Assembly (NCBI GenBank): GCA_900321275.1
Contig: ONVI01000002.1
Location: forward strand, 21,314-85,313
Reading direction: 5' to 3'
DNA: 64,000 bases
From: an uncultured Eubacteriales bacterium
GTDB lineage: Bacteria > Bacillota > Clostridia > Oscillospirales > Oscillospiraceae
Shown here: positions 1-64,000 of the stretch, one piece after another
How positions within the stretch are numbered: the stretch's first letter is position 1
Layout of the letters: the number at the start of each line of letters is the position of its first letter
Notes under the pieces: model-generated
The model's input: only the letters and a program-made list of their open reading frames with translations
Databases searched by the model: none
Told to the model about the DNA's origin: nothing
Translations under genes and position numbers: made by a program

Positions 1-1125
1 CTTCTGCTGCTGTTCATGAGCCGTCTTGTCAGCCGCAGCCTCTGCGTTGCGGTTGGCGTGGGTGCTGAAGCGGCCGAGGTTTTCAAAGATCACGGAGATG
101 GCGATGAAGAAGACGACTGTGCCGACAATGACGCTGATGAGCTGGGTGGGGACGCCCTCAAGATTCAGCTTGCTGCCGCCGTACATCAGCCCGCCGTAGA
201 AGATGCCCGCCACCAATACGCCAAAGGGATTGGAGCAGCCGATCAGCGCGACCACGATGCCGGCAAAGCCGAAGCCCTCCTGACTGGAGAAGATGGAGAT
301 GCGCTTGCCCATGCCCATAAGCTGCAGCGCGCCCGCAAGTCCGGCCAGCGCGCCGGAGATGGCCAGCGCCGTGAGGATGGAGCGGTTGACGTTGATGCCG
401 CCGTACTCGGCCGCAAATTTGTTGGCGCCGACCGCCTTCAGCTCGTAGCCGAGGGTGGTCTTTTCAATGACGAACCATACGATCAGCGTTACAACGATGG
501 CAACCAGAAAGCCCCAGTTAGCCGTCGGGGCGAGGCCCATGCTCTTGATGAAGTCCTTGGAGAAGAGGAGGCTTGCGTTATCGGAGATATTCTTGGTTGC
601 TTCGGCGGTGCCGTCGTTCTTGATCGCGGGGATACCGGCGATGAAATTGGAAAGATAGAAGGCAATCCAGTTGAACATGATCATGGAAAGCACTTCATTG
701 ATGCCCCATTTGGTTTTCAGCACGCCGACGATGATGCCCCAGACAGCGCCCGCGGCCATTGCCGCGAGGAAGCACAGCGGGATCAGGATGGGCTTGGGGA
801 GGCTGCCCGCGAGGATGCCGACGCAGGCGGCTGCCATGGAGCCGACCACGAACTGACCCTCCGCGCCGATGTTGAAAACACCGGTCTTAAACGAGAAGGC
901 CACCGACAGACCTGCCACAATGTAGGGCACAGAGTAAACGATCACATAGGAGAAGCCCTTGAGACTGGTGACGCTGGAAATCAGACGCCCGTAGGCGGCA
1001 CTCACGGACAGACCCATGATCGAGAGGAAAACTGCGCCCACGAGAAAGCCCAGGAAGATAGACAGCAGAATGTGGATAAAGCGGTTTTCCGCAATGACCT
1101 CGAGGAAGCTCTTTTTACGTGTCAT
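1..1125 (-). CDS. ABC transporter permease, nucleoside/BMP type (partial, runs off the left edge)
   Basis: Inner-membrane permease of the BPD_transp_2 family, as found in nucleoside importers that work with BMP-type binding proteins. The reading frame is open from an ATG at 1125 to the window edge (375 codons, no stop), so the C-terminus is missing. Hydrophobic segments alternate with short loops, and the family-typical stretch FKTGVFNIGAEGQ lies near residue 88. The start is supported by AGGAGG a few bases upstream. The ATG overlaps the stop of the upstream ATPase gene by 4 bp (ATGA), which suggests translational coupling. A second permease would be expected just beyond the left edge. The substrate (nucleosides or purines) is inferred from the whole operon, not from this protein alone. 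Confidence 0.88.
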   Translation of the reverse strand, partial: MTRKKSFLEVIAENRFIHILLSIFLGFLVGAVFLSIMGLSVSAAYGRLISSVTSLKGFSYVIVYSVPYIVAGLSVAFSFKTGVFNIGAEGQFVVGSMAAACVGILAGSLPKPILIPLCFLAAMAAGAVWGIIVGVLKTKWGINEVLSMIMFNWIAFYLSNFIAGIPAIKNDGTAEATKNISDNASLLFSKDFIKSMGLAPTANWGFLVAIVVTLIVWFVIEKTTLGYELKAVGANKFAAEYGGINVNRSILTALAISGALAGLAGALQLMGMGKRISIFSSQEGFGFAGIVVALIGCSNPFGVLVAGIFYGGLMYGGSKLNLEGVPTQLISVIVGTVVFFIAISVIFENLGRFSTHANRNAEAAADKTAHEQQQK

Positions 1126-2663
1126 GCCTTTTTCCCTCCTCCCGCCATCATCAGGCCGAGATCGTTCTCATTCGCGTCCTTGCCGGGGATGGAGGCGACG
1201 ATCTGACCGTCAAAGATGACGTCGATGATATCCGAAAGACTCATGATTTCATCCAGCTCAAAGCTCACAAGCAGAACCGCCTTGCCCTTGTTGCGCTGTT
1301 CGACGATGTACTTGTGCACATACTCAATGGCGCCGACGTCAAGACCGCGGGTGGGGTTTACGGCGATGAGCAGATCCTTGTCGTTCTGCACCTCGCGGGC
1401 GATGATGACCTTCTGCTGGTTGCCGCCGGAGAGCGTACCCGCCGGGCGCTTTTCACTGTTGCCCGGTCGAATGTCATATTTCTCGATCGACTGGGTGGCA
1501 TGGGCGAAAATAGGATCGCGCTGGAGAACGTTGTTTTTGGCGAAGGGACTCTTTTCAAAATTCTGGAGGATCAGGTTGTCCTCGATGGAGAAGTCCAGAA
1601 CCAGACCGTGCTTCTGACGGTCGGCGGGGATGGAGGAGACGCCGTGATTGAAGCCGTAGGACGGCGACTTGTTGAACACGTCGGCGCCGTTGACCAGCAC
1701 CTGACCGGAGGTGCCCTTGCGCAGGCCGGTGATGACCTCAACCAGCTCGGTCTGGCCGTTGCCGTCGATACCGGCGATGCCGACGATCTCGCCCCGGCGA
1801 ACCTGCAGATTCAGACCCTTGACGATCTCTATCCCGCGGTAGTCCAGACAGTGCAGATCCTTTACGTCAAGCACGACCTCGCCCGGCTCCTGCTCGGGCT
1901 TGTCCACCTTGAAGGTGACCTTGCGGCCGACCATCATGGCGGCCAGGTCGTTCTCATCCACCTTGTCCACATCCACGGTGTCGATGTACTTGCCCATGCG
2001 GATGATGGTGCAGAAGTCGGCGGACTCCTTGATCTCCTTGAGCTTGTGGGTGATGATGATAATGCTCTTGCCGTCCTTGACAAGATTGTGCATGATGGCG
2101 ATGAGCTCGGTAATCTCCTGCGGCGTGAGAGAGGAGGTGGGCTCGTCCAGAATGAGAATGTCCGCGCCGCGGTAGAGAGCCTTCAGAATCTCCACGCGCT
2201 GCTGCATGCCGACGGAGATATCCTCAATCTTCGCGTCGGGGTCGATGGACAGGCCGTAGCGCTCGGAGATTTCCACCACGTTTTTGCGCGCGGCAGCCAT
2301 GTCCAGCTTGACGCCTTTGGTCGGCTCGGTGCCGAGGACGATGTTCTCCGTGACGGTGAAGGGCTGAATCAGCATAAAGTGCTGGTGCACCATGCCGATG
2401 CCCGCGTCGATGGCGTCGCGGGGGTTGTTCATGACGATCTTTTTGCCGTTGACCAGAATATCGCCGGAGGTGGGCTTGAGCAGACCGTAAAGCTGGTTCA
2501 TCAGCGTCGATTTGCCCGCGCCGTTTTCGCCGAGGATCGCGTGGATTTCGCCTTTGTGGACGGTGAGATTGATGCCGTCATTGGCTGTGAAATTGCCGAA
2601 GCGCTTGACAATGTTGCGCATTTCGATGACGGGCGTATTCATGTCCACATACTGTTTTGCCAA
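1122..2663 (-). CDS. ABC transporter ATP-binding protein with two fused ATPase domains, nucleoside/sugar type
   Basis: A 513-aa protein with two ABC ATPase domains in one chain, the layout of ribose- and nucleoside-import ATPases (RbsA/YufO type). The first domain has Walker A GENGAGKS at residues 45-52, a signature SVGMQQR and Walker B ILILDEP. The second has signature LSGGNQQKV, but its P-loop region reads GIAGIDGNGQTEL, the degenerate form usual for this family. It would power the adjoining permease at the inner face of the membrane. The start is taken as TTG at 2663, with AGGGGG 8 nt upstream; an in-frame ATG at 2642 is the alternative. It lies downstream of the isomerase-like gene across a 163-bp gap with repeat DNA and overlaps the permease by 4 bp. 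Confidence 0.9.
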   Translation of the reverse strand: MAKQYVDMNTPVIEMRNIVKRFGNFTANDGINLTVHKGEIHAILGENGAGKSTLMNQLYGLLKPTSGDILVNGKKIVMNNPRDAIDAGIGMVHQHFMLIQPFTVTENIVLGTEPTKGVKLDMAAARKNVVEISERYGLSIDPDAKIEDISVGMQQRVEILKALYRGADILILDEPTSSLTPQEITELIAIMHNLVKDGKSIIIITHKLKEIKESADFCTIIRMGKYIDTVDVDKVDENDLAAMMVGRKVTFKVDKPEQEPGEVVLDVKDLHCLDYRGIEIVKGLNLQVRRGEIVGIAGIDGNGQTELVEVITGLRKGTSGQVLVNGADVFNKSPSYGFNHGVSSIPADRQKHGLVLDFSIEDNLILQNFEKSPFAKNNVLQRDPIFAHATQSIEKYDIRPGNSEKRPAGTLSGGNQQKVIIAREVQNDKDLLIAVNPTRGLDVGAIEYVHKYIVEQRNKGKAVLLVSFELDEIMSLSDIIDVIFDGQIVASIPGKDANENDLGLMMAGGGKKA

Positions 2664-2699
2664 ATTGACCGCCCCCTATGTAAAATAATGTATTCCTTA

Positions 2700-2826
2700 T
2701 GGGCTCCCTCCCTGAAGGAGCTGCGCCGCCCTCCGAACATGCAGAGGAACGCATGCGGAGTCCTTCCGCCACGGCGTTTGCGGGAGACGCGCCGTGCCGC
2801 CTCCCTCAGAGAGGGAGGTATTTGCG
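2700..2826. repeat. GC-rich palindromic intergenic repeat
   Basis: The gap between the ATPase and isomerase-like genes holds several short inverted repeats, such as CCTCCCTCAGAGAGGGAGG at its right end and a related GGCTCCCTCCCTGAAGGAG at its left end. A 13-mer, TTGCGGGAGACGC, recurs in opposite orientation in the larE-larB gap. This looks like a dispersed REP/MITE-type element. No gene is visible in it. Confidence 0.5.
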
Positions 2827-4014
2827 TTACCCAATCAGCTTGAAGAAAGCCTCCATATCGGCGGCGTGATTGCCGCGGCAGAGAATGTGGTGGTTGTTGA
2901 TGGGATTTGTCAGGAAATAGCTGAAATCGTCGAGCTTTACCTTAATCTGCGTGCGGCAGAGCATATCGCTCCACGGCATATCGAGAATCGTGCCCTCCTG
3001 CGCATGGAAGCGGGAGAGATCACCTTCGCACTTGAAAATGGTGCAGGGGCCTTCCTCAAACGTACCTTGAACGGCCACGCCGATGCCGGACTCGAAGTGC
3101 GTGTTGAAGCAGAAGGATTTGAGCATTGTGACGGGAATGGTGCAGTGGGCGAAGACGGCGGTTCCGGCCTTGGTGTCGAAGCGGCTGGGATTGCACATGA
3201 AGAGCGGCTCACCCGTGACGGCGCCGAGTACAGCCATCGAAAGAAGCGCGGGTACGTCACCCTCGCAGCCGCCGTAGATCCCCTCGGCGTTCAGGATCGA
3301 CAGGCCGAGACAGCCGGTGGTCTTCACCGTGTCCAGCAGGTCAAAGCAGCGGACAGAAACGCCGCAGAGGTCATATTTCTCCACAAGCCGCTTGAAAGCG
3401 CCGTATACATACAGGGCCTTCTCAATCTCGGCCTTGTCAAAGGCCTGCTTTTTGAAAAGTGTGGTGTACTCGTTTTCGGGATAGCTCTCCTTCGCAATCT
3501 CTGCCAGCAGCTCGCTCATTTCGATGGAAACGAAGCCCATGCCGAGCTTGTCCATCATGGCCCTGGGGGCGTAATCGCTGGCGATGAGCCAGTCGGAAGG
3601 CTTGCCGATGCAGCCGAGCTTTTTGCCCTTCAGCGACGCTTTGGCGCGGTGGGCGTTTTTCAGCGCGCAGATGCGCCCGGCAACCTGTTCGATATCGCCG
3701 TGCAGGATCTCGCCGCTGCCGCCGTGCTTTTTCAAAAAGCTCAGGATCTCCATCGAGGCGGCGAGAGAGTTGCTGTCGCCGCTTGTGAGAATGTAGCAGT
3801 GCCGGGATTTGAGCTGATCGAACACCTCAAGGAAATAACCCTCGCTGCCGCCGGAGGCGACATAGAGCAGGGCAAAATCATCAGCCAGATACTGATCGAG
3901 AGAGACCTTCTCCAGCTTCTCGCCCAGTGCATCGGACAGGGAATCGATGTAGCGGTGCATACGCTCCTCCGTGATCTGAGAGAGCGGGCTTTTGATCTGA
4001 TAAAAAACAGCCAT
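2827..4014 (-). CDS. L-fucose/L-arabinose isomerase-like protein (COG2407-type)
   Basis: A 395-aa protein resembling the L-fucose/L-arabinose isomerase superfamily. Recognisable pieces are an EMSE segment, the stretch GGCEGDVPALLSMAVLGAVTG with the acidic residue used as metal ligand in the family, and the C-terminal NHHILCRGNHA region, where the conserved histidine lies. It is shorter than true FucI (about 590 aa), so the substrate cannot be named. The start is ATG at 4014, with AAGGAG 9 nt upstream; an in-frame TTG three codons earlier is less likely. It lies between the binding-protein gene and the ATPase gene of a nucleoside-type importer, on the same strand, so it may act on a pentose released from imported nucleosides. 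That role is an inference. Confidence 0.7.
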   Translation of the reverse strand: MAVFYQIKSPLSQITEERMHRYIDSLSDALGEKLEKVSLDQYLADDFALLYVASGGSEGYFLEVFDQLKSRHCYILTSGDSNSLAASMEILSFLKKHGGSGEILHGDIEQVAGRICALKNAHRAKASLKGKKLGCIGKPSDWLIASDYAPRAMMDKLGMGFVSIEMSELLAEIAKESYPENEYTTLFKKQAFDKAEIEKALYVYGAFKRLVEKYDLCGVSVRCFDLLDTVKTTGCLGLSILNAEGIYGGCEGDVPALLSMAVLGAVTGEPLFMCNPSRFDTKAGTAVFAHCTIPVTMLKSFCFNTHFESGIGVAVQGTFEEGPCTIFKCEGDLSRFHAQEGTILDMPWSDMLCRTQIKVKLDDFSYFLTNPINNHHILCRGNHAADMEAFFKLIG

Positions 4015-4132
4015 AGGCGGCAACTCCTTTTCAGCTTTATTGGTTTTCTCAAAGATTATAAAGATAAGATATTATATCATACAGAAAGCCGCTTTTCCAC
4101 TGTTTCTTCCAAATGACAATAAAAAACCTCAA

Positions 4133-4164
4133 CAAAAAAAGCACCCCGCAAAATTGCGGGGTGC
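4133..4164 (-). terminator. Rho-independent terminator after the BMP binding-protein gene
   Basis: A perfect stem (GCACCCCGCA / TGCGGGGTGC around an AATT loop) is followed on the minus strand by seven T residues. It sits 15 bp past the stop of the binding-protein gene and before the isomerase-like gene. It probably lowers transcription of the enzyme and membrane genes relative to the binding protein. Confidence 0.9.
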
Positions 4165-4178
4165 AGGAGAGCAAAATA

Positions 4179-5180
4179 TCAGCCGTTGAGAGTGAAAGCG
4201 GGGCAATCAGCGGCAGAGGTGGGAATGGTCTTCTCACCGGCGATGATGGCCTTCTTGGCAGCCTCGACCTTCTCAAGGGTCTCAGCGGAGACAACGTCGG
4301 TGGTGGGGGCGATGCCCACGCCGTCGTTGGCGAGGTTGTAGAGATGCACGCCGCCCTTAAAAGCGTCGTCCTTGACAGCCTTGGAGATGTCCTGGCAGGC
4401 AACGTCGACGCGCTTCATGGCGGAGGTGATGATGCACTCGAGACCGAGCTCGACACGCTGATCCTTGTCAACGCCGATGCCGTAGATGCCGGCCTCGTCG
4501 CAGGCGTTCATAACGCCGTTGCCGGTGCCGCCGGCAGCATGGTAGATAACGTCAGCGCCTTTGGTGATCATGTCCTTGGCTGCGGTGTTGCCGCCGGCAA
4601 TGTCGCCGAAGTTGTTGGCGTTGTACTGGAGGATGGTGGCCTCAGGGCAAGCCTCGAGAACGCCGGTGATGTAGCCGATGCCGAAGAGATTCATGGGATC
4701 AGAGACCATGCCCTGGACATAGCCCACGGTGTTGCTCTTGGTGACGGAGCCGGCAACCAGGCCGACGAGGTAGGAGCACTCTTCCTGAGCGAACATCAGG
4801 CAGGCAACATTCTCAAGATCGGCACAGGAGGAGTCATCAACGATGGCAAACTTCTGGTCGGGATTGTCCATGGCCGCCTCACGGGTGGCGTCAGCCAGCA
4901 TGTAGCCGACCGTGATGATGAGATCGTACTCTTCATCAATGAAGGTGTTGATGTTGGTCTGGTAGTCCGCGTCGGTCTTGGACTCAAGATAGTTGACCTC
5001 AAAGGCGTCGGGATCCAGAGCCTGCAGGCCTTCCCATGCGAGCTGGTTGAAGGACTTGTCGTTGACGCCGCCGACGTCGGTGACCATGCCGACCTTGATC
5101 TTCGCGTCAGCCGCGGAAGCGGTGGCGCACATAGCGAACATCATGCACAGAACGAGAGCCATTGCGAGAATCTTTTTCAT
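4179..5180 (-). CDS. BMP-family ABC transporter substrate-binding protein
   Basis: A 333-aa secreted or membrane-held binding protein of the Bmp/PnrA type, which captures purine nucleosides for import. It has an N-terminal signal sequence ending in ASAA, followed by the family's opening strand KIKVGMVTDVGGVNDKSFNQ (residues 27-46) and later the GTGNGVMNACDEAG and YGIGVDKDQ segments of the ligand pocket. The start at 5180 is set by GGAGGAAAGAAC just upstream; the frame is open further upstream but without another ribosome site. It is the first gene of the importer cluster and has its own promoter and terminator. Whether it is a lipoprotein is unclear, because no standard lipobox is visible. 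Confidence 0.92.
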   Translation of the reverse strand: MKKILAMALVLCMMFAMCATASAADAKIKVGMVTDVGGVNDKSFNQLAWEGLQALDPDAFEVNYLESKTDADYQTNINTFIDEEYDLIITVGYMLADATREAAMDNPDQKFAIVDDSSCADLENVACLMFAQEECSYLVGLVAGSVTKSNTVGYVQGMVSDPMNLFGIGYITGVLEACPEATILQYNANNFGDIAGGNTAAKDMITKGADVIYHAAGGTGNGVMNACDEAGIYGIGVDKDQRVELGLECIITSAMKRVDVACQDISKAVKDDAFKGGVHLYNLANDGVGIAPTTDVVSAETLEKVEAAKKAIIAGEKTIPTSAADCPAFTLNG

Positions 5181-5241
5181 GTTCTTTCCTCCATAAATAG
5201 ATTTTTGAATGGACACAGTACGCGGGGTTCTCCATGCGAAA

Positions 5242-5270
5242 ATTATAGCATGTCGCGAAGGGAAAAACAA
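5242..5270 (-). promoter_or_regulatory. Sigma-A type promoter of the BMP importer operon
   Basis: On the minus strand TTGTTT and TATAAT are separated by exactly 17 bp, 62 bp upstream of the binding-protein start codon. The match is close to the vegetative consensus. Confidence 0.85.
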
Positions 5271-5425
5271 GGGCGAGTTTTGCGGCAAAAACGGAAAACT
5301 GCATGGGACAAAATTTACGCCGCCTTAACAACTCCCCCCTTGCACATGAGACGGAAAAATGGTAAGCTATAAACAAGATATAAGATCCCCATATAATACT
5401 TAAAAACAAAGGAGTGCTTGTCATT

Positions 5426-5839
5426 ATGGTTAAACTGATCATGGGCCTGAAGGGGTCCGGAAAGACGAAGGAACTGGTCGGCCTGGTCTGCAAGGCTGTC
5501 AGCGAGGGCGAGGGCGACGTCATCGTCATCGAGAAGGATCGCAAGCTCACGTATGATATCCCTTATCAGGCGCGCCTGATCGACGCCGCCAGCTACGACA
5601 TCGGCAGTTACGAATTTCTCAAGGGCTTTATCTCCGGTCTCCACGCCGGCAACTATGACATTACACACTTCTTCATTGATAATTTCTATAAATTGGTTAA
5701 CAGCAGGGACGAGGGCGAAGTCGTTGCCTTTATTCAGTGGCTGGCCGCTTATGCCGAGCGCGAGAAAATCGAGTTCGTGATTTCCATGAGCTCCGACCGC
5801 GAGAAATGCCCCGAAGCGATCAGGCAGTACCTGATCTGA
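5426..5839 (+). CDS. Small P-loop protein, function unknown
   Basis: A 137-aa cytoplasmic protein that opens with a Walker A loop, GLKGSGKT (residues 6-13). The rest contains YDIPYQARLIDA and FLKGFISGLHAGNYDITHFFID, the latter ending in a hydrophobic strand plus Asp that could serve as a Walker B-like acid. It is far shorter than known NTPases with this loop and has no clear partner domain. I recognise it only as a conserved clostridial hypothetical. The ATG at 5426 is chosen over an in-frame GTG at 5414 because the ribosome site GGAG lies at 5411-5414. It is a single gene, divergent from the BMP operon and convergent with psd. Confidence 0.75.
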   Translation: MVKLIMGLKGSGKTKELVGLVCKAVSEGEGDVIVIEKDRKLTYDIPYQARLIDAASYDIGSYEFLKGFISGLHAGNYDITHFFIDNFYKLVNSRDEGEVVAFIQWLAAYAEREKIEFVISMSSDREKCPEAIRQYLI

Positions 5840-5855
5840 TTTCAGAATAATTATT

Positions 5856-5893
5856 ATATTGAACGCCCCGTCGAAAGACGGGGCGTTCAATAT
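5856..5893. terminator. Bidirectional hairpin between the P-loop gene and psd
   Basis: A long perfect inverted repeat (ATATTGAACGCCCCGTC with its complement around GAAA) lies between two converging genes. T-rich sequence follows only weakly on either strand, so efficiency is uncertain. Confidence 0.7.
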
Positions 5894-5921
5894 GTGTGTC
5901 ATTCTTAGCAAAGCGAAAAAA

Positions 5922-6770
5922 CTATACCTGTGTTCCCAACGCCTCGCCCATGACGACGGGCGTCTCAAGGCCCTGCTCCGTGTTTTCAAACAGCGCCTCG
6001 TCCAGCGCCGCACGATCCTTTTCCAGCAGCACAACCACCGTGCTGCCGCCATAGAGGAAGCGGCCCTTCTCTTTGCCGCGCCGGAAAGGCATACCGGGGC
6101 CGCCGTAGTTCTCGATCTTCCCGACCAGCATCGCGCCGACCTCGATCTGTGCGACCGTTCCGAAATGCTCCGTTTCCAGGAGCATCACCTCCCGGCAGTT
6201 GCGCGCGAAGACCGGAAGGGCCGCAAGCGCGATGGGGCGCACGGTATGCAGCTCACCGGGGATAAAGCGCTTGGAGACGACGCGCCCGTCGTCAAGATAG
6301 CAGTACCGGTGATAGTGATTGACGCAGAGCCGGAAGACGAGACAGATCCCGTCCCGGAAACGCGCCGCCTCTTCCCGACTGTCCAACAGCTCGGAAACGG
6401 TATAGCTGCTCTGCTTGATCGGCAGCAGCAGACCGTCTGTGATCCGGTAAGCGCTCAGCAGCCCGTCGCAGGGGGCCATGAAGACTGCGCCCTCTTCCGG
6501 GATCGGCCGCAGCTCCTTTCGGATAGGACGGCAGAAAAAGTCGTTGAAGCAGGGATAGGGAAGGGGAAGATAGTCCTCCATGCGGATATTGTTCTTTCGG
6601 ACGAAAGGCCCGATCAGCGGCTTTGACAGCGGGGAATCCATAAACCTGCCCGCAAGCTGCGACACAGGGCGGGAAGCGGCGAGCTTCAGAAGCATGCGCC
6701 CCTCTCTGCGCCCATACAAAAAACGCAGCGCCGCCCCTTCGGGCGGCGGCGTGATACCGGTTCTTTTCAT
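5922..6770 (-). CDS. psd: Phosphatidylserine decarboxylase
   Basis: A 282-aa membrane-associated proenzyme that decarboxylates phosphatidylserine to phosphatidylethanolamine. The self-cleavage motif appears as GGST at 241-244 (LGST in many homologues), where the serine becomes the pyruvoyl group. Other family markers are FFCRPIRKELRPI (78-90), APCDG (99-103) and NHYHR (151-155), which carry the acid and histidines used in processing. It overlaps the preceding phosphatidylserine synthase gene by 4 bp (ATGA), so the two enzymes of the pathway are made together. Nothing suggests it is inactive. Confidence 0.93.
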   Translation of the reverse strand: MKRTGITPPPEGAALRFLYGRREGRMLLKLAASRPVSQLAGRFMDSPLSKPLIGPFVRKNNIRMEDYLPLPYPCFNDFFCRPIRKELRPIPEEGAVFMAPCDGLLSAYRITDGLLLPIKQSSYTVSELLDSREEAARFRDGICLVFRLCVNHYHRYCYLDDGRVVSKRFIPGELHTVRPIALAALPVFARNCREVMLLETEHFGTVAQIEVGAMLVGKIENYGGPGMPFRRGKEKGRFLYGGSTVVVLLEKDRAALDEALFENTEQGLETPVVMGEALGTQV

Positions 6771-7462
6771 CGGATAATCACCTTCCAGAACAGGAGGAGG
6801 AAAAACTCCATCGCCCCGATAGCTACCATGATCAAGATACCACGCAGGCCGGGCTTGGCGACGCGGATGGGCGTGATAAACAGAACCCCGATCAGAATGC
6901 TCATGGCGATATATACGAGCGTGATATCCGCTTTGGTCATATACTGCAGCAGCAGGACAAAGGGAAAAATCAGCGCCGCCGAGGTCACCGGCAGACCGAG
7001 GTATTCTTTTCTTGCGCCGCTCTCCGTCTCCTGACGCTCCTCCTCTGTTACGTTATAATATGCCAGGCGGATCATCGCAGCCAGCACATACAATACGAGA
7101 AAAGCGTGCAGGATGAACTTGCCGGAGGCGATTTCCCAACGGACGGGCACGCCGTCAAGCACGCGGGTCAGATAGGGGGACACACGGATAAGCGCCGCGC
7201 CGATACACGCCGGGAGTACACCGAACGCCACAAGATCGGACAGAGAGTCGATCTGAATGCCAAAATCCATCTCCATTTTCGTTCTGCCCTTTTTGGTGCG
7301 CGCGACCTTGCCGTCAAAAGCGTCGCACAGACCGCAGAAGAGCAGGAAAAGGCAGCCGTAATAAGGGTGACCGCTGCCCGAAAGCGCCACAACAATCCCC
7401 GTCGTGGCGGACAGGAGCGAAAAGTAGGTCAGTATTACGGTGTAGTCGTAAAATCCGATCAT
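6767..7462 (-). CDS. pssA: CDP-diacylglycerol--serine O-phosphatidyltransferase
   Basis: A 231-aa integral membrane enzyme that joins serine to CDP-diacylglycerol, making the substrate for Psd. The CDP-alcohol phosphotransferase signature is complete: DAFDGKVAR followed by GIQIDSLSD, giving the spaced aspartates that bind metal. Several hydrophobic segments follow, including an FPFVLLLQ helix and a C-terminal helix ending in FFLLLFWKV. ATG at 7462 is preferred to an in-frame TTG two codons upstream because AAGGAAGG is better spaced from it. It is the first gene of a two-gene operon with psd. Confidence 0.93.
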   Translation of the reverse strand: MIGFYDYTVILTYFSLLSATTGIVVALSGSGHPYYGCLFLLFCGLCDAFDGKVARTKKGRTKMEMDFGIQIDSLSDLVAFGVLPACIGAALIRVSPYLTRVLDGVPVRWEIASGKFILHAFLVLYVLAAMIRLAYYNVTEEERQETESGARKEYLGLPVTSAALIFPFVLLLQYMTKADITLVYIAMSILIGVLFITPIRVAKPGLRGILIMVAIGAMEFFLLLFWKVIIR

Positions 7463-7540
7463 GCGCAAGTTTCCTTCCTTTTTCTATCAAACGGAGGCAT
7501 GGGATCTGTCCGCTGAAACAAACATTGTTTACAAAATATT

Positions 7541-7569
7541 ATTTTAACATAAGGTTCCAGCTTTTTCAA
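7541..7569 (-). promoter_or_regulatory. Promoter of pssA-psd
   Basis: TTGAAA and TAAAAT separated by 17 bp on the minus strand, about 80 bp upstream of pssA and just past the stop of the preceding gene. Confidence 0.7.
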
Positions 7570-7602
7570 TCCCGTGAAAACGGAAAAATGGAATACGCCC
7601 GC

Positions 7603-7827
7603 TCAGTCGCCGATGCCGCTGCGCATAATCTTGCCGAAGTTCCAAAGGTCTGCAGCGAGGCCGGCAGCCTTGTCACGCTCCCTGGGGGTCTTAAATTCGA
7701 TCTGCGCGGTCTGCGCGCCGCAGTCCAGGCACATCACGTACCAGCACCAGCCCTGTTCTTCCTCCAGAAGACCTGCGCCGCCGCAGTAAGGGCAATCATG
7801 CAGAATAAGCTTCTCATGCAGATTCAT
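7603..7827 (-). CDS. Lar-like zinc-ribbon protein
   Basis: A 74-aa protein with two CxxC pairs (CPYCGG near residue 12 and CLDCGA near residue 33), an aromatic core GWCWYVMC, and a C-terminal region that includes an LWNFGK segment. This layout resembles the Lar family (restriction alleviation protein), small zinc ribbons common in prophages and also found singly in clostridial chromosomes. No phage genes are nearby, so a role in restriction control is not supported here beyond the resemblance. The second ATG (7827) is chosen because AGGAGG stands 8 nt upstream; the first ATG would be only 2 nt away. It lies between acylphosphatase and pssA on the same strand. Confidence 0.65.
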   Translation of the reverse strand: MNLHEKLILHDCPYCGGAGLLEEEQGWCWYVMCLDCGAQTAQIEFKTPRERDKAAGLAADLWNFGKIMRSGIGD

Positions 7828-7865
7828 GGTCATATCCTCCTGTAAATCGGTTTATGCTGATTGTA

Positions 7866-8156
7866 TTACCATTGGTCATCCAGAACTTGAAAACCGCGCT
7901 CATCGGGAGCGGCGGGGATGACACGCGCATTGATGCCGTCGATCCGAATCCAGGGCGCCCGGTCGAGTGTCCGGATTACCCGGTCGATCTGGGCTTCGCT
8001 GCCCTGAAGTTCCATGGATACCGTGCCGAATCGGTCGTTTCTGACCCAGCCGGTGACGCCGACAGCCTTTGTCGCCTGTACCGCGCGCCAGCGAAAGCCG
8101 ACGCCCTGAACCGCACCGGAAAAGATCAGGTGCTTTCGGATGATCGGTTCGGTCAC
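7866..8156 (-). CDS. acyP: Acylphosphatase
   Basis: A 96-aa enzyme that hydrolyses acyl phosphates. The phosphate-binding loop and catalytic arginine are present in SGAVQGVGFRW (residues 13-23), and the second family motif GWVRNDRFGTV (36-46) supplies the catalytic asparagine. Length and order match the family exactly. The start is GTG at 8156, with AAGGTGG 6 nt upstream; no ATG is available. It is a single cytoplasmic gene with its own promoter, followed by the Lar-like gene. Confidence 0.93.
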   Translation of the reverse strand: MTEPIIRKHLIFSGAVQGVGFRWRAVQATKAVGVTGWVRNDRFGTVSMELQGSEAQIDRVIRTLDRAPWIRIDGINARVIPAAPDERGFQVLDDQW

Positions 8157-8170
8157 TGCAATCCACCTTC

Positions 8171-8199
8171 ATTCTAATAAATCTGACAGGGAAAAACAA
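8171..8199 (-). promoter_or_regulatory. Promoter of the acylphosphatase gene
   Basis: TTGTTT and TAGAAT with a 17-bp spacer on the minus strand, 15 bp upstream of the GTG start. Confidence 0.65.
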
Positions 8200-8203
8200 G
8201 GGT

Positions 8204-8234
8204 AAAAAAAGGACGCGCATTTTCAGCGCGCCCG
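8204..8234 (-). terminator. Terminator after the DUF1700-like gene pair
   Basis: A GC-rich stem (GGGCGCGC / GCGCGTCC) is followed by seven T residues on the minus strand, directly after the 72-aa gene. Confidence 0.8.
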
Positions 8235-8240
8235 AATGAA

Positions 8241-8459
8241 TCAGAAGAAGGCGTCATGGATCGCGGCAATGCTCTGCGGGATCCATTCGTGGAGAAAGGC
8301 GTGCAGATCGAGATTGTACTTTTCGGCGGCCTGTTCCTGAAAAACGGAACCGATGCGCTCAAAATCCGCCCCGGTCAGCACACCGACCCCGGCGCTTACA
8401 GAGCCGATGGCGATGGCGATGATCACAATAATGAGGACAACCCTCCAGCTTTTTTTCAT
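8241..8459 (-). CDS. Small single-pass membrane protein, unknown
   Basis: A 72-aa protein with a basic N-terminus (MKKSWR) and one strong hydrophobic helix (residues 7-29), then an acidic, amphipathic tail. It has no recognised domain. Its ATG overlaps the stop of the DUF1700-like gene by 4 bp, so it is translationally coupled to that membrane protein and probably works with it. In related clostridia DUF1700 proteins are often followed by DUF4097 proteins; this one is too short to be a full member. Confidence 0.7.
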   Translation of the reverse strand: MKKSWRVVLIIVIIAIAIGSVSAGVGVLTGADFERIGSVFQEQAAEKYNLDLHAFLHEWIPQSIAAIHDAFF

Positions 8460-9586
8460 ACCGCCACCTCCTTATAGCAGAGCTTTTTGGCCAAATTGCA
8501 TACCCCGCACACAAGGGCCGGGATGGCGCCGACCAGCATCCAAAGGAAAAGCCAGAACAGCAGCAAACCGATTGCCGCGAGCGAAAGGGAAAGACCGAAA
8601 ACCAAAAGCATGTCCGCAAAAACGGAGAAGGACGTGAAAGCGGCGATGAGGCCGGAAAAACCCGTATACAGCGCCGCGACCGCAAGACCGAGCAGAAGAA
8701 CTGTCGGGATAAGGAGTACGCCGATACAGGCCAGTGTGGCAGGAACTGCAATCAGGATAAAAAGGATCAGCAGAGGGATATTCGGTTTTTTCACCGTCAG
8801 CGGGGGCAGCTCGTTCATAAGCGTATTAATATCCCGCTGATTCTTCTGCACGGGACGCGGATCCGGCGCGGTATCCTGCCGCGGCGCGGCAACAGGCTGA
8901 TCCTCGTCGCGCTTGTCCGTAATCTGCGGCGCAAGAGGCTCCCGCGCGGGGAGCGGCTCCTTCGGCGGCTCGACAAGATGCGCGGGATAGGGCGGTTCAC
9001 TCCCGACGCGCTCTTCGTGCAGGGTATGATCCTTCAGAAAGGCCTCAACCGCGTCGGAGAATTCATCGGGGTCCGGTTTCTTCACCGGCTCTTCCGCGGC
9101 AGGCGTCTCCAGCGGATAGGCGGGCGGGATCGGTTCGGCGCTCTTATCCTCATCGGGGAAGTAATGATAATGATCCGGTAAATCCACCGCCGTTTTTTCT
9201 TCTTCCGGCAGGGGCGGCGAAACATAGTCGATATTGTCAAATACCGTCTCGGCAACATCCGGCTGTTCAAACAGGGAGATCTGATCGTCGTCCACCTTGG
9301 GCATAGCGGGAGCGATGGAGGAAGCCTGACGGCGCAGATCCTCAATCACCTCAATATATGCCGGCACATCTTCTCCGTAACCCTGCATGGAACGGTCCCT
9401 GCCGTCATACGCGCGGGCCAGATTAACGGCCTGCCGCGTCGGAGAGACGAGAAGCTGCAGCGCGGCGTTGTCATTGCCCACCTCGTCGAATATTGTACTG
9501 TACAGATCCAGGGCCCGAACTCTGTCCTCTTCATACATGAAGGTCAGCAGACGCCCGAGCTCGGCCAGAAATTTCTGCTTGTTAAT
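8456..9586 (-). CDS. DUF1700-like membrane protein with an apparent AUU start codon
   Basis: A 376-aa protein with an N-terminal helical domain like DUF1700 (opening NKQKFLAELGRLL, then EEDRVRALDLY), a long Pro/Glu-rich linker (about 95-250), and a C-terminal block of hydrophobic helices (about 265-365). The first ATG (9538) has no ribosome site and would cut off the conserved N-terminus. Sixteen codons upstream an in-frame ATT (9586-9584) is preceded by GGAGGTGA at the right distance, and an in-frame TGA lies three codons before it, so no other standard start gives this N-terminus. Initiation at AUU is therefore inferred. It is followed by a coupled 72-aa membrane protein. Confidence 0.75.
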   Translation of the reverse strand: MNKQKFLAELGRLLTFMYEEDRVRALDLYSTIFDEVGNDNAALQLLVSPTRQAVNLARAYDGRDRSMQGYGEDVPAYIEVIEDLRRQASSIAPAMPKVDDDQISLFEQPDVAETVFDNIDYVSPPLPEEEKTAVDLPDHYHYFPDEDKSAEPIPPAYPLETPAAEEPVKKPDPDEFSDAVEAFLKDHTLHEERVGSEPPYPAHLVEPPKEPLPAREPLAPQITDKRDEDQPVAAPRQDTAPDPRPVQKNQRDINTLMNELPPLTVKKPNIPLLILFILIAVPATLACIGVLLIPTVLLLGLAVAALYTGFSGLIAAFTSFSVFADMLLVFGLSLSLAAIGLLLFWLFLWMLVGAIPALVCGVCNLAKKLCYKEVAV

Positions 9587-9623
9587 GGGGGTTCACCTCC
9601 GTGATCCATCGACGTTCGTAGTG

Positions 9624-9652
9624 ATTATACCTTTTCAGGCGCAAATGGTCAA
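9624..9652 (-). promoter_or_regulatory. Strong promoter of the DUF1700-like operon
   Basis: TTGACC and TATAAT with a 17-bp spacer on the minus strand, 38 bp before the AUU codon. It is the best promoter match in this part of the window. Confidence 0.88.
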
Positions 9653-9700
9653 GAAAAATATTACAAAAAAGAGACAAGACTTTTCGCGTTTCCTAAACAC

Positions 9701-9729
9701 TTGACAAGGCAGAGGCGCGGCTATAAAAT
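9701..9729 (+). promoter_or_regulatory. Promoter of proS
   Basis: TTGACA and TAAAAT with a 17-bp spacer, 66 bp before the proS start. The leader is too short for a T-box and none of its motifs is present. Confidence 0.8.
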
Positions 9730-9795
9730 AACATCCTGCGGCCAAAGGCCGAAATAACGGCGGGGCAAGGGCCCTGGCGATTGAGAGGTAATTGT

Positions 9796-11232
9796 ATGGC
9801 AAAAGAGAAAAGAGTTGAGCAGATCACCGATATGGAGGTCGATTTTGCCCAGTGGTATACGGATATCTGCCGCAAGGCGGAGCTGGTGGAATACGCCTCG
9901 GTCAAGGGCTTTACCATCCTGCGCCCCTACGGCTACGCGATCTGGGAGAATATGCAGCGGATCATGGACGCCGAGTTCAAGAAGACCGGTCATGTCAATG
10001 TCGCCATGCCGGTTCTGATCCCGGAGAGCCTTCTGAAAAAGGAAGGGGAGCTTGTCAACGGCTTCGCGCCGGAGGTGGCCTGGGTCACCATGGGCGGCAG
10101 CGAACAGCTGGAGGAGCGCCTTGCCTTCCGCCCCACATCCGAGACCATGTTCTGCGATCACTGGTCCCGTGTGCTCCACTCTTATCGTGAGCTGCCCATG
10201 CTTTATAATCAGTGGTGTTCCGTCATCCGCTGGGAGAAAACCACCCGCCCCTTCCTCCGCTCCCGCGAGTTCTGGTGGCAGGAGGGTCACACCATCCACG
10301 AGACCGCAGAAGAAGCCCAGGCGGAGACCGAGCAGCAGCTCAACTGCTATGCCGACTTCTTCGAAAAGGTGCTCGCCATCCCCGTGGTGCGTGGACGCAA
10401 AACCGACAAGGAGAAGTTTGCCGGTGCGGAAGCCACCTACACCGTCGAGTGCATGATGAAGGACCGCAAGGCCCTCCAGGGCGCGACGTCCCACTATTTT
10501 GGCGACAAGTTCTCCCGTGCATACAATGTGACCTTTACCGGGCGCGACAACAAGCTCCAGTACCCCTTCCAGACCTCCTGGGGCTCCACCACGCGCATGA
10601 TCGGCGCGGTCATCATGGCCCACGGCGACAACAACGGCCTTGTCCTGCCCCCGCATGTGGCGCCCATCCAGGTGGTGGTTGTCCCCGTGGCGCAGCACAA
10701 GCCCGGCGTTCTGGAAAAGGCGCAGGAGCTGTTCGAGACCCTGCAGAATGCGGGCATCCGCGTCAAGCTGGACGACAGCGACAACAGCCTCGGCTGGAAG
10801 TGCGCGCAGTATGAGATGAAGGGCGTGCCTCTCCGCGTGGAGATCGGCCCCAAGGATATGGAGAACGGCGTGTGCATGGCCGTCCGCCGCGACAACGGCG
10901 AGAAGACCTCCATCGCCCTCAATGAGCTCACGGCCAAGGTGCCGGAGCTGCTGGAGGCCGTACAGCAGGGCCTTTACGAGAAGGCAAAAAAGAACCTGGA
11001 CGAGCATATCTATGCCGCGCGTTCCATCGAAGAGGCGAAAGAGCTGCAGGAGAAGAACGGCGGCTTCATCAAGACCATGTGGTGCGGCGAGGAGGCCTGC
11101 GAACTCAAGATGAAGGAGCAGGCGGGCATGTCCTCCCGCTGCATCCCCTTCAAGCAGGAGAAGCTGGACGAGGTCTGCGCCTGCTGCGGCAAGCCTGCCA
11201 GGCACATGATCTTCTGGGGCGTGGCATACTGA
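9796..11232 (+). CDS. proS: Prolyl-tRNA synthetase, short archaeal/eukaryotic-like type
   Basis: A 478-aa class II synthetase that charges tRNA-Pro. It has motif 2 in SVIRWEKTTRPFLRSREFWWQEGHT, motif 3 near GSTTRMIGAVIMAHGD, an anticodon-binding domain, and a C-terminal zinc-binding-like domain with paired cysteines (ACELK, CACCGKPARHM) ending in tyrosine. The length and the lack of a large editing insertion identify the short archaeal/eukaryotic-like type, which many Firmicutes carry. ATG at 9796 is chosen with GAGAGG upstream. It is transcribed alone. Confidence 0.95.
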   Translation: MAKEKRVEQITDMEVDFAQWYTDICRKAELVEYASVKGFTILRPYGYAIWENMQRIMDAEFKKTGHVNVAMPVLIPESLLKKEGELVNGFAPEVAWVTMGGSEQLEERLAFRPTSETMFCDHWSRVLHSYRELPMLYNQWCSVIRWEKTTRPFLRSREFWWQEGHTIHETAEEAQAETEQQLNCYADFFEKVLAIPVVRGRKTDKEKFAGAEATYTVECMMKDRKALQGATSHYFGDKFSRAYNVTFTGRDNKLQYPFQTSWGSTTRMIGAVIMAHGDNNGLVLPPHVAPIQVVVVPVAQHKPGVLEKAQELFETLQNAGIRVKLDDSDNSLGWKCAQYEMKGVPLRVEIGPKDMENGVCMAVRRDNGEKTSIALNELTAKVPELLEAVQQGLYEKAKKNLDEHIYAARSIEEAKELQEKNGGFIKTMWCGEEACELKMKEQAGMSSRCIPFKQEKLDEVCACCGKPARHMIFWGVAY

Positions 11233-11250
11233 TACGAAAACAACATCTGC

Positions 11251-11303
11251 CCTCTCCGCCCCGGTGCGCGCACCGGGGCACCTCTCCCGGCGGGAGAGGC
11301 AGG
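11251..11303. repeat. GC-rich palindromes downstream of proS
   Basis: Two adjacent hairpins: a perfect 22-bp palindrome built on GCCCCGGTGCG (11258-11279), and CCTCTCCCGGCGGGAGAGG (11281-11299). No T tract follows. They may end proS transcription weakly or belong to a dispersed repeat, and they abut the inverted-repeat element. Confidence 0.6.
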
Positions 11304-11549
11304 AAGGGGCTGTCTCAAAACGTGAATAAGCCTGAAAACAATGGTATATCACCATAGGGGGAGGGGCTTGCCCATCCCGGCAGCCAAACGCATAAACCTT
11401 GAAAAAACGTGGGGCGAATCCGAACATTTCTGCGGATTTGCCCCACGTTTTTGCGTTGATTCGGTTTTTCCCGCGCGGGGGGTCAAGACCCTCTCCTACG
11501 GTATAAATTCAGTCTCTGCGTATATAAATTCGTTTTGAGACAGCCCCTT
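11304..11549. mobile_element. 246-bp MITE-like element with perfect 19-bp terminal inverted repeats
   Basis: The ends carry AAGGGGCTGTCTCAAAACG and its exact complement. The inside encodes nothing plausible and holds a strong hairpin (11404-11452) built on AACGTGGGGCGAATCCG and its near-complement. The end sequence resembles transposon tips seen in Firmicutes, so this is probably a non-autonomous element moved by a transposase encoded elsewhere. No clear target-site duplication is visible. It lies between proS and larC, where it may also stop transcription from both sides. Confidence 0.75.
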
Positions 11550-11552
11550 TGC

Positions 11553-12737
11553 TTATTCCATGGCGTTTTTGACTTCTCGCAGGCTAAAATCGTTCTCTCT
11601 TGCAATTTTTGCCAGATCCTCGTACTCGGGCTTCTCACGGGAAACATTCCAGCCCTCGGCACGCTTGACCGTCACCTCACCCCACGGGGTCTCCGCCTTG
11701 CGGAAGGAGCGCCCGAGACTGTGTCGGGAGAGCCAATGCTGACGCACACCGAGCGTTGTCGTGTGCTTGAAGATACACTGAAGCAGCGCGTCGCTCTGCT
11801 CAGCCTTGCCGAGCACCGAAAGCATCACACCCGGGCGGGATTTTTTCATGCCGATAGGCGTCGTCCATACATCAAGAGCCCCGGCCTCAAAGAGCCGCTC
11901 CATGGCAAAGCCGATCTCCTCGCCGCTCATGTCGTCAAGGTTGCAGGTCAGCTCCGTTACGTCCTCCGGCGCGTCCGGCCCCTCGCCCAGCAGGACACGC
12001 ACGGCGTTGAGACGTTCAAACTCCTTCGTTCCCATGCCATAGCCGCATTTTTCCACGCGCAGGACCGGTACACTCTCATAGTGCATGGCAAAGTTCCGTA
12101 CCAGCGCCGCACCCGTGGGGGTGCAGAGCTCGGTTTTGATCTCTCCCTCGTACCACGGGATGCCGCGCAGCAGAATTTCAGTCGCGGGCGCGGGCACCGG
12201 CAGGATGCCGTGGGCGCATTTGACCGTGCCGCCGCCCACGTTGATGGGGGACGCGATCACCGATTCGGGCGCGAGCTTCTCCATCAGCAGGCACACGCCC
12301 ACCACGTCTGCCACCGCGTCGACGGTGCCGACTTCGTGGAAATGGATGTGCTCCATGTCCTGCCCGTGCACCTCGGCCTCGGCTCCGGCAATGGAATCAA
12401 AGACATAGCGGGCATTGTCCCTTACGTCTTCTGACAGCGGCATGGCGTCGATGAGCGCCCGTATCTCCTGAATGCCGTTGTGATGGTGGTGATGCTCTCC
12501 GTCGTGATGATGGTGCTCGTGTCCCTCTTCCTCGCCGTTAATGGTGACGTGGACGTGAAGGCCCTTTACGCCGCATTTTGTTTCCGGATCGGCGGAGACG
12601 ACGGCCTTCCCGGCGAGGGCGGCGTTGATCTCTTCCAGAAACGCCGCCTGTCCCTGCTCGTCCAATAAATCCAGCAGGGCAGCGGTCAGCATATCGCCGG
12701 CCGCACCCATGCCGCAGTCTAAATACAATGTTCTCAT
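11553..12737 (-). CDS. larC: Nickel-pincer cofactor biosynthesis protein LarC (nickel insertion)
   Basis: A 394-aa CTP-dependent nickel insertase that completes the nickel-pincer nucleotide cofactor of lactate racemase and related enzymes. It opens with YLDCGMGAAGDM and carries a histidine-rich stretch (two HHHH-type runs around residues 75-92) that fits nickel binding, then the conserved HFHEVGTVDAVADVVG segment. It is one uninterrupted frame, unlike lactobacilli where larC is read through a programmed frameshift. Its ATG overlaps the end of larE by 4 bp. The gene ends 4 bp from the inverted-repeat element. Confidence 0.93.
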   Translation of the reverse strand: MRTLYLDCGMGAAGDMLTAALLDLLDEQGQAAFLEEINAALAGKAVVSADPETKCGVKGLHVHVTINGEEEGHEHHHHDGEHHHHHNGIQEIRALIDAMPLSEDVRDNARYVFDSIAGAEAEVHGQDMEHIHFHEVGTVDAVADVVGVCLLMEKLAPESVIASPINVGGGTVKCAHGILPVPAPATEILLRGIPWYEGEIKTELCTPTGAALVRNFAMHYESVPVLRVEKCGYGMGTKEFERLNAVRVLLGEGPDAPEDVTELTCNLDDMSGEEIGFAMERLFEAGALDVWTTPIGMKKSRPGVMLSVLGKAEQSDALLQCIFKHTTTLGVRQHWLSRHSLGRSFRKAETPWGEVTVKRAEGWNVSREKPEYEDLAKIARENDFSLREVKNAME

Positions 12738-13489
12738 AAGCTTTTCTCCCTCGGAACCGGATCGAGCGTGATCTCGGAAAAATACGGCGACAGCGCCGCT
12801 TTGATCTCATCCATGCGCCGCGCGGCCTCGTCATGCTGCTCCGCGATGAATTGGAGCTTTGCCGCGCCGTCCTTCGTGCGCACGCGGAAATCCGAAAAGC
12901 CCATGCGGAACAGCGCGTCCTCGCTCTGTTCGACGGCGTGCAGCTTTTCCACGGTGATGACCTCACCTGTCGGAATGCGCGTGGCGAGGCAGGCATAGGC
13001 GGGCTTCGACCAGGTGAAGAGCCCTGCCTCTCTGGAAAGCTCCCGGACTTTCGCCTTGGTGATGCCGCAGATGCGAAGGGGGGACAGGACACCCGCCTCT
13101 TCCAGCGCCTGAAAGCCGGGGCGGTCGGCAATGTCGTCGCTGAAGTTCGTGCCGTCGATGATCAGATCGAAGCCGTCCCTTTTCGCGGCGGCCTTGATGG
13201 TTGACATGATTGCCTGCTTGCAAAAATAGCAGCGGTTCGCGGGATTGGCGGCGACGCGGGGATCGCAGAGCGGATCGGCTTCCAGCACCGTGACCTCCGC
13301 GCCAAGCTCCGACGCAAGGCGCAGGGCGTCCTGCCGTTCAAACTCCGGCTGGAAGGGTGACTTGACGTAGTATACGCCCAGCTTCTCTGCCCATTGCAGG
13401 CCCGCGTACAGCAGCCAGGACGAATCCATCCCGCCGGAAAAGGCGAGGGCGAGACGCGGGTGCTGTGCAAAAAATTCTTTCAGTGTCAT
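12734..13489 (-). CDS. larE: ATP-dependent sulfur-donating enzyme LarE
   Basis: A 251-aa PP-loop enzyme that adds sulfur to the nickel-pincer precursor. The ATP-binding loop SGGMDSS is at residues 18-24. Cysteines occur in NRCYFCKQ and in YACLATRIPTG; family members use cysteines here either as the sacrificial sulfur source or to hold an iron-sulfur cluster, and the sequence alone does not decide which. GGAGAACTTT precedes the ATG. The gene is separated from larB by 239 bp of repeat-like DNA and overlaps larC by 4 bp. Confidence 0.92.
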   Translation of the reverse strand: MTLKEFFAQHPRLALAFSGGMDSSWLLYAGLQWAEKLGVYYVKSPFQPEFERQDALRLASELGAEVTVLEADPLCDPRVAANPANRCYFCKQAIMSTIKAAAKRDGFDLIIDGTNFSDDIADRPGFQALEEAGVLSPLRICGITKAKVRELSREAGLFTWSKPAYACLATRIPTGEVITVEKLHAVEQSEDALFRMGFSDFRVRTKDGAAKLQFIAEQHDEAARRMDEIKAALSPYFSEITLDPVPREKSL

Positions 13490-13728
13490 AAAGTTCTCCG
13501 ATACTGGTACATGCTGTCACAGAGGGGATGTTCAGAGGGGAGATCCCCTCTTGATTTCCCGCTTCGCAAGGAGGGAAATAATTCCAATCGTTTTTTCCGG
13601 GGGCATATACCTCGGAATAACTCTTCTCGCCCTGCAGGTGCGCGAGCGTCTCCCGCAAGCGAGTGCGCGCAGCAGGGTATAAGCTCCTCTCGTTTCACAA
13701 AAACGCCCTGCATTTTTGGGAAACGAAG
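13490..13728. repeat. Repeat-like spacer between larB and larE
   Basis: This 239-bp gap interrupts an otherwise tight operon. It contains small palindromes (GAGGGGAGATCCCCTC at about 13535) and shares the 13-mer TTGCGGGAGACGC with the repeat at 2.8 kb. No credible gene or promoter is visible, so larE and larC probably depend on read-through from larB. Confidence 0.45.
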
Positions 13729-14484
13729 TTAGTCAAGATGATTGATCATGCTGGCCATATAGCCCGCGCCGAAGCCGTTGTCGATGTTCACGACCGACAC
13801 GCCGCTGGCACAGGAATTGAGCATGCTTAAAAGCGCCGCGATCCCGCCGAGGCTGGCGCCGTAGCCAACACTTGTGGGAACGGCGATGACCGGGCAGTCG
13901 GCAAGCCCGCCGATGACCGAGGGCAGCGCCCCCTCCATGCCCGCCACCGCGACGATCACGCGGGCGGACATGATGGCGTCCATGTGGCTCAAAAGCCGAT
14001 GGATGCCGGAAACGCCCACGTCGTACAGGCGCACGACCTCGTTGCCCAGCACCTCGGCAGTGACGGCGGCCTCCTCCGCGACGGGGAGATCGCTGGTGCC
14101 GCCGGTGGCGACCACGACGCGGCCCTTGCCCGTGGGCTTCGGCAGCTCGCCCACCACGCCGGTTTTGGAAAGCGGATCGTATTTCAGCGGCTGCGCCTCC
14201 GCTGTGAGATAATCCGCCGCCTCCTGCGTAAGACGGGTAATCAGCACCGTCTTTTGCCCGTTTTCCAGCATGGCCTTCGCAATGCCGAGAATATGCTCCT
14301 TCGTCTTGCCTGCGCCGTAGATGACCTCCGGCACGCCCTGGCGGATGCCGCGGTGCATATCCACCTTCGCGTATTCGCCGATCTCCTGTATGGGCTGCAT
14401 CTTGAGCCTGAGTGCCGCGTCCTCGGGGCTGACCGTCCCGTCCGCGACCGCCCGCAGCAGCGTCGTCATTTCCGTTTTATCCAT
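13729..14484 (-). CDS. larB: Nickel-pincer cofactor biosynthesis protein LarB
   Basis: A 251-aa enzyme that carboxylates the nicotinic acid adenine dinucleotide pyridine ring in the first step of nickel-pincer synthesis. The C-terminal two thirds is PurE-like, with VVATGGTSDLPVAEEAA (about 122-138) and VAVAGMEGALPSVIGGL, and ends with GYGASLGGIAALLSMLNSC. A strong promoter and an AAGGGGG ribosome site stand upstream. It is divergent from the EamA exporter gene. The racemase gene larA is absent, so the cofactor is probably made for an enzyme encoded elsewhere. Confidence 0.94.
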   Translation of the reverse strand: MDKTEMTTLLRAVADGTVSPEDAALRLKMQPIQEIGEYAKVDMHRGIRQGVPEVIYGAGKTKEHILGIAKAMLENGQKTVLITRLTQEAADYLTAEAQPLKYDPLSKTGVVGELPKPTGKGRVVVATGGTSDLPVAEEAAVTAEVLGNEVVRLYDVGVSGIHRLLSHMDAIMSARVIVAVAGMEGALPSVIGGLADCPVIAVPTSVGYGASLGGIAALLSMLNSCASGVSVVNIDNGFGAGYMASMINHLD

Positions 14485-14519
14485 GATAAAGCCCCCTTCG
14501 AGGGATAGAATATGATCGT

Positions 14520-14548
14520 ATTGTAGCCTGTTTTTTATGTTTATGCAA
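14520..14548 (-). promoter_or_regulatory. Promoter of the larB operon
   Basis: TTGCAT and TACAAT with a 17-bp spacer on the minus strand, 35 bp before larB. It faces away from the exporter promoter; the two -35 boxes are only 11 bp apart. Confidence 0.8.
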
Positions 14549-14559
14549 GCGCTTTTCCC

Positions 14560-14588
14560 TTGCCCTTGGGCGAAACGCCTGATATAAT
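14560..14588 (+). promoter_or_regulatory. Promoter of the EamA exporter gene
   Basis: TTGCCC and TATAAT with a 17-bp spacer, 33 bp upstream of the ATG. Confidence 0.8.
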
Positions 14589-14621
14589 GCGCACATCCTG
14601 AAAAGTGCGAGATGACCCCGT

Positions 14622-15488
14622 ATGAAAAAACTCTCCCCGCGAATGCAGCTCATTCTGTCCATGCTGATCTTCGGCACCATCGGCGTCTTCCGGCGCGCCA
14701 TTCCCTATCCCTCAAGCGTCGTGGCGCTGGCGCGGTCGGTGATCGGTCTTGCGTTTCTGCTTCTGGTGCGCGCGATCAGGCATGAGCCGGTGGAGCGCGC
14801 GGCGGTGAAACGGAATCTTCCGAAGCTGCTGCTCCTCGGCGCGATGCTGGGCTTTAACTGGATTTTCCTGTTTGAGGCTTACAATTATACCTCCGTCGCC
14901 GCGGCCACGATGTGCTACTACATGGCCCCGGTCTTCATTCTCCTGCTTTCCCCGATTGTTTTTGGGGAGAAGATCACACCGCGCAAGGGCATCTGCGCCG
15001 TGGTCGCGGTGTTTGGCATGGTGCTGGTGTCCGGCGTGCTCACAAACGGGCTGCACGGGGCGAAGGGGCTTCTTTTCGGCCTGATCGCCGCCGCGCTCTA
15101 CGCCGCCATTGTGATCGTCAACCGCACGCTGGGGAACATCTCCGCCGAGGATCGGACCATCATGCAGTTTGCTGCCGCAGCCGCCGTGATGCTGCCTTAC
15201 GTGCTGCTGACGGTGGATCTGTCCACGCTGGAGCCCACGCCGTCCGCCCTGCTGCTTTTGCTGCTGGTGGGCGTGGTGCATACGGGGATCGCCTATGTGC
15301 TGTACTTCGGCAGCATTGCCCATGTCTCGGCACAGACCGCGGCGCTGCTGAGCTACATTGACCCCGTGGTTGCGGTGATCCTGTCGCTGACGGTTTTAAA
15401 GGAGCCCATGAGCCCCACCGCCATGCTCGGCGCTGTGCTGGTGATCGGGGCCATGATCGTCAGCGAGATTGCACCGCAAAAGGATTGA
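14622..15488 (+). CDS. EamA/DMT-family transporter
   Basis: A 288-aa inner-membrane protein with about ten hydrophobic helices in two homologous halves, the layout of drug/metabolite exporters. The first half shows FGTIGVFRRAIPYPSSVVALARS and NYTSVAAATMCYYMAPVF; the second ends with AALLSYIDPVVAVILS, both typical of EamA repeats. The substrate cannot be predicted. The ribosome site before the ATG at 14622 is weak (GAGATG). It is transcribed alone, divergently from larB. Confidence 0.9.
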   Translation: MKKLSPRMQLILSMLIFGTIGVFRRAIPYPSSVVALARSVIGLAFLLLVRAIRHEPVERAAVKRNLPKLLLLGAMLGFNWIFLFEAYNYTSVAAATMCYYMAPVFILLLSPIVFGEKITPRKGICAVVAVFGMVLVSGVLTNGLHGAKGLLFGLIAAALYAAIVIVNRTLGNISAEDRTIMQFAAAAAVMLPYVLLTVDLSTLEPTPSALLLLLLVGVVHTGIAYVLYFGSIAHVSAQTAALLSYIDPVVAVILSLTVLKEPMSPTAMLGAVLVIGAMIVSEIAPQKD

Positions 15489-15513
15489 CCAAAGAGCGCA
15501 GCACCTGTATAAT
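15485..15513 (+). promoter_or_regulatory. Promoter of the VOC-family gene
   Basis: TTGACC and TATAAT with a 17-bp spacer. The -35 box overlaps the stop codon of the exporter gene. Confidence 0.8.
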
Positions 15514-15537
15514 CGAAGCAAACGTAAACAAAACCTG

Positions 15538-15608
15538 TCATCCTGAGCGAAGGGGCCTGATAAGACGTCTGCATCAGGGCAAGGATTCTTCGCTGCGCTC
15601 AGAATGAA
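15538..15608. repeat. Dispersed TGTCATCCTGAGCG-type palindromic repeat
   Basis: TGTCATCCTGAGCGAAG at the left and CTTCGCTGCGCTCAGAATGA at the right form an imperfect inverted repeat of about 70 bp. Repeats of this type are common between genes in gut Firmicutes. It lies within the leader of the VOC gene. Confidence 0.65.
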
Positions 15609-15633
15609 ACGGTTCATTTGAGGAGGTCTTCGC

Positions 15634-16002
15634 ATGTTCACCTTTAATCATTTCAACTTCAACGTCTTTGACCTGGAGCGCAGTCTGAAATTCTATGACG
15701 AGGCGCTGGGACTCAAGCCTGTGCGGGAGAAGAATGCGGCCGACGGACGGTATAAGATCGTCTTCCTCGGCGACGGGCGCAGCGCGTTTCAGCTTGAGCT
15801 GACCTGGCTGCGCGATCGTACGGAGCCCTACGACCTGGGCGAGCAGGAGTACCACCTCGCGCTCGCCGCGGATGACTTTGAGGCTGCATATGCAAAGCAC
15901 AAAGCCATGGGCTGCATCTGCTTTGAGAATCCTGAAATGGGCATCTATTTTCTCGAAGACCCGGACGGCTACTGGATCGAAATTATCCCGCCCCGAAAGT
16001 GA
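15634..16002 (+). CDS. VOC (glyoxalase/bleomycin-resistance) family protein
   Basis: A 122-aa single-domain member of the vicinal-oxygen-chelate family, closest in layout to lactoylglutathione lyase. It starts with FNHFNFNVFDLERSLKFYDEALGL (first metal His at residue 5) and ends with YFLEDPDGYWIEI, holding the C-terminal metal-binding Glu; a central EYHLALAADDFE region supplies another likely His ligand. The true substrate is unknown, since clostridia usually lack glutathione. AGGAGG precedes the ATG. It is followed by a strong hairpin and converges with the M3 peptidase gene. Confidence 0.88.
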   Translation: MFTFNHFNFNVFDLERSLKFYDEALGLKPVREKNAADGRYKIVFLGDGRSAFQLELTWLRDRTEPYDLGEQEYHLALAADDFEAAYAKHKAMGCICFENPEMGIYFLEDPDGYWIEIIPPRK

Positions 16003-16041
16003 AAAAATCAGCGCGCCGCTTCGGCGGCGCGCTGATTTTTT
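16002..16041. terminator. Bidirectional terminator between the VOC and M3 peptidase genes
   Basis: AAAAAATCAGCGCGCCGC and its complement around a TTCG loop give T-runs on both strands, so it can end transcription of both converging genes. Confidence 0.92.
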
Positions 16042-17732
16042 CAGGAGCCCAGAAGTCTGTCAAGTAACGAGGCGACCTCCTGTACCCGCGCATCCGAGAG
16101 CGGATTGTGCAGACCGACTTCCTCCGTGGCTTCGAGAAGGCCGATGGCCTCGCTGCCCGCAAGGTGCAGATACGTGTCGACGCCGCTGCCGTCCGTCAGC
16201 TCTTTCTCGTAAATCTCCAGCGCGCAGCAGGCGGACACGGGATAACTGATGACATAGAAGGGCTGCTCAAAGAAATGAGTGACGTCGACCCACTGCGGGG
16301 CAAAACCTTCGGCTTCTTCCTTCGTAAGTCCGTATTCCAGGCTGATTTCCTCCATCAGAGCGTTGAGGTTTTCCACCGTGGGATCTTCCGTCTGAAACGC
16401 CCTTTCCTCGAACTCGGCATAGACCGCCTGCCAGACAAGGGTGTCCAGCACGTCATAGAGGTTCAAAAGCCGCAGCACCGCAGTGTCCCTGGCTCCAAGC
16501 ACCCCTTCCAGAGGCTTTATGCTGAGAAACTGCATGGCCTGAGAATAGACCTCCGCGAGATCCATGCTGCGGTACCAGCCGCAGCTGATATACGCCTCAG
16601 CGTAATGTCCGAACTCATGGGTGACCGTGATAATATCTTCTCTGTCGCCATAAGGGTAAACAAACAGATATGGCGCGTCATAGTCGTCCAGATAAGTCTG
16701 GAAGGATATTTCCGCCTTCACGTCGCTCATGCTCAGATCGCAGAGCTCGTTGCGGCGCATGAAGTCATAAGCCTGGGCAATCTCGCCGCCGAGACCGTGG
16801 GAAACGGTTTCCAACACGCCGAGGAGCATCTCTTCCGGAACATAGCCCTCCATGAGCTCCGCCTGACGCTCTTCATCCATGCGCCGCGTGTAGACCGGAA
16901 GCACCCATTTTTTAATGCTCTCGATGAAAGCGCGCCCCTGTTCGATGCTGAAATCGCGGTCAAAACCGATGTCGTACATCATCTCGGCATAGCTTCCGTA
17001 GCCAAGCTCCTTTGCCTGCGCCTTCCGCACGTCCATCAGGCGGATGTACAGCTCTCCGAGGAGCGGATTGTATTTCTCATAATACGCGTTGAGCAGCGCG
17101 TCATAATCCCGGTCGCTCCAGACGTCATAGAGCGCATCGCTCAGCGGAACCTCACGACCGCGTACCATGACGGTGGGATCTGCGATCAGATCGCGGTATT
17201 CCGACAGAAGCGCGTTTTCCTGTTCAAGCAGGCCGACATAGCCGTCGGAAAGCATTTCCTCGGCATCCTCGCCGTATTCCTCCAGAAAACCTTCCCCGAA
17301 GAAATCCCTCGCAAGGCGCTCACCGTAAGGGGAGGCGCCGCAGGCGAGGTAGACGTCTTCCATGATATCCTCGATCTCCGTCAGCGCGGAGAGGCACGCG
17401 TCATATTCGTCCGCCCAAAATTCGTCCGTCAGATCCCGATAGCTATGGATATCGGCGATGGTGAACATGGTGTTTGCGCTGTAGTAGCGCGTGAAAAGAG
17501 CTTCGAGCAGGGCGACTGTTTTGCGATAGCCCGCCCCGTCCTTCAAGGCGCGGGTCACGCTGTCGGCCATCGCGCGAAATTGTCCGGCGTCCGGCCTCTC
17601 ATAGGGCATGTCCGCAAAGCGAAGGATTACGTCCGAGCCGTCCTCCCGATACCAGCCGTCCGGCAGGGTGGAGCCGCAGAGAATCAAGAGCGCAAAAAAC
17701 GCGGCAAGAATGGCGGTCAGTTTCTTTCTCAT
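16041..17732 (-). CDS. M3-family zinc oligoendopeptidase with N-terminal signal or anchor
   Basis: A 563-aa metallopeptidase of the M3 (PepF/thimet) family. The zinc motif HEFGH is at about 372-376, followed downstream by the AEVYSQAMQFLSIKPLEG segment with the third ligand Glu. The N-terminus (MRKKLTAILAAFFALLILCGS) is a hydrophobic secretion signal with a cysteine where a lipoprotein could be made, though the residue before it is not typical. Most PepF enzymes are cytoplasmic, so an exported version is notable. The start at 17732 follows AGAAGGAG; the frame is open upstream but lacks a ribosome site there. It is transcribed alone. Confidence 0.9.
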   Translation of the reverse strand: MRKKLTAILAAFFALLILCGSTLPDGWYREDGSDVILRFADMPYERPDAGQFRAMADSVTRALKDGAGYRKTVALLEALFTRYYSANTMFTIADIHSYRDLTDEFWADEYDACLSALTEIEDIMEDVYLACGASPYGERLARDFFGEGFLEEYGEDAEEMLSDGYVGLLEQENALLSEYRDLIADPTVMVRGREVPLSDALYDVWSDRDYDALLNAYYEKYNPLLGELYIRLMDVRKAQAKELGYGSYAEMMYDIGFDRDFSIEQGRAFIESIKKWVLPVYTRRMDEERQAELMEGYVPEEMLLGVLETVSHGLGGEIAQAYDFMRRNELCDLSMSDVKAEISFQTYLDDYDAPYLFVYPYGDREDIITVTHEFGHYAEAYISCGWYRSMDLAEVYSQAMQFLSIKPLEGVLGARDTAVLRLLNLYDVLDTLVWQAVYAEFEERAFQTEDPTVENLNALMEEISLEYGLTKEEAEGFAPQWVDVTHFFEQPFYVISYPVSACCALEIYEKELTDGSGVDTYLHLAGSEAIGLLEATEEVGLHNPLSDARVQEVASLLDRLLGS

Positions 17733-17811
17733 GTCAGCTTCTCCTTCTGCTGCCTTCCCAAAAGACGACGGCTGTCGCCGACTTGCGGAAGATCGGTATT
17801 CTATGCATCTG

Positions 17812-17822
17812 ATTATATCATG
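17812..17822 (-). promoter_or_regulatory. Extended -10 promoter of the M3 peptidase gene
   Basis: TGATATAAT, an extended -10 box (TGn plus TATAAT), lies about 80 bp upstream of the start. No good -35 box is visible. Confidence 0.5.
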
Positions 17823-17879
17823 TCGGCGAAAAGGGAAAAAGGGACATTGTGTGAATTCATAATTCTTAATGGCCGGTGC

Positions 17880-17908
17880 TTGTCCGAAGCTCAATCACAT
17901 GCTATAAT
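17880..17908 (+). promoter_or_regulatory. Promoter of the tex-galT operon
   Basis: TTGTCC and TATAAT with a 17-bp spacer, 34 bp before the tex start. Confidence 0.8.
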
Positions 17909-17942
17909 ACATTTTTAGAATTCCGATATCGAAGGAGAACAA

Positions 17943-20108
17943 ATGGAAAGCATCAGTCAAATTCTGGCCCGGGAGCTGGACAGACCCCTGGAGCATATCG
18001 AAAACGTCATCAATCTTTTGGACGAGGGAAACACCATCCCCTTCATCGCCCGTTACCGCAAAGAGCTGCACGGCGCCATGGACGACACCGCCCTGCGCAC
18101 GCTGGAGGAGCGCCTTGCCTATCTGCGTGGCCTCTTTGAGCGCAAGGAGACCGTGAAAAATTCCATCGCCGAGCAGGGCAAGCTCACCGATGAGCTTTCG
18201 GCAGCCATCGACGCGGCCGAAACCCTCGCGGTATTGGAAGACCTCTACCGCCCCTATAAGCCCAAGCGCCGCACCCGCGCCACCATGGCAAAGGAAAAGG
18301 GACTCGAGCCGCTGGCAATTGAGCTCTTCGAACAGCGCCCCGACTGTCCGGCGCCCGAAGCATTGGCAGAGAATTATGTAAACCAAGAAAAGGGCGTGGA
18401 GTCCGTCGAAGAAGCCCTGGCCGGAGCTTCGGATATCATCGCCGAGAACATTTCGGACGACGCCTCGATCCGCGCCATGCTGCGTGAGCTGATCGCCCAG
18501 CGTGCCTTTCTGCACAGCGAAGCGGCGACGGAAGAGGACTCCGTCTACCGTCTTTATTATGATTTTACCCAGCCGGTCTCCAAACTGCAGGGGCACCAGA
18601 TCCTCGCAATCAACCGCGGGGAGAAGGAGAACTTTCTGAAGGTTTCGATTGAGCTTGACCGGGAGCTCGCCCTGCAGAAGATCCGCCGCGCGGTGATTCG
18701 CCCGGGCAGCGCCGCCATGGCCTTTGTTCGCGCCGCGGCTGACGACGCCTACGACCGCCTGATTTTCCCCTCCATGGAGCGGGAGACAAGAAACAGCCTG
18801 ACCGATACCGCCAGCGAGGGCGCAATCAAAATGTTCGGCCTGAACCTCAAGCCGCTTCTGATGCAGCCGCCCGTCAAGGGCAAGGTCACCATGGGCCTCG
18901 ATCCCGGTTACCGCAACGGCTGCAAGGTAGCGGTCGTGGACGGGACGGGCAAGGTACTGGATACGACAGTCGTCTATCCTACCTTCTCGGAAAACAAGAA
19001 AAACGAGGCCATCCGCAATCTCTCGGCGCTCATCAAAAAAGATAAGGTGGAGCACATCGCCATCGGCAACGGCACCGCCTCCCGCGAGACGGAGCAGATG
19101 ACCGTAGAGATGATCGAACAGCTCGGCGGCACGGTGAGCTATGCCATCGTCAACGAGGCGGGCGCCTCGGTCTACTCGGCCTCAAAACTGGCGGCGGAGG
19201 AATTCCCTGACTACGACGTGAACCTGCGCTCAGCCGTGTCCATCGCGAGAAGACTTCAAGACCCGCTGGCGGAGCTTGTAAAGATCGACCCCATGGCCAT
19301 CGGCGTCGGCCAGTATCAGCACGATATGCCCCAGGCCCAGCTTGCCGAGACGCTGGACGGCGTAGTGGAGGACTGTGTCAACGCCGTCGGCGTGGATATC
19401 AACACCGCGTCCCCGGCGCTGCTGCAGCGCGTGTCCGGCCTGAACAAGACCACCGCGAAAAATATCGTGGCTTACCGCGAGGAAAACGGCGTGTTCACAA
19501 GCCGCAAGACGATCAACAAGGTGCCGAAGCTCGGTCCCAAGGCGTTCCAGCAGTGCGCGGGCTTTCTGCGCGTGCCGGAGAGCAGCCTGGTGCTGGACAA
19601 CACTGCCGTCCACCCGGAGAGCTACGCCGCGGCGGAGATGCTTCTGAAGCTCTGCGGCTATACGCTCGAAGACGTAAAGGCCGGGCGCATCGCGGAGCTC
19701 AAAACCCGCGTTGCCGCTTACGGCACGGAAAAGGCCGCGGCGGAATGCGGCGTGGGCGTCCCGACGCTGAGCGATATCGTCGCCGAGCTGTTGAAGCCGG
19801 GCCGTGACCCGCGCGATGAGCTGCCGCCCGTGCTGCTCAGAAAGGACGTGCTGGAGATCAAGGATCTCAAACCCGGCATGGTGCTCACCGGCACGGTGCG
19901 CAACGTCATCGACTTCGGCGCGTTTGTGGATATCGGCGTCCACCAGGACGGCCTGGTCCATGTCTCCCAGATTAGCGATAAATTCATCCGTCACCCGAGT
20001 GAGGCGCTTGCGGTGGGGGATATCGTCAAGGTTGTCGTCCTTGACGTGGACGAAAAGAAAAAGCGTATTTCATTATCAATAAAACAGGTGAAGGAGTACG
20101 AAACATGA
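17943..20108 (+). CDS. tex: Tex-family RNA-binding transcription accessory protein
   Basis: A 721-aa cytoplasmic nucleic-acid-binding protein. Domains in order: N-terminal Tex helical domain (opening QILARELDRPLEHIENVI), a YqgF-like RNase H fold (MGLDPGYRNGCKVAVVDG, about 318-335), helix-hairpin-helix repeats (NTASPALLQRVSGLNKTTAKNIV), and a C-terminal S1 domain (KPGMVLTGTVRNVIDFGAFVDIGVHQDGLVHVSQ). GAAGGAG precedes the ATG. It overlaps galT by 4 bp and is the first gene of a long plus-strand run that reaches 26.1 kb. Confidence 0.96.
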   Translation: MESISQILARELDRPLEHIENVINLLDEGNTIPFIARYRKELHGAMDDTALRTLEERLAYLRGLFERKETVKNSIAEQGKLTDELSAAIDAAETLAVLEDLYRPYKPKRRTRATMAKEKGLEPLAIELFEQRPDCPAPEALAENYVNQEKGVESVEEALAGASDIIAENISDDASIRAMLRELIAQRAFLHSEAATEEDSVYRLYYDFTQPVSKLQGHQILAINRGEKENFLKVSIELDRELALQKIRRAVIRPGSAAMAFVRAAADDAYDRLIFPSMERETRNSLTDTASEGAIKMFGLNLKPLLMQPPVKGKVTMGLDPGYRNGCKVAVVDGTGKVLDTTVVYPTFSENKKNEAIRNLSALIKKDKVEHIAIGNGTASRETEQMTVEMIEQLGGTVSYAIVNEAGASVYSASKLAAEEFPDYDVNLRSAVSIARRLQDPLAELVKIDPMAIGVGQYQHDMPQAQLAETLDGVVEDCVNAVGVDINTASPALLQRVSGLNKTTAKNIVAYREENGVFTSRKTINKVPKLGPKAFQQCAGFLRVPESSLVLDNTAVHPESYAAAEMLLKLCGYTLEDVKAGRIAELKTRVAAYGTEKAAAECGVGVPTLSDIVAELLKPGRDPRDELPPVLLRKDVLEIKDLKPGMVLTGTVRNVIDFGAFVDIGVHQDGLVHVSQISDKFIRHPSEALAVGDIVKVVVLDVDEKKKRISLSIKQVKEYET

Positions 20109-21598
20109 TCGACTTGAGCATTGAAAAGCTGATAAACTACGCGATTGAAAAAGGACTGATCGAACAATCCGACCGTGTCTGGGCGGAGAATGCCCTGCTT
20201 GCCGCGCTGCGCCTCGACGGCTTTACCCGCCCGGAGGAAACCGGGAACTGCGGAGAGCTGGAGCCCATCCTTGCAGAGCTGATCGCCTACGCGGTGGAGC
20301 ACGGTCTCATCGACGACAGCATCACCGAAAAGGATCTCTTTGACTCCCGCCTTATGGGCATCCTGACCCCGAAGCCCTCCGAGGTGATCTCCCGTTTCCG
20401 CGCCCTCTACGACGAGAGCCCGGAGAAGGCCACGGAGTACTATTACCGTCTCAGCCGCGCCAGCGACTATATCCGCACCTACCGCGTCGTCAAGGATCTC
20501 AAGTGGAAGAGCGCCACCGAGTACGGCGAGCTGGATATCACGGTCAATCTTTCCAAGCCGGAAAAAGACCCCAAGGCCATCGCCGCTGCGGGCAAGGCCA
20601 AGGCCAGCGGCTATCCCAAGTGTCTGCTCTGCCGTGAGGCCGAGGGCTACGCGGGCAGACTCGACTATCCCGGCCGCGCAAACCACCGCCTGATCCCGAT
20701 GGTTCTCAACGGCGAGAACTTCTTCCTCCAGTATTCCCCTTACGTCTACTATAACGAGCACTGCATCGTCCTGAACGCGCAGCATGTGCCCATGAAAATC
20801 GACCGGACGGCTTTCAACAAGCTGCTGGACTTTGTCGATCTCTTCCCGCACTACTTCCTCGGCAGCAATGCCGACCTGCCCATCGTGGGCGGCTCCATCC
20901 TCAGCCACGACCATTTCCAGGGCGGTCACTACACCTTCGCCATGGCGAGAGCGGAGATCGAGACGGAGCTTGACTTCAAGGGCTTTGAGGACGTGAAGGC
21001 CGGCATTGTCAAGTGGCCCATGTCCGTCATCCGTCTGCGCGGCAAGGATAAGAACCGCGTGGCGGAGCTTGCCGAAAAGATCCTCAGGGCATGGCGCAAG
21101 TATTCCGATCCCAGCGTCACCGTTTATGCCGAGACGGACGGCGAAGCGCACAATACCATCACGCCCATTGCCCGCAGACGGGACGGGGATTTCGAGATGG
21201 ATCTGGTGCTGCGCAACAATCTCACCACCGAGGAATACCCCCTCGGCCTCTTCCATCCGCATCAGGAGCTGCACCACATCAAGAAAGAGAACATCGGCCT
21301 CATCGAGGTCATGGGTCTCGCGGTGCTGCCCGCCAGACTCAAGGCAGAGCTCAAGGAGCTGGAAGAGATCCTCATTTCCGGCGGCGACGTCTCCGCAAGC
21401 GAGACCTGCGCCAAGCACGCCCCCTGGGTCGAAGAGCTTAAGAGCCGCTACACCTTTACGCCCGACAATACCGAAGCCATTCTCCGTCAGGAGGTGGGCG
21501 TGGTGTTTATGAAAGTGCTGGAGCATGCGGGCGTCTTCAAGCGTGACGAGAAGGGCCATGCCGCCTTCCTGCGCTTTGCGGAGAGCGTGAACACATGA
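20105..21598 (+). CDS. galT: UDP-glucose--hexose-1-phosphate uridylyltransferase, Firmicutes type
   Basis: A 497-aa Leloir-pathway enzyme that exchanges UMP between UDP-glucose and galactose-1-phosphate. It is the long Firmicutes form, with an extra N-terminal domain opening IEKLINYAIEKGLI. The active-site segment is present as GGSILSHDHFQGG, including the nucleophilic His of the HxHxQ motif, and paired cysteines appear in CLLCREAEGYAGR. It overlaps tex upstream and a small HD-domain remnant downstream, each by 4 bp. galK and galE are not in the window. Confidence 0.95.
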   Translation: MIDLSIEKLINYAIEKGLIEQSDRVWAENALLAALRLDGFTRPEETGNCGELEPILAELIAYAVEHGLIDDSITEKDLFDSRLMGILTPKPSEVISRFRALYDESPEKATEYYYRLSRASDYIRTYRVVKDLKWKSATEYGELDITVNLSKPEKDPKAIAAAGKAKASGYPKCLLCREAEGYAGRLDYPGRANHRLIPMVLNGENFFLQYSPYVYYNEHCIVLNAQHVPMKIDRTAFNKLLDFVDLFPHYFLGSNADLPIVGGSILSHDHFQGGHYTFAMARAEIETELDFKGFEDVKAGIVKWPMSVIRLRGKDKNRVAELAEKILRAWRKYSDPSVTVYAETDGEAHNTITPIARRRDGDFEMDLVLRNNLTTEEYPLGLFHPHQELHHIKKENIGLIEVMGLAVLPARLKAELKELEEILISGGDVSASETCAKHAPWVEELKSRYTFTPDNTEAILRQEVGVVFMKVLEHAGVFKRDEKGHAAFLRFAESVNT

Positions 21599-21753
21599 CC
21601 ATCGCCCGGCTGCTTGAGGCGATGATTGCGTACTCGGAGCGGAACATCCACAATATCGACCGCCTTATCCGCGTCCGGACTTATGCCAAAACCATCGGCG
21701 AGCCGGAAGGGCTTGACAGAGATACCCAGTTCATTCTGGAGTCCATTTTCTGA
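21595..21753 (+). pseudogene. Truncated HD-domain protein (52 aa)
   Basis: A 52-codon frame starts at an ATG overlapping the galT stop (ATGA) with GGAGAG upstream. Its product (opening MTIARLLEAMIAYSERNIHN, then RLIRVRTYAKTIGEPEGLD and TQFILESIF) matches the first helices of a clostridial HD-domain hydrolase. It stops exactly where the catalytic AAxVHDIG segment should begin, so the metal-binding His-Asp pair is absent. It is likely the 5' stump of a gene whose 3' part was deleted; a coupled small protein cannot be excluded. Confidence 0.6.
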
Positions 21754-21762
21754 GGGGTTTCA

Positions 21763-23463
21763 ATGCCTATGTCCCATACGTCCGTGAAAAATGAACACAG
21801 CAGCGGGGCGAGTTTTCGTGCCGCGCTGTTTCTCAACGCCGTTTTTCTCATCCTGACCGTGCTCATCGTGCGCGTCGGCTTTGAGAGCAACGACGATCCG
21901 ACCCTCGCCGCCTTCGTGGACGGACAGATGGCGCAGAGCACGTCCTATGTCCCCTATATCAACATCGTGCTCGGCTGGCTGCACCGGCACATCTACGACG
22001 CCCTCGGGCGGGATATCGCCTGGCACACCTTCTGCCAGTACGCGCTTTTGTACGCGGGCTTTACGGCGCTGTCCTTCACGATCTGTGAGCGCGTCGGCGC
22101 GCTGCGCGGGGCTGTGGTGACAACGGTGCTGCTGCTCTTTTTCGGTGTGGACGTCTACTGCATCATCAGCTATACCAAGACCGCCGCCGTCTGTACGGTG
22201 GGCGGCATGGCGCTTCTGCTCCATGCGTATGAGCGGGAGGGGCGGCACCCCGCCGCGCTCGTCTTCGGTGTTTTGCTCTGCGTCATGGGCTTTATGCTGC
22301 GGCAGATGGAGTTTTTGCCGTGCTTCGCGCTGATGGCGGTTCTCTGCCTGCGCCCGCTTTGGGACATTCTTGCCGCGAGAGAAAGCGCGGGGGAAAAGCT
22401 GCGCCGGTTTGGGAAACTGGCGCGGCCCTTTGCGCTGGTGCTGGCGATCTCCGCCGCCCTTTACGCCGTCAACGAATACGCCTGGTCGAGGGAGCCGTGG
22501 TCGGTGTACCACGAATTCGACAAGGTGCGCGTGGCTTATTCCGACTATGGCCGCCCCGCCTATGAATCCATGCCGGAGGCTTACGACGCCCTCGGACTCT
22601 CCAGGGCTGACGTGCAGCTTCTCTACGACAGCGATTATTTCGATCCCGACGTCTTCTCCGCCGAGACCATGCAGGCCATCGCGGATGCCCGCGACGCGCT
22701 TTTCCCGCGTCCTTCGATCGGCGAATGCGTCGGCCTGTTTCTCGATAAGGCGATCCCCGGCTTCTTTGTGAATCTGCATATCTACGGCTTTCTGCTGATC
22801 CTCGCGCTGTGGCTTGCAGCGGGGGAGCATACGCTCCGCGACTGGCTCGTTGCGGCCTGCGAGGGCGCCCTCTTCGCCGCGGCTTACCTGTATCTGATCT
22901 GGCGCGGCCGCTATCTGGTCGACCGCGTGGATCTCGGCCTGCTGCTCTGTGCGGCGTCTGTGCCGGCGCTGATGTTGGACGGGGAAAAGCTCCGTCGTGA
23001 AAAGATGCTTACCGTGCTGGTGCTGCTTCTTGCCGTCGGGACGAGCCACTATCTCATGCGCGACTGGTATCGCAGCGCCCCGGCGGAGGACAGGAGCGAG
23101 ACCCGCGCCGCCTATGAGCGCATCCTGCAGGATAAGGATCACGTCTACCTCGCCAAGCTGGACGCGGTGACGGACGGCCTCTGGTCGCCCTTCGAGCCGT
23201 ATCCGCAGGGCTATTGGGACAGGATCGTCCTGCTCGGCGGCTTTGACTGCCTGCACCCGACGATCATGAATAATCTCGCCCTTTACGGCGTGGAAAATCC
23301 CTACCGCGACTGTGTGGGCAACGGGAAGGTCTATCTCATCGAGGACAACATCGACCTCACTCTGCAATACATCCACGAGCATTATGATCCGAACGCCCGC
23401 GCCGGGCTGGTCGAACCGCTGAGCAGCGAGACGGGCATGGATATCTACCGCATTTTGAAATGA
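21763..23463 (+). CDS. Polytopic membrane protein, GT-C glycosyltransferase-like (first of a tandem pair)
   Basis: A 566-aa protein with one N-terminal helix, an extracellular loop bearing FESNDDPTLAAFVDGQ, then about ten further helices to residue 425, and a soluble C-terminal part of about 140 residues. An acidic pair in the first outside loop is a hallmark of GT-C transferases, which move sugars from lipid carriers. I see no closer family signature. The next gene is a full-length paralogue sharing the NDD...FDGQMA...PxINIxLG block and the ending (L)VEPLSxETGMxIYRI. The start at 21763 follows GAGGGG. Function as a lipid-linked glycosyltransferase is an inference. Confidence 0.7.
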   Translation: MPMSHTSVKNEHSSGASFRAALFLNAVFLILTVLIVRVGFESNDDPTLAAFVDGQMAQSTSYVPYINIVLGWLHRHIYDALGRDIAWHTFCQYALLYAGFTALSFTICERVGALRGAVVTTVLLLFFGVDVYCIISYTKTAAVCTVGGMALLLHAYEREGRHPAALVFGVLLCVMGFMLRQMEFLPCFALMAVLCLRPLWDILAARESAGEKLRRFGKLARPFALVLAISAALYAVNEYAWSREPWSVYHEFDKVRVAYSDYGRPAYESMPEAYDALGLSRADVQLLYDSDYFDPDVFSAETMQAIADARDALFPRPSIGECVGLFLDKAIPGFFVNLHIYGFLLILALWLAAGEHTLRDWLVAACEGALFAAAYLYLIWRGRYLVDRVDLGLLLCAASVPALMLDGEKLRREKMLTVLVLLLAVGTSHYLMRDWYRSAPAEDRSETRAAYERILQDKDHVYLAKLDAVTDGLWSPFEPYPQGYWDRIVLLGGFDCLHPTIMNNLALYGVENPYRDCVGNGKVYLIEDNIDLTLQYIHEHYDPNARAGLVEPLSSETGMDIYRILK

Positions 23464-23473
23464 GGGATGCGCC

Positions 23474-25186
23474 ATGAAGCTCCGTGAACAATGGAATACA
23501 AGAGCCTGGCCGCGCGTCCTGCTGGCCTTTGCGGTCAACGCCGTGTTTCTGGTCGTGATGCTGAAAGCCTTCGCCCCCATGTGGGAGACGAACGACGATC
23601 TGTTTATCTCCAAGTTTTTCGACGGACAGATGGCGCACAAGACGGCCTACGCCCCCTTCATCAATATCTGCCTCGGCTTTTTGATGAAGACGGTCTATAC
23701 CGCCCTCGGCGACAGCTTCAACTGGTACTCTGCCGCGCAGTATCTGCTTTTGTATCTCGGGTTCACCGCCGTTACCTGGGTGCTCCTGCGGCGCTATCGG
23801 CTCGGCCCCTCGCTGGTGATGACGGCGGTGCTGCTCTTCGCCTTCGGAACGGACTGCTGTCTCAGCATGAACTTCTCCAAGCCCGCCGCCGTGGGGACAG
23901 TGGGAGGCATGTGCCTCATGCTCCAGGCTCTGCGAAACCATACCGGGAAAACGCAGAAGACGCCGCTGCTGCTCGGTATTCTGCTGGCGCTGTGCGGCTT
24001 CGTCTGGCGTTATGAGGAATTCGGCGTCTGCGCCCTGCTGATGGTCTGTGCCTGCCCCGCCGCGCTCTTTGAGATCGGCAGGGAAAGCCGCGGCCTTCCT
24101 CTCACCGCAAGAATGGGAAAATACCTGCGTTACCTCGCACCCTTCCTGCTGCTGGCGGCGCTGGCGGTCGGACTCTTCGCGGCCGATCTTTACGCCTGGA
24201 AGCGTCCGGCGGCAGGCGGCTTCCGGGAATTCAACGATACCCGCAGTCTGTTTCTCGACTTCCAGACCCCGGACTATGCGCAAATGCCGGAGGTCTACGA
24301 TTCCGTGGGCATGGATGAAAGCTTCGTCTATATGATGAAGAAATGGAGCTTCTACGATACAGAGCGCTTCAATCAGGAAAATCTCGAAACCCTGATCGCT
24401 GCACGGGACGAACTGATCCCGCGCCGCACCGCGGGCGAATGCCTCGGCGTCTTCCTCAACGAGTGCCTCTTCGGCTTTACGCAGGATCGCCCATTCGCGG
24501 GCTTTGCGCTGCTGCTGGCCGTCTGGCTTGCCTGCGGGAAGCGCCGTGCCGGAACCTGGGTCAGCCTGGTCTGCATGGCGGGGCTCTTCGGCGTGATCTA
24601 TCTCGTCATGATCTGGTCTGACCGCTACCTTGCAAACCGCGTGGATATCGGCCTGTTTCTCGCAATGGCTGTGGTGCTGAGTCTGCAAATGGATGCGCTG
24701 CGCCTGCATGGAGAAAAGCTCCTGCTCACGGCGGTGCTGATACTGAGTCTCTTTATCACCTGGCGGGCAAACCGTGCCTACTGCTGGTATGACAGCCACA
24801 ACACCATCGAGGACAAGAGCGCGGAAAAGGCGGCGGCCGCACGTCTTGTGGAGGACGACGAGCACCTGTACCTCGTCAAGATCTGGGCCATCGACCATGC
24901 GCTCTATACCCCGCTGGAGACGCCGCCCGCGGGCTTTGCCGACAAGCTGGTGCTGATCGGCGGCTGGAGCATGGGGCATCCGGAGATTGAGCGCATTCTG
25001 AAAAATTGGGACATCGAGAATCCCTATCGCGATATGGTCAACCGGGATGACGTCTGCCTCATCGACCATGACATCCTCCGCACGATCACCTATCTCCGGG
25101 GCGCGTACTATCCCAAAGCCTCGGCAGAGCTGGTGCAGCCGTTAAGCAAGGAGACCGGCCTGAAGATTTACCGGATCAAAGGATAA
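23474..25186 (+). CDS. Polytopic membrane protein, GT-C glycosyltransferase-like (second of a tandem pair)
   Basis: A 570-aa paralogue of the preceding protein with the same topology. Its first outside loop reads WETNDDLFISKFFDGQMA, the C-terminal region contains DKLVLIGGWSMGHPEIER and NPYRDMVNRDDVCLIDHD, and it ends LVQPLSKETGLKIYRIKG. Identity to its neighbour is clear but moderate, so the duplication is old and the copies may have different acceptors or sugars. It starts 10 bp after the first gene, with a GAGGGATG ribosome site. The pair is probably cotranscribed with tex-galT, which suggests a link to nucleotide-sugar supply. Confidence 0.7.
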   Translation: MKLREQWNTRAWPRVLLAFAVNAVFLVVMLKAFAPMWETNDDLFISKFFDGQMAHKTAYAPFINICLGFLMKTVYTALGDSFNWYSAAQYLLLYLGFTAVTWVLLRRYRLGPSLVMTAVLLFAFGTDCCLSMNFSKPAAVGTVGGMCLMLQALRNHTGKTQKTPLLLGILLALCGFVWRYEEFGVCALLMVCACPAALFEIGRESRGLPLTARMGKYLRYLAPFLLLAALAVGLFAADLYAWKRPAAGGFREFNDTRSLFLDFQTPDYAQMPEVYDSVGMDESFVYMMKKWSFYDTERFNQENLETLIAARDELIPRRTAGECLGVFLNECLFGFTQDRPFAGFALLLAVWLACGKRRAGTWVSLVCMAGLFGVIYLVMIWSDRYLANRVDIGLFLAMAVVLSLQMDALRLHGEKLLLTAVLILSLFITWRANRAYCWYDSHNTIEDKSAEKAAAARLVEDDEHLYLVKIWAIDHALYTPLETPPAGFADKLVLIGGWSMGHPEIERILKNWDIENPYRDMVNRDDVCLIDHDILRTITYLRGAYYPKASAELVQPLSKETGLKIYRIKG

Positions 25187-25257
25187 AAAACGCGCTTTCC
25201 CATGACAGCACACGCGGCAGCAGGACATCGGCCGTTTTTTATGAAAGGAGAATCTTT

Positions 25258-26127
25258 ATGGAGAACCTGGAACAGGGAAAAAAGAAACAGACGCGGCACT
25301 TTTTCGTGATTGTCTTTCTGATTGCCGTTGCGATGCTGATTGTCAGCTCACTCCTGGGCGAAATCATCATGTCGCCGCTGGCGCGCAATCTGGACGACGG
25401 CTGGGTCTTCCTGACGGAATATGCCTCCTTTATCAGCTTCTGGATCGTGGTCCCGGCTTACTGCTTCTTTTGGGATAAGGAGCTGCTGCCCGTCTTCCGG
25501 CCCGGAAGAGGGAACACCCTGAAAAATCTTCTCATCGGCCTGGGGATCGGCCTCGGGATGAATCTGACCTGCGCGCTTGCCGCCATTGCCCATGGGGACA
25601 TTGTGATTTACTATTCGCAGTTTGACGCCCTGTATCTCATCGTCGGGATTCTGGCGGTAATGATCCAGTCCGGCGGGGAGGAGCTGGTGACCCGCGGCTA
25701 CATGCTCGGCGCGACGCGGGAGCGCCACGGCACGGTTTTTGCCATCGCCTTCAACAGCCTCTTTTTTGCCGCCGCCCATCTCATGAACCCGGGCGTCACC
25801 GCCCTGAGCATCGCGAATATCATTCTTGTCGGGGTACTGTGCAGCCTGCTGGTGGTGTTTTACGACAGCCTGTGGATGCCGATCGGCCTCCACACGGCCT
25901 GGAACTACTGCCAGAGCCTTCTGCTCGGCCTTCCCAATTCCGGCATCGTCTCCGCCAAGGCGCTTTGCAAGCTCGACGCCGCCACCGACAGCTTCTTTTA
26001 CTCCGCGGCCTTCGGGCTTGAGGGCTCGGCGTTTGCCGCGATCCTCGAATCCGCCTGCATCGCGCTGGTGCTGTACCTCAACCGCGACAAGCTGAAAAAG
26101 AGCGAAGATCTGCAACCCTCATCGTGA
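25258..26127 (+). CDS. CPBP-family intramembrane metalloprotease
   Basis: A 289-aa integral membrane protein of the CAAX-prenyl-protease/bacteriocin-processing (Abi) family. The three sequence motifs are present: EELVTRGYMLG (EExxxR, about 141-151), FFAAAHLMNPG with the second-motif His, and GLHTAWNYCQ with the third. These place Glu and His residues in the membrane for zinc-dependent cleavage. Eight hydrophobic segments are visible. AAGGAGAATCTTT precedes the ATG. It closes the plus-strand run and is followed by a terminator. Its substrate is unknown. Confidence 0.9.
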   Translation: MENLEQGKKKQTRHFFVIVFLIAVAMLIVSSLLGEIIMSPLARNLDDGWVFLTEYASFISFWIVVPAYCFFWDKELLPVFRPGRGNTLKNLLIGLGIGLGMNLTCALAAIAHGDIVIYYSQFDALYLIVGILAVMIQSGGEELVTRGYMLGATRERHGTVFAIAFNSLFFAAAHLMNPGVTALSIANIILVGVLCSLLVVFYDSLWMPIGLHTAWNYCQSLLLGLPNSGIVSAKALCKLDAATDSFFYSAAFGLEGSAFAAILESACIALVLYLNRDKLKKSEDLQPSS

Positions 26128-26137
26128 TACCGCATGG

Positions 26138-26169
26138 GGCAGCTCCTGACTTCAGGAGCTGCCGCATTT
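26138..26169 (+). terminator. Terminator after the CPBP protease gene
   Basis: GGCAGCTCCTGA and its complement form a tight stem followed by GCATTTTTAT. Confidence 0.8.
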
Positions 26170-26239
26170 TTATGCATCTTTATGATTTTCAGAAAACGAG
26201 CGATTTGAAAATTCGGAAAAACGCATGTTCAAAAACTGC

Positions 26240-26268
26240 TTGTATTCCTCCCGCTTTTTCGGTACAAT
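26240..26268 (+). promoter_or_regulatory. Promoter of the PP2C phosphatase operon
   Basis: TTGTAT and TACAAT with a 17-bp spacer, 49 bp before the ATG. Confidence 0.75.
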
Positions 26269-26317
26269 GGTCCCGAATGAACCACAGTTTAACGCAGAGC
26301 ATCACGGGGAGATAACT

Positions 26318-27592
26318 ATGGGAAAAAACAGACACCAAATGACAGGCGGTATCCGGCAGAAAATATTCGGCATGCTGCTCATCACGATCGTCCTGATTAT
26401 CGCGGCTTATACGGCGGTCTTCTTCTTTCAGTCGAATAAAGTGGAGCAGCTTGTCAACGACACCTACGAGACGCAGAAGCAGATTTATATAGACAACGGG
26501 ATGGAAGACGAATTTGAAGCCTTCCGGAGCGGCGCCATTGCCTCGTTTCACAAGGAGATGTTCCACGCAAGGAATATTCTTATCCTTCTGGTCGTGTTCA
26601 TCGTGGCGGCGGGGATGATATCCGCGTACTCCATCACGCAGCGGATCATTGACCCGCTCAATACCATCACCCGGCGGGTGGCGTCCCTGGGTGTTCGGAA
26701 CAGGCAGTTCAAGATGGAGGATAAATACAGGACCGGAGACGAGATCGAGGTTCTGGCGGAATCCTTCGCCAAACAGTCTGCCCGTACCGTGCTGTACATA
26801 GACCAGATCAAGAGAGTTACCGCGGAGAAAGAACGGATCGGGGCGGAGCTCGACATGGCCAGTCAGATTCAGGCCAGCCAGCTTCCCAGGCTCTTCCCGC
26901 CCTTTCCGAATCGAAAGGAGTTCAGCCTCTTTGCCAGCATGAAGCCGGCAAAGGAGGTGGGCGGCGACTTCTACGATTTCTTCATGATCGACCGGGATCA
27001 CATCGGGCTTGTCATGGCGGACGTTTCGGGAAAGGGCGTTCCCGCCGCGCTGCTGATGATGGTGGCCCGCGTGCTGGTCAAATCCAGCCTGCAAAACGGC
27101 AAGGGACCCGGAGAAGCGCTCGAGAGCGTGAACAATCAGCTTTGCGAGAGCAACGAGGCGGGCTTTTTTGTGACGATGTGGGTTGCGGTCATTGAGATCT
27201 CGACAGGGAAGGGGATCGCGGCGAACGCCGGTCACGAGCACCCGGTCCTGCGCAGGGCCGGCGGCAGCTATGAGCTGGTGGTCTACAGGCACTCCGTGCC
27301 GGTCGCCACGATGGAGGGCATCCCCTTCAAACAGCATGAGTTCCAGCTGAATCCGGGCGACAGCTTCTTTGTCTACACGGACGGCGTCGCGGAGGCCACG
27401 AACGGCCGGAACGAGCTGTACGGAACCGACCGCATGCTGGACGCGCTCAACCGTGACCCGGATGCGCAGCCGGGTCAGGTTCTGGCAAACGTTATGAACG
27501 ACATCAACAGCTTTGTGGACGGCGCGGAACAGTTCGACGATATCACCATGCTGTGCTTCCGCTATCTGGGAGCCCCCGGCAGCTCATCGTGA
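26318..27592 (+). CDS. Membrane-bound PP2C/SpoIIE-type serine phosphatase with HAMP domain (RsbU-like)
   Basis: A 424-aa sensor phosphatase. It has an N-terminal transmembrane helix (about 16-36), an external loop of about 70 residues, a second helix (about 90-110), a HAMP domain (SITQRIIDPLNTITRRV onwards), a short coiled coil and a PP2C domain. The catalytic domain shows the RsbU-type opening MASQIQASQLPRLFPPFP, then EVGGDFYDFF, VMADVSGKGVPAALLM and FFVYTDGVAEA, which carry the metal-binding aspartates. Such enzymes usually dephosphorylate an anti-sigma-antagonist, but no STAS or anti-sigma gene is nearby. The ATG at 26318 is set by GGGGAG. It lies 35 bp before the PTS-like gene, probably in one operon. 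Confidence 0.92.
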   Translation: MGKNRHQMTGGIRQKIFGMLLITIVLIIAAYTAVFFFQSNKVEQLVNDTYETQKQIYIDNGMEDEFEAFRSGAIASFHKEMFHARNILILLVVFIVAAGMISAYSITQRIIDPLNTITRRVASLGVRNRQFKMEDKYRTGDEIEVLAESFAKQSARTVLYIDQIKRVTAEKERIGAELDMASQIQASQLPRLFPPFPNRKEFSLFASMKPAKEVGGDFYDFFMIDRDHIGLVMADVSGKGVPAALLMMVARVLVKSSLQNGKGPGEALESVNNQLCESNEAGFFVTMWVAVIEISTGKGIAANAGHEHPVLRRAGGSYELVVYRHSVPVATMEGIPFKQHEFQLNPGDSFFVYTDGVAEATNGRNELYGTDRMLDALNRDPDAQPGQVLANVMNDINSFVDGAEQFDDITMLCFRYLGAPGSSS

Positions 27593-27627
27593 ACAGACGA
27601 TCATTTTACAGGCAGGAGACTTGATCA

Positions 27628-29253
27628 ATGAAAAAACACACGATCAGGAGTACCCTGAAAATCATAGGGGATATCTTTATCCCGCTGCTCCCCGGCATTA
27701 TCTGCGCCGGATTGTGCGGAGCCGGCGCGTCACTCATAGCCCAGACGGTACCGGACTACGCAAACAGCAATATCTGGGCGCTGTTTTATCAGATCCTCTC
27801 GCTGATCAACACCTCCATGATGAGCTACCTGACCGCATGGGCAGGATACCGCGCGGCCGAGCGTTTCGGAGGGACGCCCATCCTGGGCGGCATGCTTGGC
27901 ATGATCACATCTCTGGACGGCATCAACAAGATCGCGGCCATCATGGGGCTGTACAACAGCGAGGTTCCGCTGGATTCGGTTCTTTGCAGCGGAAAAGGCG
28001 GCGTACTGGCCGTCATTGCGGGCGCGCTTCTGATCGCCACGGTGGAAAAGGCGATCCGTTCCGCTATGCCCAAGTCGATCGATGTGGTCTTTACGCCGCT
28101 GATCACGATGTTCCTCTGCGTGATTCCCTATGTCGTCTTCATCATGCCGCTGTTCGGCTACGCCTCCGGGGGGATCGTGTGGCTTTTCAGCAGGGCATGC
28201 CTGTCTCAGAATGTCTTCATTCGGGCCATTTCCGGGTATCTCGCCGCCGCCTTCTTCCTCCCGATGGTGGCGACCGGTATGCACCATGGACTGGTGGCGC
28301 TCTACAGCGTTCAGCTGCAGGAGCTCGGTTATGTTACGCTTTACCCCGCACTCGCCATGGCGGGCGCTGGTCAGGTCGGCGCGGCTATCGCGCTGTGGAA
28401 AAAAGCCAAAAAAGTCGGAAACAATGATCTGTGCTCGGTGATCGCCGGGGCGCTGCCCGCGGGACTGCTGGGCGTGGGTGAACCGCTTATCTACGGCGTC
28501 ACGCTGCCTCTCGGAAAGCCTTTCCTCACGGCGGGACTCGGCGCGGGCTTCGGCGGCGCCTTCATCATGGTTACGCAGGTGGCCGCCACGACCTGGGGCC
28601 CTTCCGGACTCCTGGGCGCGTTCGTGATGACGGCGGGCAAGGGCGGCCCCGTGCGGAGCGTGCTCCTGTACCTCCTTGCCCTTGTTATCAGTTATATTGG
28701 GGGCTATCTGATTACCAACGCGCTTTACGGTGAGGAGGAGCTGAACTTCGAGACGGCGGTTTCCTCCGCGCAGACCGAAACCTGGCGTTCCTCCGCCTTC
28801 GCCCGTCTCAGCAGAAGGAAAACCCGCAGCGTTCAGGCCGGGGAACCGCTGATGGCGGACGGCTTATACGGCATGGCGAATCTGCCGCTGAAGGCTCCCG
28901 TGGGAGGGGAAACCGTCCCCATGAGCCAGATCCCCGATATCATGTTCTCCTCGGGCGTCATCGGCAGCTCCATCGGAATCATGCCGGAGAACGGCCATAT
29001 CCTTGCCCCGTGCGACGGCATTGTCTTCGAGATCGCCGACACCAGCCACGCGCTGACCTTCCGGACCGAAGACGGCATGGAAATCCTGCTTCTGATAGGC
29101 ATCGACACCTTCACGCTCAACGGCGACGGCCTCTGCCCGCTGGTCAAGGAAGGAGAAACCGTCACCGCAGGACAGCCCGTCATGGAGGCCGATCTTGAGA
29201 AAATCAGCCGTGCCGGTCTTTCGCCGATCATTATCACAGTCCTTTGCAATTAA
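27628..29253 (+). CDS. PTS-like IIC-IIA membrane protein lacking IIB and the IIA phosphorylation histidine
   Basis: A 541-aa protein: an EIIC domain of the glucose superfamily (residues 1-370, with TGMHHGL and the substrate motif GVGEPLIYGVTLPLGKP), a short linker, then an EIIA(Glc)-like domain (about 410-541). No IIB domain with its phospho-cysteine is present. In the IIA domain the helper histidine is kept in TSHAL (His474), but 15 residues later, where the phosphorylated His of the HxGIDT motif belongs, the protein has Leu489 (EILLLIGIDT). The chain therefore has no visible route for phosphate transfer. It may be a facilitator, a sugar sensor, or use IIA/IIB in trans. It sits between a PP2C phosphatase and glgB. 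Confidence 0.85.
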   Translation: MKKHTIRSTLKIIGDIFIPLLPGIICAGLCGAGASLIAQTVPDYANSNIWALFYQILSLINTSMMSYLTAWAGYRAAERFGGTPILGGMLGMITSLDGINKIAAIMGLYNSEVPLDSVLCSGKGGVLAVIAGALLIATVEKAIRSAMPKSIDVVFTPLITMFLCVIPYVVFIMPLFGYASGGIVWLFSRACLSQNVFIRAISGYLAAAFFLPMVATGMHHGLVALYSVQLQELGYVTLYPALAMAGAGQVGAAIALWKKAKKVGNNDLCSVIAGALPAGLLGVGEPLIYGVTLPLGKPFLTAGLGAGFGGAFIMVTQVAATTWGPSGLLGAFVMTAGKGGPVRSVLLYLLALVISYIGGYLITNALYGEEELNFETAVSSAQTETWRSSAFARLSRRKTRSVQAGEPLMADGLYGMANLPLKAPVGGETVPMSQIPDIMFSSGVIGSSIGIMPENGHILAPCDGIVFEIADTSHALTFRTEDGMEILLLIGIDTFTLNGDGLCPLVKEGETVTAGQPVMEADLEKISRAGLSPIIITVLCN

Positions 29254-29299
29254 CGGCTTCCCATGCGGCATAAGAAGCTGCCGTTGAGCGCTTGAAAGC

Positions 29300-29335
29300 A
29301 TCGCCTTGAATTTCTGCGGTTCAAGGCGATTCTCA
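29300..29335 (+). terminator. Possible terminator after the PTS-like gene
   Basis: A perfect 11-bp stem (ATCGCCTTGAA / TTCAAGGCGAT) followed by TCTCATATT, 47 bp past the stop. The T-run is poor, so termination may be partial. Confidence 0.45.
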
Positions 29336-29404
29336 TATTAGTCCGGCAATTCAATATCCTCATGCCATAGAGCTGTACAGCCGGAGTAATATTATCAAAA
29401 TATT

Positions 29405-29444
29405 CCATTTTTCTCGCCCCTGTCGGGGCAGCCGAAAAATATGG
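29405..29444. repeat. Structured repeat, family B, copy 1 (CTCGCCCCTG hairpin)
   Basis: CCATTTTTC and GAAAAATATGG form an outer stem around CTCGCCCCTGTCGGGGCAGCC, whose centre folds as CCCC/GGGG. A second copy at 49949-49990 keeps the core but has different, compensating outer-stem bases. The surrounding 29254-29684 stretch is AT-rich, with further inverted repeats built on ATTCGGCAATT/AATTGCCGAAT, and no gene. Confidence 0.65.
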
Positions 29445-29574
29445 CAATTATTAATTCGGCAATTTCTTACTCTTCTGCAAGAGATTTGCGGTTATTTAAT
29501 TGCCGAATCAATACTATTGCGGAAACCGGGAGAGTGCACGGGATAAACGGAGCGCCTTTTGCCTGCGATTCCTA

Positions 29575-29603
29575 TGGCAATCCGCAATATTGTATGGTAT
29601 ACT
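29575..29603 (+). promoter_or_regulatory. Likely promoter of glgB
   Basis: An extended -10 box (TGG plus TATACT) with a weak -35 TGGCAA 17 bp upstream, about 80 bp before glgB. Confidence 0.55.
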
Positions 29604-29684
29604 CCAATTACAGCTTGAGTGAAAAATACCGGATTTTTCAGATATGCAAACGGAACAATCATCAATGATAACGGAGGGAAGAAA

Positions 29685-31796
29685 ATGTTACAGCATCGCA
29701 TTTCAGATCTGGACATTTATTTGTTCGGAAGAGGGACGCATTATACCGTATACGAAAAGCTGGGCGCGCATCCGGCTTCGGAAAACGGACAGGATGGCGT
29801 CTATTTCGCCGTATGGGCTCCGAACGCGCGCTCGGTCAGCGTCGTGGGAGACTTTAACGGCTGGACCGCGGGAAGGGACCGGATGCAGCTTCTGGCGGAA
29901 TCCGGAATCTATGACCTCTTTATTCCCGGGCTCGGAACCCATGCGCTCTACAAGTTTGCCATAGAGACGCAGAAGGGCGATGTCCTCCTCAAGGCTGACC
30001 CCTACGGCAACCAGTGCCAGCTTCGCCCGGAGACAGCCTCCGTCGTGGCGAATCTCTCGTCCTATGACTGGCAGGACGAGGCCTGGATGGGCGCCCGTCT
30101 GGGGAGTGATCCCAAAAAGCGCCCGCTGTCCATCTACGAGGTGCATCTCGGTTCCTGGAAGAAGGACGAGAGCGGGGCAAATTGCGGCTTCCGCAAGTAC
30201 CGCGACCTGGCGCCGGAGCTGGCCGAGTACGTCAACTACATGGGCTACACCCATGTGGAACTGATGGGCATTGCGGAGCACCCGTTTGACGGCTCCTGGG
30301 GCTATCAGGTTACCGGCTATTATGCTCCGACCGCGCGCTACGGTGATGCGGAGGACTTCATGTACATGATCGACTATCTGCATCAGCACGGCATCGGCGT
30401 GATTCTGGACTGGGTGCCTGCCCATTTCCCGCGGGACGCCTACGGCCTTGCCCGTTTCGACGGCTTTGCCGAGTATGAGCACGCAGACCCCCGACAGGGA
30501 GAGCATCCCGACTGGGGCACCTATATCTTCAACTACCGGCGTCCGCAGGTCAAGAACTTCCTGATCGCAAACGCCCTGTTCTGGCTGGAGAAGTTCCATG
30601 TGGACGGTCTGCGCGTGGACGCCGTGGCTTCCATGCTGTACCTGGATTACGGCAAAAAGGACGGAGAGTGGGTTGCCAACGAGGACGGCGGCAACATCAA
30701 CTATGACGCCATTGAGTTTCTGAAGCACCTCAACTCCATCGTGGGGCAGCGCGTGCCGGGCGCCATGGTCATCGCGGAGGAATCCACCGCGTTCCCGCTG
30801 GTGTCCAGACCGCCGGAGGACGGCGGACTCGGCTTCACCTTCAAGTGGAATATGGGCTGGATGCACGACGTTCTGGAATACCTGAAGGTTGATCCCATCG
30901 GCCGGCAGCACGTCCACAACAACGTGACCTTCAGCTTTACCTATGCCTTCAGCGAAAACTATGTCCTGCCGTTTTCCCATGATGAGGTGGTGCATCTGAA
31001 ATGCTCCATGATCAACAAGATGCCCGGCAATATGGAGGACAAATTCGGAAACCTCCGCCTGGCCTACGGTCTGATGATGGCGCATCCGGGAAAGAAACTC
31101 CTGTTCATGGGTCAGGATTTCGCCCAGCTTCGGGAGTGGAGCGAGGAGCGCAGTCTCGACTGGTACCTGCTGGACAATGAGCCGGCACACCGGGCGCTCA
31201 ACAACTACACCCGCGCGCTGCTGGAGATGTACCGCAGTTATCCGTCCCTGTATGAAAACGACTGCGAGCCCTGCGGATTTGAATGGATCAACGGCGCGGA
31301 CGCCCAGCACAACATGCTCAGCTTCTGCCGGATCAGCAGCGATAAAAAGAAATGCCTGCTCTTCCATTTCAACTTCTCCCCCGTGGCCTATCCGAAGCAT
31401 CGCATCGGCGCCTTGTGCAAGGGAACCTACCACCAGGTTCTCAACAGCGACGACGCCGTCTTCGGCGGCAGCGGAAACTATCCCGCCCAGACGATCAAGG
31501 CCGATCCGATCCCCTGGGACGGGAAGGAATACTCCGTGGAGTTTGACGTGCCGCCTTATTCCGTGACGGCCTTTGCCTTCAACTGGACGCAGCCGGTCAG
31601 AAAAAAAGCCCCTGCCGAAAAGACAGAGCAGAAAAAGACAACGGTCAAAGTGTCCCCCGCCAGGAAGGAGACGGGCAAGGCGGTAAAGAGCCGCGCGTCC
31701 AAAAAAGCGGAAGAGGAGAAAAAGGCGGCAATTCTCAAGGCGGTTGAAGAGAGCGGCAAATCCCTCGACGAAATCCTGGCGTTTTTGCAGAAATAA
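29685..31796 (+). CDS. glgB: 1,4-alpha-glucan branching enzyme with Lys-rich C-terminal extension
   Basis: A 703-aa glycogen branching enzyme. Domains in order: an N-terminal CBM48/Ig-like domain (FAVWAPNARSVSVVGDFNGW, about 36-55), a GH13 barrel with VDGLRVDAVASM (nucleophile Asp), VIAEEST (acid/base Glu) and PFSHDEVVH (third acid), and an all-beta C-domain ending near 620. Beyond the usual end is a tail of about 70 residues rich in Lys and Ala (KKAPAEKTEQKKTT onwards), closing with a predicted helix AILKAVEESGKSLDEILAFLQ. ATG at 29685 follows CGGAGGG. Other glg genes are not in the window. Confidence 0.94.
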   Translation: MLQHRISDLDIYLFGRGTHYTVYEKLGAHPASENGQDGVYFAVWAPNARSVSVVGDFNGWTAGRDRMQLLAESGIYDLFIPGLGTHALYKFAIETQKGDVLLKADPYGNQCQLRPETASVVANLSSYDWQDEAWMGARLGSDPKKRPLSIYEVHLGSWKKDESGANCGFRKYRDLAPELAEYVNYMGYTHVELMGIAEHPFDGSWGYQVTGYYAPTARYGDAEDFMYMIDYLHQHGIGVILDWVPAHFPRDAYGLARFDGFAEYEHADPRQGEHPDWGTYIFNYRRPQVKNFLIANALFWLEKFHVDGLRVDAVASMLYLDYGKKDGEWVANEDGGNINYDAIEFLKHLNSIVGQRVPGAMVIAEESTAFPLVSRPPEDGGLGFTFKWNMGWMHDVLEYLKVDPIGRQHVHNNVTFSFTYAFSENYVLPFSHDEVVHLKCSMINKMPGNMEDKFGNLRLAYGLMMAHPGKKLLFMGQDFAQLREWSEERSLDWYLLDNEPAHRALNNYTRALLEMYRSYPSLYENDCEPCGFEWINGADAQHNMLSFCRISSDKKKCLLFHFNFSPVAYPKHRIGALCKGTYHQVLNSDDAVFGGSGNYPAQTIKADPIPWDGKEYSVEFDVPPYSVTAFAFNWTQPVRKKAPAEKTEQKKTTVKVSPARKETGKAVKSRASKKAEEEKKAAILKAVEESGKSLDEILAFLQK

Positions 31797-31830
31797 GCTT
31801 ATCCTGCCGAGCAGAAGATTGTAAATGAAA

Positions 31831-31868
31831 TTGCCCCTGCCGCATGCAAACGTGCGCGGCAGGGGCAA
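31831..31868. terminator. Hairpin between glgB and the chagasin-like gene
   Basis: TTGCCCCTGCCGC and its complement form a long stem between two converging genes. T content after it is modest on both strands. Confidence 0.7.
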
Positions 31869-31871
31869 AGC

Positions 31872-32288
31872 TTATTTGATTTCCGGTGACGGCGCGGGAA
31901 TCGGCTCTTCAGCGCCGGTGCTGTATCCGTCAAGCATCTTTACCTGGAAATTCTTGTCGATCTCGAACGTGTAAACCACCTGATCGGCCTGCTCTCCGCC
32001 TTCCCAGGCTCTGGCATAGGTAAACGTCACTTCCGTTTTTCCGGCTTTCAGCGGCGTCAGGGTAAAGGTTTCCGTGCCGCCGACGCCGACCATGCCCTCC
32101 GGGTGATCCTTTACGGCATAGCTGCTTTCAATCTTAAAAAGCTCTTCCGATTGAGCTGCCTGCCAGCTGAAGCCGGTGGTCGGGTTGGAATCAAGCGCGA
32201 TGGAAACGGTCTGAGGAGCAGGCGTTTCTTTTCCGCACGCGGCCAGAAGCAGAGCAAGCGCGAGAGCTATCATAACCATTTTCTTCAT
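31872..32288 (-). CDS. Chagasin-like (I42) cysteine-peptidase inhibitor lipoprotein
   Basis: A 138-aa lipoprotein: signal sequence with lipobox LAAC (Cys18), then an immunoglobulin-like domain carrying the three binding loops of the chagasin family: NPTTGF (35-40), GVGG (68-71) and RAWE (93-96; RPWE in chagasin). Such proteins block papain-like peptidases by inserting these loops in the active site. Its target could be one of the cell's own exported peptidases or a host or competitor enzyme. AAGGAGGG precedes the ATG. The promoter has a perfect 18-bp palindrome in its spacer, suggesting repressor control. Confidence 0.88.
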   Translation of the reverse strand: MKKMVMIALALALLLAACGKETPAPQTVSIALDSNPTTGFSWQAAQSEELFKIESSYAVKDHPEGMVGVGGTETFTLTPLKAGKTEVTFTYARAWEGGEQADQVVYTFEIDKNFQVKMLDGYSTGAEEPIPAPSPEIK

Positions 32289-32312
32289 GGGAATCCCTCC
32301 TTTGCGCTGCGG

Positions 32313-32341
32313 ATTCTACTCCGTTTTGAAACGGAGATCAA
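32313..32341 (-). promoter_or_regulatory. Promoter with embedded operator for the chagasin-like gene
   Basis: TTGATC and TAGAAT with a 17-bp spacer on the minus strand. The spacer plus one base is a perfect palindrome, CTCCGTTTCAAAACGGAG on the minus strand (32319-32336), placed where a bound repressor would block RNA polymerase. Confidence 0.75.
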
Positions 32342-32465
32342 TGAAGAAGTTGTAAATTCAGAATTCTTCAGGGGAGGGAAACAAATATTCCACAAAGATT
32401 TTTGGGACATTGCCGCCTGTGCTGGTGCACTTTTACCGAAAAGCGGAGAGCCGGGGAAAACGCCA

Positions 32466-32494
32466 TTGACTTTAGCACCAAAAAGTGCTAAAGT
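32466..32494 (+). promoter_or_regulatory. Promoter with embedded operator for the aromatic ABC operon
   Basis: TTGACT and TAAAGT with a 17-bp spacer. TTTAGCAC (32471-32478) and GTGCTAAA (32485-32492) form a palindrome spanning the spacer. It resembles half of a CIRCE site but the 6-bp gap is wrong for HrcA. Confidence 0.75.
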
Positions 32495-32523
32495 GATCTC
32501 ATCAACAAAAGGGAGATACTGTC

Positions 32524-32616
32524 ATGTTCATGCTTCGCTTTGCATATGCTTACAGCTATTACTTTTCCCGGTTCGGCAAAGGTAATGGCGGTTTGTGCTG
32601 CAAGAAGGAGCCTTGA
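32524..32616 (+). CDS. Tyr/Phe-rich leader peptide (30 aa)
   Basis: A 30-codon frame with its own ribosome site (GGGAG, 8 nt before ATG), 30 nt after the -10 box. The product starts MFMLRFAYAYSYYFSRFGKG and has four Tyr and four Phe in residues 2-17, no Trp, and ends GLCCKKEP. It is followed by an intrinsic terminator. Bases 32585-32598, in codons 21-25, can pair with the terminator's left arm (32657-32670). A ribosome held at the Tyr/Phe codons would leave them free to form the antiterminator, while one that reaches the stop would cover them. This is the arrangement of amino-acid operon attenuators. Confidence 0.8.
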   Translation: MFMLRFAYAYSYYFSRFGKGNGGLCCKKEP

Positions 32617-32650
32617 ACAGGATATGAGACAGAGCTTTCATTTCCGACTT

Positions 32651-32683
32651 CGCGCCGTACAGACTGCCGTCTGGCGGCGTTTT
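32651..32683 (+). terminator. Attenuator terminator of the aromatic ABC operon
   Basis: Left arm CGCCGTACAGAC and right arm GTCTGGCGGCG form a stem with a small internal loop, followed by TTTTCGATTT. The alternative structure pairs GTACAGACTGCCGT (32657-32670) with ATGGCGGTTTGTGC (32585-32598): 14 bp, of which four are G-U pairs. The two structures exclude each other. Confidence 0.8.
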
Positions 32684-32758
32684 CGATTTGGACCCTCTGC
32701 TCATTCTTCCGGTTGAAAGACAGGTCAAAATCAAAAAATGATAAAGGAGAAAAAGAAC

Positions 32759-33715
32759 ATGAAAAAGATCTTTGCTTTGATTCTCACGCTGTCTCTCGTT
32801 TTCGGCTTTGCCGCCTTCGGCGCAAGCGCCTACGCTGCCGACAGCTATACCGTCGGCGTCTGCCAGCTCGTCCAGCACCCCGCGCTTGACGCCGCGACCC
32901 AGGGCTTTAAAGACGCTCTGACCAAGGCCTTCGGCGACAAGGTCAGCTTTGTCGAGCAGAACGCCTCCGGCGATTCCGCCACCTGCGCCGTCATCTGCAA
33001 CCAGTTCGTCTCCGACGAGGTGGACCTGATCCTCGCCAACGCCACGCCGGCCCTGCTGGCCGCCCAGGCTGCCACCAACAAGATCCCCGTGCTCGGCACC
33101 TCCGTCACCGACTACGCCTCCGCACTTGACATCGAAGACTGGAAGGGCTCCACCGGCACCAATATCTCCGGCACCTCCGACGGCGTTCCCGCCAAGGAGC
33201 TGGCAGGCGTGCTGAACGAACTGTTCCCTGATGTCAAGAATGTCGGCCTGCTCTATTGCTCCGGCGAGCCCAACTCCAAGTTCCAGGCCGATGAGATGCG
33301 CCCCGTCCTCGAAGAGATGGGCTACAAGGTCGCGGACTACACCTTCGCAGACTCCAACGACGTTTCCGCCGTCACCAACAACGCCTGTGACGACTGCGAC
33401 GTGCTCTACATCCCCACCGACAACACCGCCGCCTCCAATGCGGAGCTCATCAACAACGTGGCCCTGTCCAAGAAGATCCCCATCGTCTGCGGTGAGGAGA
33501 ACCTCTGCGCCGGCTGCGGCGTGGCCACCCTCTCCATCTCCTACTACGATCTCGGCACCGTGACCGGCGAGATGGCCGCGAAGATCCTCTCCGAGGGCGC
33601 CGACGTCTCCACCATGGAGATCCAGTACGCTCCCTTCGCCAAGAAGTTCAACAAGACCAATTGCGACATCCTCGGCATCACCGTTCCCGATGCCTACGAG
33701 GCCATCGCAGACTGA
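32759..33715 (+). CDS. ABC transporter substrate-binding protein, TrpX-like
   Basis: A 318-aa exported binding protein of the ABC_sub_bind family (PF04392), which includes TrpX of streptococci. It has a signal peptide (MKKIFALILTLSLVFGF, cleavage near AYAA), then YTVGVCQLVQHPALDAATQGF (family opening), ILANATPALLAAQAATNKIPVLGTSVTD and VGLLYCSGEPNSKFQ, all typical. The Tyr/Phe-rich leader in front and the absence of Trp codons there suggest tyrosine or phenylalanine as ligand rather than tryptophan. ATG at 32759 follows AAAGGAG. It is the first structural gene; a hairpin separates it from the permease gene. Confidence 0.9.
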   Translation: MKKIFALILTLSLVFGFAAFGASAYAADSYTVGVCQLVQHPALDAATQGFKDALTKAFGDKVSFVEQNASGDSATCAVICNQFVSDEVDLILANATPALLAAQAATNKIPVLGTSVTDYASALDIEDWKGSTGTNISGTSDGVPAKELAGVLNELFPDVKNVGLLYCSGEPNSKFQADEMRPVLEEMGYKVADYTFADSNDVSAVTNNACDDCDVLYIPTDNTAASNAELINNVALSKKIPIVCGEENLCAGCGVATLSISYYDLGTVTGEMAAKILSEGADVSTMEIQYAPFAKKFNKTNCDILGITVPDAYEAIAD

Positions 33716-33731
33716 TCCCTGCTGACCAAGA

Positions 33732-33757
33732 GCCCCGCCGGGTACTCCCGGCGGGGC
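33732..33757 (+). promoter_or_regulatory. Intercistronic hairpin between binding-protein and permease genes
   Basis: GCCCCGCCGGG and its exact complement around TACT, with no T tract. Hairpins at this spot in importer operons often protect the 5' message and lower output of downstream membrane genes. Confidence 0.75.
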
Positions 33758-33774
33758 GTAATGAGGTGTAATCT

Positions 33775-34719
33775 GTGACATTGACAAGCTATTTCGCTTC
33801 TCTGAATATTCTGAAGCTCTTCCGCAATATGCCCGGCGGCATCTCCCAGGGCATCATCTGGGGCATCATGGCGCTGGGGATTTACATCACCTTCCGCCTG
33901 CTGGACGTGGCGGATCTGACGGTGGACGGCTCGTTTACCACGGGCGGCGCCGTGACGGTCATGCTGATCCTCGCGGGCTGGCCCGCGTGGGCGGCGCTGC
34001 TGGCCGCCATGCTGGCAGGATTGCTCGCCGGCTTTGTGACAGGCATGCTCCACACGAAGCTGGGCATCCCGGCGATCCTTGCCGGTATCCTGACCCAGTT
34101 CTCCCTGTATTCCATCAATCTGCATATCATGGGCATGGCGGCGAACAAGGCGGTCAGCGTGGATAAGTACCACCTGCTGCTCTCCTCCCGCAACATCCCC
34201 GCCGCGATCCTGACCGGCACGATCATCGCCCTGGCGCTGGTGTCCGTGTTCTACTGGTACTTCGGCACCGAGCAGGGCTCCGCCATCCGCGCCACCGGCA
34301 ACAACCCCGCCATGAGCCGCGCCCTCGGCATCAACATTGACAATATGAAGGTGCTGGGTCTGTCCATCTCCAACGGTATCGTCGCCCTCTCCGGCGGCCT
34401 TCTTGCCCAGTATCAGGGCTTTGCGGATATCAACATGGGCCGCGGCGCCATCGTCATCGGCCTTGCCGCCGTCATCATCGGCGAGGTGGTGGGCGGCGCG
34501 CTGCTGGGCAAGCACCTCAACTTCTTCGGTACGCTCAGCTTTACCGTCGTCGGCGGCGTGATCTATTATCTCGTCATCGTCATTGTGCTGTGGCTGCGCC
34601 TCAACTCCAACGACCTGAAGCTTTTCACTGCGATCGTTGTGGCGCTGTTCCTGGCCGTCCCTTATCTGCGCGCGCAGAAGAAGAGCTCCTTTGCGAAGCT
34701 CAAACGGAAGGGAGGCTGA
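33775..34719 (+). CDS. ABC transporter permease, TrpY-like
   Basis: A 314-aa inner-membrane permease of the BPD_transp_2 family, partner of the TrpX-like binding protein. About eight to nine hydrophobic helices are visible, with the family stretches GIYITFRLLDVADLTVDGSFTTGG near residues 40-63 and AIRATGNNPAMSRALGIN near 176-193. The start is GTG at 33775 with GAGGTG 6 nt upstream; no ATG fits. The stop is 4 bp before the TTG start of the ATPase, so the three genes form one transcript. Confidence 0.9.
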   Translation: MTLTSYFASLNILKLFRNMPGGISQGIIWGIMALGIYITFRLLDVADLTVDGSFTTGGAVTVMLILAGWPAWAALLAAMLAGLLAGFVTGMLHTKLGIPAILAGILTQFSLYSINLHIMGMAANKAVSVDKYHLLLSSRNIPAAILTGTIIALALVSVFYWYFGTEQGSAIRATGNNPAMSRALGINIDNMKVLGLSISNGIVALSGGLLAQYQGFADINMGRGAIVIGLAAVIIGEVVGGALLGKHLNFFGTLSFTVVGGVIYYLVIVIVLWLRLNSNDLKLFTAIVVALFLAVPYLRAQKKSSFAKLKRKGG

Positions 34720-34723
34720 AACA

Positions 34724-35524
34724 TTGCTGTTTTTACAGAACATTTCCAAGACATTTAACCCCGGCACGATCAACGAGAAAAAGGCGCTCGACGGCCTGAA
34801 CCTGCATCTCAGACCCGGCGACTTTGTCACCGTTATCGGCGGCAACGGGGCGGGCAAGTCCACCATGCTCAACGCCACCGCGGGCGTCTGGCCCGTGGAC
34901 GAGGGGCGCATCATTCTCGACGGGGAGGATATCACCGCCCTGCCGGAGCATAAGCGCGCCCATCTCATCGGCCGCGTGTTTCAGGACCCCATGATGGGCA
35001 CTGCGCCGAATATGCAGCTGGAAGAAAACCTTGCCCTCGCCGCCCGCCGCGGGCAAAAGCGCGGTCTCAAGTGGGGCGTCACCAATGCCGAGCGCGAGGA
35101 ATATCACGAGCGTCTGAAGATCCTGGGCCTCGGCCTTGAGGATCGCATGACCTCCAAGGTGGGCCTGCTGTCCGGCGGGCAGCGCCAGGCGGTCACACTG
35201 CTGATGGCCGTGCTGAGAAAGCCCAAGCTCCTGCTCCTGGACGAGCATACCGCCGCTCTCGACCCCGGCACCGCCGCGAAGGTTCTGGAGCTGTCGGACA
35301 AAATCGTACAGGAGAACAACCTCACCACCCTGATGATTACCCACAACATGAAGGACGCGATCCGCCACGGCAACCGCCTCATCATGATGAACGAGGGGCA
35401 TATCATCCTCGACATCGAGGGCGAGGATAAGAAAAAGCTCACCAAGCAGCAGCTCATCGACATGTTTGCCCAGAAGGGCGCAAGCATCGACTCCGACGAG
35501 GCGCTGCTTACCAAGGGCGGCTGA
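34724..35524 (+). CDS. ABC transporter ATP-binding protein, TrpZ-like
   Basis: A 266-aa single-domain ABC ATPase. It has Walker A GGNGAGKS (about 39-46), signature LLSGGQRQAV, Walker B LLLLDEHTAALDP and switch His in MITHNMKDA. The Walker B glutamate is followed by His rather than the more usual Pro, a substitution common in this subfamily. The start is TTG at 34724 with GGGAGG 8 nt upstream; an apparent longer frame lies inside the permease gene and lacks a ribosome site. It is the last gene of the operon and is followed by a strong terminator. Confidence 0.92.
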   Translation: MLFLQNISKTFNPGTINEKKALDGLNLHLRPGDFVTVIGGNGAGKSTMLNATAGVWPVDEGRIILDGEDITALPEHKRAHLIGRVFQDPMMGTAPNMQLEENLALAARRGQKRGLKWGVTNAEREEYHERLKILGLGLEDRMTSKVGLLSGGQRQAVTLLMAVLRKPKLLLLDEHTAALDPGTAAKVLELSDKIVQENNLTTLMITHNMKDAIRHGNRLIMMNEGHIILDIEGEDKKKLTKQQLIDMFAQKGASIDSDEALLTKGG

Positions 35525-35541
35525 TTCGCACATAACAGCAG

Positions 35542-35573
35542 AACACGCACGGTTTTTCCGTGCGTGTTTTTTA
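35542..35573. terminator. Terminator between the ABC operon and sdpI
   Basis: AACACGCACGG and its complement around TTTTT, followed by TTTTTT on the plus strand and by A/T sequence on the other, so it may act in both directions. Confidence 0.9.
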
Positions 35574-35574
35574 C

Positions 35575-36213
35575 TTATATACCTTTTTTGTACAGAACAT
35601 ACGAATAGACGATCGGAACCAGCGTCATCACAAGGATCAGCGCAAAGAACAGGGGGAGGCTCCAGCCGATAAAGCTGAACACGATGAAGGCGACCCCGCA
35701 AAGCACCCATAGGAAGCCCGCCAGGCGATGCGTACGGTTCCAGTTTTCCTCGCTGGCCAGGGTCCAGGGGAGCTTGATGCCCATGGTGTAGCTCTGCTTG
35801 GTCTTGGGCAGATAGTTGCCGACGATGATGAACATCAGCCCCACAAAGATCGGGACTATACGTTCGATCCGCAGCTCGTATCCAAGTCCCCAGGCCAGCG
35901 TCAGCCCGCCTGCCAGAACAGAGACCACCGGGCAGATCCAACGGGTAATCCCCACCAGGGCGGAGCTCATGTTTCCCCTCTTGGGGTCGGCGTTTAGCGC
36001 GAAGTACAGCAGCAGGTTGATCCCGACTATCAGCGCAGGCAGACCGAAAACCGCGAAGGCGCGGCTCGAAAAGCCGTCCGGCTCCCCGCTCACATTCCAG
36101 TGTGTCACCATTGTCTCGGGCAGCCTGTCATAGACCAAAGCGCCGATGAGCATCGGCAGCAGGCAGACCAGCGTCGTCAAAATCAGCGTTCTCTTATCCC
36201 TCTTCATGTTCAT
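35575..36213 (-). CDS. sdpI: SdpI-family immunity/signalling membrane protein
   Basis: A 212-aa membrane protein with about six helices. The N-terminal half is DUF1648-like (LPETMVTHWNVSGEPDGFSS, residues 31-50). The C-terminal half has the SdpI signature (NYLPKTKQSYTMGIKLPWTL, then EENWNRTHRLAG). In Bacillus subtilis SdpI gives immunity to the SdpC toxin and holds SdpR at the membrane. No toxin genes (sdpABC) are present, so here the pair may protect against foreign toxins or sense membrane stress. It overlaps sdpR by 20 bp. Confidence 0.92.
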   Translation of the reverse strand: MNMKRDKRTLILTTLVCLLPMLIGALVYDRLPETMVTHWNVSGEPDGFSSRAFAVFGLPALIVGINLLLYFALNADPKRGNMSSALVGITRWICPVVSVLAGGLTLAWGLGYELRIERIVPIFVGLMFIIVGNYLPKTKQSYTMGIKLPWTLASEENWNRTHRLAGFLWVLCGVAFIVFSFIGWSLPLFFALILVMTLVPIVYSYVLYKKGI

Positions 36214-36475
36214 CCGCTCCCTTCAGGCTCTGAATCCAGAGCAGCACTTCCTCCAGCACGGAGGCGTTCAGACTGTAATAAATATAATTCTTCTCCCGGC
36301 TCTCGAAGATGAGGCCGGCTTTTTTGAGCTGCGACAGGTGATACGACACCGTCGCGCCGGTCATGTCGAAGCGCCCCGCGATCTCCCCGGCGGTCATGCG
36401 TCCGGATTTGAGCATGTTCAATATCTCACGCCGCGCGGGATCGGACAGGGCCTTCATCGTCTCGCTGAAGCCCAA
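36194..36475 (-). CDS. sdpR: ArsR-family repressor SdpR
   Basis: A 93-aa winged-helix regulator: MKALSDPARREILNML, then the recognition helix region MTGATVSYHLSQLKKAGLI and the wing FESREKNYIYYSL, as in SdpR. No metal-binding cysteines of ArsR are present, in keeping with an SdpI-controlled repressor. The start is TTG at 36475 with GGAGG 9 nt upstream. It is the first gene of the sdpRI operon; two palindromic sites around its promoter suggest autorepression. Confidence 0.92.
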   Translation of the reverse strand: MGFSETMKALSDPARREILNMLKSGRMTAGEIAGRFDMTGATVSYHLSQLKKAGLIFESREKNYIYYSLNASVLEEVLLWIQSLKGADEHEEG

Positions 36476-36491
36476 CGCTCAGCACCTCCTA

Positions 36492-36566
36492 TTTAGAATT
36501 TCTTCTAAACAGATAGTAGCACAAGCATTGTGTTCTGTCAACAGGAATTTAGAAAAAAATCTAAAT
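36492..36566 (-). promoter_or_regulatory. sdpRI promoter with two flanking operators
   Basis: TTGACA (36536-36541) and TACTAT (36513-36518) on the minus strand have a 17-bp spacer. TTTAGAATTTCTTCTAAA (36492-36509) lies just downstream of the -10 box and ATTTAGAAAAAAATCTAAAT (36547-36566) just upstream of the -35 box. Both are TTTAGA-TCTAAA palindromes, likely SdpR sites. Confidence 0.88.
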
Positions 36567-36599
36567 AGCCGCGGACAAAGATGATCGGGATAAACAGCC

Positions 36600-36710
36600 G
36601 GGAAGTACAAAACCACAGGGGGCGATCCCCGGATCGACCCGCCGGACAGCATACAGTGGTGCTTGTCGGCGAGCCGATGAGGGCATCGGCCCCTGCGGCC
36701 TTGTTTCTCA
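36600..36710. repeat. Pair of GGGGCGAT-type palindromic repeats in opposite orientation
   Basis: CAGGGGGCGATCCCCGGATC at the left and, on the other strand, CAGGGGCCGATGCCCTCATC at the right are variants of a repeat also seen at 49739. No gene is present between sdpR and the DUF4317 gene. Confidence 0.55.
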
Positions 36711-36773
36711 TAAAACGGTATATTTTCACCTGCATGTATCATCAAGATTTATGTGAAACAATGTACTACGGTC

Positions 36774-37913
36774 TCAGATCTCCTTTATATCCACGGACAG
36801 CCCGTTGAGCTCCACGCCCGCGTCGGCGGAGATGAGGATGTATTTGTGCCCGTCGATCACGCGCGTCTGGATGAGGTGGCTGTGCTTGGGATCGACGCTG
36901 ATCTTGACCTCGGGCGTCTGGATGTCCATGCGGCTGGCACTGGAGATATTTGCCGGGCGGAGGGGCGTGCCTTCGCCGAGCTCCTCCTCACAGCGGCGGC
37001 AGAAGGCCTCCGCATGCTCGGGGCTGACGCCGCTGTTCTCCAGGATGTCGCCCATCTCCTTGTCCGAAATGGTCAGCGGCTCCGGGTCCTTGCTCTCCTT
37101 GTGCAGCACCATGCGCTCGGCAAGCTGCTCGTGCACGGCCTGCACCACATCGAAGCTGCACTCGTCCTCAATGCTCTGGCTCAGCATCTCGCTGAACAGC
37201 TCCTTCTGCTGCCCGGCGGGGATGGGCGCCTCAATGCGGAAAACGGCATTGACAAAGTCGTCGTGGCTTTTGCCGCTGTCCTTGGTGTAGAAGAGCGCGC
37301 TATAGATGTTGGCAGCGCGGTCGTCGAAAGCGGGGAAGAGGAAGCCCAGCTCCGGCGCACCCGCCACCTGGCCGAGCGCCGCGCTGTGGAAGCGCTTTTC
37401 CTCGGGCGCGTAACCGAGCTCCGGCTTGCCCTCCTTCACGGGGCAGACGCAGCAGACCAGATATTTATACAGCTCCCCGCCGTTGTCTTCGTCCCGCTTG
37501 CCGTCCTTGCCGTAGTGCGGCACGTCGTATACGTCGTAGGCCATGAGGATGAGGTAGTTGCGGTCCTCCATATCCAGCACGTCGACAATACTGCGGCAGA
37601 AGGCCTCGCGCAGAGAGGCATCCTGCAGCTCCGTCTTTCTGAGCTGGGAAAGCAGCTTATATTCCTCGCCGTCCATGACCTGCCTGGTGGCAAAGCTGAT
37701 ATCCAGCAGGTTCTTGCCGAGCGCGCCGGAGAGTGTCTTTTTCAACAATGTGAGATACTTTTCCGTTTCCGTCTGACTCAGCAGACCGAGAGACTCGTCA
37801 AAGCTTGCGATGATTTCTTTGCTCGTATTCACATAACAGCCGTAGATGTGCTGGATATTGTTGCGATCCGGACGAAAACGGCGGCGGATCTCGCCCAATT
37901 CTTTTTGATTCAT
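36774..37913 (-). CDS. DUF4317 family protein, function unknown
   Basis: A 379-aa cytoplasmic protein that opens MNQKELGEIRRRFRPDRNNI, with the following IYGCYVN and FDESLGLLSQTETEKYL characteristic of DUF4317, a family found mainly in gut Clostridia and without a known role. It has no signal peptide or membrane segment. The C-terminal third is distinct, and after about residue 300 contains KISVDPKHSHLIQTRVIDGHKYILI, which looks like a small beta domain. ATG at 37913 is set by AGGAG. Transcribed alone. Confidence 0.85.
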   Translation of the reverse strand: MNQKELGEIRRRFRPDRNNIQHIYGCYVNTSKEIIASFDESLGLLSQTETEKYLTLLKKTLSGALGKNLLDISFATRQVMDGEEYKLLSQLRKTELQDASLREAFCRSIVDVLDMEDRNYLILMAYDVYDVPHYGKDGKRDEDNGGELYKYLVCCVCPVKEGKPELGYAPEEKRFHSAALGQVAGAPELGFLFPAFDDRAANIYSALFYTKDSGKSHDDFVNAVFRIEAPIPAGQQKELFSEMLSQSIEDECSFDVVQAVHEQLAERMVLHKESKDPEPLTISDKEMGDILENSGVSPEHAEAFCRRCEEELGEGTPLRPANISSASRMDIQTPEVKISVDPKHSHLIQTRVIDGHKYILISADAGVELNGLSVDIKEI

Positions 37914-37949
37914 GTTTTTCTCCTGTTTCATTGGGAATGTGCAGGGGTC

Positions 37950-37979
37950 ATTATGCCACAGATACGCTGAAAAGTCCAA
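37950..37979 (-). promoter_or_regulatory. Promoter of the DUF4317 gene
   Basis: TTGGAC and CATAAT with an 18-bp spacer on the minus strand, 37 bp before the start. Confidence 0.55.
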
Positions 37980-38002
37980 TAAAAAATGAGGCCAAAAAAC
38001 AG

Positions 38003-38040
38003 CGTGTTATCCTTCGTCACTTCGTTTCGCAGGATGACAC
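38003..38040. repeat. Short palindrome related to the TGTCATCCT repeat
   Basis: GTGTTATCCT and AGGATGACAC bracket a 38-bp imperfect hairpin. It resembles the repeat at 15538. Confidence 0.5.
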
Positions 38041-38053
38041 GAGAAAAAGATTT

Positions 38054-38088
38054 ATGGGTATCAACTTTATTAAAAATCCGATACCCAT
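38054..38088. repeat. Hairpin ATGGGTATC / GATACCCAT
   Basis: A perfect 9-bp stem with a 17-nt AT-rich loop, 7 bp left of the long palindromic element. It may act as a terminator for the minus-strand mgtE operon, although no clear T tract is present. Confidence 0.5.
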
Positions 38089-38094
38089 AATACT

Positions 38095-38245
38095 ATTATC
38101 CGATAGAACAGTTTGAATCTTTCCGAGCGGATTTGTGCCGGGTTTCGTGATCGGACTTGACCATACACAAAGTATGCTCTGCGTCCGCTTCCTTGCCTGA
38201 CGCAAATCTGCCTCGGAAACCTTTCAAACCGCCTTATCGGATAAT
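38095..38245. repeat. Long palindromic element, family A, copy 1
   Basis: A 151-bp imperfect palindrome with ends ATTATCCGATA / TATCGGATAAT and apex ATACACAAAGTAT at 38163-38175, almost exactly central. Near the apex a stem CGGAC/GTCCG is followed by the unpaired strands TTGACC and GCTCTGC. The copy at 57671-57843 has the same apex and the same unpaired strands but different stem bases. No coding capacity. Confidence 0.75.
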
Positions 38246-38269
38246 CGTATAAAAGATTATTCACAGCCC

Positions 38270-38671
38270 CTATTTTCGGAAAATCCATTTGAAAAAGCGG
38301 AACAGCAGATATAAAAGCAGGATGCAGCCGGACGCAGCAAGAAAACCGAAGACGCCGTAAACAATGTCTTCAAGCTGCATGGAGCCGGTTTTGGTCATAT
38401 GTTGCCCAATCTCAATGGCAAAGCAAACGGCAAAAACGGTGGACAGAGTAAACAGCCAGCTCATGATTCCGATCTGCCCGTGTTTTGCCAGAAAGCGGAA
38501 AACAAGATAGGCGAGCAAAAGCAGCAGTAATCCGAAAATGCCGATCACTATAAAATGCAGTTCGGAGTTATTGAATAAATGAGAGTGCTGACGGTTATAC
38601 CTGACAAGCCAGTCATGGAACCACGCAACGGAGACCACAATTTGATAGAGCCAGAGTTTCAATTGTGCCAA
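38270..38671 (-). CDS. Small polytopic membrane protein, VanZ-like features
   Basis: A 133-aa protein with three or four hydrophobic helices (about 38-61, 69-86, 103-125). The segment AIEIGQHMTKTGSMQLEDIVYGVFG recalls the E-x-x-Q...D-x-x-x-N-x-x-G pattern of VanZ-like proteins, without a full match. Function unknown. It is the last gene of the mgtE-AEC-DUF1643-NUDIX run, 36 bp after the NUDIX gene. Confidence 0.75.
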   Translation of the reverse strand: MAQLKLWLYQIVVSVAWFHDWLVRYNRQHSHLFNNSELHFIVIGIFGLLLLLLAYLVFRFLAKHGQIGIMSWLFTLSTVFAVCFAIEIGQHMTKTGSMQLEDIVYGVFGFLAASGCILLLYLLFRFFKWIFRK

Positions 38672-38707
38672 GCTTTCACCTTCCCGCTGAAGAGATTATA
38701 AGCTGCA

Positions 38708-39277
38708 TCATAACATGTTTTGCGCGCGAAGCTTGTTGTTGAGCTTGGTATAAATGCGCGAAACAAACCAAGGCTCACTCGACGCATGGAGGGCTTCATC
38801 CAGTCCAAACCATTTTACGCCGCTGTTTTCCGCCTCACAGACCGTGAGAGGATCGTGATCGTCCGCCTCCAGCAGATACGTGACGTTCAGATGCAGATGG
38901 CTCGGCACATAAGCGCCGCGCTTTTCATGCCCGTCCACGGTGAGAGATTCCAGAGAAAAAATATCCTCGGACAAAAGCCGCGCGGATTTGACGCCGGTTT
39001 CCTCCCGCACCTCGCGCAGGACAACGGCAGCCAGATCCTCGTCTCCGTCGGCGTGACCGCCCGTCCAGGACCAGGAATCGTAGATCTTATGATAGACCAT
39101 CAATACCCGATCCCGCGCGGGATTGACTACCCAGGCCGATGCCGTCATATGGGCGATCAGGTTTGTGCGGAAGAAGGCGTCGGGATTCTTGGAGAGAAAA
39201 TCGAGAATCAGTGCCTTGTCCGCCGCTTCCTGCTCATTCCACGGCGTATAGGCTTGTATGGCTTCGCGGATGTTCAT
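38708..39277 (-). CDS. NUDIX hydrolase
   Basis: A 189-aa enzyme of the Nudix superfamily that cleaves nucleoside diphosphates linked to other groups. The Nudix box is complete, from GGHADGDEDL to REVREETG (residues 73-95), with the metal-binding glutamates. The N-terminal region (IQAYTPWNEQEAADKALILD) is seen in a clostridial subgroup. The specific substrate is unknown. The gene starts 4 bp after the DUF1643 gene, so they are cotranscribed. Confidence 0.92.
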   Translation of the reverse strand: MNIREAIQAYTPWNEQEAADKALILDFLSKNPDAFFRTNLIAHMTASAWVVNPARDRVLMVYHKIYDSWSWTGGHADGDEDLAAVVLREVREETGVKSARLLSEDIFSLESLTVDGHEKRGAYVPSHLHLNVTYLLEADDHDPLTVCEAENSGVKWFGLDEALHASSEPWFVSRIYTKLNNKLRAQNML

Positions 39278-39281
39278 GCTC

Positions 39282-39905
39282 TCAGCCTCCGATGGTTTTC
39301 AAATAGGCAGCAACGTCAAAATCGCGCACCGCTTCATCCCTGCGCAGATAAAGCGGGTGGTGGGGGTGTCCTTTGTTGGAACACTTGCCCGCGCACAGCC
39401 AGCGCGCGCCGTATTCTTCGCCGGCCTCCACCATGTCACGCACACAGGCGGGGAGGTAGGGCCGCTTTTCGATGATCGTTCCCCAGGCGGCCCAGACGGC
39501 GGGGCGGTGCCCGGCACCCACATGGGATAGAATGTAGCGGAACGCCTCCATGTTCGCACGGTGCAGATCACTGTTCAGCGCCCGGTCCATATCGTCCGGC
39601 CGGGTTGCGCGCTGGGCGTAAACGTTGAACATGATAAAGCTGTCGTAGCCGTTAAAGGCGGCGATGCGTTCCACGGATTTGAGGGTGTTGTCGAGATTGT
39701 CCGGCTCGGCGGTGGAGGGATTTATCCCGATGCAGATGAGCGGGTTTTCGCCTCGCGTGCCGAGTATGTAACGGTATTCGGTATAGAAATCCGGCACATA
39801 GAGCCAGCGATCCCGGTCGTAGCTGTCGCCCTGCCCGGAGAGGGCAAGGGCGGTTTCAAAGTCCAGGATCTCCACGGTCTGGCTCGCGCCGCTCGGAATA
39901 TGCAT
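39282..39905 (-). CDS. DUF1643 family protein
   Basis: A 207-aa cytoplasmic protein with the DUF1643 core: WLYVPDFYTEYRYILGTRG, then ICIGINPSTAEPDNLDNTLK (about 57-76), FIMFNVYAQRATRP, and WAAWGTIIEKRPYL. The role is unknown; the fold is thought to resemble uracil-DNA-glycosylase-type pockets, which I state only as a possibility. AGGAGAAAACC precedes the ATG. It lies 12 bp after the AEC gene and 4 bp before the NUDIX gene. Confidence 0.85.
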   Translation of the reverse strand: MHIPSGASQTVEILDFETALALSGQGDSYDRDRWLYVPDFYTEYRYILGTRGENPLICIGINPSTAEPDNLDNTLKSVERIAAFNGYDSFIMFNVYAQRATRPDDMDRALNSDLHRANMEAFRYILSHVGAGHRPAVWAAWGTIIEKRPYLPACVRDMVEAGEEYGARWLCAGKCSNKGHPHHPLYLRRDEAVRDFDVAAYLKTIGG

Positions 39906-39917
39906 GGTTTTCTCCTT

Positions 39918-40829
39918 TCAGCCCAATATCAGCAGCAGGGCGGGGAGCGTGAGCAGGGACAGCAGCGTCGTGACAATCACGGCGTTGGAGGCAAGCGATG
40001 CTTCCCGTCCGCTGCGCAGCGTGAGGATCGGCACCACGATCCCGGTGGGGCAGCCCGCAATCACGACGCAGGACTTGAGCAGCAGCTCATTATCCGTGAG
40101 AAGACCCAGCACAAGCCAGGTCAGCGCCGGGGCGATGACGAGCCTTACCAGGGCGATCAGGTACACGCGCCCGTCTTTGAGCGCGTCGGTGAGATTTTCA
40201 CTGCCCATGGTGATGCCGATGACGATCATCGACAGCGGCATGGAGCAGGCGGCGATCACCGTAAACAGCCGTGAGACGGCCTTGGGCACCGGAAGACCCA
40301 GCACAAAAAATACGAGCGCCGCAAGCGTTGAGACTACGCAGGGCGAAAACACGTCCTTCGCGCGAAAGCCGCCGTCCACACCGAGACGCCAGGTACCGTA
40401 TGTATACAGCAGCAGATTGAAGGGCAGACTGGTGAGGCCCACATACAAAACCGCCGTCGGCCCGTACATGGCATCCAAAATCGGAAGGCCGATCAGCAGA
40501 TTGTTCATGACCGCGATGCTCAGCTCCAGCGAGGCGTCTGCCCGGATCCTCTGGCCGAGCAGCCGCAGCGTGAGAAAGCCAAGCACATAACCCAGCAGGA
40601 TCGTCACGATGACGACCAGCAGCACATGCGGCAGTTCCTTCGGCGAAAGACCGGCGTTGCCGGAGCAGATCGACTGGAAAACCGACCCGACAAGGAAAAC
40701 ATTGACGACCAGCCAGCTCGCGGCCCCGGAGAAGCCGGGGGGATAGATCCCGCGCCGCACGCCGAAGAAGCCGACAAGCATCAGCGCAAGGATGACAAAA
40801 CAGGTTTCAAAAAGAGCGGATAGTTCCAT
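39918..40829 (-). CDS. AEC-family (auxin efflux carrier-like) transporter
   Basis: A 303-aa membrane protein with about ten helices in two halves. Markers are FGVRRGIYPPGFSGAASWLVVNVFL at the N-terminus and PLSMIVIGITMGS, CPTGIVVPILTLRSG in the second half, as in bacterial AEC malate or amino-acid carriers. The substrate is unknown. It begins 6 bp after mgtE with only a weak ribosome site, suggesting coupling to mgtE. Confidence 0.9.
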   Translation of the reverse strand: MELSALFETCFVILALMLVGFFGVRRGIYPPGFSGAASWLVVNVFLVGSVFQSICSGNAGLSPKELPHVLLVVIVTILLGYVLGFLTLRLLGQRIRADASLELSIAVMNNLLIGLPILDAMYGPTAVLYVGLTSLPFNLLLYTYGTWRLGVDGGFRAKDVFSPCVVSTLAALVFFVLGLPVPKAVSRLFTVIAACSMPLSMIVIGITMGSENLTDALKDGRVYLIALVRLVIAPALTWLVLGLLTDNELLLKSCVVIAGCPTGIVVPILTLRSGREASLASNAVIVTTLLSLLTLPALLLILG

Positions 40830-40835
40830 AACGCC

Positions 40836-42260
40836 TCATATATGTAAAATAAGCTTTGCAACGTAAATATAGATAAGCAGCGACACGGCGTCTGTCACCG
40901 TGGAGATGAGCGGGTTTGCCATGACCGCCGGGTCAACGCCGATCTTCTCCGCCAGAATCGGCAGCAGGGCGCCGACGCTTTTGGCGAAGAGGACGATGAA
41001 CAGAATGGACGAGCTGACCGTCGCCGCCACCTGAACCGTGACCGCGTCGTTGTGCAGGATCATCCCGTCGAGCACCAGCATCTTCACAAAGTTCACCGCA
41101 GCCAGCGCAAGGCCGCAGAGGAAGGCCACGCGCAGCTCGCGCCACATGACGCTCAGGGCGTCCTTCGGCTCGATATCGCCGAGAGAGAGGGCACGGATGA
41201 CGGCGGTGGAGGCCTGCGCGCCGGAGTTGCCGCCGGTGCCCATGAGCATGGGAATGAAGGCGACCAGTCCCGCCTGCACTGCCAGCATATCCTCAAAGGA
41301 AGTCAGGATCATACTGGTAAAGGTGGCCGAGAGCATCAGGAACATCAGCCAGGGGATGCGGTTTTTCCAGATCTCGATAATGCTTGTACGGGAATAGGGC
41401 TTGTCAGACGGGAGCATACCGGCCAGCTTTTCGATATCCTCGGTGGCCTCCTGCTCCATGACGTCCATGACGTCGTCGACGGTGACGATGCCGACCAGAC
41501 GCCCCTCATTGTCCACGACAGGCAAAGCCATCAGGTCGTAGTCGGCGAACTTTTCCGATACGCTCTCCTGGTCCTCCGTGGTGGAGGCGAAGATGACGTT
41601 TCGCTCCATGAGATCTTCGATGATCGTGTCGTCGTCCGCAAGCAGCAGATCCTTGACCGTCACGATGCCCTCAAGCTTTCGGTCGGCCGAGATGACAAAG
41701 CAGACATAGATGGTCTCGCGGTCCTCGCCGATGCGGCGGATGCGGGCGATGGATTCCTTGACGCTCATGTATTTTTTGAGATCCACAAACTCAGCCGTCA
41801 TAATGCTGCCGGCGGAGTTTTCGGGATAGCGCAGATACTGGTTGATAAGGTTGCGGGTCTGCGGGGTGGCCGCGCGCATGACGCGCCTGACCACGTTCGC
41901 GGGCAGCTCTTCCACGACGTCGACCGCATCGTCGACATACAGCTCGTCAATGATCCCGGCAAGCTCCGAGTCCGTGATGGCGTTGATGATGCGCTCCTGC
42001 TCCGGAGGATCAAAGTTTGCGAAAACGTCCGCTGCGGTCTCCTTGCTCAAAAGGCGGAAGACCATGGGCATGCGGTTGTCGTCGATTTCGGAGAGGAATT
42101 CAGCCACGTCGAATTCGTTCAGCTCCTCCATGCGGCGCTGCAGCTCCTTCATGTCGCGGCGGTCGAGCAGTTCTGTCAGCTGGTCGGTCTGTTTTTCGAC
42201 AATGGTATCGTAGTCCAGGCCTTCGTCCTGTCGCTCCTGTTCCTTTTCGAGTTCCTCCAA
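40836..42260 (-). CDS. mgtE: Magnesium transporter MgtE
   Basis: A 474-aa Mg2+ channel. Domains in order: an N-terminal MgtE_N superhelix (about 1-125), two CBS domains (TAEFVDLKKYMSVKESIARI and NVIFASTTEDQESVSEKF), then five helices with PMLMGTGGNSGAQAST, the conserved pore segment. The start is TTG at 42260 with GGGAGG 8 nt upstream; an upstream ATG lies in the promoter and is not used. The 5' leader is only about 45 nt, too short for an M-box riboswitch. It is the first gene of a five-gene operon. Confidence 0.95.
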   Translation of the reverse strand: MEELEKEQERQDEGLDYDTIVEKQTDQLTELLDRRDMKELQRRMEELNEFDVAEFLSEIDDNRMPMVFRLLSKETAADVFANFDPPEQERIINAITDSELAGIIDELYVDDAVDVVEELPANVVRRVMRAATPQTRNLINQYLRYPENSAGSIMTAEFVDLKKYMSVKESIARIRRIGEDRETIYVCFVISADRKLEGIVTVKDLLLADDDTIIEDLMERNVIFASTTEDQESVSEKFADYDLMALPVVDNEGRLVGIVTVDDVMDVMEQEATEDIEKLAGMLPSDKPYSRTSIIEIWKNRIPWLMFLMLSATFTSMILTSFEDMLAVQAGLVAFIPMLMGTGGNSGAQASTAVIRALSLGDIEPKDALSVMWRELRVAFLCGLALAAVNFVKMLVLDGMILHNDAVTVQVAATVSSSILFIVLFAKSVGALLPILAEKIGVDPAVMANPLISTVTDAVSLLIYIYVAKLILHI

Positions 42261-42309
42261 CAGAAACACCTCCCGAAAGAGAGTAATAACGCGATTGAAT
42301 GGGCATAAT

Positions 42310-42338
42310 ATTTTACCATACGGAGCGGCCAATTACAA
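42310..42338 (-). promoter_or_regulatory. Promoter of the mgtE operon
   Basis: TTGTAA and TAAAAT with a 17-bp spacer on the minus strand, 49 bp before the TTG start. Confidence 0.75.
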
Positions 42339-42491
42339 GGAAAAAGTCATGGGACGGAGGTCTGTCCGATTCTCTCTTTCCCGTGTATTTTTCCTGCGAA
42401 AAATCAACGAATCAACAGCGTGGAACGCGCTCCTTCGCCACGTTACATAACTATAATGTTCGTATCTTATGTAAACTCAGGAGGATGAAAC

Positions 42492-44813
42492 ATGGATTTC
42501 GGGGGACAGGGAAGGACTGTGGGCGCGCGTTCCGCGGCTGAGGGGATGGACCGCCGCTTTTTCATCGCCGCCCGCTGCGGGCTGTATCTGCTGATGGGGA
42601 CGGTGATGGCCTGCGCGCGGGTTCTGGGCAACGGCGCGCCCTTCGGGATGGCGCTGGTGGCATGCTCGGGCGCGGGGATCAGCGGTGTGTTTTCGCTTCT
42701 TGGCGCGTGCTGCGGCTATCTTTTCAGCGGCGGCCTGGAATGGGGCGTCCGCTATATTGCGGCCTCCGTGCTGGTGTACACCGTTGCCTTCGTCTTTCAT
42801 GAGCTCAGCATTTATAAGAATGAATTTTTCATGCCGACTGCAGCGGCCCTCGTCATGGGGCTGACGGGCTTTCTCGGCAGCTTCGCGCTGGAGAACGGGG
42901 CGGCGGCAGCGGCGGCTCTGTTTCTGGAGCTTACGCTTGCCTTCGGCGGAACCTACTTCTTCCGTGACGCGCTGGACAGCGGCCTGCGGACCTCCGAAAC
43001 GGCGGAACTCAAGCACGGGGTATCCCTGATGGTGATGGCCTCCTGCGCGCTGATGGCGCTTTCGCGAGTGGTTCTGTTCGGCGTGGTGTCGATGGGACGT
43101 TTCTTCGCGCTGCTGCTGGTGATGACCTCCGCCATGAAGGGCGGAATGCTCACCGGCGCGGCGGTGGGCACGGTGCTCGGCCTTGCGATGGATATAGCGG
43201 GAGAGGGGCCGCTTTTTTATACCATGGCATACTCTTTTACGGGGCTTTTGTCCGGCGTCTTCGGACGGCACGGGAGGCTTGTCTATGTGCTTTCCTTTAT
43301 CCTGGCCGGGGCGCTGGCGGCGGTCTGCGCCTGGGACAGCGTGCATCCGCTGAGCGCCCTGTTCGAGAACTTCTGCGCCTCTGTTATCTTCATGATTCTG
43401 CCCTCCTCACTTCTCAACCGCGTTGGAGTGGCCCTGCAGTGCATGGATCGCGGCTGCGGTGAATCAGGCCTGCGCCGCTTCGAGGCGGCAAAGCTGCGCC
43501 GCCTGAGCGAGGCTTACGGCGAGCTTTTTGAGACCGTGCGGAAAAACGTCGCTGTCCCGGTCAATGACGAGAACATCGCCCGTATCTTCGACCGCGCCGC
43601 TGACGAGGTCTGCGTCTCTTGCCGCTTCAAAAACCGCTGCTGGAACGCGGAGTATGTGGACACGCTCTCCGCGCTGAACGACGCGACGAAAGCGATGATC
43701 GAGCACGGCAGCCTCGCCGTGGAGGATATCCCCGAATTCTTCCGCGAGAAGTGCGTGAGCCTGCCCGCCTTTGTCGCCGCCGTCAACGGAGAGCTGCGCG
43801 GCATGTCCTATCGGCGGCAGCTGCGTGCCCGCCTTGCGGAAAACCGCAGCGTCGCCTGGGGGCAGTATGCGGACGTCGCGCAGCTTCTGGAACGCTTTGC
43901 CGCCGAGCTCGGCAGCGTGAGCGGCGCCGACCCCCTGGCAGAGCGCCGCCTGCTGCGCTATCTCAGAAGTCTCGACATCGACGCGGACGCCGCCGTCTAC
44001 CGCGACGGGAGCGGGCGGCTTCGCATTGTGATCGAAAGCGGCAGACTCACGCCGCTGCTGCGTGAGGACAACTATCTCGAAAAGCTGTCGGAGATCGCGG
44101 GCGTGCGGCTCTGCCAGCCGATCACTCCGGAGGGGGACATCTCCCGCATCGAGCTTTTAGAGGCCGAGCCGCTGGCGGTCTCCGTCGGCATCGCCGCCAT
44201 GAAAAAGCAGGGCGAGCGGGTCAGCGGCGACCGGGGCACCTACTTTAAGACCGACGCGGGCGTTTTGTGCGTCATCCTCTCCGACGGTATGGGCTGCGGG
44301 GACGAGGCCGCCGAGGACAGCCGCCGCGTGATCGGAATACTCGAGAAGTTCCTGCGTGCGGGGATGGAGCCCGCCGTGGCCATGAAGCTTTTGAACTCCG
44401 TCCTGCTCCTGCGCGACGGGGAGAGCTGGGGCTTTGCCACCGTCGATCTCATGTGCGTGGATCTCTTCACCGGGCAGACCAGCTTTTACAAATACGGCGC
44501 CGCGCCCTCCTATGTCGTCTCAGGGCACAATATCCGCCGCGTCAAGGGCGAGACGCTGGCCGCCGGTCTCTCCGCCGGGGAGGGGACGGCGCCGGACGTG
44601 GTGCGCATGCGTTTAAAGCCCGGCTGCACTGCCGTCATCGCCACCGACGGCGTGATCGCGGACGCGGAGGACGAGTGGCTGAAAAACCTGCTTCTCCAGG
44701 GATTCGAGGATATGAAGAGTCTGGCCCGTGCGGTGCTCAAACAGGCGGAGGAGCTCTACGGTGCACTGGACGACATGACGGTGGTCACCGTGCGTGTGGA
44801 GGAACGGGCATGA
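42492..44813 (+). CDS. spoIIE: Stage II sporulation protein E (SpoIIE)
   Basis: A 773-aa membrane serine phosphatase that activates sigma-F in the forespore by dephosphorylating SpoIIAA. About ten N-terminal helices (28-310) are followed by a regulatory region with the cysteine-containing VCVSCRFKNRCW, and a C-terminal PP2C domain (about 565-770) with GDRGTYFK, LSDGMGCGDEAAEDS and IATDGVIADAEDEW, which hold the metal-binding aspartates. AGGAGG lies 7 nt before the ATG. A TATAAT box at 42452-42457 lacks a good -35 box, as in activator-dependent spoIIE promoters elsewhere, though no clear Spo0A box is visible. Confidence 0.96.
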   Translation: MDFGGQGRTVGARSAAEGMDRRFFIAARCGLYLLMGTVMACARVLGNGAPFGMALVACSGAGISGVFSLLGACCGYLFSGGLEWGVRYIAASVLVYTVAFVFHELSIYKNEFFMPTAAALVMGLTGFLGSFALENGAAAAAALFLELTLAFGGTYFFRDALDSGLRTSETAELKHGVSLMVMASCALMALSRVVLFGVVSMGRFFALLLVMTSAMKGGMLTGAAVGTVLGLAMDIAGEGPLFYTMAYSFTGLLSGVFGRHGRLVYVLSFILAGALAAVCAWDSVHPLSALFENFCASVIFMILPSSLLNRVGVALQCMDRGCGESGLRRFEAAKLRRLSEAYGELFETVRKNVAVPVNDENIARIFDRAADEVCVSCRFKNRCWNAEYVDTLSALNDATKAMIEHGSLAVEDIPEFFREKCVSLPAFVAAVNGELRGMSYRRQLRARLAENRSVAWGQYADVAQLLERFAAELGSVSGADPLAERRLLRYLRSLDIDADAAVYRDGSGRLRIVIESGRLTPLLREDNYLEKLSEIAGVRLCQPITPEGDISRIELLEAEPLAVSVGIAAMKKQGERVSGDRGTYFKTDAGVLCVILSDGMGCGDEAAEDSRRVIGILEKFLRAGMEPAVAMKLLNSVLLLRDGESWGFATVDLMCVDLFTGQTSFYKYGAAPSYVVSGHNIRRVKGETLAAGLSAGEGTAPDVVRMRLKPGCTAVIATDGVIADAEDEWLKNLLLQGFEDMKSLARAVLKQAEELYGALDDMTVVTVRVEERA

Positions 44814-45169
44814 GCGTCCGCCCGCCGAGTGTCCTTCACGGCTTCATGGGGCGAATAAAAGGGCTTTTTGTAATGCGCACACCGAGACGGACGATTCCGC
44901 CGCGCCTGCGGGGAAAGCTTCGCCGCGCGGTAGTTGTCCCCACGTCCGATCCGATGTTCAGCGAGGCGGTCTTCATCCTGCGCGACGACGCCCTGCGTGA
45001 GCCTGGCGTCAGCCGGGACGAGCTGCTGCGTCAGGCCGCCCGCGCTGCCGAAAGCTATACCGAGGACGCGCTGCCGCCCGTGGAGCGCCTGAGTCTCCGT
45101 CCCGCCGCGGCGTTCCTGCTTGGCGCCGCAGTTGCGCTGCTTGTTCTGTGGATCGCGGGGGTGCTGTAA
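44810..45169 (+). CDS. Small tail-anchored membrane protein coupled to spoIIE
   Basis: A 119-aa protein whose ATG overlaps the spoIIE stop (ATGA). It has a basic N-terminal part (TPRRTIPPRLRGKLRRA), a middle segment TSDPMFSEAVFILRDDAL, and one C-terminal hydrophobic helix (about 99-117) that would anchor it in the membrane. I recognise no family. Coupling to spoIIE and placement before an LCP gene suggest a sporulation or envelope role. Codon use matches its neighbours and the frame is well kept, so it is probably real. Confidence 0.75.
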   Translation: MSVRPPSVLHGFMGRIKGLFVMRTPRRTIPPRLRGKLRRAVVVPTSDPMFSEAVFILRDDALREPGVSRDELLRQAARAAESYTEDALPPVERLSLRPAAAFLLGAAVALLVLWIAGVL

Positions 45170-45261
45170 AAAATATTGCACGCCGTATGATTTGACGGAA
45201 AACGGGCAATACTCCCAAGTGAAAGAAACTGCCCCGGATAACGGGGCGGGAAGGCGGGAGT

Positions 45262-46647
45262 ATGGACTGGAAAAAATGGCTGCGGCTGTTGAAAGAAAGC
45301 GCACTGCGTTTTTGGAAGGCAAGATGGCCGCGCTTTTCAAGCTTATGGAAGAAAAACCGGCTGCGCTTATCAAACATGTTAAAGGGAAAGCGGCTGCGGC
45401 TGATGATACTTGTCGGCGGCAGTCTGGCAGCGGTCGTGATGGCGACGCTGGGCGCGTATTTTCTCTGGGAGAAGCCGCCCGAGACGGCGGCGGGGAACCC
45501 GGTGCTGGCAGATCTGACCCAGACGACAGAAGAGACGGAAGCGCCGTCGTCCCAGACGCCTGCGCCGACGCCCACGCCGGATCGCGGTACGGCCTTTGAG
45601 ACGGAACGGCAGGACGGTGTTTACACGCTCTTGCTCGCGGGCAGCGACGACGGCACCGGCAATACCGACACGATCATGGTCGGGCGGCTGGATACCGTGC
45701 GGCATACGGCAAATTTCGTGAGCATCCCGCGCGACACGCTCATCAACGTGGACACGCCGATCCGCAAGCTCAACAGCGTCTACTGGACGGCGGTCTACAG
45801 CGGCGCCAGCGGCAGCGACGCGCTGCGGCGGCACATCAAAAAGCTGATCGGCTTCGACGTGGACTGCTACGCCGTTATCGAGCTGGACGCCTTCGAGCGG
45901 GCGGTGGATGCGCTGGGCGGGATCTGGTTTGATGTACCGCAGAGGATGTACTATGAGGAGGGACCCGTCATCGATCTGGAGCCGGGCTATCAGCTCTTAA
46001 ACGGGGAGCAGGCCATGTGGCTCTGCCGTTACCGCAGCGGCTACGTCAACGGCGATCTCGACCGCATCGAGGTTCAGCACAGCTTTCTCAGGGCTGCGGC
46101 CGATCAGTTTCTCCAGCTCGGCAGCATTCCGAATATTCCGCAGGTCGCGGCGATTCTGGCCGAGAGCATGGACACCAATATGACGGCCTCCAACATGGCA
46201 TGGTTTGCCCGTCAGTTCCTGCGCTGCCGCAGTGAGGATATCCGCTTCCTGACCGCGCCGAACACCCCGGCCTATGTGCACGATCTGAGCTATACCTTCC
46301 TGGATCTCTACAACTGGATTCAGATGGTGAACGAATATCTCAATCCCTCCACCCAACCGGTGGGCGAGGGACAGCTTGACCTTGTCTATCTGCGCGGCGG
46401 AGAGGTATGCTGCACCACTGCCATCCAGGGAATTTCCTATTTTGCACTGGGACGCCGGGAAAACGCGCCGGAGGAGGAAGAGGAGCCCTATGCCGGAGAG
46501 CTCCTGGAGGAGCCGGAGGAGGCGCTGCCCCCGCCGCCCGGGAGCTGGATCACGGACACGCCGAAGGGAGGCACGCCAGCATCGCCGCCCCCCTTCGCTA
46601 TGCCGACGGACGACGACTGGCTCACAGAACTCAAGAGCGGCGGGTAA
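45262..46647 (+). CDS. LytR-CpsA-Psr (LCP) family glycopolymer ligase
   Basis: A 461-aa membrane-anchored enzyme that attaches anionic or capsular polymers to peptidoglycan. After a basic cytoplasmic part and one helix (about 46-67) comes a Thr/Pro-rich spacer, then the LCP domain: LLLAGSDDGTGNTDTIMVGRL with the first arginine and aspartates, NFVSIPRDTLI, and the later ALGGIWFDVPQRM and LLNGEQAMWLCRYR. The C-terminal tail is acidic and proline-rich. GGGAG precedes the ATG. It follows the spoIIE pair. Confidence 0.93.
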   Translation: MDWKKWLRLLKESALRFWKARWPRFSSLWKKNRLRLSNMLKGKRLRLMILVGGSLAAVVMATLGAYFLWEKPPETAAGNPVLADLTQTTEETEAPSSQTPAPTPTPDRGTAFETERQDGVYTLLLAGSDDGTGNTDTIMVGRLDTVRHTANFVSIPRDTLINVDTPIRKLNSVYWTAVYSGASGSDALRRHIKKLIGFDVDCYAVIELDAFERAVDALGGIWFDVPQRMYYEEGPVIDLEPGYQLLNGEQAMWLCRYRSGYVNGDLDRIEVQHSFLRAAADQFLQLGSIPNIPQVAAILAESMDTNMTASNMAWFARQFLRCRSEDIRFLTAPNTPAYVHDLSYTFLDLYNWIQMVNEYLNPSTQPVGEGQLDLVYLRGGEVCCTTAIQGISYFALGRRENAPEEEEEPYAGELLEEPEEALPPPPGSWITDTPKGGTPASPPPFAMPTDDDWLTELKSGG

Positions 46648-46652
46648 AAAAG

Positions 46653-46702
46653 AACCCCGGGAAACACGGCAAGGAGCTGTGCTTCCCGGGGCGTCTGTTT
46701 AT
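46653..46702 (+). terminator. Terminator after the LCP gene
   Basis: CCCCGGGAA and TTCCCGGGG with an extended CAC/GTG stem, followed by CGTCTGTTTATT. Confidence 0.8.
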
Positions 46703-46717
46703 TCCAGATGGTTTGCA

Positions 46718-47014
46718 TTATAATTGCTTTACTGTGCTGCCCTCCTGGAGACTGCCGGTCACGATCACGCGGTCGAGTATCACGGTGAGGGGATGCTCGA
46801 TCTGTTCAATCAGCTTGGCGGCCGCTGTCGTACCCAGCTCCTCGGCGTTCTGGCGCCAGGTGGTGAGCACCGGATTCATGACCCGGGAGAGGCGTATGCC
46901 GTCATAGCCGACGGCGGAGATATCGTCCGGCACCCGCAGACCCGCCTTCTTTTCCTTAATCGTTTTCGCGGCTTCAATGTACTCCGAATCCGAGGAAAAA
47001 GCAAGCGTTTTCTT
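46718..47014 (-). pseudogene. Remnant of a LacI-family regulator (C-terminal part only)
   Basis: The minus-strand frame encodes FSSDSEYIEAAKTIKEKK, then GLRVPDDISAVGYDGIRLSR, the last third of a LacI sugar-binding domain, ending normally at 46718. Upstream it meets a stop at 47015-47017, and no DNA-binding domain is present. The 5' two thirds of the gene is therefore lost. It lies divergently beside the GH94 gene, so it may be what is left of that gene's regulator. Confidence 0.75.
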
Positions 47015-47179
47015 TCAAACAGGCCAGGAACGCAGGAAGATTGTAAGTGTTACACAATTATCAAACCGTTGTTTTGAACAATATGGCAAGAGAACGTCCG
47101 CAGACAGATCGGCTGACAGAAGGCAAGGGGCGGAAAAAAACGAAAATACAACAAAAATTATATTTTAACAAAATAGAGC

Positions 47180-47208
47180 TTGCTTTTTTTGCCAAGATGC
47201 GCTACTCT
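47180..47208 (+). promoter_or_regulatory. Likely promoter of the GH94 gene
   Basis: TTGCTT and TACTCT with a 17-bp spacer in an AT-rich stretch, 37 bp before the ATG. TATATA at 47210 is an alternative -10. Confidence 0.55.
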
Positions 47209-47245
47209 CTATATAAACTTAAACGATTACGACAAGGAGGGCCTT

Positions 47246-49681
47246 ATGCAATACGGACACTTTGACGACCAGCGGCGGGAATATGTGATCACCACGCCGC
47301 GCACACCGCTGCCCTGGATCAACTACCTGGGGAGCGAAGATTTCTTTACCTTGCTGTCAAACACCGCCGGCGGCTACAGCTTTTTCCGCGACGCGCGCCT
47401 GCGCCGTATAACGCGCTACCGCTACAACAATGCGCCGTTGGATCAGGAGGGCTTCCATATTTACATAAAGGATGGGGAGACTGTCTGGAATCCCGGCTGG
47501 CAGCCCGTGCAGACGGAGCTGGATCACTACGAATGCCGCCACGGTCTGGGCTATACCGTGATCGAAGGCACAAAAAACGGCGTCTCTGTCCGGCAGGAGC
47601 TGTTTGTCCCGGTAGGGGAGCGCTGCATGCTCATGCGCGTGACCGTAAAGAACGAGGGCGAACAGGCGAAAAATCTGCGCCTGTTCCCGTTTGTGGAGTT
47701 CTGCCTCTGGGACGCGATGGACGACGCCTCCAACTTCCAGCGCAACTTCTCCACCGGCGAGGTGGAGGTTGTCGGCAGCGCGATCTATCATAAGACCGAG
47801 TACCGCGAGCGGCGCGACCACTATGCCGTCTTCTGGGCCAACCGCACGCCTGCGGCCTTTGATACCCAGCGCGACGCTTTCCTGGGGCTCTACGGGAGTC
47901 CGGCAAAGCCCGCCGCCGTATTCGGGGACGGCTGCACCAACAGTGTCGCACACGGCTGGCAGCCCGCTGCCGCGCAGCAGTTTGACCTGACCCTTGCCCC
48001 CGGCATGAGCGACAGCCTGATCTTCGGCCTGGGCTATATCGAAAACCCGCGGGAGGAGAAGTGGGCCGCCCCCGGCGTCGTCAACAAGACACGCGCCGAG
48101 GTCATGATCGCCCGCTTTGCCGACAACGCCGCGTTTGACAGCGGTCTGAACAAGCTGCGCGAGCATTGGAACGGCCTGCTCAACAAGTATCAGGTTTCGA
48201 CCGGCGATGATCGCCTCGACCGCATGGTCAATATCTGGAACCAGTACCAGTGCATGGTCACCTTCAATATGAGCCGCTCGGCAAGCTATTTTGAAAGCGG
48301 TATGGGCCGCGGCATGGGCTTCCGCGATTCCTGCCAGGATCTGCTGGGCTTTGTCCACATGATCCCGGAGCGCGCGCGGGAGCGCATCCTCGACATTGCC
48401 GCCACACAGTTCCCGGACGGCAGTGCCTACCACCAGTACCAGCCCCTCACGAAGAAGGGCAATCTCGCCGTGGGCAGCGGCTTCAACGACGATCCGCTCT
48501 GGCTCATCGCCGGAACCGACGCCTACCTGTGCGAGACGGGAGACTGGAGCATCCTGGACGAGCAGGTCGATTTCGACAACGATCCCACTCTTGCCCGGCC
48601 GCTGCTGGAGCATCTGCGCCGCAGCTTCAACTTCACCCGCACGCACCTCGGCCCCCACGGGCTGCCGCTCATCGGCCGTGCCGACTGGAACGACTGCCTG
48701 AACCTCAACTGCTTCTCTGAGCATCCGGGCGAGAGCTTCCAGATCACCGGCCCCAGCGAGGGCCCCGTGGCGGAGAGCGTATTTATCGGCGGCATGTTTG
48801 TCAAATACGGCCGCGCCTGGGCGGAGATCCTGCGCCATGTCGGCCTGGGCGGCGAAGCGGACGAGGCACTGAAGGCCATCGACGCGGTGGAGAAGGCTGT
48901 GCTCGACGCAGGCTGGGACGGCGAATGGTTCCGCCGCGCCTACGACGCTTTCGGCCATGTGGTCGGCGGCAGGGAGTGCGAGGAGGGCCAGATCTTTATC
49001 GAGCCCCAGGGCATGTGCGTCATGGCGAGCATCGGGAAAGAGACCGGCGAAGCGGCGAAAGCGCTCAAGAGTGTGGAGGAGCGGCTGGACACCAAGTATG
49101 GCATCGTGCTCAATAACCCGGCCTATACCCGTTACCACCTCGAACTGGGCGAGATTTCGAGCTATCCCCCCGGATACAAGGAGAACGCCGGCATCTTCTG
49201 CCACAACAACCCCTGGATCGTCTGCGCCGAGACGGAGCTGGGCCACGGCGACCGCGCCTTCCAGGTATACCGCCGCACCGCGCCCGCCTTTATCGAGGAC
49301 ATCAGCGACATCCACCGTACCGAGCCCTACGTCTACAGCCAGATGATTGCGGGCAAGGACGCCCCCAGCTTCGGCGAGGCGAAGAACTCCTGGCTCACCG
49401 GCACGGCGGCCTGGACCTTCCTGTCGATCTCCCAGGCGATCCTCGGCGTCAAGCCCACGCTGGACGGCCTGCGGATCGATCCCTGTGTCCCCTCGGGCTG
49501 CAAGGGCTTCACCGTGAAGCGCAGCTATCGCGGCGCAGAATATGAGATCGTCGTCTCGAACCCCGACGGCGCGCAGTACGGCGTGAAGGAGATGCGTGTA
49601 AACGGCGCGCCCTTTGCCGGAAAGGTGATCCCGGTTCAGGCACCCGGCGCCCATGTCCGGGTGGAAATCCTGATGGGATAA
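47246..49681 (+). CDS. GH94 cellobiose-phosphorylase-like enzyme
   Basis: An 811-aa cytoplasmic inverting phosphorylase that splits a beta-linked glucodisaccharide with phosphate to give glucose-1-phosphate. The N-terminal beta domain opens [20 protein letters not shown] and [21 protein letters not shown]. The helical barrel has [35 protein letters not shown] and [14 protein letters not shown], the last holding the catalytic aspartate. Length and order match cellobiose phosphorylase more than the longer cellodextrin enzymes, but specificity is not certain. ATG at 47246 follows AAGGAGGG. A LacI remnant lies divergently upstream. Confidence 0.93.
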
Positions 49682-49685
49682 TACA

Positions 49686-49846
49686 TATAAACATATATGG
49701 GTATCGGCCTGACACAGCAAGCTTCTCTGTATGACTGCAGGGGCGATTCACGAATCGCCCGGCGGCAGAGGCCGCGTCCGGCGAATGCGCCCAGGCGAAT
49801 CCGAAAAACCGATCGTGTACTGCCGGGCCGTTCGTATAAACATATA
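49686..49846. repeat. Block flanked by 12-bp direct repeats, containing a GGGGCGAT repeat
   Basis: TATAAACATATA occurs at 49686-49697 and again at 49835-49846. Between them is GC-rich DNA with the palindrome GGGCGATTCACGAATCGCCC (49741-49760). The direct repeats may be a duplicated target site around an inserted element. No gene is visible. Confidence 0.55.
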
Positions 49847-49895
49847 AATAACGCCGCAAGGCTGCGAAACACTTTCACAGCCTTGCGGCGTTATT
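49847..49895. terminator. Strong bidirectional terminator-like hairpin
   Basis: AATAACGCCGCAAGGCTG and CAGCCTTGCGGCGTTATT form an 18-bp stem between the converging GH94 and EAL genes, with AT-rich sequence on both sides. Confidence 0.8.
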
Positions 49896-49948
49896 ATTGC
49901 TTGAATCAAGACAGCGACGAATGCAGGCACATCAATAATTTTTTAATT

Positions 49949-49990
49949 GCCGTTTCGCTCGCCCCTGGCGGGGCAACCGCGAAACATGGC
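49949..49990. repeat. Structured repeat, family B, copy 2 (CTCGCCCCTG hairpin)
   Basis: GCCGTTTCGC and GCGAAACATGGC form an outer stem around the same core as copy 1 (CTCGCCCCTGGCGGGGCAACC). Compared with 29405-29444 the outer stem differs at several positions with both partners changed. A further hairpin, ATTGCTTCCC/GGGAAGCAAT, follows at 49993-50033 and may end the EAL transcript. Confidence 0.65.
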
Positions 49991-50069
49991 AGAATTGCTT
50001 CCCAACAAATTCAAATTTTTTTGGGGAAGCAATATTTATATATTGCCTTGTCCGGCGCTGACAGCCGTT

Positions 50070-53045
50070 TCATTCACGTTCACGCCAGACTCTTACGCCG
50101 GCGATCAGCCTTTCGCCGTCGCGCTCCTTGACGGAGACAATTTTCAGAATGACCGGCGTCGGGATGCCTTTGATCAGAAGGCGGTACCGAATCTGGAAGA
50201 GGCCTTCTTCTTTGATCACGCGCAGGATATTTTCTTTGGTGAAGCGCTCCTTGAATAGCGGCAAATCATCCGGAAACACAACGCTTTGTACGTCGATGAG
50301 CGTCTGCCGGAAGAAATCATCCCCGGTTATGGCAAGGCCGAGGCTCGTATAATCGCCATTGGCGTTGAACTGATAATACCGGCCGGTGTCCGGCTCAATC
50401 GTATAGAGACTCAGATAATCGCCGGAGAGGGCCATGACCCGCTTGTAAGCGTCTTCCTCGCGCTGCCTGCGCTCAAGCAGCTCCTTCTGCTTCATCTGGG
50501 AGTCTACAATGCTGACGCCGAGGATGATGCGGTTGCCCTGAGCCTTCATTCGCGTGATCTTCATGTTGGCGTAGACCGGCGCGCCGCTGTCAATCAGCCT
50601 GTAGGTGGCGTTGAAGACGCCCTGCTCATCGAGCTCGCGAATGATGTTTTCTTTTGTGAACAGCGTCAGAAAAGCTTCTCTGTCAGACTCGTATATGCGC
50701 GTCAGCGTATCGCGTTTTGAAGAAGCGAAGAAGTCTGTCCCGTGGCGTTCCATCGCCAGCTCTTCTGCGCCGACTGTCGAGCTGTACTCAATGAAACGGT
50801 CGGTGTCCAGATCAATTATATAAATATTATAGTAGTCCGCGGCCAGCGCCCGCGCAATCTCCGCGTAGCTGGTGTTCTCGTTCGGGTCTGTGATGGAGAG
50901 TACGGCGATTGCGACAGCAATATTGCCGTTGACCGGGTTGATGCCGATCCTGCGGGCGAAGGAGTGGACGACGGAGCCGTCCGGCATTTTCTCGTCATAG
51001 AACGAGCGGAGCCCCTGTTCGCAGCAGGTTTTGACGACGTTATGCATGAAGGCAGCGTCATATTTGGCAAAGGCCGACCCCAGCTCGGACAGCTCAAGCC
51101 CGAAGAAACGCTTGAAGAAATCCCGATAGGACTGGTTGCTGCGCAAAAAGCGGGTACAGTCGCCGTTGATCTCAATGATGCCCATGGGCAGTGTGTTATA
51201 GGCGTTCTGGATGGAGCTTTCGTTTCCGCTGGCGATGACTGCAAGATCGTAGAGATTGACGCGGCTGATGGATTCGTTATAGGAGGACTCAGCCGGATCC
51301 TCGAATCCGATCTGAATGCCCTTGCGATTGCGCTCAATGATTTCTTCCTGGGGGATCGGTTTGCAGAAATAATAACCCTGCAGCTTTGAACAGCCGATCT
51401 CCTGCAGAAAACGCGCCTGCGCCTCCGTTTCCACGCCTTCGCAGACGGTGTCCAGACCGAGAGAGGTTGCCATCTTCATGAGCTCCGTCAGGATGATCCG
51501 ACCGCGTTCGCTCTCGTCCAGCTTCTGCATAAAGCCCATGTCAAACTTCAGCAGATCGAACCGGATGCTCTGCAGAACGTCCAGCGAGGAATAGCCGCTT
51601 CCGAAATCGTCCATCCACACGGGGAAGCCGAGCTCCTGAAAACGAAAGACCTGCTTGCGCATGAATTCAAAATCGCTGCCGATAACACTCTCCGTGATCT
51701 CAATTGTGATCAGGCTGCGGCTGATGTTTGCCGCGTCGACCCGTTTGCGGATCTCCTCCACGATGTCACAGACGTCAAAATCAGCCCTTGACAGATTGAC
51801 GGACTGCGGAACGACATGCAGGCCCGAAGCTCTCTGCCATTGGATTTTTTCCAGGACCTGCTCCAGCACATACAGATCCAGCTTGTAGATCAGCCCGGCG
51901 CTTTCGAGGGTCGGGATAAAATCAGCCGGCGACATAAAGCCCCTGACCGGGTCAATCCAACGTGCCAGAGCCTCCTCGTCGCATACCTTCCCGGTGATGG
52001 ATCTGACGATGGGCTGATAGTAGACCTTGACCCATTTCTCCTGAAGCGCGCGGTCAAGGCTGGAGAGAATATACTGCCGCTTGTCGGCTTCGTCCTGCAA
52101 AGCCTGACTGTAGAAATTATAGCTGGAGACATAGACATTCCGCAGCGCGTCACAGGCAATCTTTGCGCGGTCATATGCTTCGCTGACGGGTACGTCCGCA
52201 AGCGCGGCCGAGTAAACACCGATTTTTACGGGGAGGCTGTTGCCGCCGTTGATTTTTTCCGCTTCCAGGAAGAGACGGTTCATCGCGTCTTCCAGACCGT
52301 CTTCCCTGGAAAAAGCGGTGAAGCGGTCCGCCCCGATGTGACAGCAGTTCTCTTCGCCGAACATGTTTGCCAGAAGCTTGGAAAACCCCAGCAGGAGCTT
52401 GTCGCCTTCCCGGAAACCGTATTTGTGGTTGAAGAATTTCATCCCGTAGAGATCCAGATACAGCAGGACGGCGTTGCCGCCCTCACCGGATATACGGTTC
52501 TTTCCGTTCTCGGCCAGCTCGAAGAAATAAGCCAGACTCGGCAGACCGGTCAGATAATCGTAGCGATTGGATTTCAGGATGCTCTCTTCGTGCAGGGCGC
52601 TGCTCAGCGCTTTGTTCAGCTCGCTGCCTTCCGGCTGGCCGCTCTCGGAATAAGTACCCTCGTCCATGTACCAGATTTGCGCGAGACGGGTTCCCGACTC
52701 CGTAAACACATGTCTGCCGCAGGCGTGAATCATGGTATAATCCGAGCTGCCCTGTCTGGTCCCGCGATAGATCGCCTCAAACGCGCCGCCCTCTGCAATA
52801 AACCTTGCCGTGACGTCAATGACTCTGTCGGCGTCGTCGGGATGGATGTAAGTGAAGAGGTCGTTTTCCATATCGCGATAGGCCTGCGCCTTCTCCGCAT
52901 ATCCGAACAACTCACAAAAGCCATCGGACAGGAGAATGGGGACTACACGCTTGTCAATATATTGAAAAACAGCAAAAGGCTGTTTGAGACCCTCCAATAA
53001 GGATTGCTCCTGCGGTGAGAAACGGTATCTTTCCATGCCCATCAT
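50070..53045 (-). CDS. c-di-GMP phosphodiesterase (EAL) with degenerate GGDEF and PAS-like domains
   Basis: A 991-aa protein without membrane helices. Order: a PAS-like domain (about 5-130), a GGDEF domain with the signature reduced to GADRF (238-242), an EAL domain (about 330-575), then three further PAS-like domains. The EAL domain keeps the catalytic set: EAL (358-360), VNLSR, IEITES, MDDFGSG, LLKFDMGFM, CEGVET and LQGYYF. It should thus degrade c-di-GMP while the GGDEF part may only bind GTP or regulate. The start is taken at 53045 (GGGAG just upstream); ATGs at 53042 and 53036 are alternatives. PAS domains placed after EAL are unusual. Confidence 0.92.
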   Translation of the reverse strand: MMGMERYRFSPQEQSLLEGLKQPFAVFQYIDKRVVPILLSDGFCELFGYAEKAQAYRDMENDLFTYIHPDDADRVIDVTARFIAEGGAFEAIYRGTRQGSSDYTMIHACGRHVFTESGTRLAQIWYMDEGTYSESGQPEGSELNKALSSALHEESILKSNRYDYLTGLPSLAYFFELAENGKNRISGEGGNAVLLYLDLYGMKFFNHKYGFREGDKLLLGFSKLLANMFGEENCCHIGADRFTAFSREDGLEDAMNRLFLEAEKINGGNSLPVKIGVYSAALADVPVSEAYDRAKIACDALRNVYVSSYNFYSQALQDEADKRQYILSSLDRALQEKWVKVYYQPIVRSITGKVCDEEALARWIDPVRGFMSPADFIPTLESAGLIYKLDLYVLEQVLEKIQWQRASGLHVVPQSVNLSRADFDVCDIVEEIRKRVDAANISRSLITIEITESVIGSDFEFMRKQVFRFQELGFPVWMDDFGSGYSSLDVLQSIRFDLLKFDMGFMQKLDESERGRIILTELMKMATSLGLDTVCEGVETEAQARFLQEIGCSKLQGYYFCKPIPQEEIIERNRKGIQIGFEDPAESSYNESISRVNLYDLAVIASGNESSIQNAYNTLPMGIIEINGDCTRFLRSNQSYRDFFKRFFGLELSELGSAFAKYDAAFMHNVVKTCCEQGLRSFYDEKMPDGSVVHSFARRIGINPVNGNIAVAIAVLSITDPNENTSYAEIARALAADYYNIYIIDLDTDRFIEYSSTVGAEELAMERHGTDFFASSKRDTLTRIYESDREAFLTLFTKENIIRELDEQGVFNATYRLIDSGAPVYANMKITRMKAQGNRIILGVSIVDSQMKQKELLERRQREEDAYKRVMALSGDYLSLYTIEPDTGRYYQFNANGDYTSLGLAITGDDFFRQTLIDVQSVVFPDDLPLFKERFTKENILRVIKEEGLFQIRYRLLIKGIPTPVILKIVSVKERDGERLIAGVRVWRERE

Positions 53046-53103
53046 CTCTGCTCCCGGAAATAAAATCATTCTGAATAATCGCACGGCGCAAGTAGTTTAG
53101 TCT

Positions 53104-53132
53104 ATTATATTTGATTTATCCTCATTTTTCAA
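53104..53132 (-). promoter_or_regulatory. Promoter of the 991-aa EAL gene
   Basis: TTGAAA and TATAAT with a 17-bp spacer on the minus strand, 59 bp before the start. Confidence 0.8.
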
Positions 53133-53199
53133 CAATGAGTTTGCTCTGCAGCGGAAAAAATGAAGTCTCAATGATCCTTGCCGGGAGGCATAAAAAAGA

Positions 53200-53228
53200 T
53201 TGCGTTTAAGCAGACAGGTTGATATAAT
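53200..53228 (+). promoter_or_regulatory. Promoter of the C11 peptidase gene
   Basis: TTGCGT and TATAAT with a 17-bp spacer, 56 bp before the ATG. Confidence 0.78.
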
Positions 53229-53283
53229 ATGGGAAACCGTAAAATGTACCAGTTCAAACAACAGTTTTTGCGGAGGGATACGA

Positions 53284-55755
53284 ATGGATACAAGTACAAA
53301 CGAAAAACTGACCCGCCGAGAGCGGAGAAAACGGTGGAAAGCCGCAAAAAAGGCCAGGCGCGCGGAACAGAAGGCGTATTATCAGTATGCGCCGTGGCCG
53401 GTACGCATTTGGAACCTGTACCTGAAAAAGGTCGTCAAGGTAATCGTAATTATCGCGGTGATCTTTGGCCTGCTGGGCGCCGCGGTTGTGACGGCGCTGC
53501 CGAATCTGCAGACGGACATATACTTCGCACTCAAAGAAATACGGAATAAGCCGGTGGACAAGGAGAAAATCTATGAGCTCTCGCCGATCGACGAAGCGGG
53601 CGCCGCCAAGATTGACGCAGCCGCCTCACCCATCGGCGCGGACGAGACATGGACGATCTGCGTGTATCTTGTAGGCGCCGACCTGGAGGACATGAACGAA
53701 AACGATCTGTCCTATCTGACCAGGCTGGAGACAAAGGACGCCGCGGATGCCATCAAGAAAGACCGGAACGATAAAATCATGTCCCAGCTTTGGTCGTTTA
53801 CCGACGATCTCAAGGCAAACGGTCTGGAAATGCCGTCCTATTTCTACTACCCGGTCAAGCCTGTCGCCTCCTCCACGGCGGTGACGGACGACGTGGTCGT
53901 GGCGGAAATTCCGGGCGCGGCCAGCACGGACATCGGCGAGATGACCTCCGGCGTCTGGTCGGACAAGGTGCAGATCGTCATACAGACCGGCGGCGCGAGA
54001 CGCTGGAGCAATCAGCTCATCAACCCGAACCGCACCCAGCGCTTCCTGTATAAGGACGGGCAGTTCTCCGAGATCGAAAACCTGCCCCTGCAGCCGAGCT
54101 ATGAACCCGAGACGCTGGCGGAATTTCTCGAATACTGCCGCGACAATTACCCCTCCGATCACCGGATGCTGGTTCTTTGGAACCATGGCGGCGGCGCCTT
54201 CGGCTACGGCAATGACAGCATCATCGGCGGCAGTATGTCCCTCAAGGACATCCGGGAAGCGCTTTCGAGCGTCTACCGCCCCAACATCAATAAACCCGCC
54301 TTTGACATCATCGGTTTTGACGCCTGCCTCATGTCCTCTCTGGAGGTGACCCACGCGCTGGACGGCTTCGCCTCCTATTACGCCCTCAGCGAAGAGGTTG
54401 AGCCGGGTGACGGCTGGGACTACGGCCCCTGGCTTCAGGCCATGACGGATGATCCGACCCTGAGCGCCCCGCAGATCGGACGCGCGATCGCGGATTCCTA
54501 TATGGACTTCTACATGACACAGAACGTGAACCTGGACATCCTGTCCAACGACGTCACCTTTGCTGTCCTGGACGCGAAGAAATGCGCCGAGCTGTACGAC
54601 GCATACTGTGATCTGGCCCGCGCCCAGCTTATCCGCGCGGCGGATGATATCAGCGTTCTCTCCGAGATCGGCCGCTGCTCGGATAAATCCACGCACTATT
54701 GTTCGTTTATTTATGATGTTTACAACACCGTGGATCTTGCCAACTATGTGGACTATATGGTTGACAGCTTTCCGGAGGAGTGCAGCCGCGTCAAGAATCT
54801 GATCGGCGAAGCGGTGCTCTATCACCGTGAAAACGGAAGCCTGAGCGATTCGGAGGGCATCTCCGTCTATCTCCCGGCGAGGATCCGGGACTTTTCGGGC
54901 ATGGGGTATTTCCTCGAGTATGTCAACGACATCGCGGAGGACGACACTGTCCGCGCACTGTACTACTATAAAGTAGCCGGCTGCCTCAATGACGAGCTGA
55001 AAAAGCATCTTGCCACCCTCACGGATGTTAAGCCGAAGACGCTGAACACGACGCCGTTCCGTCAATTCAGCCGCCTTGCGCCGGAAATCGTTGAAGACGG
55101 CTTCTCCATCCCGGTGGGTGAGGAGCTGCAGAGCCTGATGCAGGGCTATGAGATGGAGACCTGCGCCTACGACAAGGATAAGCTGACCATCACCTATTAC
55201 GGACGGGAGAACACCCTCCGCCTTGACGGAGAGGGAAATCTTGTCGGCAGCTTTGACGGGCAGTGGATTTGCCTGGACGGCGTGCCGCTGGCGGTAGAGG
55301 TCGCGTCTTCCTCGGCGTCCTCCGTGGAATACCGCGCGAAGGTGCTTTGTGACGGGAAGGAGTCTTATCTGGTCTTCGACTGCGACAGAGATACCGGCGA
55401 GTTTTCCATCAACGGCATCCGGGAAATCCCCGATCCCAACACGGACGGCATCAACTATCTTACGGTCAGCCGCTCCATGACAGCGATCAAAGAGGGCAGC
55501 AAAATCATCCCGGTCTATGCTGTGGACGACCTGAAAACCAATCAGCGCACGGAACAGAACGGAGAGACCGTCAAGCTCTCGTCCTCCTCCAAGATCACCC
55601 GCAAGGCGCTTCCGAACGGTTATTACCTGTGCTCGGCCGTGATCTCCGATCAGCGCGGCGAGAGCTATTACTCCGCGGTCATCGGCCACACGGTCTCCGG
55701 CGGCAAGGTGAGCGAGCGCAAGGTGGATACCGACTTCTACGGCAGAGACTACTGA
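53284..55755 (+). CDS. Membrane-anchored clostripain-like (C11) cysteine peptidase
   Basis: An 823-aa protein. A very basic cytoplasmic N-terminus (about 1-45) is followed by one helix (about 47-70) and a large outside part. The C11 catalytic dyad is visible: His301 in VLWNHGGG and Cys348 in GFDACLMSS, so it should cut after basic residues if like clostripain. The C-terminal 250 residues form an extra beta-rich region. It is unusual in being anchored rather than secreted. ATG at 53284 follows GGAGGG. It lies upstream of ftsH on the same strand. A chagasin-like inhibitor is encoded 21 kb away, though that family targets papain-like rather than C11 enzymes. Confidence 0.9.
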   Translation: MDTSTNEKLTRRERRKRWKAAKKARRAEQKAYYQYAPWPVRIWNLYLKKVVKVIVIIAVIFGLLGAAVVTALPNLQTDIYFALKEIRNKPVDKEKIYELSPIDEAGAAKIDAAASPIGADETWTICVYLVGADLEDMNENDLSYLTRLETKDAADAIKKDRNDKIMSQLWSFTDDLKANGLEMPSYFYYPVKPVASSTAVTDDVVVAEIPGAASTDIGEMTSGVWSDKVQIVIQTGGARRWSNQLINPNRTQRFLYKDGQFSEIENLPLQPSYEPETLAEFLEYCRDNYPSDHRMLVLWNHGGGAFGYGNDSIIGGSMSLKDIREALSSVYRPNINKPAFDIIGFDACLMSSLEVTHALDGFASYYALSEEVEPGDGWDYGPWLQAMTDDPTLSAPQIGRAIADSYMDFYMTQNVNLDILSNDVTFAVLDAKKCAELYDAYCDLARAQLIRAADDISVLSEIGRCSDKSTHYCSFIYDVYNTVDLANYVDYMVDSFPEECSRVKNLIGEAVLYHRENGSLSDSEGISVYLPARIRDFSGMGYFLEYVNDIAEDDTVRALYYYKVAGCLNDELKKHLATLTDVKPKTLNTTPFRQFSRLAPEIVEDGFSIPVGEELQSLMQGYEMETCAYDKDKLTITYYGRENTLRLDGEGNLVGSFDGQWICLDGVPLAVEVASSSASSVEYRAKVLCDGKESYLVFDCDRDTGEFSINGIREIPDPNTDGINYLTVSRSMTAIKEGSKIIPVYAVDDLKTNQRTEQNGETVKLSSSSKITRKALPNGYYLCSAVISDQRGESYYSAVIGHTVSGGKVSERKVDTDFYGRDY

Positions 55756-55833
55756 TCGCCCGGGCACTGCCGCATACCTGTCTCTCGTTTGCGGGACAGA
55801 TAAGATAAAAAAAGAAGAAAAGGATGGACCGCA

Positions 55834-57654
55834 ATGAATGAAATCAAGCGCCCAAAAACACCATTGATCTTCTATTACCTCATCGTCCTGTTCGTGATCA
55901 TGCTGGTCAACGCTTTGGTCATGCCAAGGCTCGCCGAGCGTGCCGTTCAGGAAGTGGATTACGGCACCTTCATGTCCATGACGGAGAAGCAGGAAATCGG
56001 CAAGGTCCAGATTCAAAGCAACCAGATCCTGTTTACCAACAAGGACAACAGCACTGTCTACAGAACAGGACTCATGGACGACCCCGGCCTGGTGGAGCGG
56101 CTTTACGCCTCCGGCGCCGAGTTTACCAGCGAAATCATAGAGCAGGCTTCGCCCCTGGTTTCGTTCATCTTCTCCTGGGTGCTGCCGATTGCGATTTTTG
56201 TGATACTCGGCCAGTTCCTTTCCAGAAAGATGATGGACAAGGCAGGCGGCGGCCCCGGCTCGCTGATGTTCAACATGGGCAAGAGCAATGCCAGGGTATA
56301 TGTAAAATCCTCTGACGGCATCCGCTTCAGCGATGTGGAGGGCGTGGACGAGGCGGAGAATAACCTGGCGGAAATTGTGGATTATCTGCACAATCCCGAA
56401 AAGTATCGGGAGATCGGCGCCACCATGCCCAAGGGCGTGCTGCTGGTCGGCCCTCCGGGAACCGGCAAAACCATGCTCGCCAAGGCAGTCGCGGGCGAGG
56501 CCAACGTGCCGTTCTTCTCCATGTCCGGCTCGGAATTTGTGGAGATGTTCGTCGGCATGGGCGCGTCCAAGGTGCGCGACCTGTTTCGGCAGGCCAAGGA
56601 GAAGGCCCCCTGCATCGTGTTTATCGACGAGATCGACGCCATCGGGCAGAAGCGCAGCGGCGGCTCCCAAATCGGCGGGAACGACGAGCGCGAACAGACG
56701 CTCAACCAATTGCTGACCGAGATGGACGGCTTTGAAGGAAATTCCGGCGTGATTATTCTGGCCGCCACAAACCGGCCCGAGTCCCTCGACCCCGCCCTGA
56801 CCCGTCCGGGCCGCTTTGACCGTCAGGTTCCGGTGGAGCTGCCGGATCTTAAGGGCCGCGAAGCCATTTTGAAAATTCACGCGAAGAAGATCAAGACGAC
56901 CGGTGATATTGATTACTCCGTGATTGCCCGCATGGCCTCCGGCGCTTCCGGCGCGGAGCTTGCCAACATCGTCAACGAGGCCGCGCTTCGCGCAGTCCGC
57001 GACAACCGGAAAGCGGCGACGCAGGAAGACTTTGAGGCGAGCATCGAAACCGTTATCGCCGGCTATGAGAAGAAGAGCGCGATCCTGTCCGACAAGGAAA
57101 AGCACATCGTGGCCTATCACGAAATCGGCCATGCGCTTGTGGCCGCCATGCAGACCCACTCCGCGCCGGTGCAGAAGATCACGATCATTCCCAGAACCTC
57201 CGGCGCGCTGGGCTATACCCTGCAGGTCGATGAGGGCGATCACTACCTGATGAGCAAGGAAGAGCTCGAGAACAAGATCGCCACCCTGACCGGCGGCAGA
57301 GCGGCGGAAGAACTTGTCTTCGGCAGCGTGACCACCGGCGCTTCCAACGATATCGAGCAGGCCACCAAGCTTGCCCGCTCCATGGTCTCCCGCTTCGGCA
57401 TGAGCGAGGACTTCGATATGGTCGCCATGGCAACGGTACAGGACAAGTATCTCGGCGGCGATACCAGCTTCTCCTGCTCGGATGATACGCAGACGAAGAT
57501 CGACGCGGAGGTCATTGCGCTCGTCAAACAGCAGCACGAGAAGGCGTCGAAGATTCTGGCGGACAACCGCGCCAGGCTCGATGAGCTTGCGAAGTATCTG
57601 TATGAGAAAGAGAGCATTACCGGCGAGGAATTCATGAAAATCCTGAACGCCTGA
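55834..57654 (+). CDS. ftsH: ATP-dependent zinc metalloprotease FtsH
   Basis: A 606-aa membrane AAA+ protease for quality control. Two N-terminal helices (about 11-30 and 112-130) bracket a small external domain. The AAA module has Walker A GPPGTGKT (206-213), Walker [12 protein letters not shown], the pore segment [10 protein letters not shown] and the second region of homology [20 protein letters not shown]. The protease domain has HEIGH (429-433). It ends without the long acidic tail of some FtsH proteins. AAGGATGG precedes the ATG. Confidence 0.96.
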
Positions 57655-57670
57655 GCCGGCATAATTCCCT

Positions 57671-57843
57671 AAGGCAACACCGCACAATCCGTCTTCGGCA
57701 TCTTTCAGGAAAATTGCGCTCTGATTTTGTCATTTTTTCTTGAAATACACAAAGTATTCCTGCGAAAAACTGTCTTCATCAGAACTTAATTTTTCTCGAA
57801 ATCTGCTCTTGCCGAATTGTGCGGTGTTGCCCTGACAAAACAG
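57671..57843. repeat. Long palindromic element, family A, copy 2
   Basis: A 173-bp imperfect palindrome with ends AAGGCAACACCGCACAAT and ATTGTGCGGTGTTGCCCT (one mismatch). Its apex ATACACAAAGTAT (57745-57757) is identical to that of the element at 38163. Near the apex the stem is TTTTTC/GAAAAA with unpaired strands TTGAA and TCCTGC. No coding capacity. Confidence 0.75.
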
Positions 57844-57886
57844 AGGCTGAACTGTTGCCCGGCGGCAGCGGTTCAGTCTCTTTTAT
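57839..57886 (+). terminator. Terminator downstream of ftsH
   Basis: GAGGCTGAAC and GTTCAGTCTC form a stem, followed by TTTTAT. It overlaps the end of the palindromic element. Confidence 0.75.
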
Positions 57887-57957
57887 GCAGCAGGCACAGC
57901 CCGCTCCGCCGTCTGTCAATAAACGTGAATAAACGCGGACGGATACGATGATTTCAC

Positions 57958-57986
57958 TTGACGCGTCGGAAAGACGGTGTTAAAGT
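57958..57986 (+). promoter_or_regulatory. Promoter of the 655-aa EAL gene
   Basis: TTGACG and TAAAGT with a 17-bp spacer, leaving a leader of about 90 nt that has GC-rich hairpins but no recognised riboswitch. Confidence 0.7.
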
Positions 57987-58080
57987 AACGAAAAGAATGA
58001 CAGGGCTGTTTGCCCGGCGGGAATTAGGCCCTCCGGCTTGGGGCAATTTGTACTATACGAAAGCGGGAGACGTTTTACGG

Positions 58081-60048
58081 ATGTATACAGTCAATTTTGA
58101 AAGCGCCGCGTTTATCCTGACGCTTGTCTGTCTGATCTATTCGCTTACGGTGAAAAGGCGGCAGTATCGGGTGAGCGGCAGCTTCTTCAGCAAACTGCAG
58201 AACCAGCATTTCGTCTTCCTGCTTCTGCTGCTGAGCAATCTCTTCTCCGCAGCCTCTTCCGTCGGCGGGGTCTGGCTGACGGAGGTAACGTTTCCGAATG
58301 TCGGCTTCTGGCGATATCTGCTCCACGCCCTGTACTTTTTCTTCCATACTACGCTCTCGATCTGCTTCACGCTGTACATCATGAACGTCAACGGCACCAG
58401 CATCGGGCGCGGCCGCCTGTTTTACAGCCTTTTCGTCCTCCCTTATATCCTGGCCGAGCTTCTGGTCCTGACCAACAGCTATACCGGCCTTGCGTTCTAT
58501 ATGGATGACGCCATGGTCTATCACCGCGGCCCGATGATAGCTGTGCTCTACGGCGTCGGCGCGCTCTATATCGTGCTGGGATTTTACTTCTTCTTCCGCT
58601 ATAACCAGGCGGTCTCACGCGCCGACAGCATCGCCATCGGAACGGTTATCGTGATGGCATCTCTCGGCATCGTGATCCAGGCGGTGCGGCCGGATCTGCT
58701 GGTGGAGCTGTTTGCCGAGTCACTGGCGTTCCTGATGCTGATGATCCTGCTGGAGGAGCGCAGCGGACATATCGACCTGGTCACGGGAACGCTGAACCGC
58801 GTGGCTTTCGCGGACGCAAACCGCCGTCTCATGCAGACAAACCAGCACTACAGCGTGATCCTTGTGCGCATCACGAACATGGACATGTACTCCAAGCTCT
58901 TCAGCGGCCGCGAGATGGAAAAGCTGCTCATGCAGCTTGCATCCTGGCTGACGGAGCTCGGCGGGGGACAGAATGTGTTCAGCTGCGGGCAGGAGGAATT
59001 TGCCGTGCTGGTCATGGACTCCGGACCTGCGGCGGCGGCCCTGGCGCAGAAAATCCTTGACCGTTTTGAGCAGGACTGGAAAAGCGGCGATATTACGCTG
59101 CGGCTGGAAGCGGCCGTGGCGGTCGTGCGCGTTCCGAACGAGGCCGCGCATCTCGACCAGCTGGAGGATCTGCTGGCCTCCAGCTACCATACGAGCAAAA
59201 CCGGCTCCCACCTTGTCAGCTATGACGAGCTGTCCGCCTTTCAGCGCAGCCGGAACATGGAGCTGGCTTTGCGCAGCGCCATCGAAAACGGAAAGCTGCG
59301 CGTCTGGTATCAGCCCATCTGGTCGGCGGAGCAGCAGCACACCATCGCCGCCGAGGCTCTCCTGCGCATCGACGACGAGGAGTTTCGCGGCGTCTCGCCC
59401 GAGGTCTATATCCCCATCGCGGAAAAGAGCGGCCTGATCCGCGAGATCGGCATGTTTGTCTTTGCGGAGGTATGCCGTTTCCTTCGCGACCACGCAAAGG
59501 ACGCGGACGCGCTTGAATACATCGAGCTCAACCTCTCCGTCTATCAGTTCATGTATGATAATCTGGCCGAAAGCTTCGAGGAAATCCGCAGCGGATTTGA
59601 CGTCTCGGCCTCCCGACTCAATATCGAAATCACGGAGTCGGCGTCCGAACAGGCCACGGCCGGCATGGCGGAGGCCATGGAGGAACTGCGCACACTGGGC
59701 TATACTTTCTCGCTGGACGATTTCGGCACCGGCTACTCCAATCTCAGCCGCCTCGTCAAGGGCGGATATCTGAACATCAAGATCGACAGATCCCTGCTCT
59801 GGGACGCCGACAGAAATCCCGACGCCCGGCGTCTGCTGAACAGCCTGATCCAGATTATCCGCAAGCTCGGCTACAATGTGGTGCAGGAGGGTGTGGAGAC
59901 GCCCGCGCAGCTTGAAAGAGTATCCGAAGCGGGCTGCAATCTGATCCAGGGCTACTATTTCAGCCGCCCGCTTCCGGAGGCGGATTTCCTGCGCTATCTC
60001 AGAGCTGAGCGGGAGCGACCGGAAAAAAGTACGGAAAATAACAATTGA
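58081..60048 (+). CDS. Membrane-bound c-di-GMP phosphodiesterase (EAL) with degenerate GGDEF
   Basis: A 655-aa protein. The N-terminal 225 residues hold about seven helices, likely a sensor. Then comes a GGDEF domain whose signature is GQEEF (303-307), probably inactive, and an EAL domain (about 390-640) with EAL (425-427), LNLSV, IEITES, LDDFGTG, NIKIDRS, EGVET and IQGYYF, the set needed for c-di-GMP hydrolysis. ATG at 58081 is chosen as the start of the first helix, with GGGAG 11 nt upstream. It is the second EAL enzyme in 10 kb. The thrS promoter overlaps its stop codon. Confidence 0.92.
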   Translation: MYTVNFESAAFILTLVCLIYSLTVKRRQYRVSGSFFSKLQNQHFVFLLLLLSNLFSAASSVGGVWLTEVTFPNVGFWRYLLHALYFFFHTTLSICFTLYIMNVNGTSIGRGRLFYSLFVLPYILAELLVLTNSYTGLAFYMDDAMVYHRGPMIAVLYGVGALYIVLGFYFFFRYNQAVSRADSIAIGTVIVMASLGIVIQAVRPDLLVELFAESLAFLMLMILLEERSGHIDLVTGTLNRVAFADANRRLMQTNQHYSVILVRITNMDMYSKLFSGREMEKLLMQLASWLTELGGGQNVFSCGQEEFAVLVMDSGPAAAALAQKILDRFEQDWKSGDITLRLEAAVAVVRVPNEAAHLDQLEDLLASSYHTSKTGSHLVSYDELSAFQRSRNMELALRSAIENGKLRVWYQPIWSAEQQHTIAAEALLRIDDEEFRGVSPEVYIPIAEKSGLIREIGMFVFAEVCRFLRDHAKDADALEYIELNLSVYQFMYDNLAESFEEIRSGFDVSASRLNIEITESASEQATAGMAEAMEELRTLGYTFSLDDFGTGYSNLSRLVKGGYLNIKIDRSLLWDADRNPDARRLLNSLIQIIRKLGYNVVQEGVETPAQLERVSEAGCNLIQGYYFSRPLPEADFLRYLRAERERPEKSTENNN

Positions 60049-60073
60049 CAGCGCAATTTCCCGGTGATATGAT
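60045..60073 (+). promoter_or_regulatory. Promoter of the T-box/thrS transcript
   Basis: TTGACA and TATGAT with a 17-bp spacer. The -35 box overlaps the stop codon of the preceding gene. Confidence 0.82.
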
Positions 60074-60079
60074 AGCAAG

Positions 60080-60296
60080 GCTTAAAAGCGAAGACGGAGA
60101 CGCGGATCCCAACCGGCGCACAGAGAGGGCGGCCATCGGCTGCAAGCTGCCCCGCAGAGAGGGATCACCGCACCGCTCCCGAGCCGGACGGAGGAAATGC
60201 CGTCCCGTGTGTCCGCGTTAAGGACCTGAATGAGTGAAACATCAAGGTGGAACCGTGCATTACGCACCCTTGGCCGAAAGGCTGAGGGTGTTTTTT
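60080..60296 (+). ncRNA. T-box riboswitch controlling thrS
   Basis: A tRNA-sensing leader. Visible parts: the AGAGAG-containing Stem I region (60122-60127), an ACC triplet at 60167-60169 (or 60172-60174) suited to act as threonine specifier, the T-box sequence AAGGTGGAACCGTGC (60244-60258), whose TGGA can pair with the end of uncharged tRNA, and a terminator (CACCCTTGGCC/GGCTGAGGGTG plus TTTTTT, 60265-60296). Uncharged tRNA-Thr would favour the antiterminator and switch thrS on. Confidence 0.92.
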
Positions 60297-60382
60297 GATT
60301 GTCATTGAGAACAGGTATGTACACGGATATGGCAATCCGTTTTCATTTCAATAAAGAAATAAACAAATTTGGAGGATACAAT

Positions 60383-62146
60383 ATGAAGATCATTTACAAA
60401 GACGGCCACGTGGACGAATGCCCGCAGGAGGAGGAACTGCACGTTCTGCGCCACTCCGCGGCCCACATCATGGCCCAGGCCATAAAGCGCCTCTACCCCC
60501 AGGCCGACTTCGCCTTCGGCCCCGCCACCCAGAACGGTTTCTTCTACGACGTAGACCTCGGCGATACCAAGCTCGCGCCTGAGGATCTGGAAGCTATCGA
60601 GAAGGAAATGAAGAAGATCGTCAAGGAAAATCTTCCCTTCAAGGCTTTCATCCTGCCCCGCGAAGAGGCCAAGAAGCTCATGGCCGAGCGCAACGAGAAC
60701 TATAAGCTGGAGCATATCGACGATCTCGCCGACGAGACCGAGTTCAGCTTCTTCCAGCAGGGCGAGTATATCGACATGTGTCTCGGACCCCACATCTGCT
60801 ACACCAAGGCGCTCAAAGCCTTCAAGATCACCCAGCAGTCCGGCGCGTACTGGAAGGACGACAGCAAGAACAAGATGCTCACCCGCATCAACGGCGTCGC
60901 CTTCCGCACCCAGCAGGAGCTGGACGAGTACCTCGTCATGCTCGAGGAAGCCAAGAAGCGCGATCACCGCAGACTCGGCAAGGAGCTCGGCCTCTTTGCG
61001 TTCCGTGACGAAGCCCCCGGCTTCCCCTTCTATCTGCCCAACGGCATGGTTCTGCGCAACACTTTGATCGACTATTGGCGTGAGGTGCACAGAAAGTGGG
61101 ACTATGTGGAGATCATGACCCCCCAGATCATGCGCCGCACCCTCTGGGAGACCTCCGGCCACTGGGATCACTACAAGGACAATATGTACACCACCGTCAT
61201 CGACGGCGAGGATTTTGCCATCAAGCCCATGAACTGCCCCGGCACCATCCTTGTCTATGACCTGGAGCCCCACTCTTACCGCGATCTTCCCATGCGCTGC
61301 GCCGAGCTCGGCAACGTCCATCGCCACGAGCTGTCCGGCGCCCTCCACGGCATGTTCCGCGTCCGCGCTTTTACCCAGGACGATGCCCACATCCTGCTCG
61401 CCAAGGAGCAGATCAAGGACGAGGTCGTCCGCATCGCGCAGCTGTTCGACGAGGTGTATGATCTCTTCGGCCTGCCCTACACCATTGAGCTTTCCACCAT
61501 GCCCGAGGACCACATCGGCTCCGTGGAGGACTGGGACGTGGCCACCGCCGCCCTCGCCGACGCCATCACCAGCATCGGCAAGGAGTATATTGTCAACCCC
61601 GGCGACGGCGCCTTCTATGGCCCGAAGCTTGACTTCCATATTCAGGACTCCCTGGGGCGTACCTGGCAGTGCGGCACCATCCAGCTCGACTACCAGCTCC
61701 CCGGCCGCTTCAACCTCACCTATGTAGGCGCGGACGGTGAGGATCATGTCCCCGTGATGATCCACCGTGTCGTCTTTGGCTCCATCGAGCGCTTCATCGG
61801 CGTCATTACCGAGCACTTCGCCGGTGCGTTCCCGACCTGGCTCAGCCCGGTACAGGTCAAGGTCATGCCCATCACCGACCGCACCGCGGACTATGCCGGA
61901 CAGGTCTGCGAAAAACTCAACGCCCTCGGCGTGCGCGCGGAGACCGATCTCAGAAACGAGAAGATCGGCTACAAGATCCGCGAGGCGCAGATGCAGAAGA
62001 TCCCCTACATGCTCGTCGTGGGCGACCGCGAGGCCGAGGCCGGCAAGGTCGCCGTCCGCACCCGTAAGGGCGAGGATCTTGGAGCCATGGACTTCGACGA
62101 ATTCAGCGCGAAGATTCTGGAAGAGATCAAAACCAGAGCAAAATGA
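60383..62146 (+). CDS. thrS: Threonyl-tRNA synthetase lacking the N-terminal TGS domain
   Basis: A 587-aa class II synthetase. The usual N-terminal TGS domain of about 60 residues is missing: after 20 residues the protein is already in the editing domain (VLRHSAAHIMAQAIKRLYP), with the further editing-site motif YIDMCLGPH. The catalytic core has MNCPGTILVY, motif 2 around LGNVHRHELSGALHGMFRVRAF and motif 3 around HRVVFGSIERFIGV, followed by an anticodon-binding domain. GGAGG lies 7 nt before the ATG. It is controlled by the T-box upstream. Confidence 0.95.
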   Translation: MKIIYKDGHVDECPQEEELHVLRHSAAHIMAQAIKRLYPQADFAFGPATQNGFFYDVDLGDTKLAPEDLEAIEKEMKKIVKENLPFKAFILPREEAKKLMAERNENYKLEHIDDLADETEFSFFQQGEYIDMCLGPHICYTKALKAFKITQQSGAYWKDDSKNKMLTRINGVAFRTQQELDEYLVMLEEAKKRDHRRLGKELGLFAFRDEAPGFPFYLPNGMVLRNTLIDYWREVHRKWDYVEIMTPQIMRRTLWETSGHWDHYKDNMYTTVIDGEDFAIKPMNCPGTILVYDLEPHSYRDLPMRCAELGNVHRHELSGALHGMFRVRAFTQDDAHILLAKEQIKDEVVRIAQLFDEVYDLFGLPYTIELSTMPEDHIGSVEDWDVATAALADAITSIGKEYIVNPGDGAFYGPKLDFHIQDSLGRTWQCGTIQLDYQLPGRFNLTYVGADGEDHVPVMIHRVVFGSIERFIGVITEHFAGAFPTWLSPVQVKVMPITDRTADYAGQVCEKLNALGVRAETDLRNEKIGYKIREAQMQKIPYMLVVGDREAEAGKVAVRTRKGEDLGAMDFDEFSAKILEEIKTRAK

Positions 62147-62171
62147 AATAAAACCGAATAAAACCGAATGT

Positions 62172-62210
62172 CCCTCCACAGACTAACAGAAAGTCTGTGG
62201 AGGGATTTTT
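62172..62210 (+). terminator. thrS terminator with the sleB ribosome site in its stem
   Basis: CCCTCCACAGACT and AGTCTGTGGAGGG form a 13-bp stem followed by ATTTTT and then at once by the sleB ATG (62211). The GGAGGG that serves sleB is the right foot of the stem. Confidence 0.88.
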
Positions 62211-62885
62211 ATGAGCCCGGAGAGAAAAAAGCTGATCCTCGCGCTGGCAATCGTATTTGCCGTGAACATTTTCATCATTGCCCTGGCGCAGCGCGCCTCG
62301 GCAGATTTATATAAGAAGGGCTCCGTCGGCACAGTCGTGAGCGAGATCCAGACCCGCCTGAAAAACTGGGGCTATTATTACGGCGCAGTGGACGGCGTCT
62401 ATGGCAGCCAGACCGAAAAGGCCGTGCGCTGGTTTCAGGAAAAGAACGGTCTGCACGTGGACGGGCAGGTGGGGGATCAGACGCTCGCCGCGCTCGGCAT
62501 GCCCACGGGCGGCAGCACTGGAAGTCAGAAGGGGAGCGGCTCAATCGACCTGCTGGCGCGCCTGATATCTGCCGAGGCGAGGGGAGAGCCGTACGAAGGC
62601 CAGGTAGCCGTCGGCGCGGTGGTGCTCAACCGTACGCAGCATCCGTCCTTCCCCAATACCATTGCGGAGGTCATCTATCAGCCCGGAGCGTTTTCCTGCC
62701 TTGATGACGGACAGTTCGACGAGCCTGTGGCCGAGAGCGCCTACCGCGCCGCCCGCGACGCCATGAACGGCTGGGACCCAAGCTACGGCGCGATCTACTA
62801 TTTTAATCCCGTCACCGCCACCAGCAAATGGATCTGGTCCCGCCCGCTGATTGTCAGCATCGGAAAACACCGTTTCTGCGCGTAA
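62211..62885 (+). CDS. sleB: SleB-type cell-wall hydrolase
   Basis: A 224-aa exported enzyme that cuts peptidoglycan, in spores the cortex. It has an N-terminal signal helix (about 8-26), a peptidoglycan-binding domain (VVSEIQTRLKNWGYYYGAVDGVYG, then RWFQEKNGLHVDGQVG), a short Gly/Ser linker, and a Hydrolase_2 domain with the catalytic Glu in LLARLISAEARGEPYEGQVAVG and the VLNRTQHPSFPNTI segment. It could be SleB or the related vegetative CwlJ-like hydrolase. Its ribosome site is locked in the thrS terminator, and no separate promoter was recognised. Confidence 0.9.
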   Translation: MSPERKKLILALAIVFAVNIFIIALAQRASADLYKKGSVGTVVSEIQTRLKNWGYYYGAVDGVYGSQTEKAVRWFQEKNGLHVDGQVGDQTLAALGMPTGGSTGSQKGSGSIDLLARLISAEARGEPYEGQVAVGAVVLNRTQHPSFPNTIAEVIYQPGAFSCLDDGQFDEPVAESAYRAARDAMNGWDPSYGAIYYFNPVTATSKWIWSRPLIVSIGKHRFCA

Positions 62886-62962
62886 TTTGAAAACAGAATG
62901 TTGAATTGTTAATAATCGTCAAGTATAATGGTTTCATTCATAGGAAACGGAGGAAGGAAACC

Positions 62963-63646
62963 ATGGCATATTGCAAAAGCTGCGGCGCCTATATTCCCGA
63001 CGGTCACACCACCTGTCTCGCCTGCGGTTATGACGAGACCGCGCCGAAGCAGACGACTGCCGAACAGCCGAAGTCCCAAGGACAGGCCGCTGCGTCCGCA
63101 ACCGCGCAGGAGCCTAAACGGAGCACCGGCAGCGGGAAAGAGAAATACAAACAGGTCGACAGCGAATTCCTCCGCAAGGAATTGGAGGAGCAGCGCCGAA
63201 GGCAGCAGGCGAACAACAAAAAATGGGCCGAGACCGAGTACGCCCAGCGGCAAAGGGTCAAGGAGGAACAGCAGCGAAATTTTACGAATACCTCCGGCAG
63301 GTCAAGAAGTGAAGCCTTCCGTGGAACGGGAAGCGATTACTATCGTACTGTCCGGAGTACCATGCAGCAGGACGATATCGGCAAGGTGATGGCAGGTCTG
63401 TCCTATTTCAGCGTTCTGTTTGTGCTTCCCTATATCTTTCGCAAGGATGACGACTTTGCCATGTACCACGCGAAGCAGGGGAGGAACCTCTTTATTGCCG
63501 GCATTATCGGTGATATCGTCGGGGGCCTTCTCGGCCTCGGCTGGCTGGTCGGACTGGCCCGTATTTTGCTCGCGCTTATCGGCGTCAGCAACGTCATCAA
63601 GGGACTGAAAAAGCCCCTGCCCTTCATTGGGGATCTGTTCAAATGA
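62963..63646 (+). CDS. Zinc-ribbon membrane protein, unknown
   Basis: A 227-aa protein. It has an N-terminal zinc ribbon (CKSCGAYIPDGHTTCLACG, residues 4-22), a charged, probably coiled-coil middle (EFLRKELEEQRRRQQANNKK), and a C-terminal part with two hydrophobic helices in a DUF4870/Tic20-like layout (VMAGLSYFSVLFVLPYI, AKQGRNLFIAGIIGDIVGG). The function is unknown; similar proteins are widespread in Firmicutes. ATG at 62963 follows GGAGGAAGG. It is the last gene before the rRNA operon. Confidence 0.82.
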   Translation: MAYCKSCGAYIPDGHTTCLACGYDETAPKQTTAEQPKSQGQAAASATAQEPKRSTGSGKEKYKQVDSEFLRKELEEQRRRQQANNKKWAETEYAQRQRVKEEQQRNFTNTSGRSRSEAFRGTGSDYYRTVRSTMQQDDIGKVMAGLSYFSVLFVLPYIFRKDDDFAMYHAKQGRNLFIAGIIGDIVGGLLGLGWLVGLARILLALIGVSNVIKGLKKPLPFIGDLFK

Positions 63647-63729
63647 ATGCCTTTATCTTGTAGCGGATTTACATAAAAACTACAAGATTTAGATCCCGAA
63701 AAAAAGTCGAAAAAAACGCAAAAAAAGTG

Positions 63730-63758
63730 TTGACAACGCCGCTCCCAGGTGCTATATT
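63730..63758 (+). promoter_or_regulatory. rRNA operon promoter P1
   Basis: TTGACA and TATATT with a 17-bp spacer, preceded by A-tracts that could act as an UP element. Confidence 0.88.
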
Positions 63759-63836
63759 AGCCAAGCACTCGGCGATCGGCCGAAGTTCTCCCGGAAACAA
63801 CAAATGAAAAATTCCAAAAGAATTTGAAAAAAGTTG

Positions 63837-63865
63837 TTGACAAACGGAAAACGATGTGCTACAAT
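63837..63865 (+). promoter_or_regulatory. rRNA operon promoter P2
   Basis: TTGACA and TACAAT with a 17-bp spacer, 107 bp after P1 and again preceded by A/T tracts. Sequence just after both -10 boxes is similar (AGCCAAGC and AACCAAGC). Confidence 0.88.
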
Positions 63866-63989
63866 AACCAAGCTGTCGCCGATAAGGCGGGGCGCGGATG
63901 TACCTTGAAAATTGAACAATGTAAGAACAGCTTATGCTAAATAAGCACCAAGAAAAGGGTTCTTAAAAGTCAGAAATGACTATAAAGAT
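63866..63989 (+). other. Leader of the 16S precursor rRNA
   Basis: A non-coding leader holding CTTGAAAATTGAACA (seen in Firmicutes rRNA spacers) and AT-rich sequence expected to pair with the 3' flank of 16S for RNase III processing. Confidence 0.75.
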
Positions 63990-64000
63990 TTCTTTGAGAG
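63990..64000 (+). rRNA. 16S ribosomal RNA, first bases only
   Basis: The window ends in TTTGAGAG, which matches the start of 16S rRNA just before the universal TTTGATCCTGGCTCAG. With the tandem promoters and leader this marks the start of an rRNA operon that continues to the right. Confidence 0.8.

Follow-up and report, generated by a model that had tools for sequence, protein, structure and literature searches.

The element that precedes a TrpX-type ABC transporter operon in this uncultured Clostridia genome is very probably, to judge from its sequence and that of its relatives, a ribosome-mediated transcription attenuator of the trp type which senses both tyrosine and phenylalanine. We also think it fairly likely that the element belongs to an attenuator family not listed in Rfam, common in one taxonomic family and scattered through the class, which acts as a main control of the aromatic amino acids for many Clostridia of gut and rumen. 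Such a family would govern the operon leading from chorismate to tyrosine and phenylalanine and, in a subset of cases, an importer of TrpX type whose true substrate is tyrosine, with tryptophan placed under T-boxes.

In the window, by which we mean the whole 64,000-nucleotide stretch of DNA analysed, the element lies upstream of genes for a substrate-binding protein (SBP), a permease and an ATPase (Table 1). A sequence-only reading had proposed a promoter, a 30-codon frame with a ribosome site and eight Tyr/Phe codons and no Trp codon, a terminator and a competing complementarity, and each of these was located as it had described. The promoter comprises TTGACT (32466-32471) and TAAAGT (32489-32494) with a spacer of 17 nt; Phe or Tyr occupies leader codons 2, 6, 8, 10, 12, 13, 14 and 17. 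The 14 pairs between 32585-32598 and 32657-32670 are consecutive, four being G-U by our own count, and amount to -20.3 kcal/mol, and the terminator stem at 32652-32680 (-18.4 kcal/mol) is followed by a short U tract, GUUUUCGAUUUG. That reading had missed a further helix, of 32555-32566 with 32578-32589 (-15.8 kcal/mol), whose presence completes the set of 1:2, 2:3 and 3:4 pairings.

Table 1. Coordinates, in window numbering, of the attenuator and of the transporter genes downstream of it
Feature	Position	Strand	Remarks
Promoter TTGACT-N17-TAAAGT	32466..32494	+	TG before -10; sequence
Leader ribosome-binding site GGGAG	32511..32515	+	sequence
Leader peptide MFMLRFAYAYSYYFSRFGKGNGGLCCKKEP + stop	32524..32616	+	ATG 32524, TGA 32614-32616
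Segment 1, Tyr-Tyr-Phe codons, 5' arm of helix 1:2	32555..32566	+	-15.8 kcal/mol; arm-swap test
Segment 2, conserved GTAATRG..GTTTGTGCTGC	32578..32602	+	alternative partners: segment 1 (via 32578-32589), segment 3 (via 32585-32598)
5' arm of antiterminator 2:3	32585..32598	+	14 pairs, -20.3 kcal/mol; covariation
Segment 3, antiterminator 3' arm and part of terminator	32657..32670	+	pairing, covariation
Terminator 3:4 (stem 32652-32680) and short U tract	32652..32684	+	fold, covariation
Substrate-binding protein, PF04392, TrpX-like	32759..33715	+	nearest solved relative is tyrosine-binding CD0873
ABC permease, PF02653	33775..34719	+	domain match
ABC ATPase, PF00005	34637..35524	+	listed frame; true start probably further in

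The RNA of 32490-32690 folds better than 200 of 200 shuffled versions (z -4.5) and, in the calculations, untranslated RNA adopts 1:2 together with 3:4. In a folding scan, 2:3 was the outcome wherever the ribosome stalled up to about codon 17, provided that segment 4 had not yet been made, and 3:4 formed when the ribosome lay beyond about codon 20. Once the full leader had been made, stalls at codons 8, 9, 13 and 15-17 gave 2:3 as the minimum-energy fold, and stalls at codons 1-7, 10-12 and 14 gave the terminator. Since the terminator wins at several stall codons when segment 4 is present, the switch depends on the order of synthesis, with 2:3 forming before segment 4. The trp attenuator also depends on order of synthesis.

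We infer that the leader is translated, that ribosomes stall within it and that shortage is what turns the operon on. The input would be charged tRNA-Tyr and, with it, charged tRNA-Phe. When both amino acids are plentiful the ribosome would run into segment 2, 3:4 would pair and transcription would end before the transporter genes. Should tyrosine (or phenylalanine) become scarce, the ribosome would stall at Tyr/Phe codons that lie within segment 1 and ahead of it, leaving segment 2 free to pair with segment 3 as the latter is made, and transcription would continue. If the leader were not translated at all, 1:2 would form and the terminator would win.

The SBP was searched for in 61 genomes of the genus, the window's own included, and matched in 48. 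A set of 30 loci from this search plus 19 more taken as regions was reduced to 46 by dropping L009 and L016, which have no upstream sequence, and L050, a duplicate of L029. Aligning these homologous upstream regions, an analysis run as an attempt at refutation, upheld the attenuator at the level of sequence: a Tyr/Phe-rich short frame with a ribosome site lies just upstream in 37 of the 46 related transporter loci. The nine without a leader are L025, L026, L037, L039, L041, L042, L043, L048 and L049. Two of these, L048 and L049, are remoter SBP paralogues (41-42% identity) with T-boxes upstream; a Phe-specific reading of those T-boxes (perhaps UUC) is not one we hold firmly, since cmscan puts an insertion at their specifier. 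In L025 and L026 the conserved promoter is still present, with neither leader nor terminator seen, so that the operon may be constitutive there. Divergent versions of the element occur among the 37, at L040, L045 and L046. L040 and L045 have Tyr-rich leaders, different segment 2/3 sequence and an orthologous SBP downstream, and may each be a diverged or an independent attenuator, as far as their sequences tell. L046 has a Phe-only leader, MSMRHMTNVFKFSFRPFSFSFKKR, without Tyr, before an orthologous SBP that carries the same two selectivity residues as that of the window (see below).

Sequence close to the window promoter precedes most transporter leaders of the genus. Conservation of this promoter, TTGACTT...GTGCTAAAGT, is unusually strong across the transporter loci of the genus (window 32466-32494; L001-L047), and it may include an extra operator. 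A resemblance to the known CIRCE palindrome was considered and dropped, as the left half is variable. On the minus strand of the window, to either side of the element and its operon, are a frame for a chagasin-type inhibitor (31875-32288; PF09394) and, at 35578-36475, an SdpI-like protein with an SdpR-family autorepressor next to it.

The competing pairing proposed from the window alone is borne out by covariation. Of the 37 loci, 33 (27 distinct) were aligned, the divergent L040, L045 and L046 and the motif variant L020 being set aside, and the 2:3 helix was measured on an ungapped compact alignment because gaps in alignment A1 split part of it. Standard pairs fill 94.3% of its cells, and its covariation score is 0.362, compared with 0.194 +/- 0.018 for shuffled alignments (0/500 as high) and with no more than 0.115 when the arms are slid against each other. 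Pairs 3-28 and 4-27 occur as four and six standard pair types, respectively; by one of the five measures, the count of further pair types, the helix did not exceed the shuffles (17 versus 15.7, 134/500 as high). In L013 and some other species the covarying bases sit in the terminator loop, so that the terminator alone cannot explain the covariation. The terminator, 3:4, itself shows double changes at six of ten predicted pairs. For helix 1:2, whose arms fall in different columns of alignment A1, a swap test was used instead: across the 33 loci, own arms score -11.85 as against -9.39 +/- 0.37 for arms swapped between loci, with 0/2000 swaps as good.

The leader frame is conserved as well. Tyr and Phe together make up 38% of residues in the transporter leaders (33 loci) and 41% in the leaders found before aroF (16 loci; see below), compared with 6-17% when the other two frames are read. 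Differences between related leaders concentrate at third codon positions, both before the transporter (554 versus 340 and 327) and before aroF (265 versus 148 and 165), counts that are not independent of one another since locus pairs share members. By this pattern of substitution the leader is probably read as protein. The same pattern and the frame bias speak against a coincidental short frame beside a T-box or small-molecule riboswitch in front of the transporter, an explanation we find barely credible. T-boxes do stand upstream of other amino-acid genes here and of some SBP paralogues, but real T-boxes in relatives are detected by the searches, whereas the element gave only two sub-threshold Rfam matches at E<=10, mostly downstream of the terminator stem, which we took as chance. 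The T-box model RF00230 matched nowhere in the window at its gathering score and nowhere in 32440-32770 at E<=10, and at the element itself, whether that of the window or those of 16 element-bearing relatives (7 + 9), no Rfam 15 family reached its gathering score, the amino-acid operon leaders (Trp, Phe, His and others) included.

The length of the leader varies more than its composition. The 30 codons described for the window are correct there and represent a minority form elsewhere: in 80 loci from named genomes, scored by a simple script, the stop codon falls within or immediately ahead of the segment 2 motif GTAATRG at 67, whereas the frame runs through at 13, the window leader being of the run-through kind. 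Leaders that run through cross segment 2 in more than one frame, and the Tyr/Phe run stays in frame. Conservation of segment 2 is at the RNA level, with the reading frame across it varying, which suggests that the antiterminator stays fixed as the peptide and the RNA around it evolve independently of each other. These facts bear on nascent-peptide arrest of the TnaC kind, in which free tyrosine or phenylalanine would be the ligand and excess, not shortage, would induce. The aromatic, hydrophobic leader and the frequent stop codon in or just before segment 2 would suit such a device, but apart from being rich in Tyr/Phe the peptide shows little conservation, it crosses segment 2 in frames that differ between species, and induction of a biosynthetic operon by excess makes little sense; we consider arrest highly improbable and continue with stalling at Tyr and Phe codons as the preferred reading.

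The biosynthetic operon in question lies in the same genome, and the element is not the isolated oddity it had seemed. Model R1, which covers only segments 2 to 4 and leaves out the Tyr/Phe-coding part, matches 84 of 95 genomes of the genus at E<=0.01, a loose threshold that admits chance matches. Twenty R1 loci were opened; four lie before the transporter and 16 before the gene for 3-deoxy-7-phosphoheptulonate synthase (aroF), and a Tyr/Phe leader is present at all 16 of the latter. Among the matches in the genus, only those with E up to 1e-4 were opened, with one exception: L111 (E 0.0038), the third match in the genome of the window, which we took as chance. The second copy in that genome (G000:C28, E 4.6e-5) precedes aroF-tyrA-aroB-aroA-aroC-pheA-aroE and has a leader of its own, MKSAFFFASYYYFFTGSRR. 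With the same device before both the aroF operon and the transporter, uptake and synthesis would share one signal, the shikimate/Tyr/Phe operon answering shortage together with the importer.

T-boxes occur in the same genome, with eight matches, four of them above the Rfam cut-off. One above cut-off lies upstream of trpD, its specifier read by eye as UGG; another falls just below cut-off before a trpB-like gene and a third well below it before pheS, the gene names again assigned by eye. In the window itself, a T-box-like match of 56.9 bits (Rfam cut-off 93) at 60082-60274 on the plus strand precedes a frame resembling threonyl-tRNA synthetase.

Beyond the genus, R1 at E<=1e-4 matches 93 of 300 genomes and 40 of 82 genera in the family. 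A further model, R3, was built from 42 named loci excluding that of the window, which it nevertheless recovers at E 4.8e-7. Counting the window's own genome each time, R3 matches 38 of 346 genomes in the order, 18 of 342 in the class and three of 299 in the phylum; because the filters were strict, the spread figures are lower bounds. The loci opened were the higher-ranked ones; some of the lower-ranked matches are to the terminator part only. Either aroF, the transporter or pheA lies downstream at 26 of 26 parsed loci in the family, 29 of 29 in the order and 16 of 17 in the class. Four of these 72 loci were reached twice and so 68 are distinct, 67 of which precede such a gene (60 aroF, six transporter, one pheA). 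A leader with at least five Tyr/Phe is present in 66 of the 68, with a mild bias since the start was chosen to maximise Tyr/Phe among those preceded by a ribosome site. At L300, which lies before aroF, the script found no such leader, and L304, from the class search, was taken as a chance match. The two phylum matches outside the window's own genome are both aroF loci whose leaders have at least five Tyr/Phe.

Searching named genomes with a DNA pattern gave at least 119 stretches. Of the 80 examined among these, 65 lie before aroF and 12 before the SBP, and three were left by the script: L213, downstream of which tyrA can be recognised by eye, and L151 and L203, which end at the locus edge. 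The pattern fixes CTATTACTTT, so that Tyr/Phe counts from named genomes are partly built in; the Tyr/Phe richness claimed here rests on the R1-based and homology-based loci. Included in the 80 are [Clostridium] viride DSM 6836, whose copy is the aroF version, as well as Firmicutes bacterium CAG:103 and Candidatus Faecousia (Oscillospiraceae), and a family-mate of the window (G199) has a locus, L139, identical there to that of [Clostridium] viride (L155). At single loci the element stands directly before tyrA (L213) or before a frame for chorismate mutase/pheA (L295), in place of aroF.

The sequence hallmarks of a trp-type attenuator are found: a short leader with a ribosome site, rich in Tyr/Phe codons; mutually exclusive helices, 2:3 and 3:4 from covariation and 1:2 from the swap test only; an intrinsic terminator before the first gene, which the script finds in 79 of the 80 named loci; and, downstream, genes for the same amino acids, as in the aroF-tyrA-...-pheA operon and in 67 of 68 opened loci.

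What the transporter carries has to be judged from its SBP. The best NCBIfam match is to TrpX (NF041285), with a score of 220.4 bits, below the curated cut-off of 390. Of its solved relatives, CD0873 of Clostridioides difficile (6hni, E 3.4e-46) comes ahead of SP1069 (3lft) and VC_1101 (3lkv). The available text on CD0873 describes the protein with tyrosine bound (PMC6816091; 6HNI) and attributes its preference to Glu-263, which meets the tyrosine hydroxyl, and to Tyr-279, where a tryptophan binder has Gln (PMC6816091). Going by that account, E246 and Y262 of the window SBP align with these residues, so that its nearest solved relative is matched at both selectivity positions. Glu and Tyr are found at both positions in all 57 readable leader-type SBPs, a set in which L029 and L047 are not covered and some species are reached twice; leaderless orthologues carry both residues too. 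The two-residue rule is weakened, though, by three paralogous SBPs of about 30% identity (L313, L316 and L319), which lie under T-boxes reading UGG and align the same E and Y. The transporter is, on these alignments, probably a tyrosine importer. The earlier proposal that it takes up tyrosine or phenylalanine and not tryptophan therefore gains, for tyrosine, from the nearest solved relative and the two residues, and is kept short of proof by the paralogues that share them.

Those paralogues and the TrpX match are also the points in favour of an operon that imports tryptophan, with Tyr/Phe shortage a mere proxy. Set against them are the score, well short of the TrpX cut-off, a leader without any Trp codon, a nearest solved relative which binds tyrosine and, as far as the published description goes, the replacement of the tryptophan-type Gln by Tyr262 (PMC6816091), and we regard tryptophan import as decidedly unlikely. 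It is less of a stretch, if still unlikely, that the attenuator senses chiefly phenylalanine, the Tyr codons being secondary. The aroF leaders of the 65 named loci average 4.3 Phe and 3.8 Tyr per peptide, and the L046 leader has Phe only; but transporter leaders of the genus are dominated by Tyr (4.2 versus 2.9 per peptide, 37 loci), the window element has Tyr-Tyr in its segment 1, Tyr runs occur in the 16 aroF leaders of the genus, and the SBP has tyrosine-type residues. A sensor of both amino acids, serving a tyrosine importer, remains our reading.

If this is right, a regulator is supplied for the shikimate/Tyr/Phe operon of many gut Clostridia, most of them uncultured, and peptide attenuation and T-boxes would divide the aromatic amino acids between them within one genome. 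The leaders offer a route to correcting the substrate of transporters named TrpX. Handling of tyrosine and phenylalanine by gut bacteria bears in turn on host metabolites. A leader with codons for two amino acids also opens the question of how two signals are balanced by one attenuator.

In the trp and pheA attenuators of Escherichia coli, a short leader contains runs of codons specifying the amino acid under control, the RNA has 1:2, 2:3 and 3:4 helices, and a terminator precedes the operon. The window element shares all of these; it differs in mixing Tyr and Phe codons, in its conserved segment 2, GTAATRGNNNTTTGTGCTGC, and in being used for a transporter too. A peptide attenuator had been thought unusual for Clostridia, but in the portions available to us histidine versions are already described there (PMC9413887): classical His leader-peptide attenuators are reported from the Bacillus cereus group, Peptostreptococcaceae and Erysipelotrichales (PMC9413887, PMC2965389), and differ from the present family in the amino acid. 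The accessible account of ilv-leu in Staphylococcus aureus likewise presents leader-peptide attenuation in a Firmicute, with mutants behind it, the peptide there being leucine-rich (PMC5794164). T-boxes are described as a common device (PMC2494555), and TrpXYZ of Streptococcus suis, according to the sections available, is under a Trp T-box (PMC9382623): the transporter is of the same kind and its control is linked to shortage as well, with a T-box and tryptophan in place of the leader peptide and Tyr/Phe.

Closest to the present family, by description only, are published uORFs that are also short frames before shikimate genes. One is uORFC-13-1 of Acholeplasma, a short Phe or Phe/Tyr frame with a terminator before aroF (PMC8632094); two more, Phe/Tyr uORFs named in the legend to Fig. 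6b of a study of five genomes, could be family relatives, since Clostridium novyi is among the five (PMC6429828). The parts of these two papers at hand mention no transporter. Our search of the literature for leader peptides or uORFs with Tyr, Phe, aroF and Clostridia, from which subscription journals were mostly absent, yielded no account that we recognised as being of this family. The principle of attenuation is itself known; what stands out is the wide spread of the element, its double Tyr/Phe signal and its use before a transporter.
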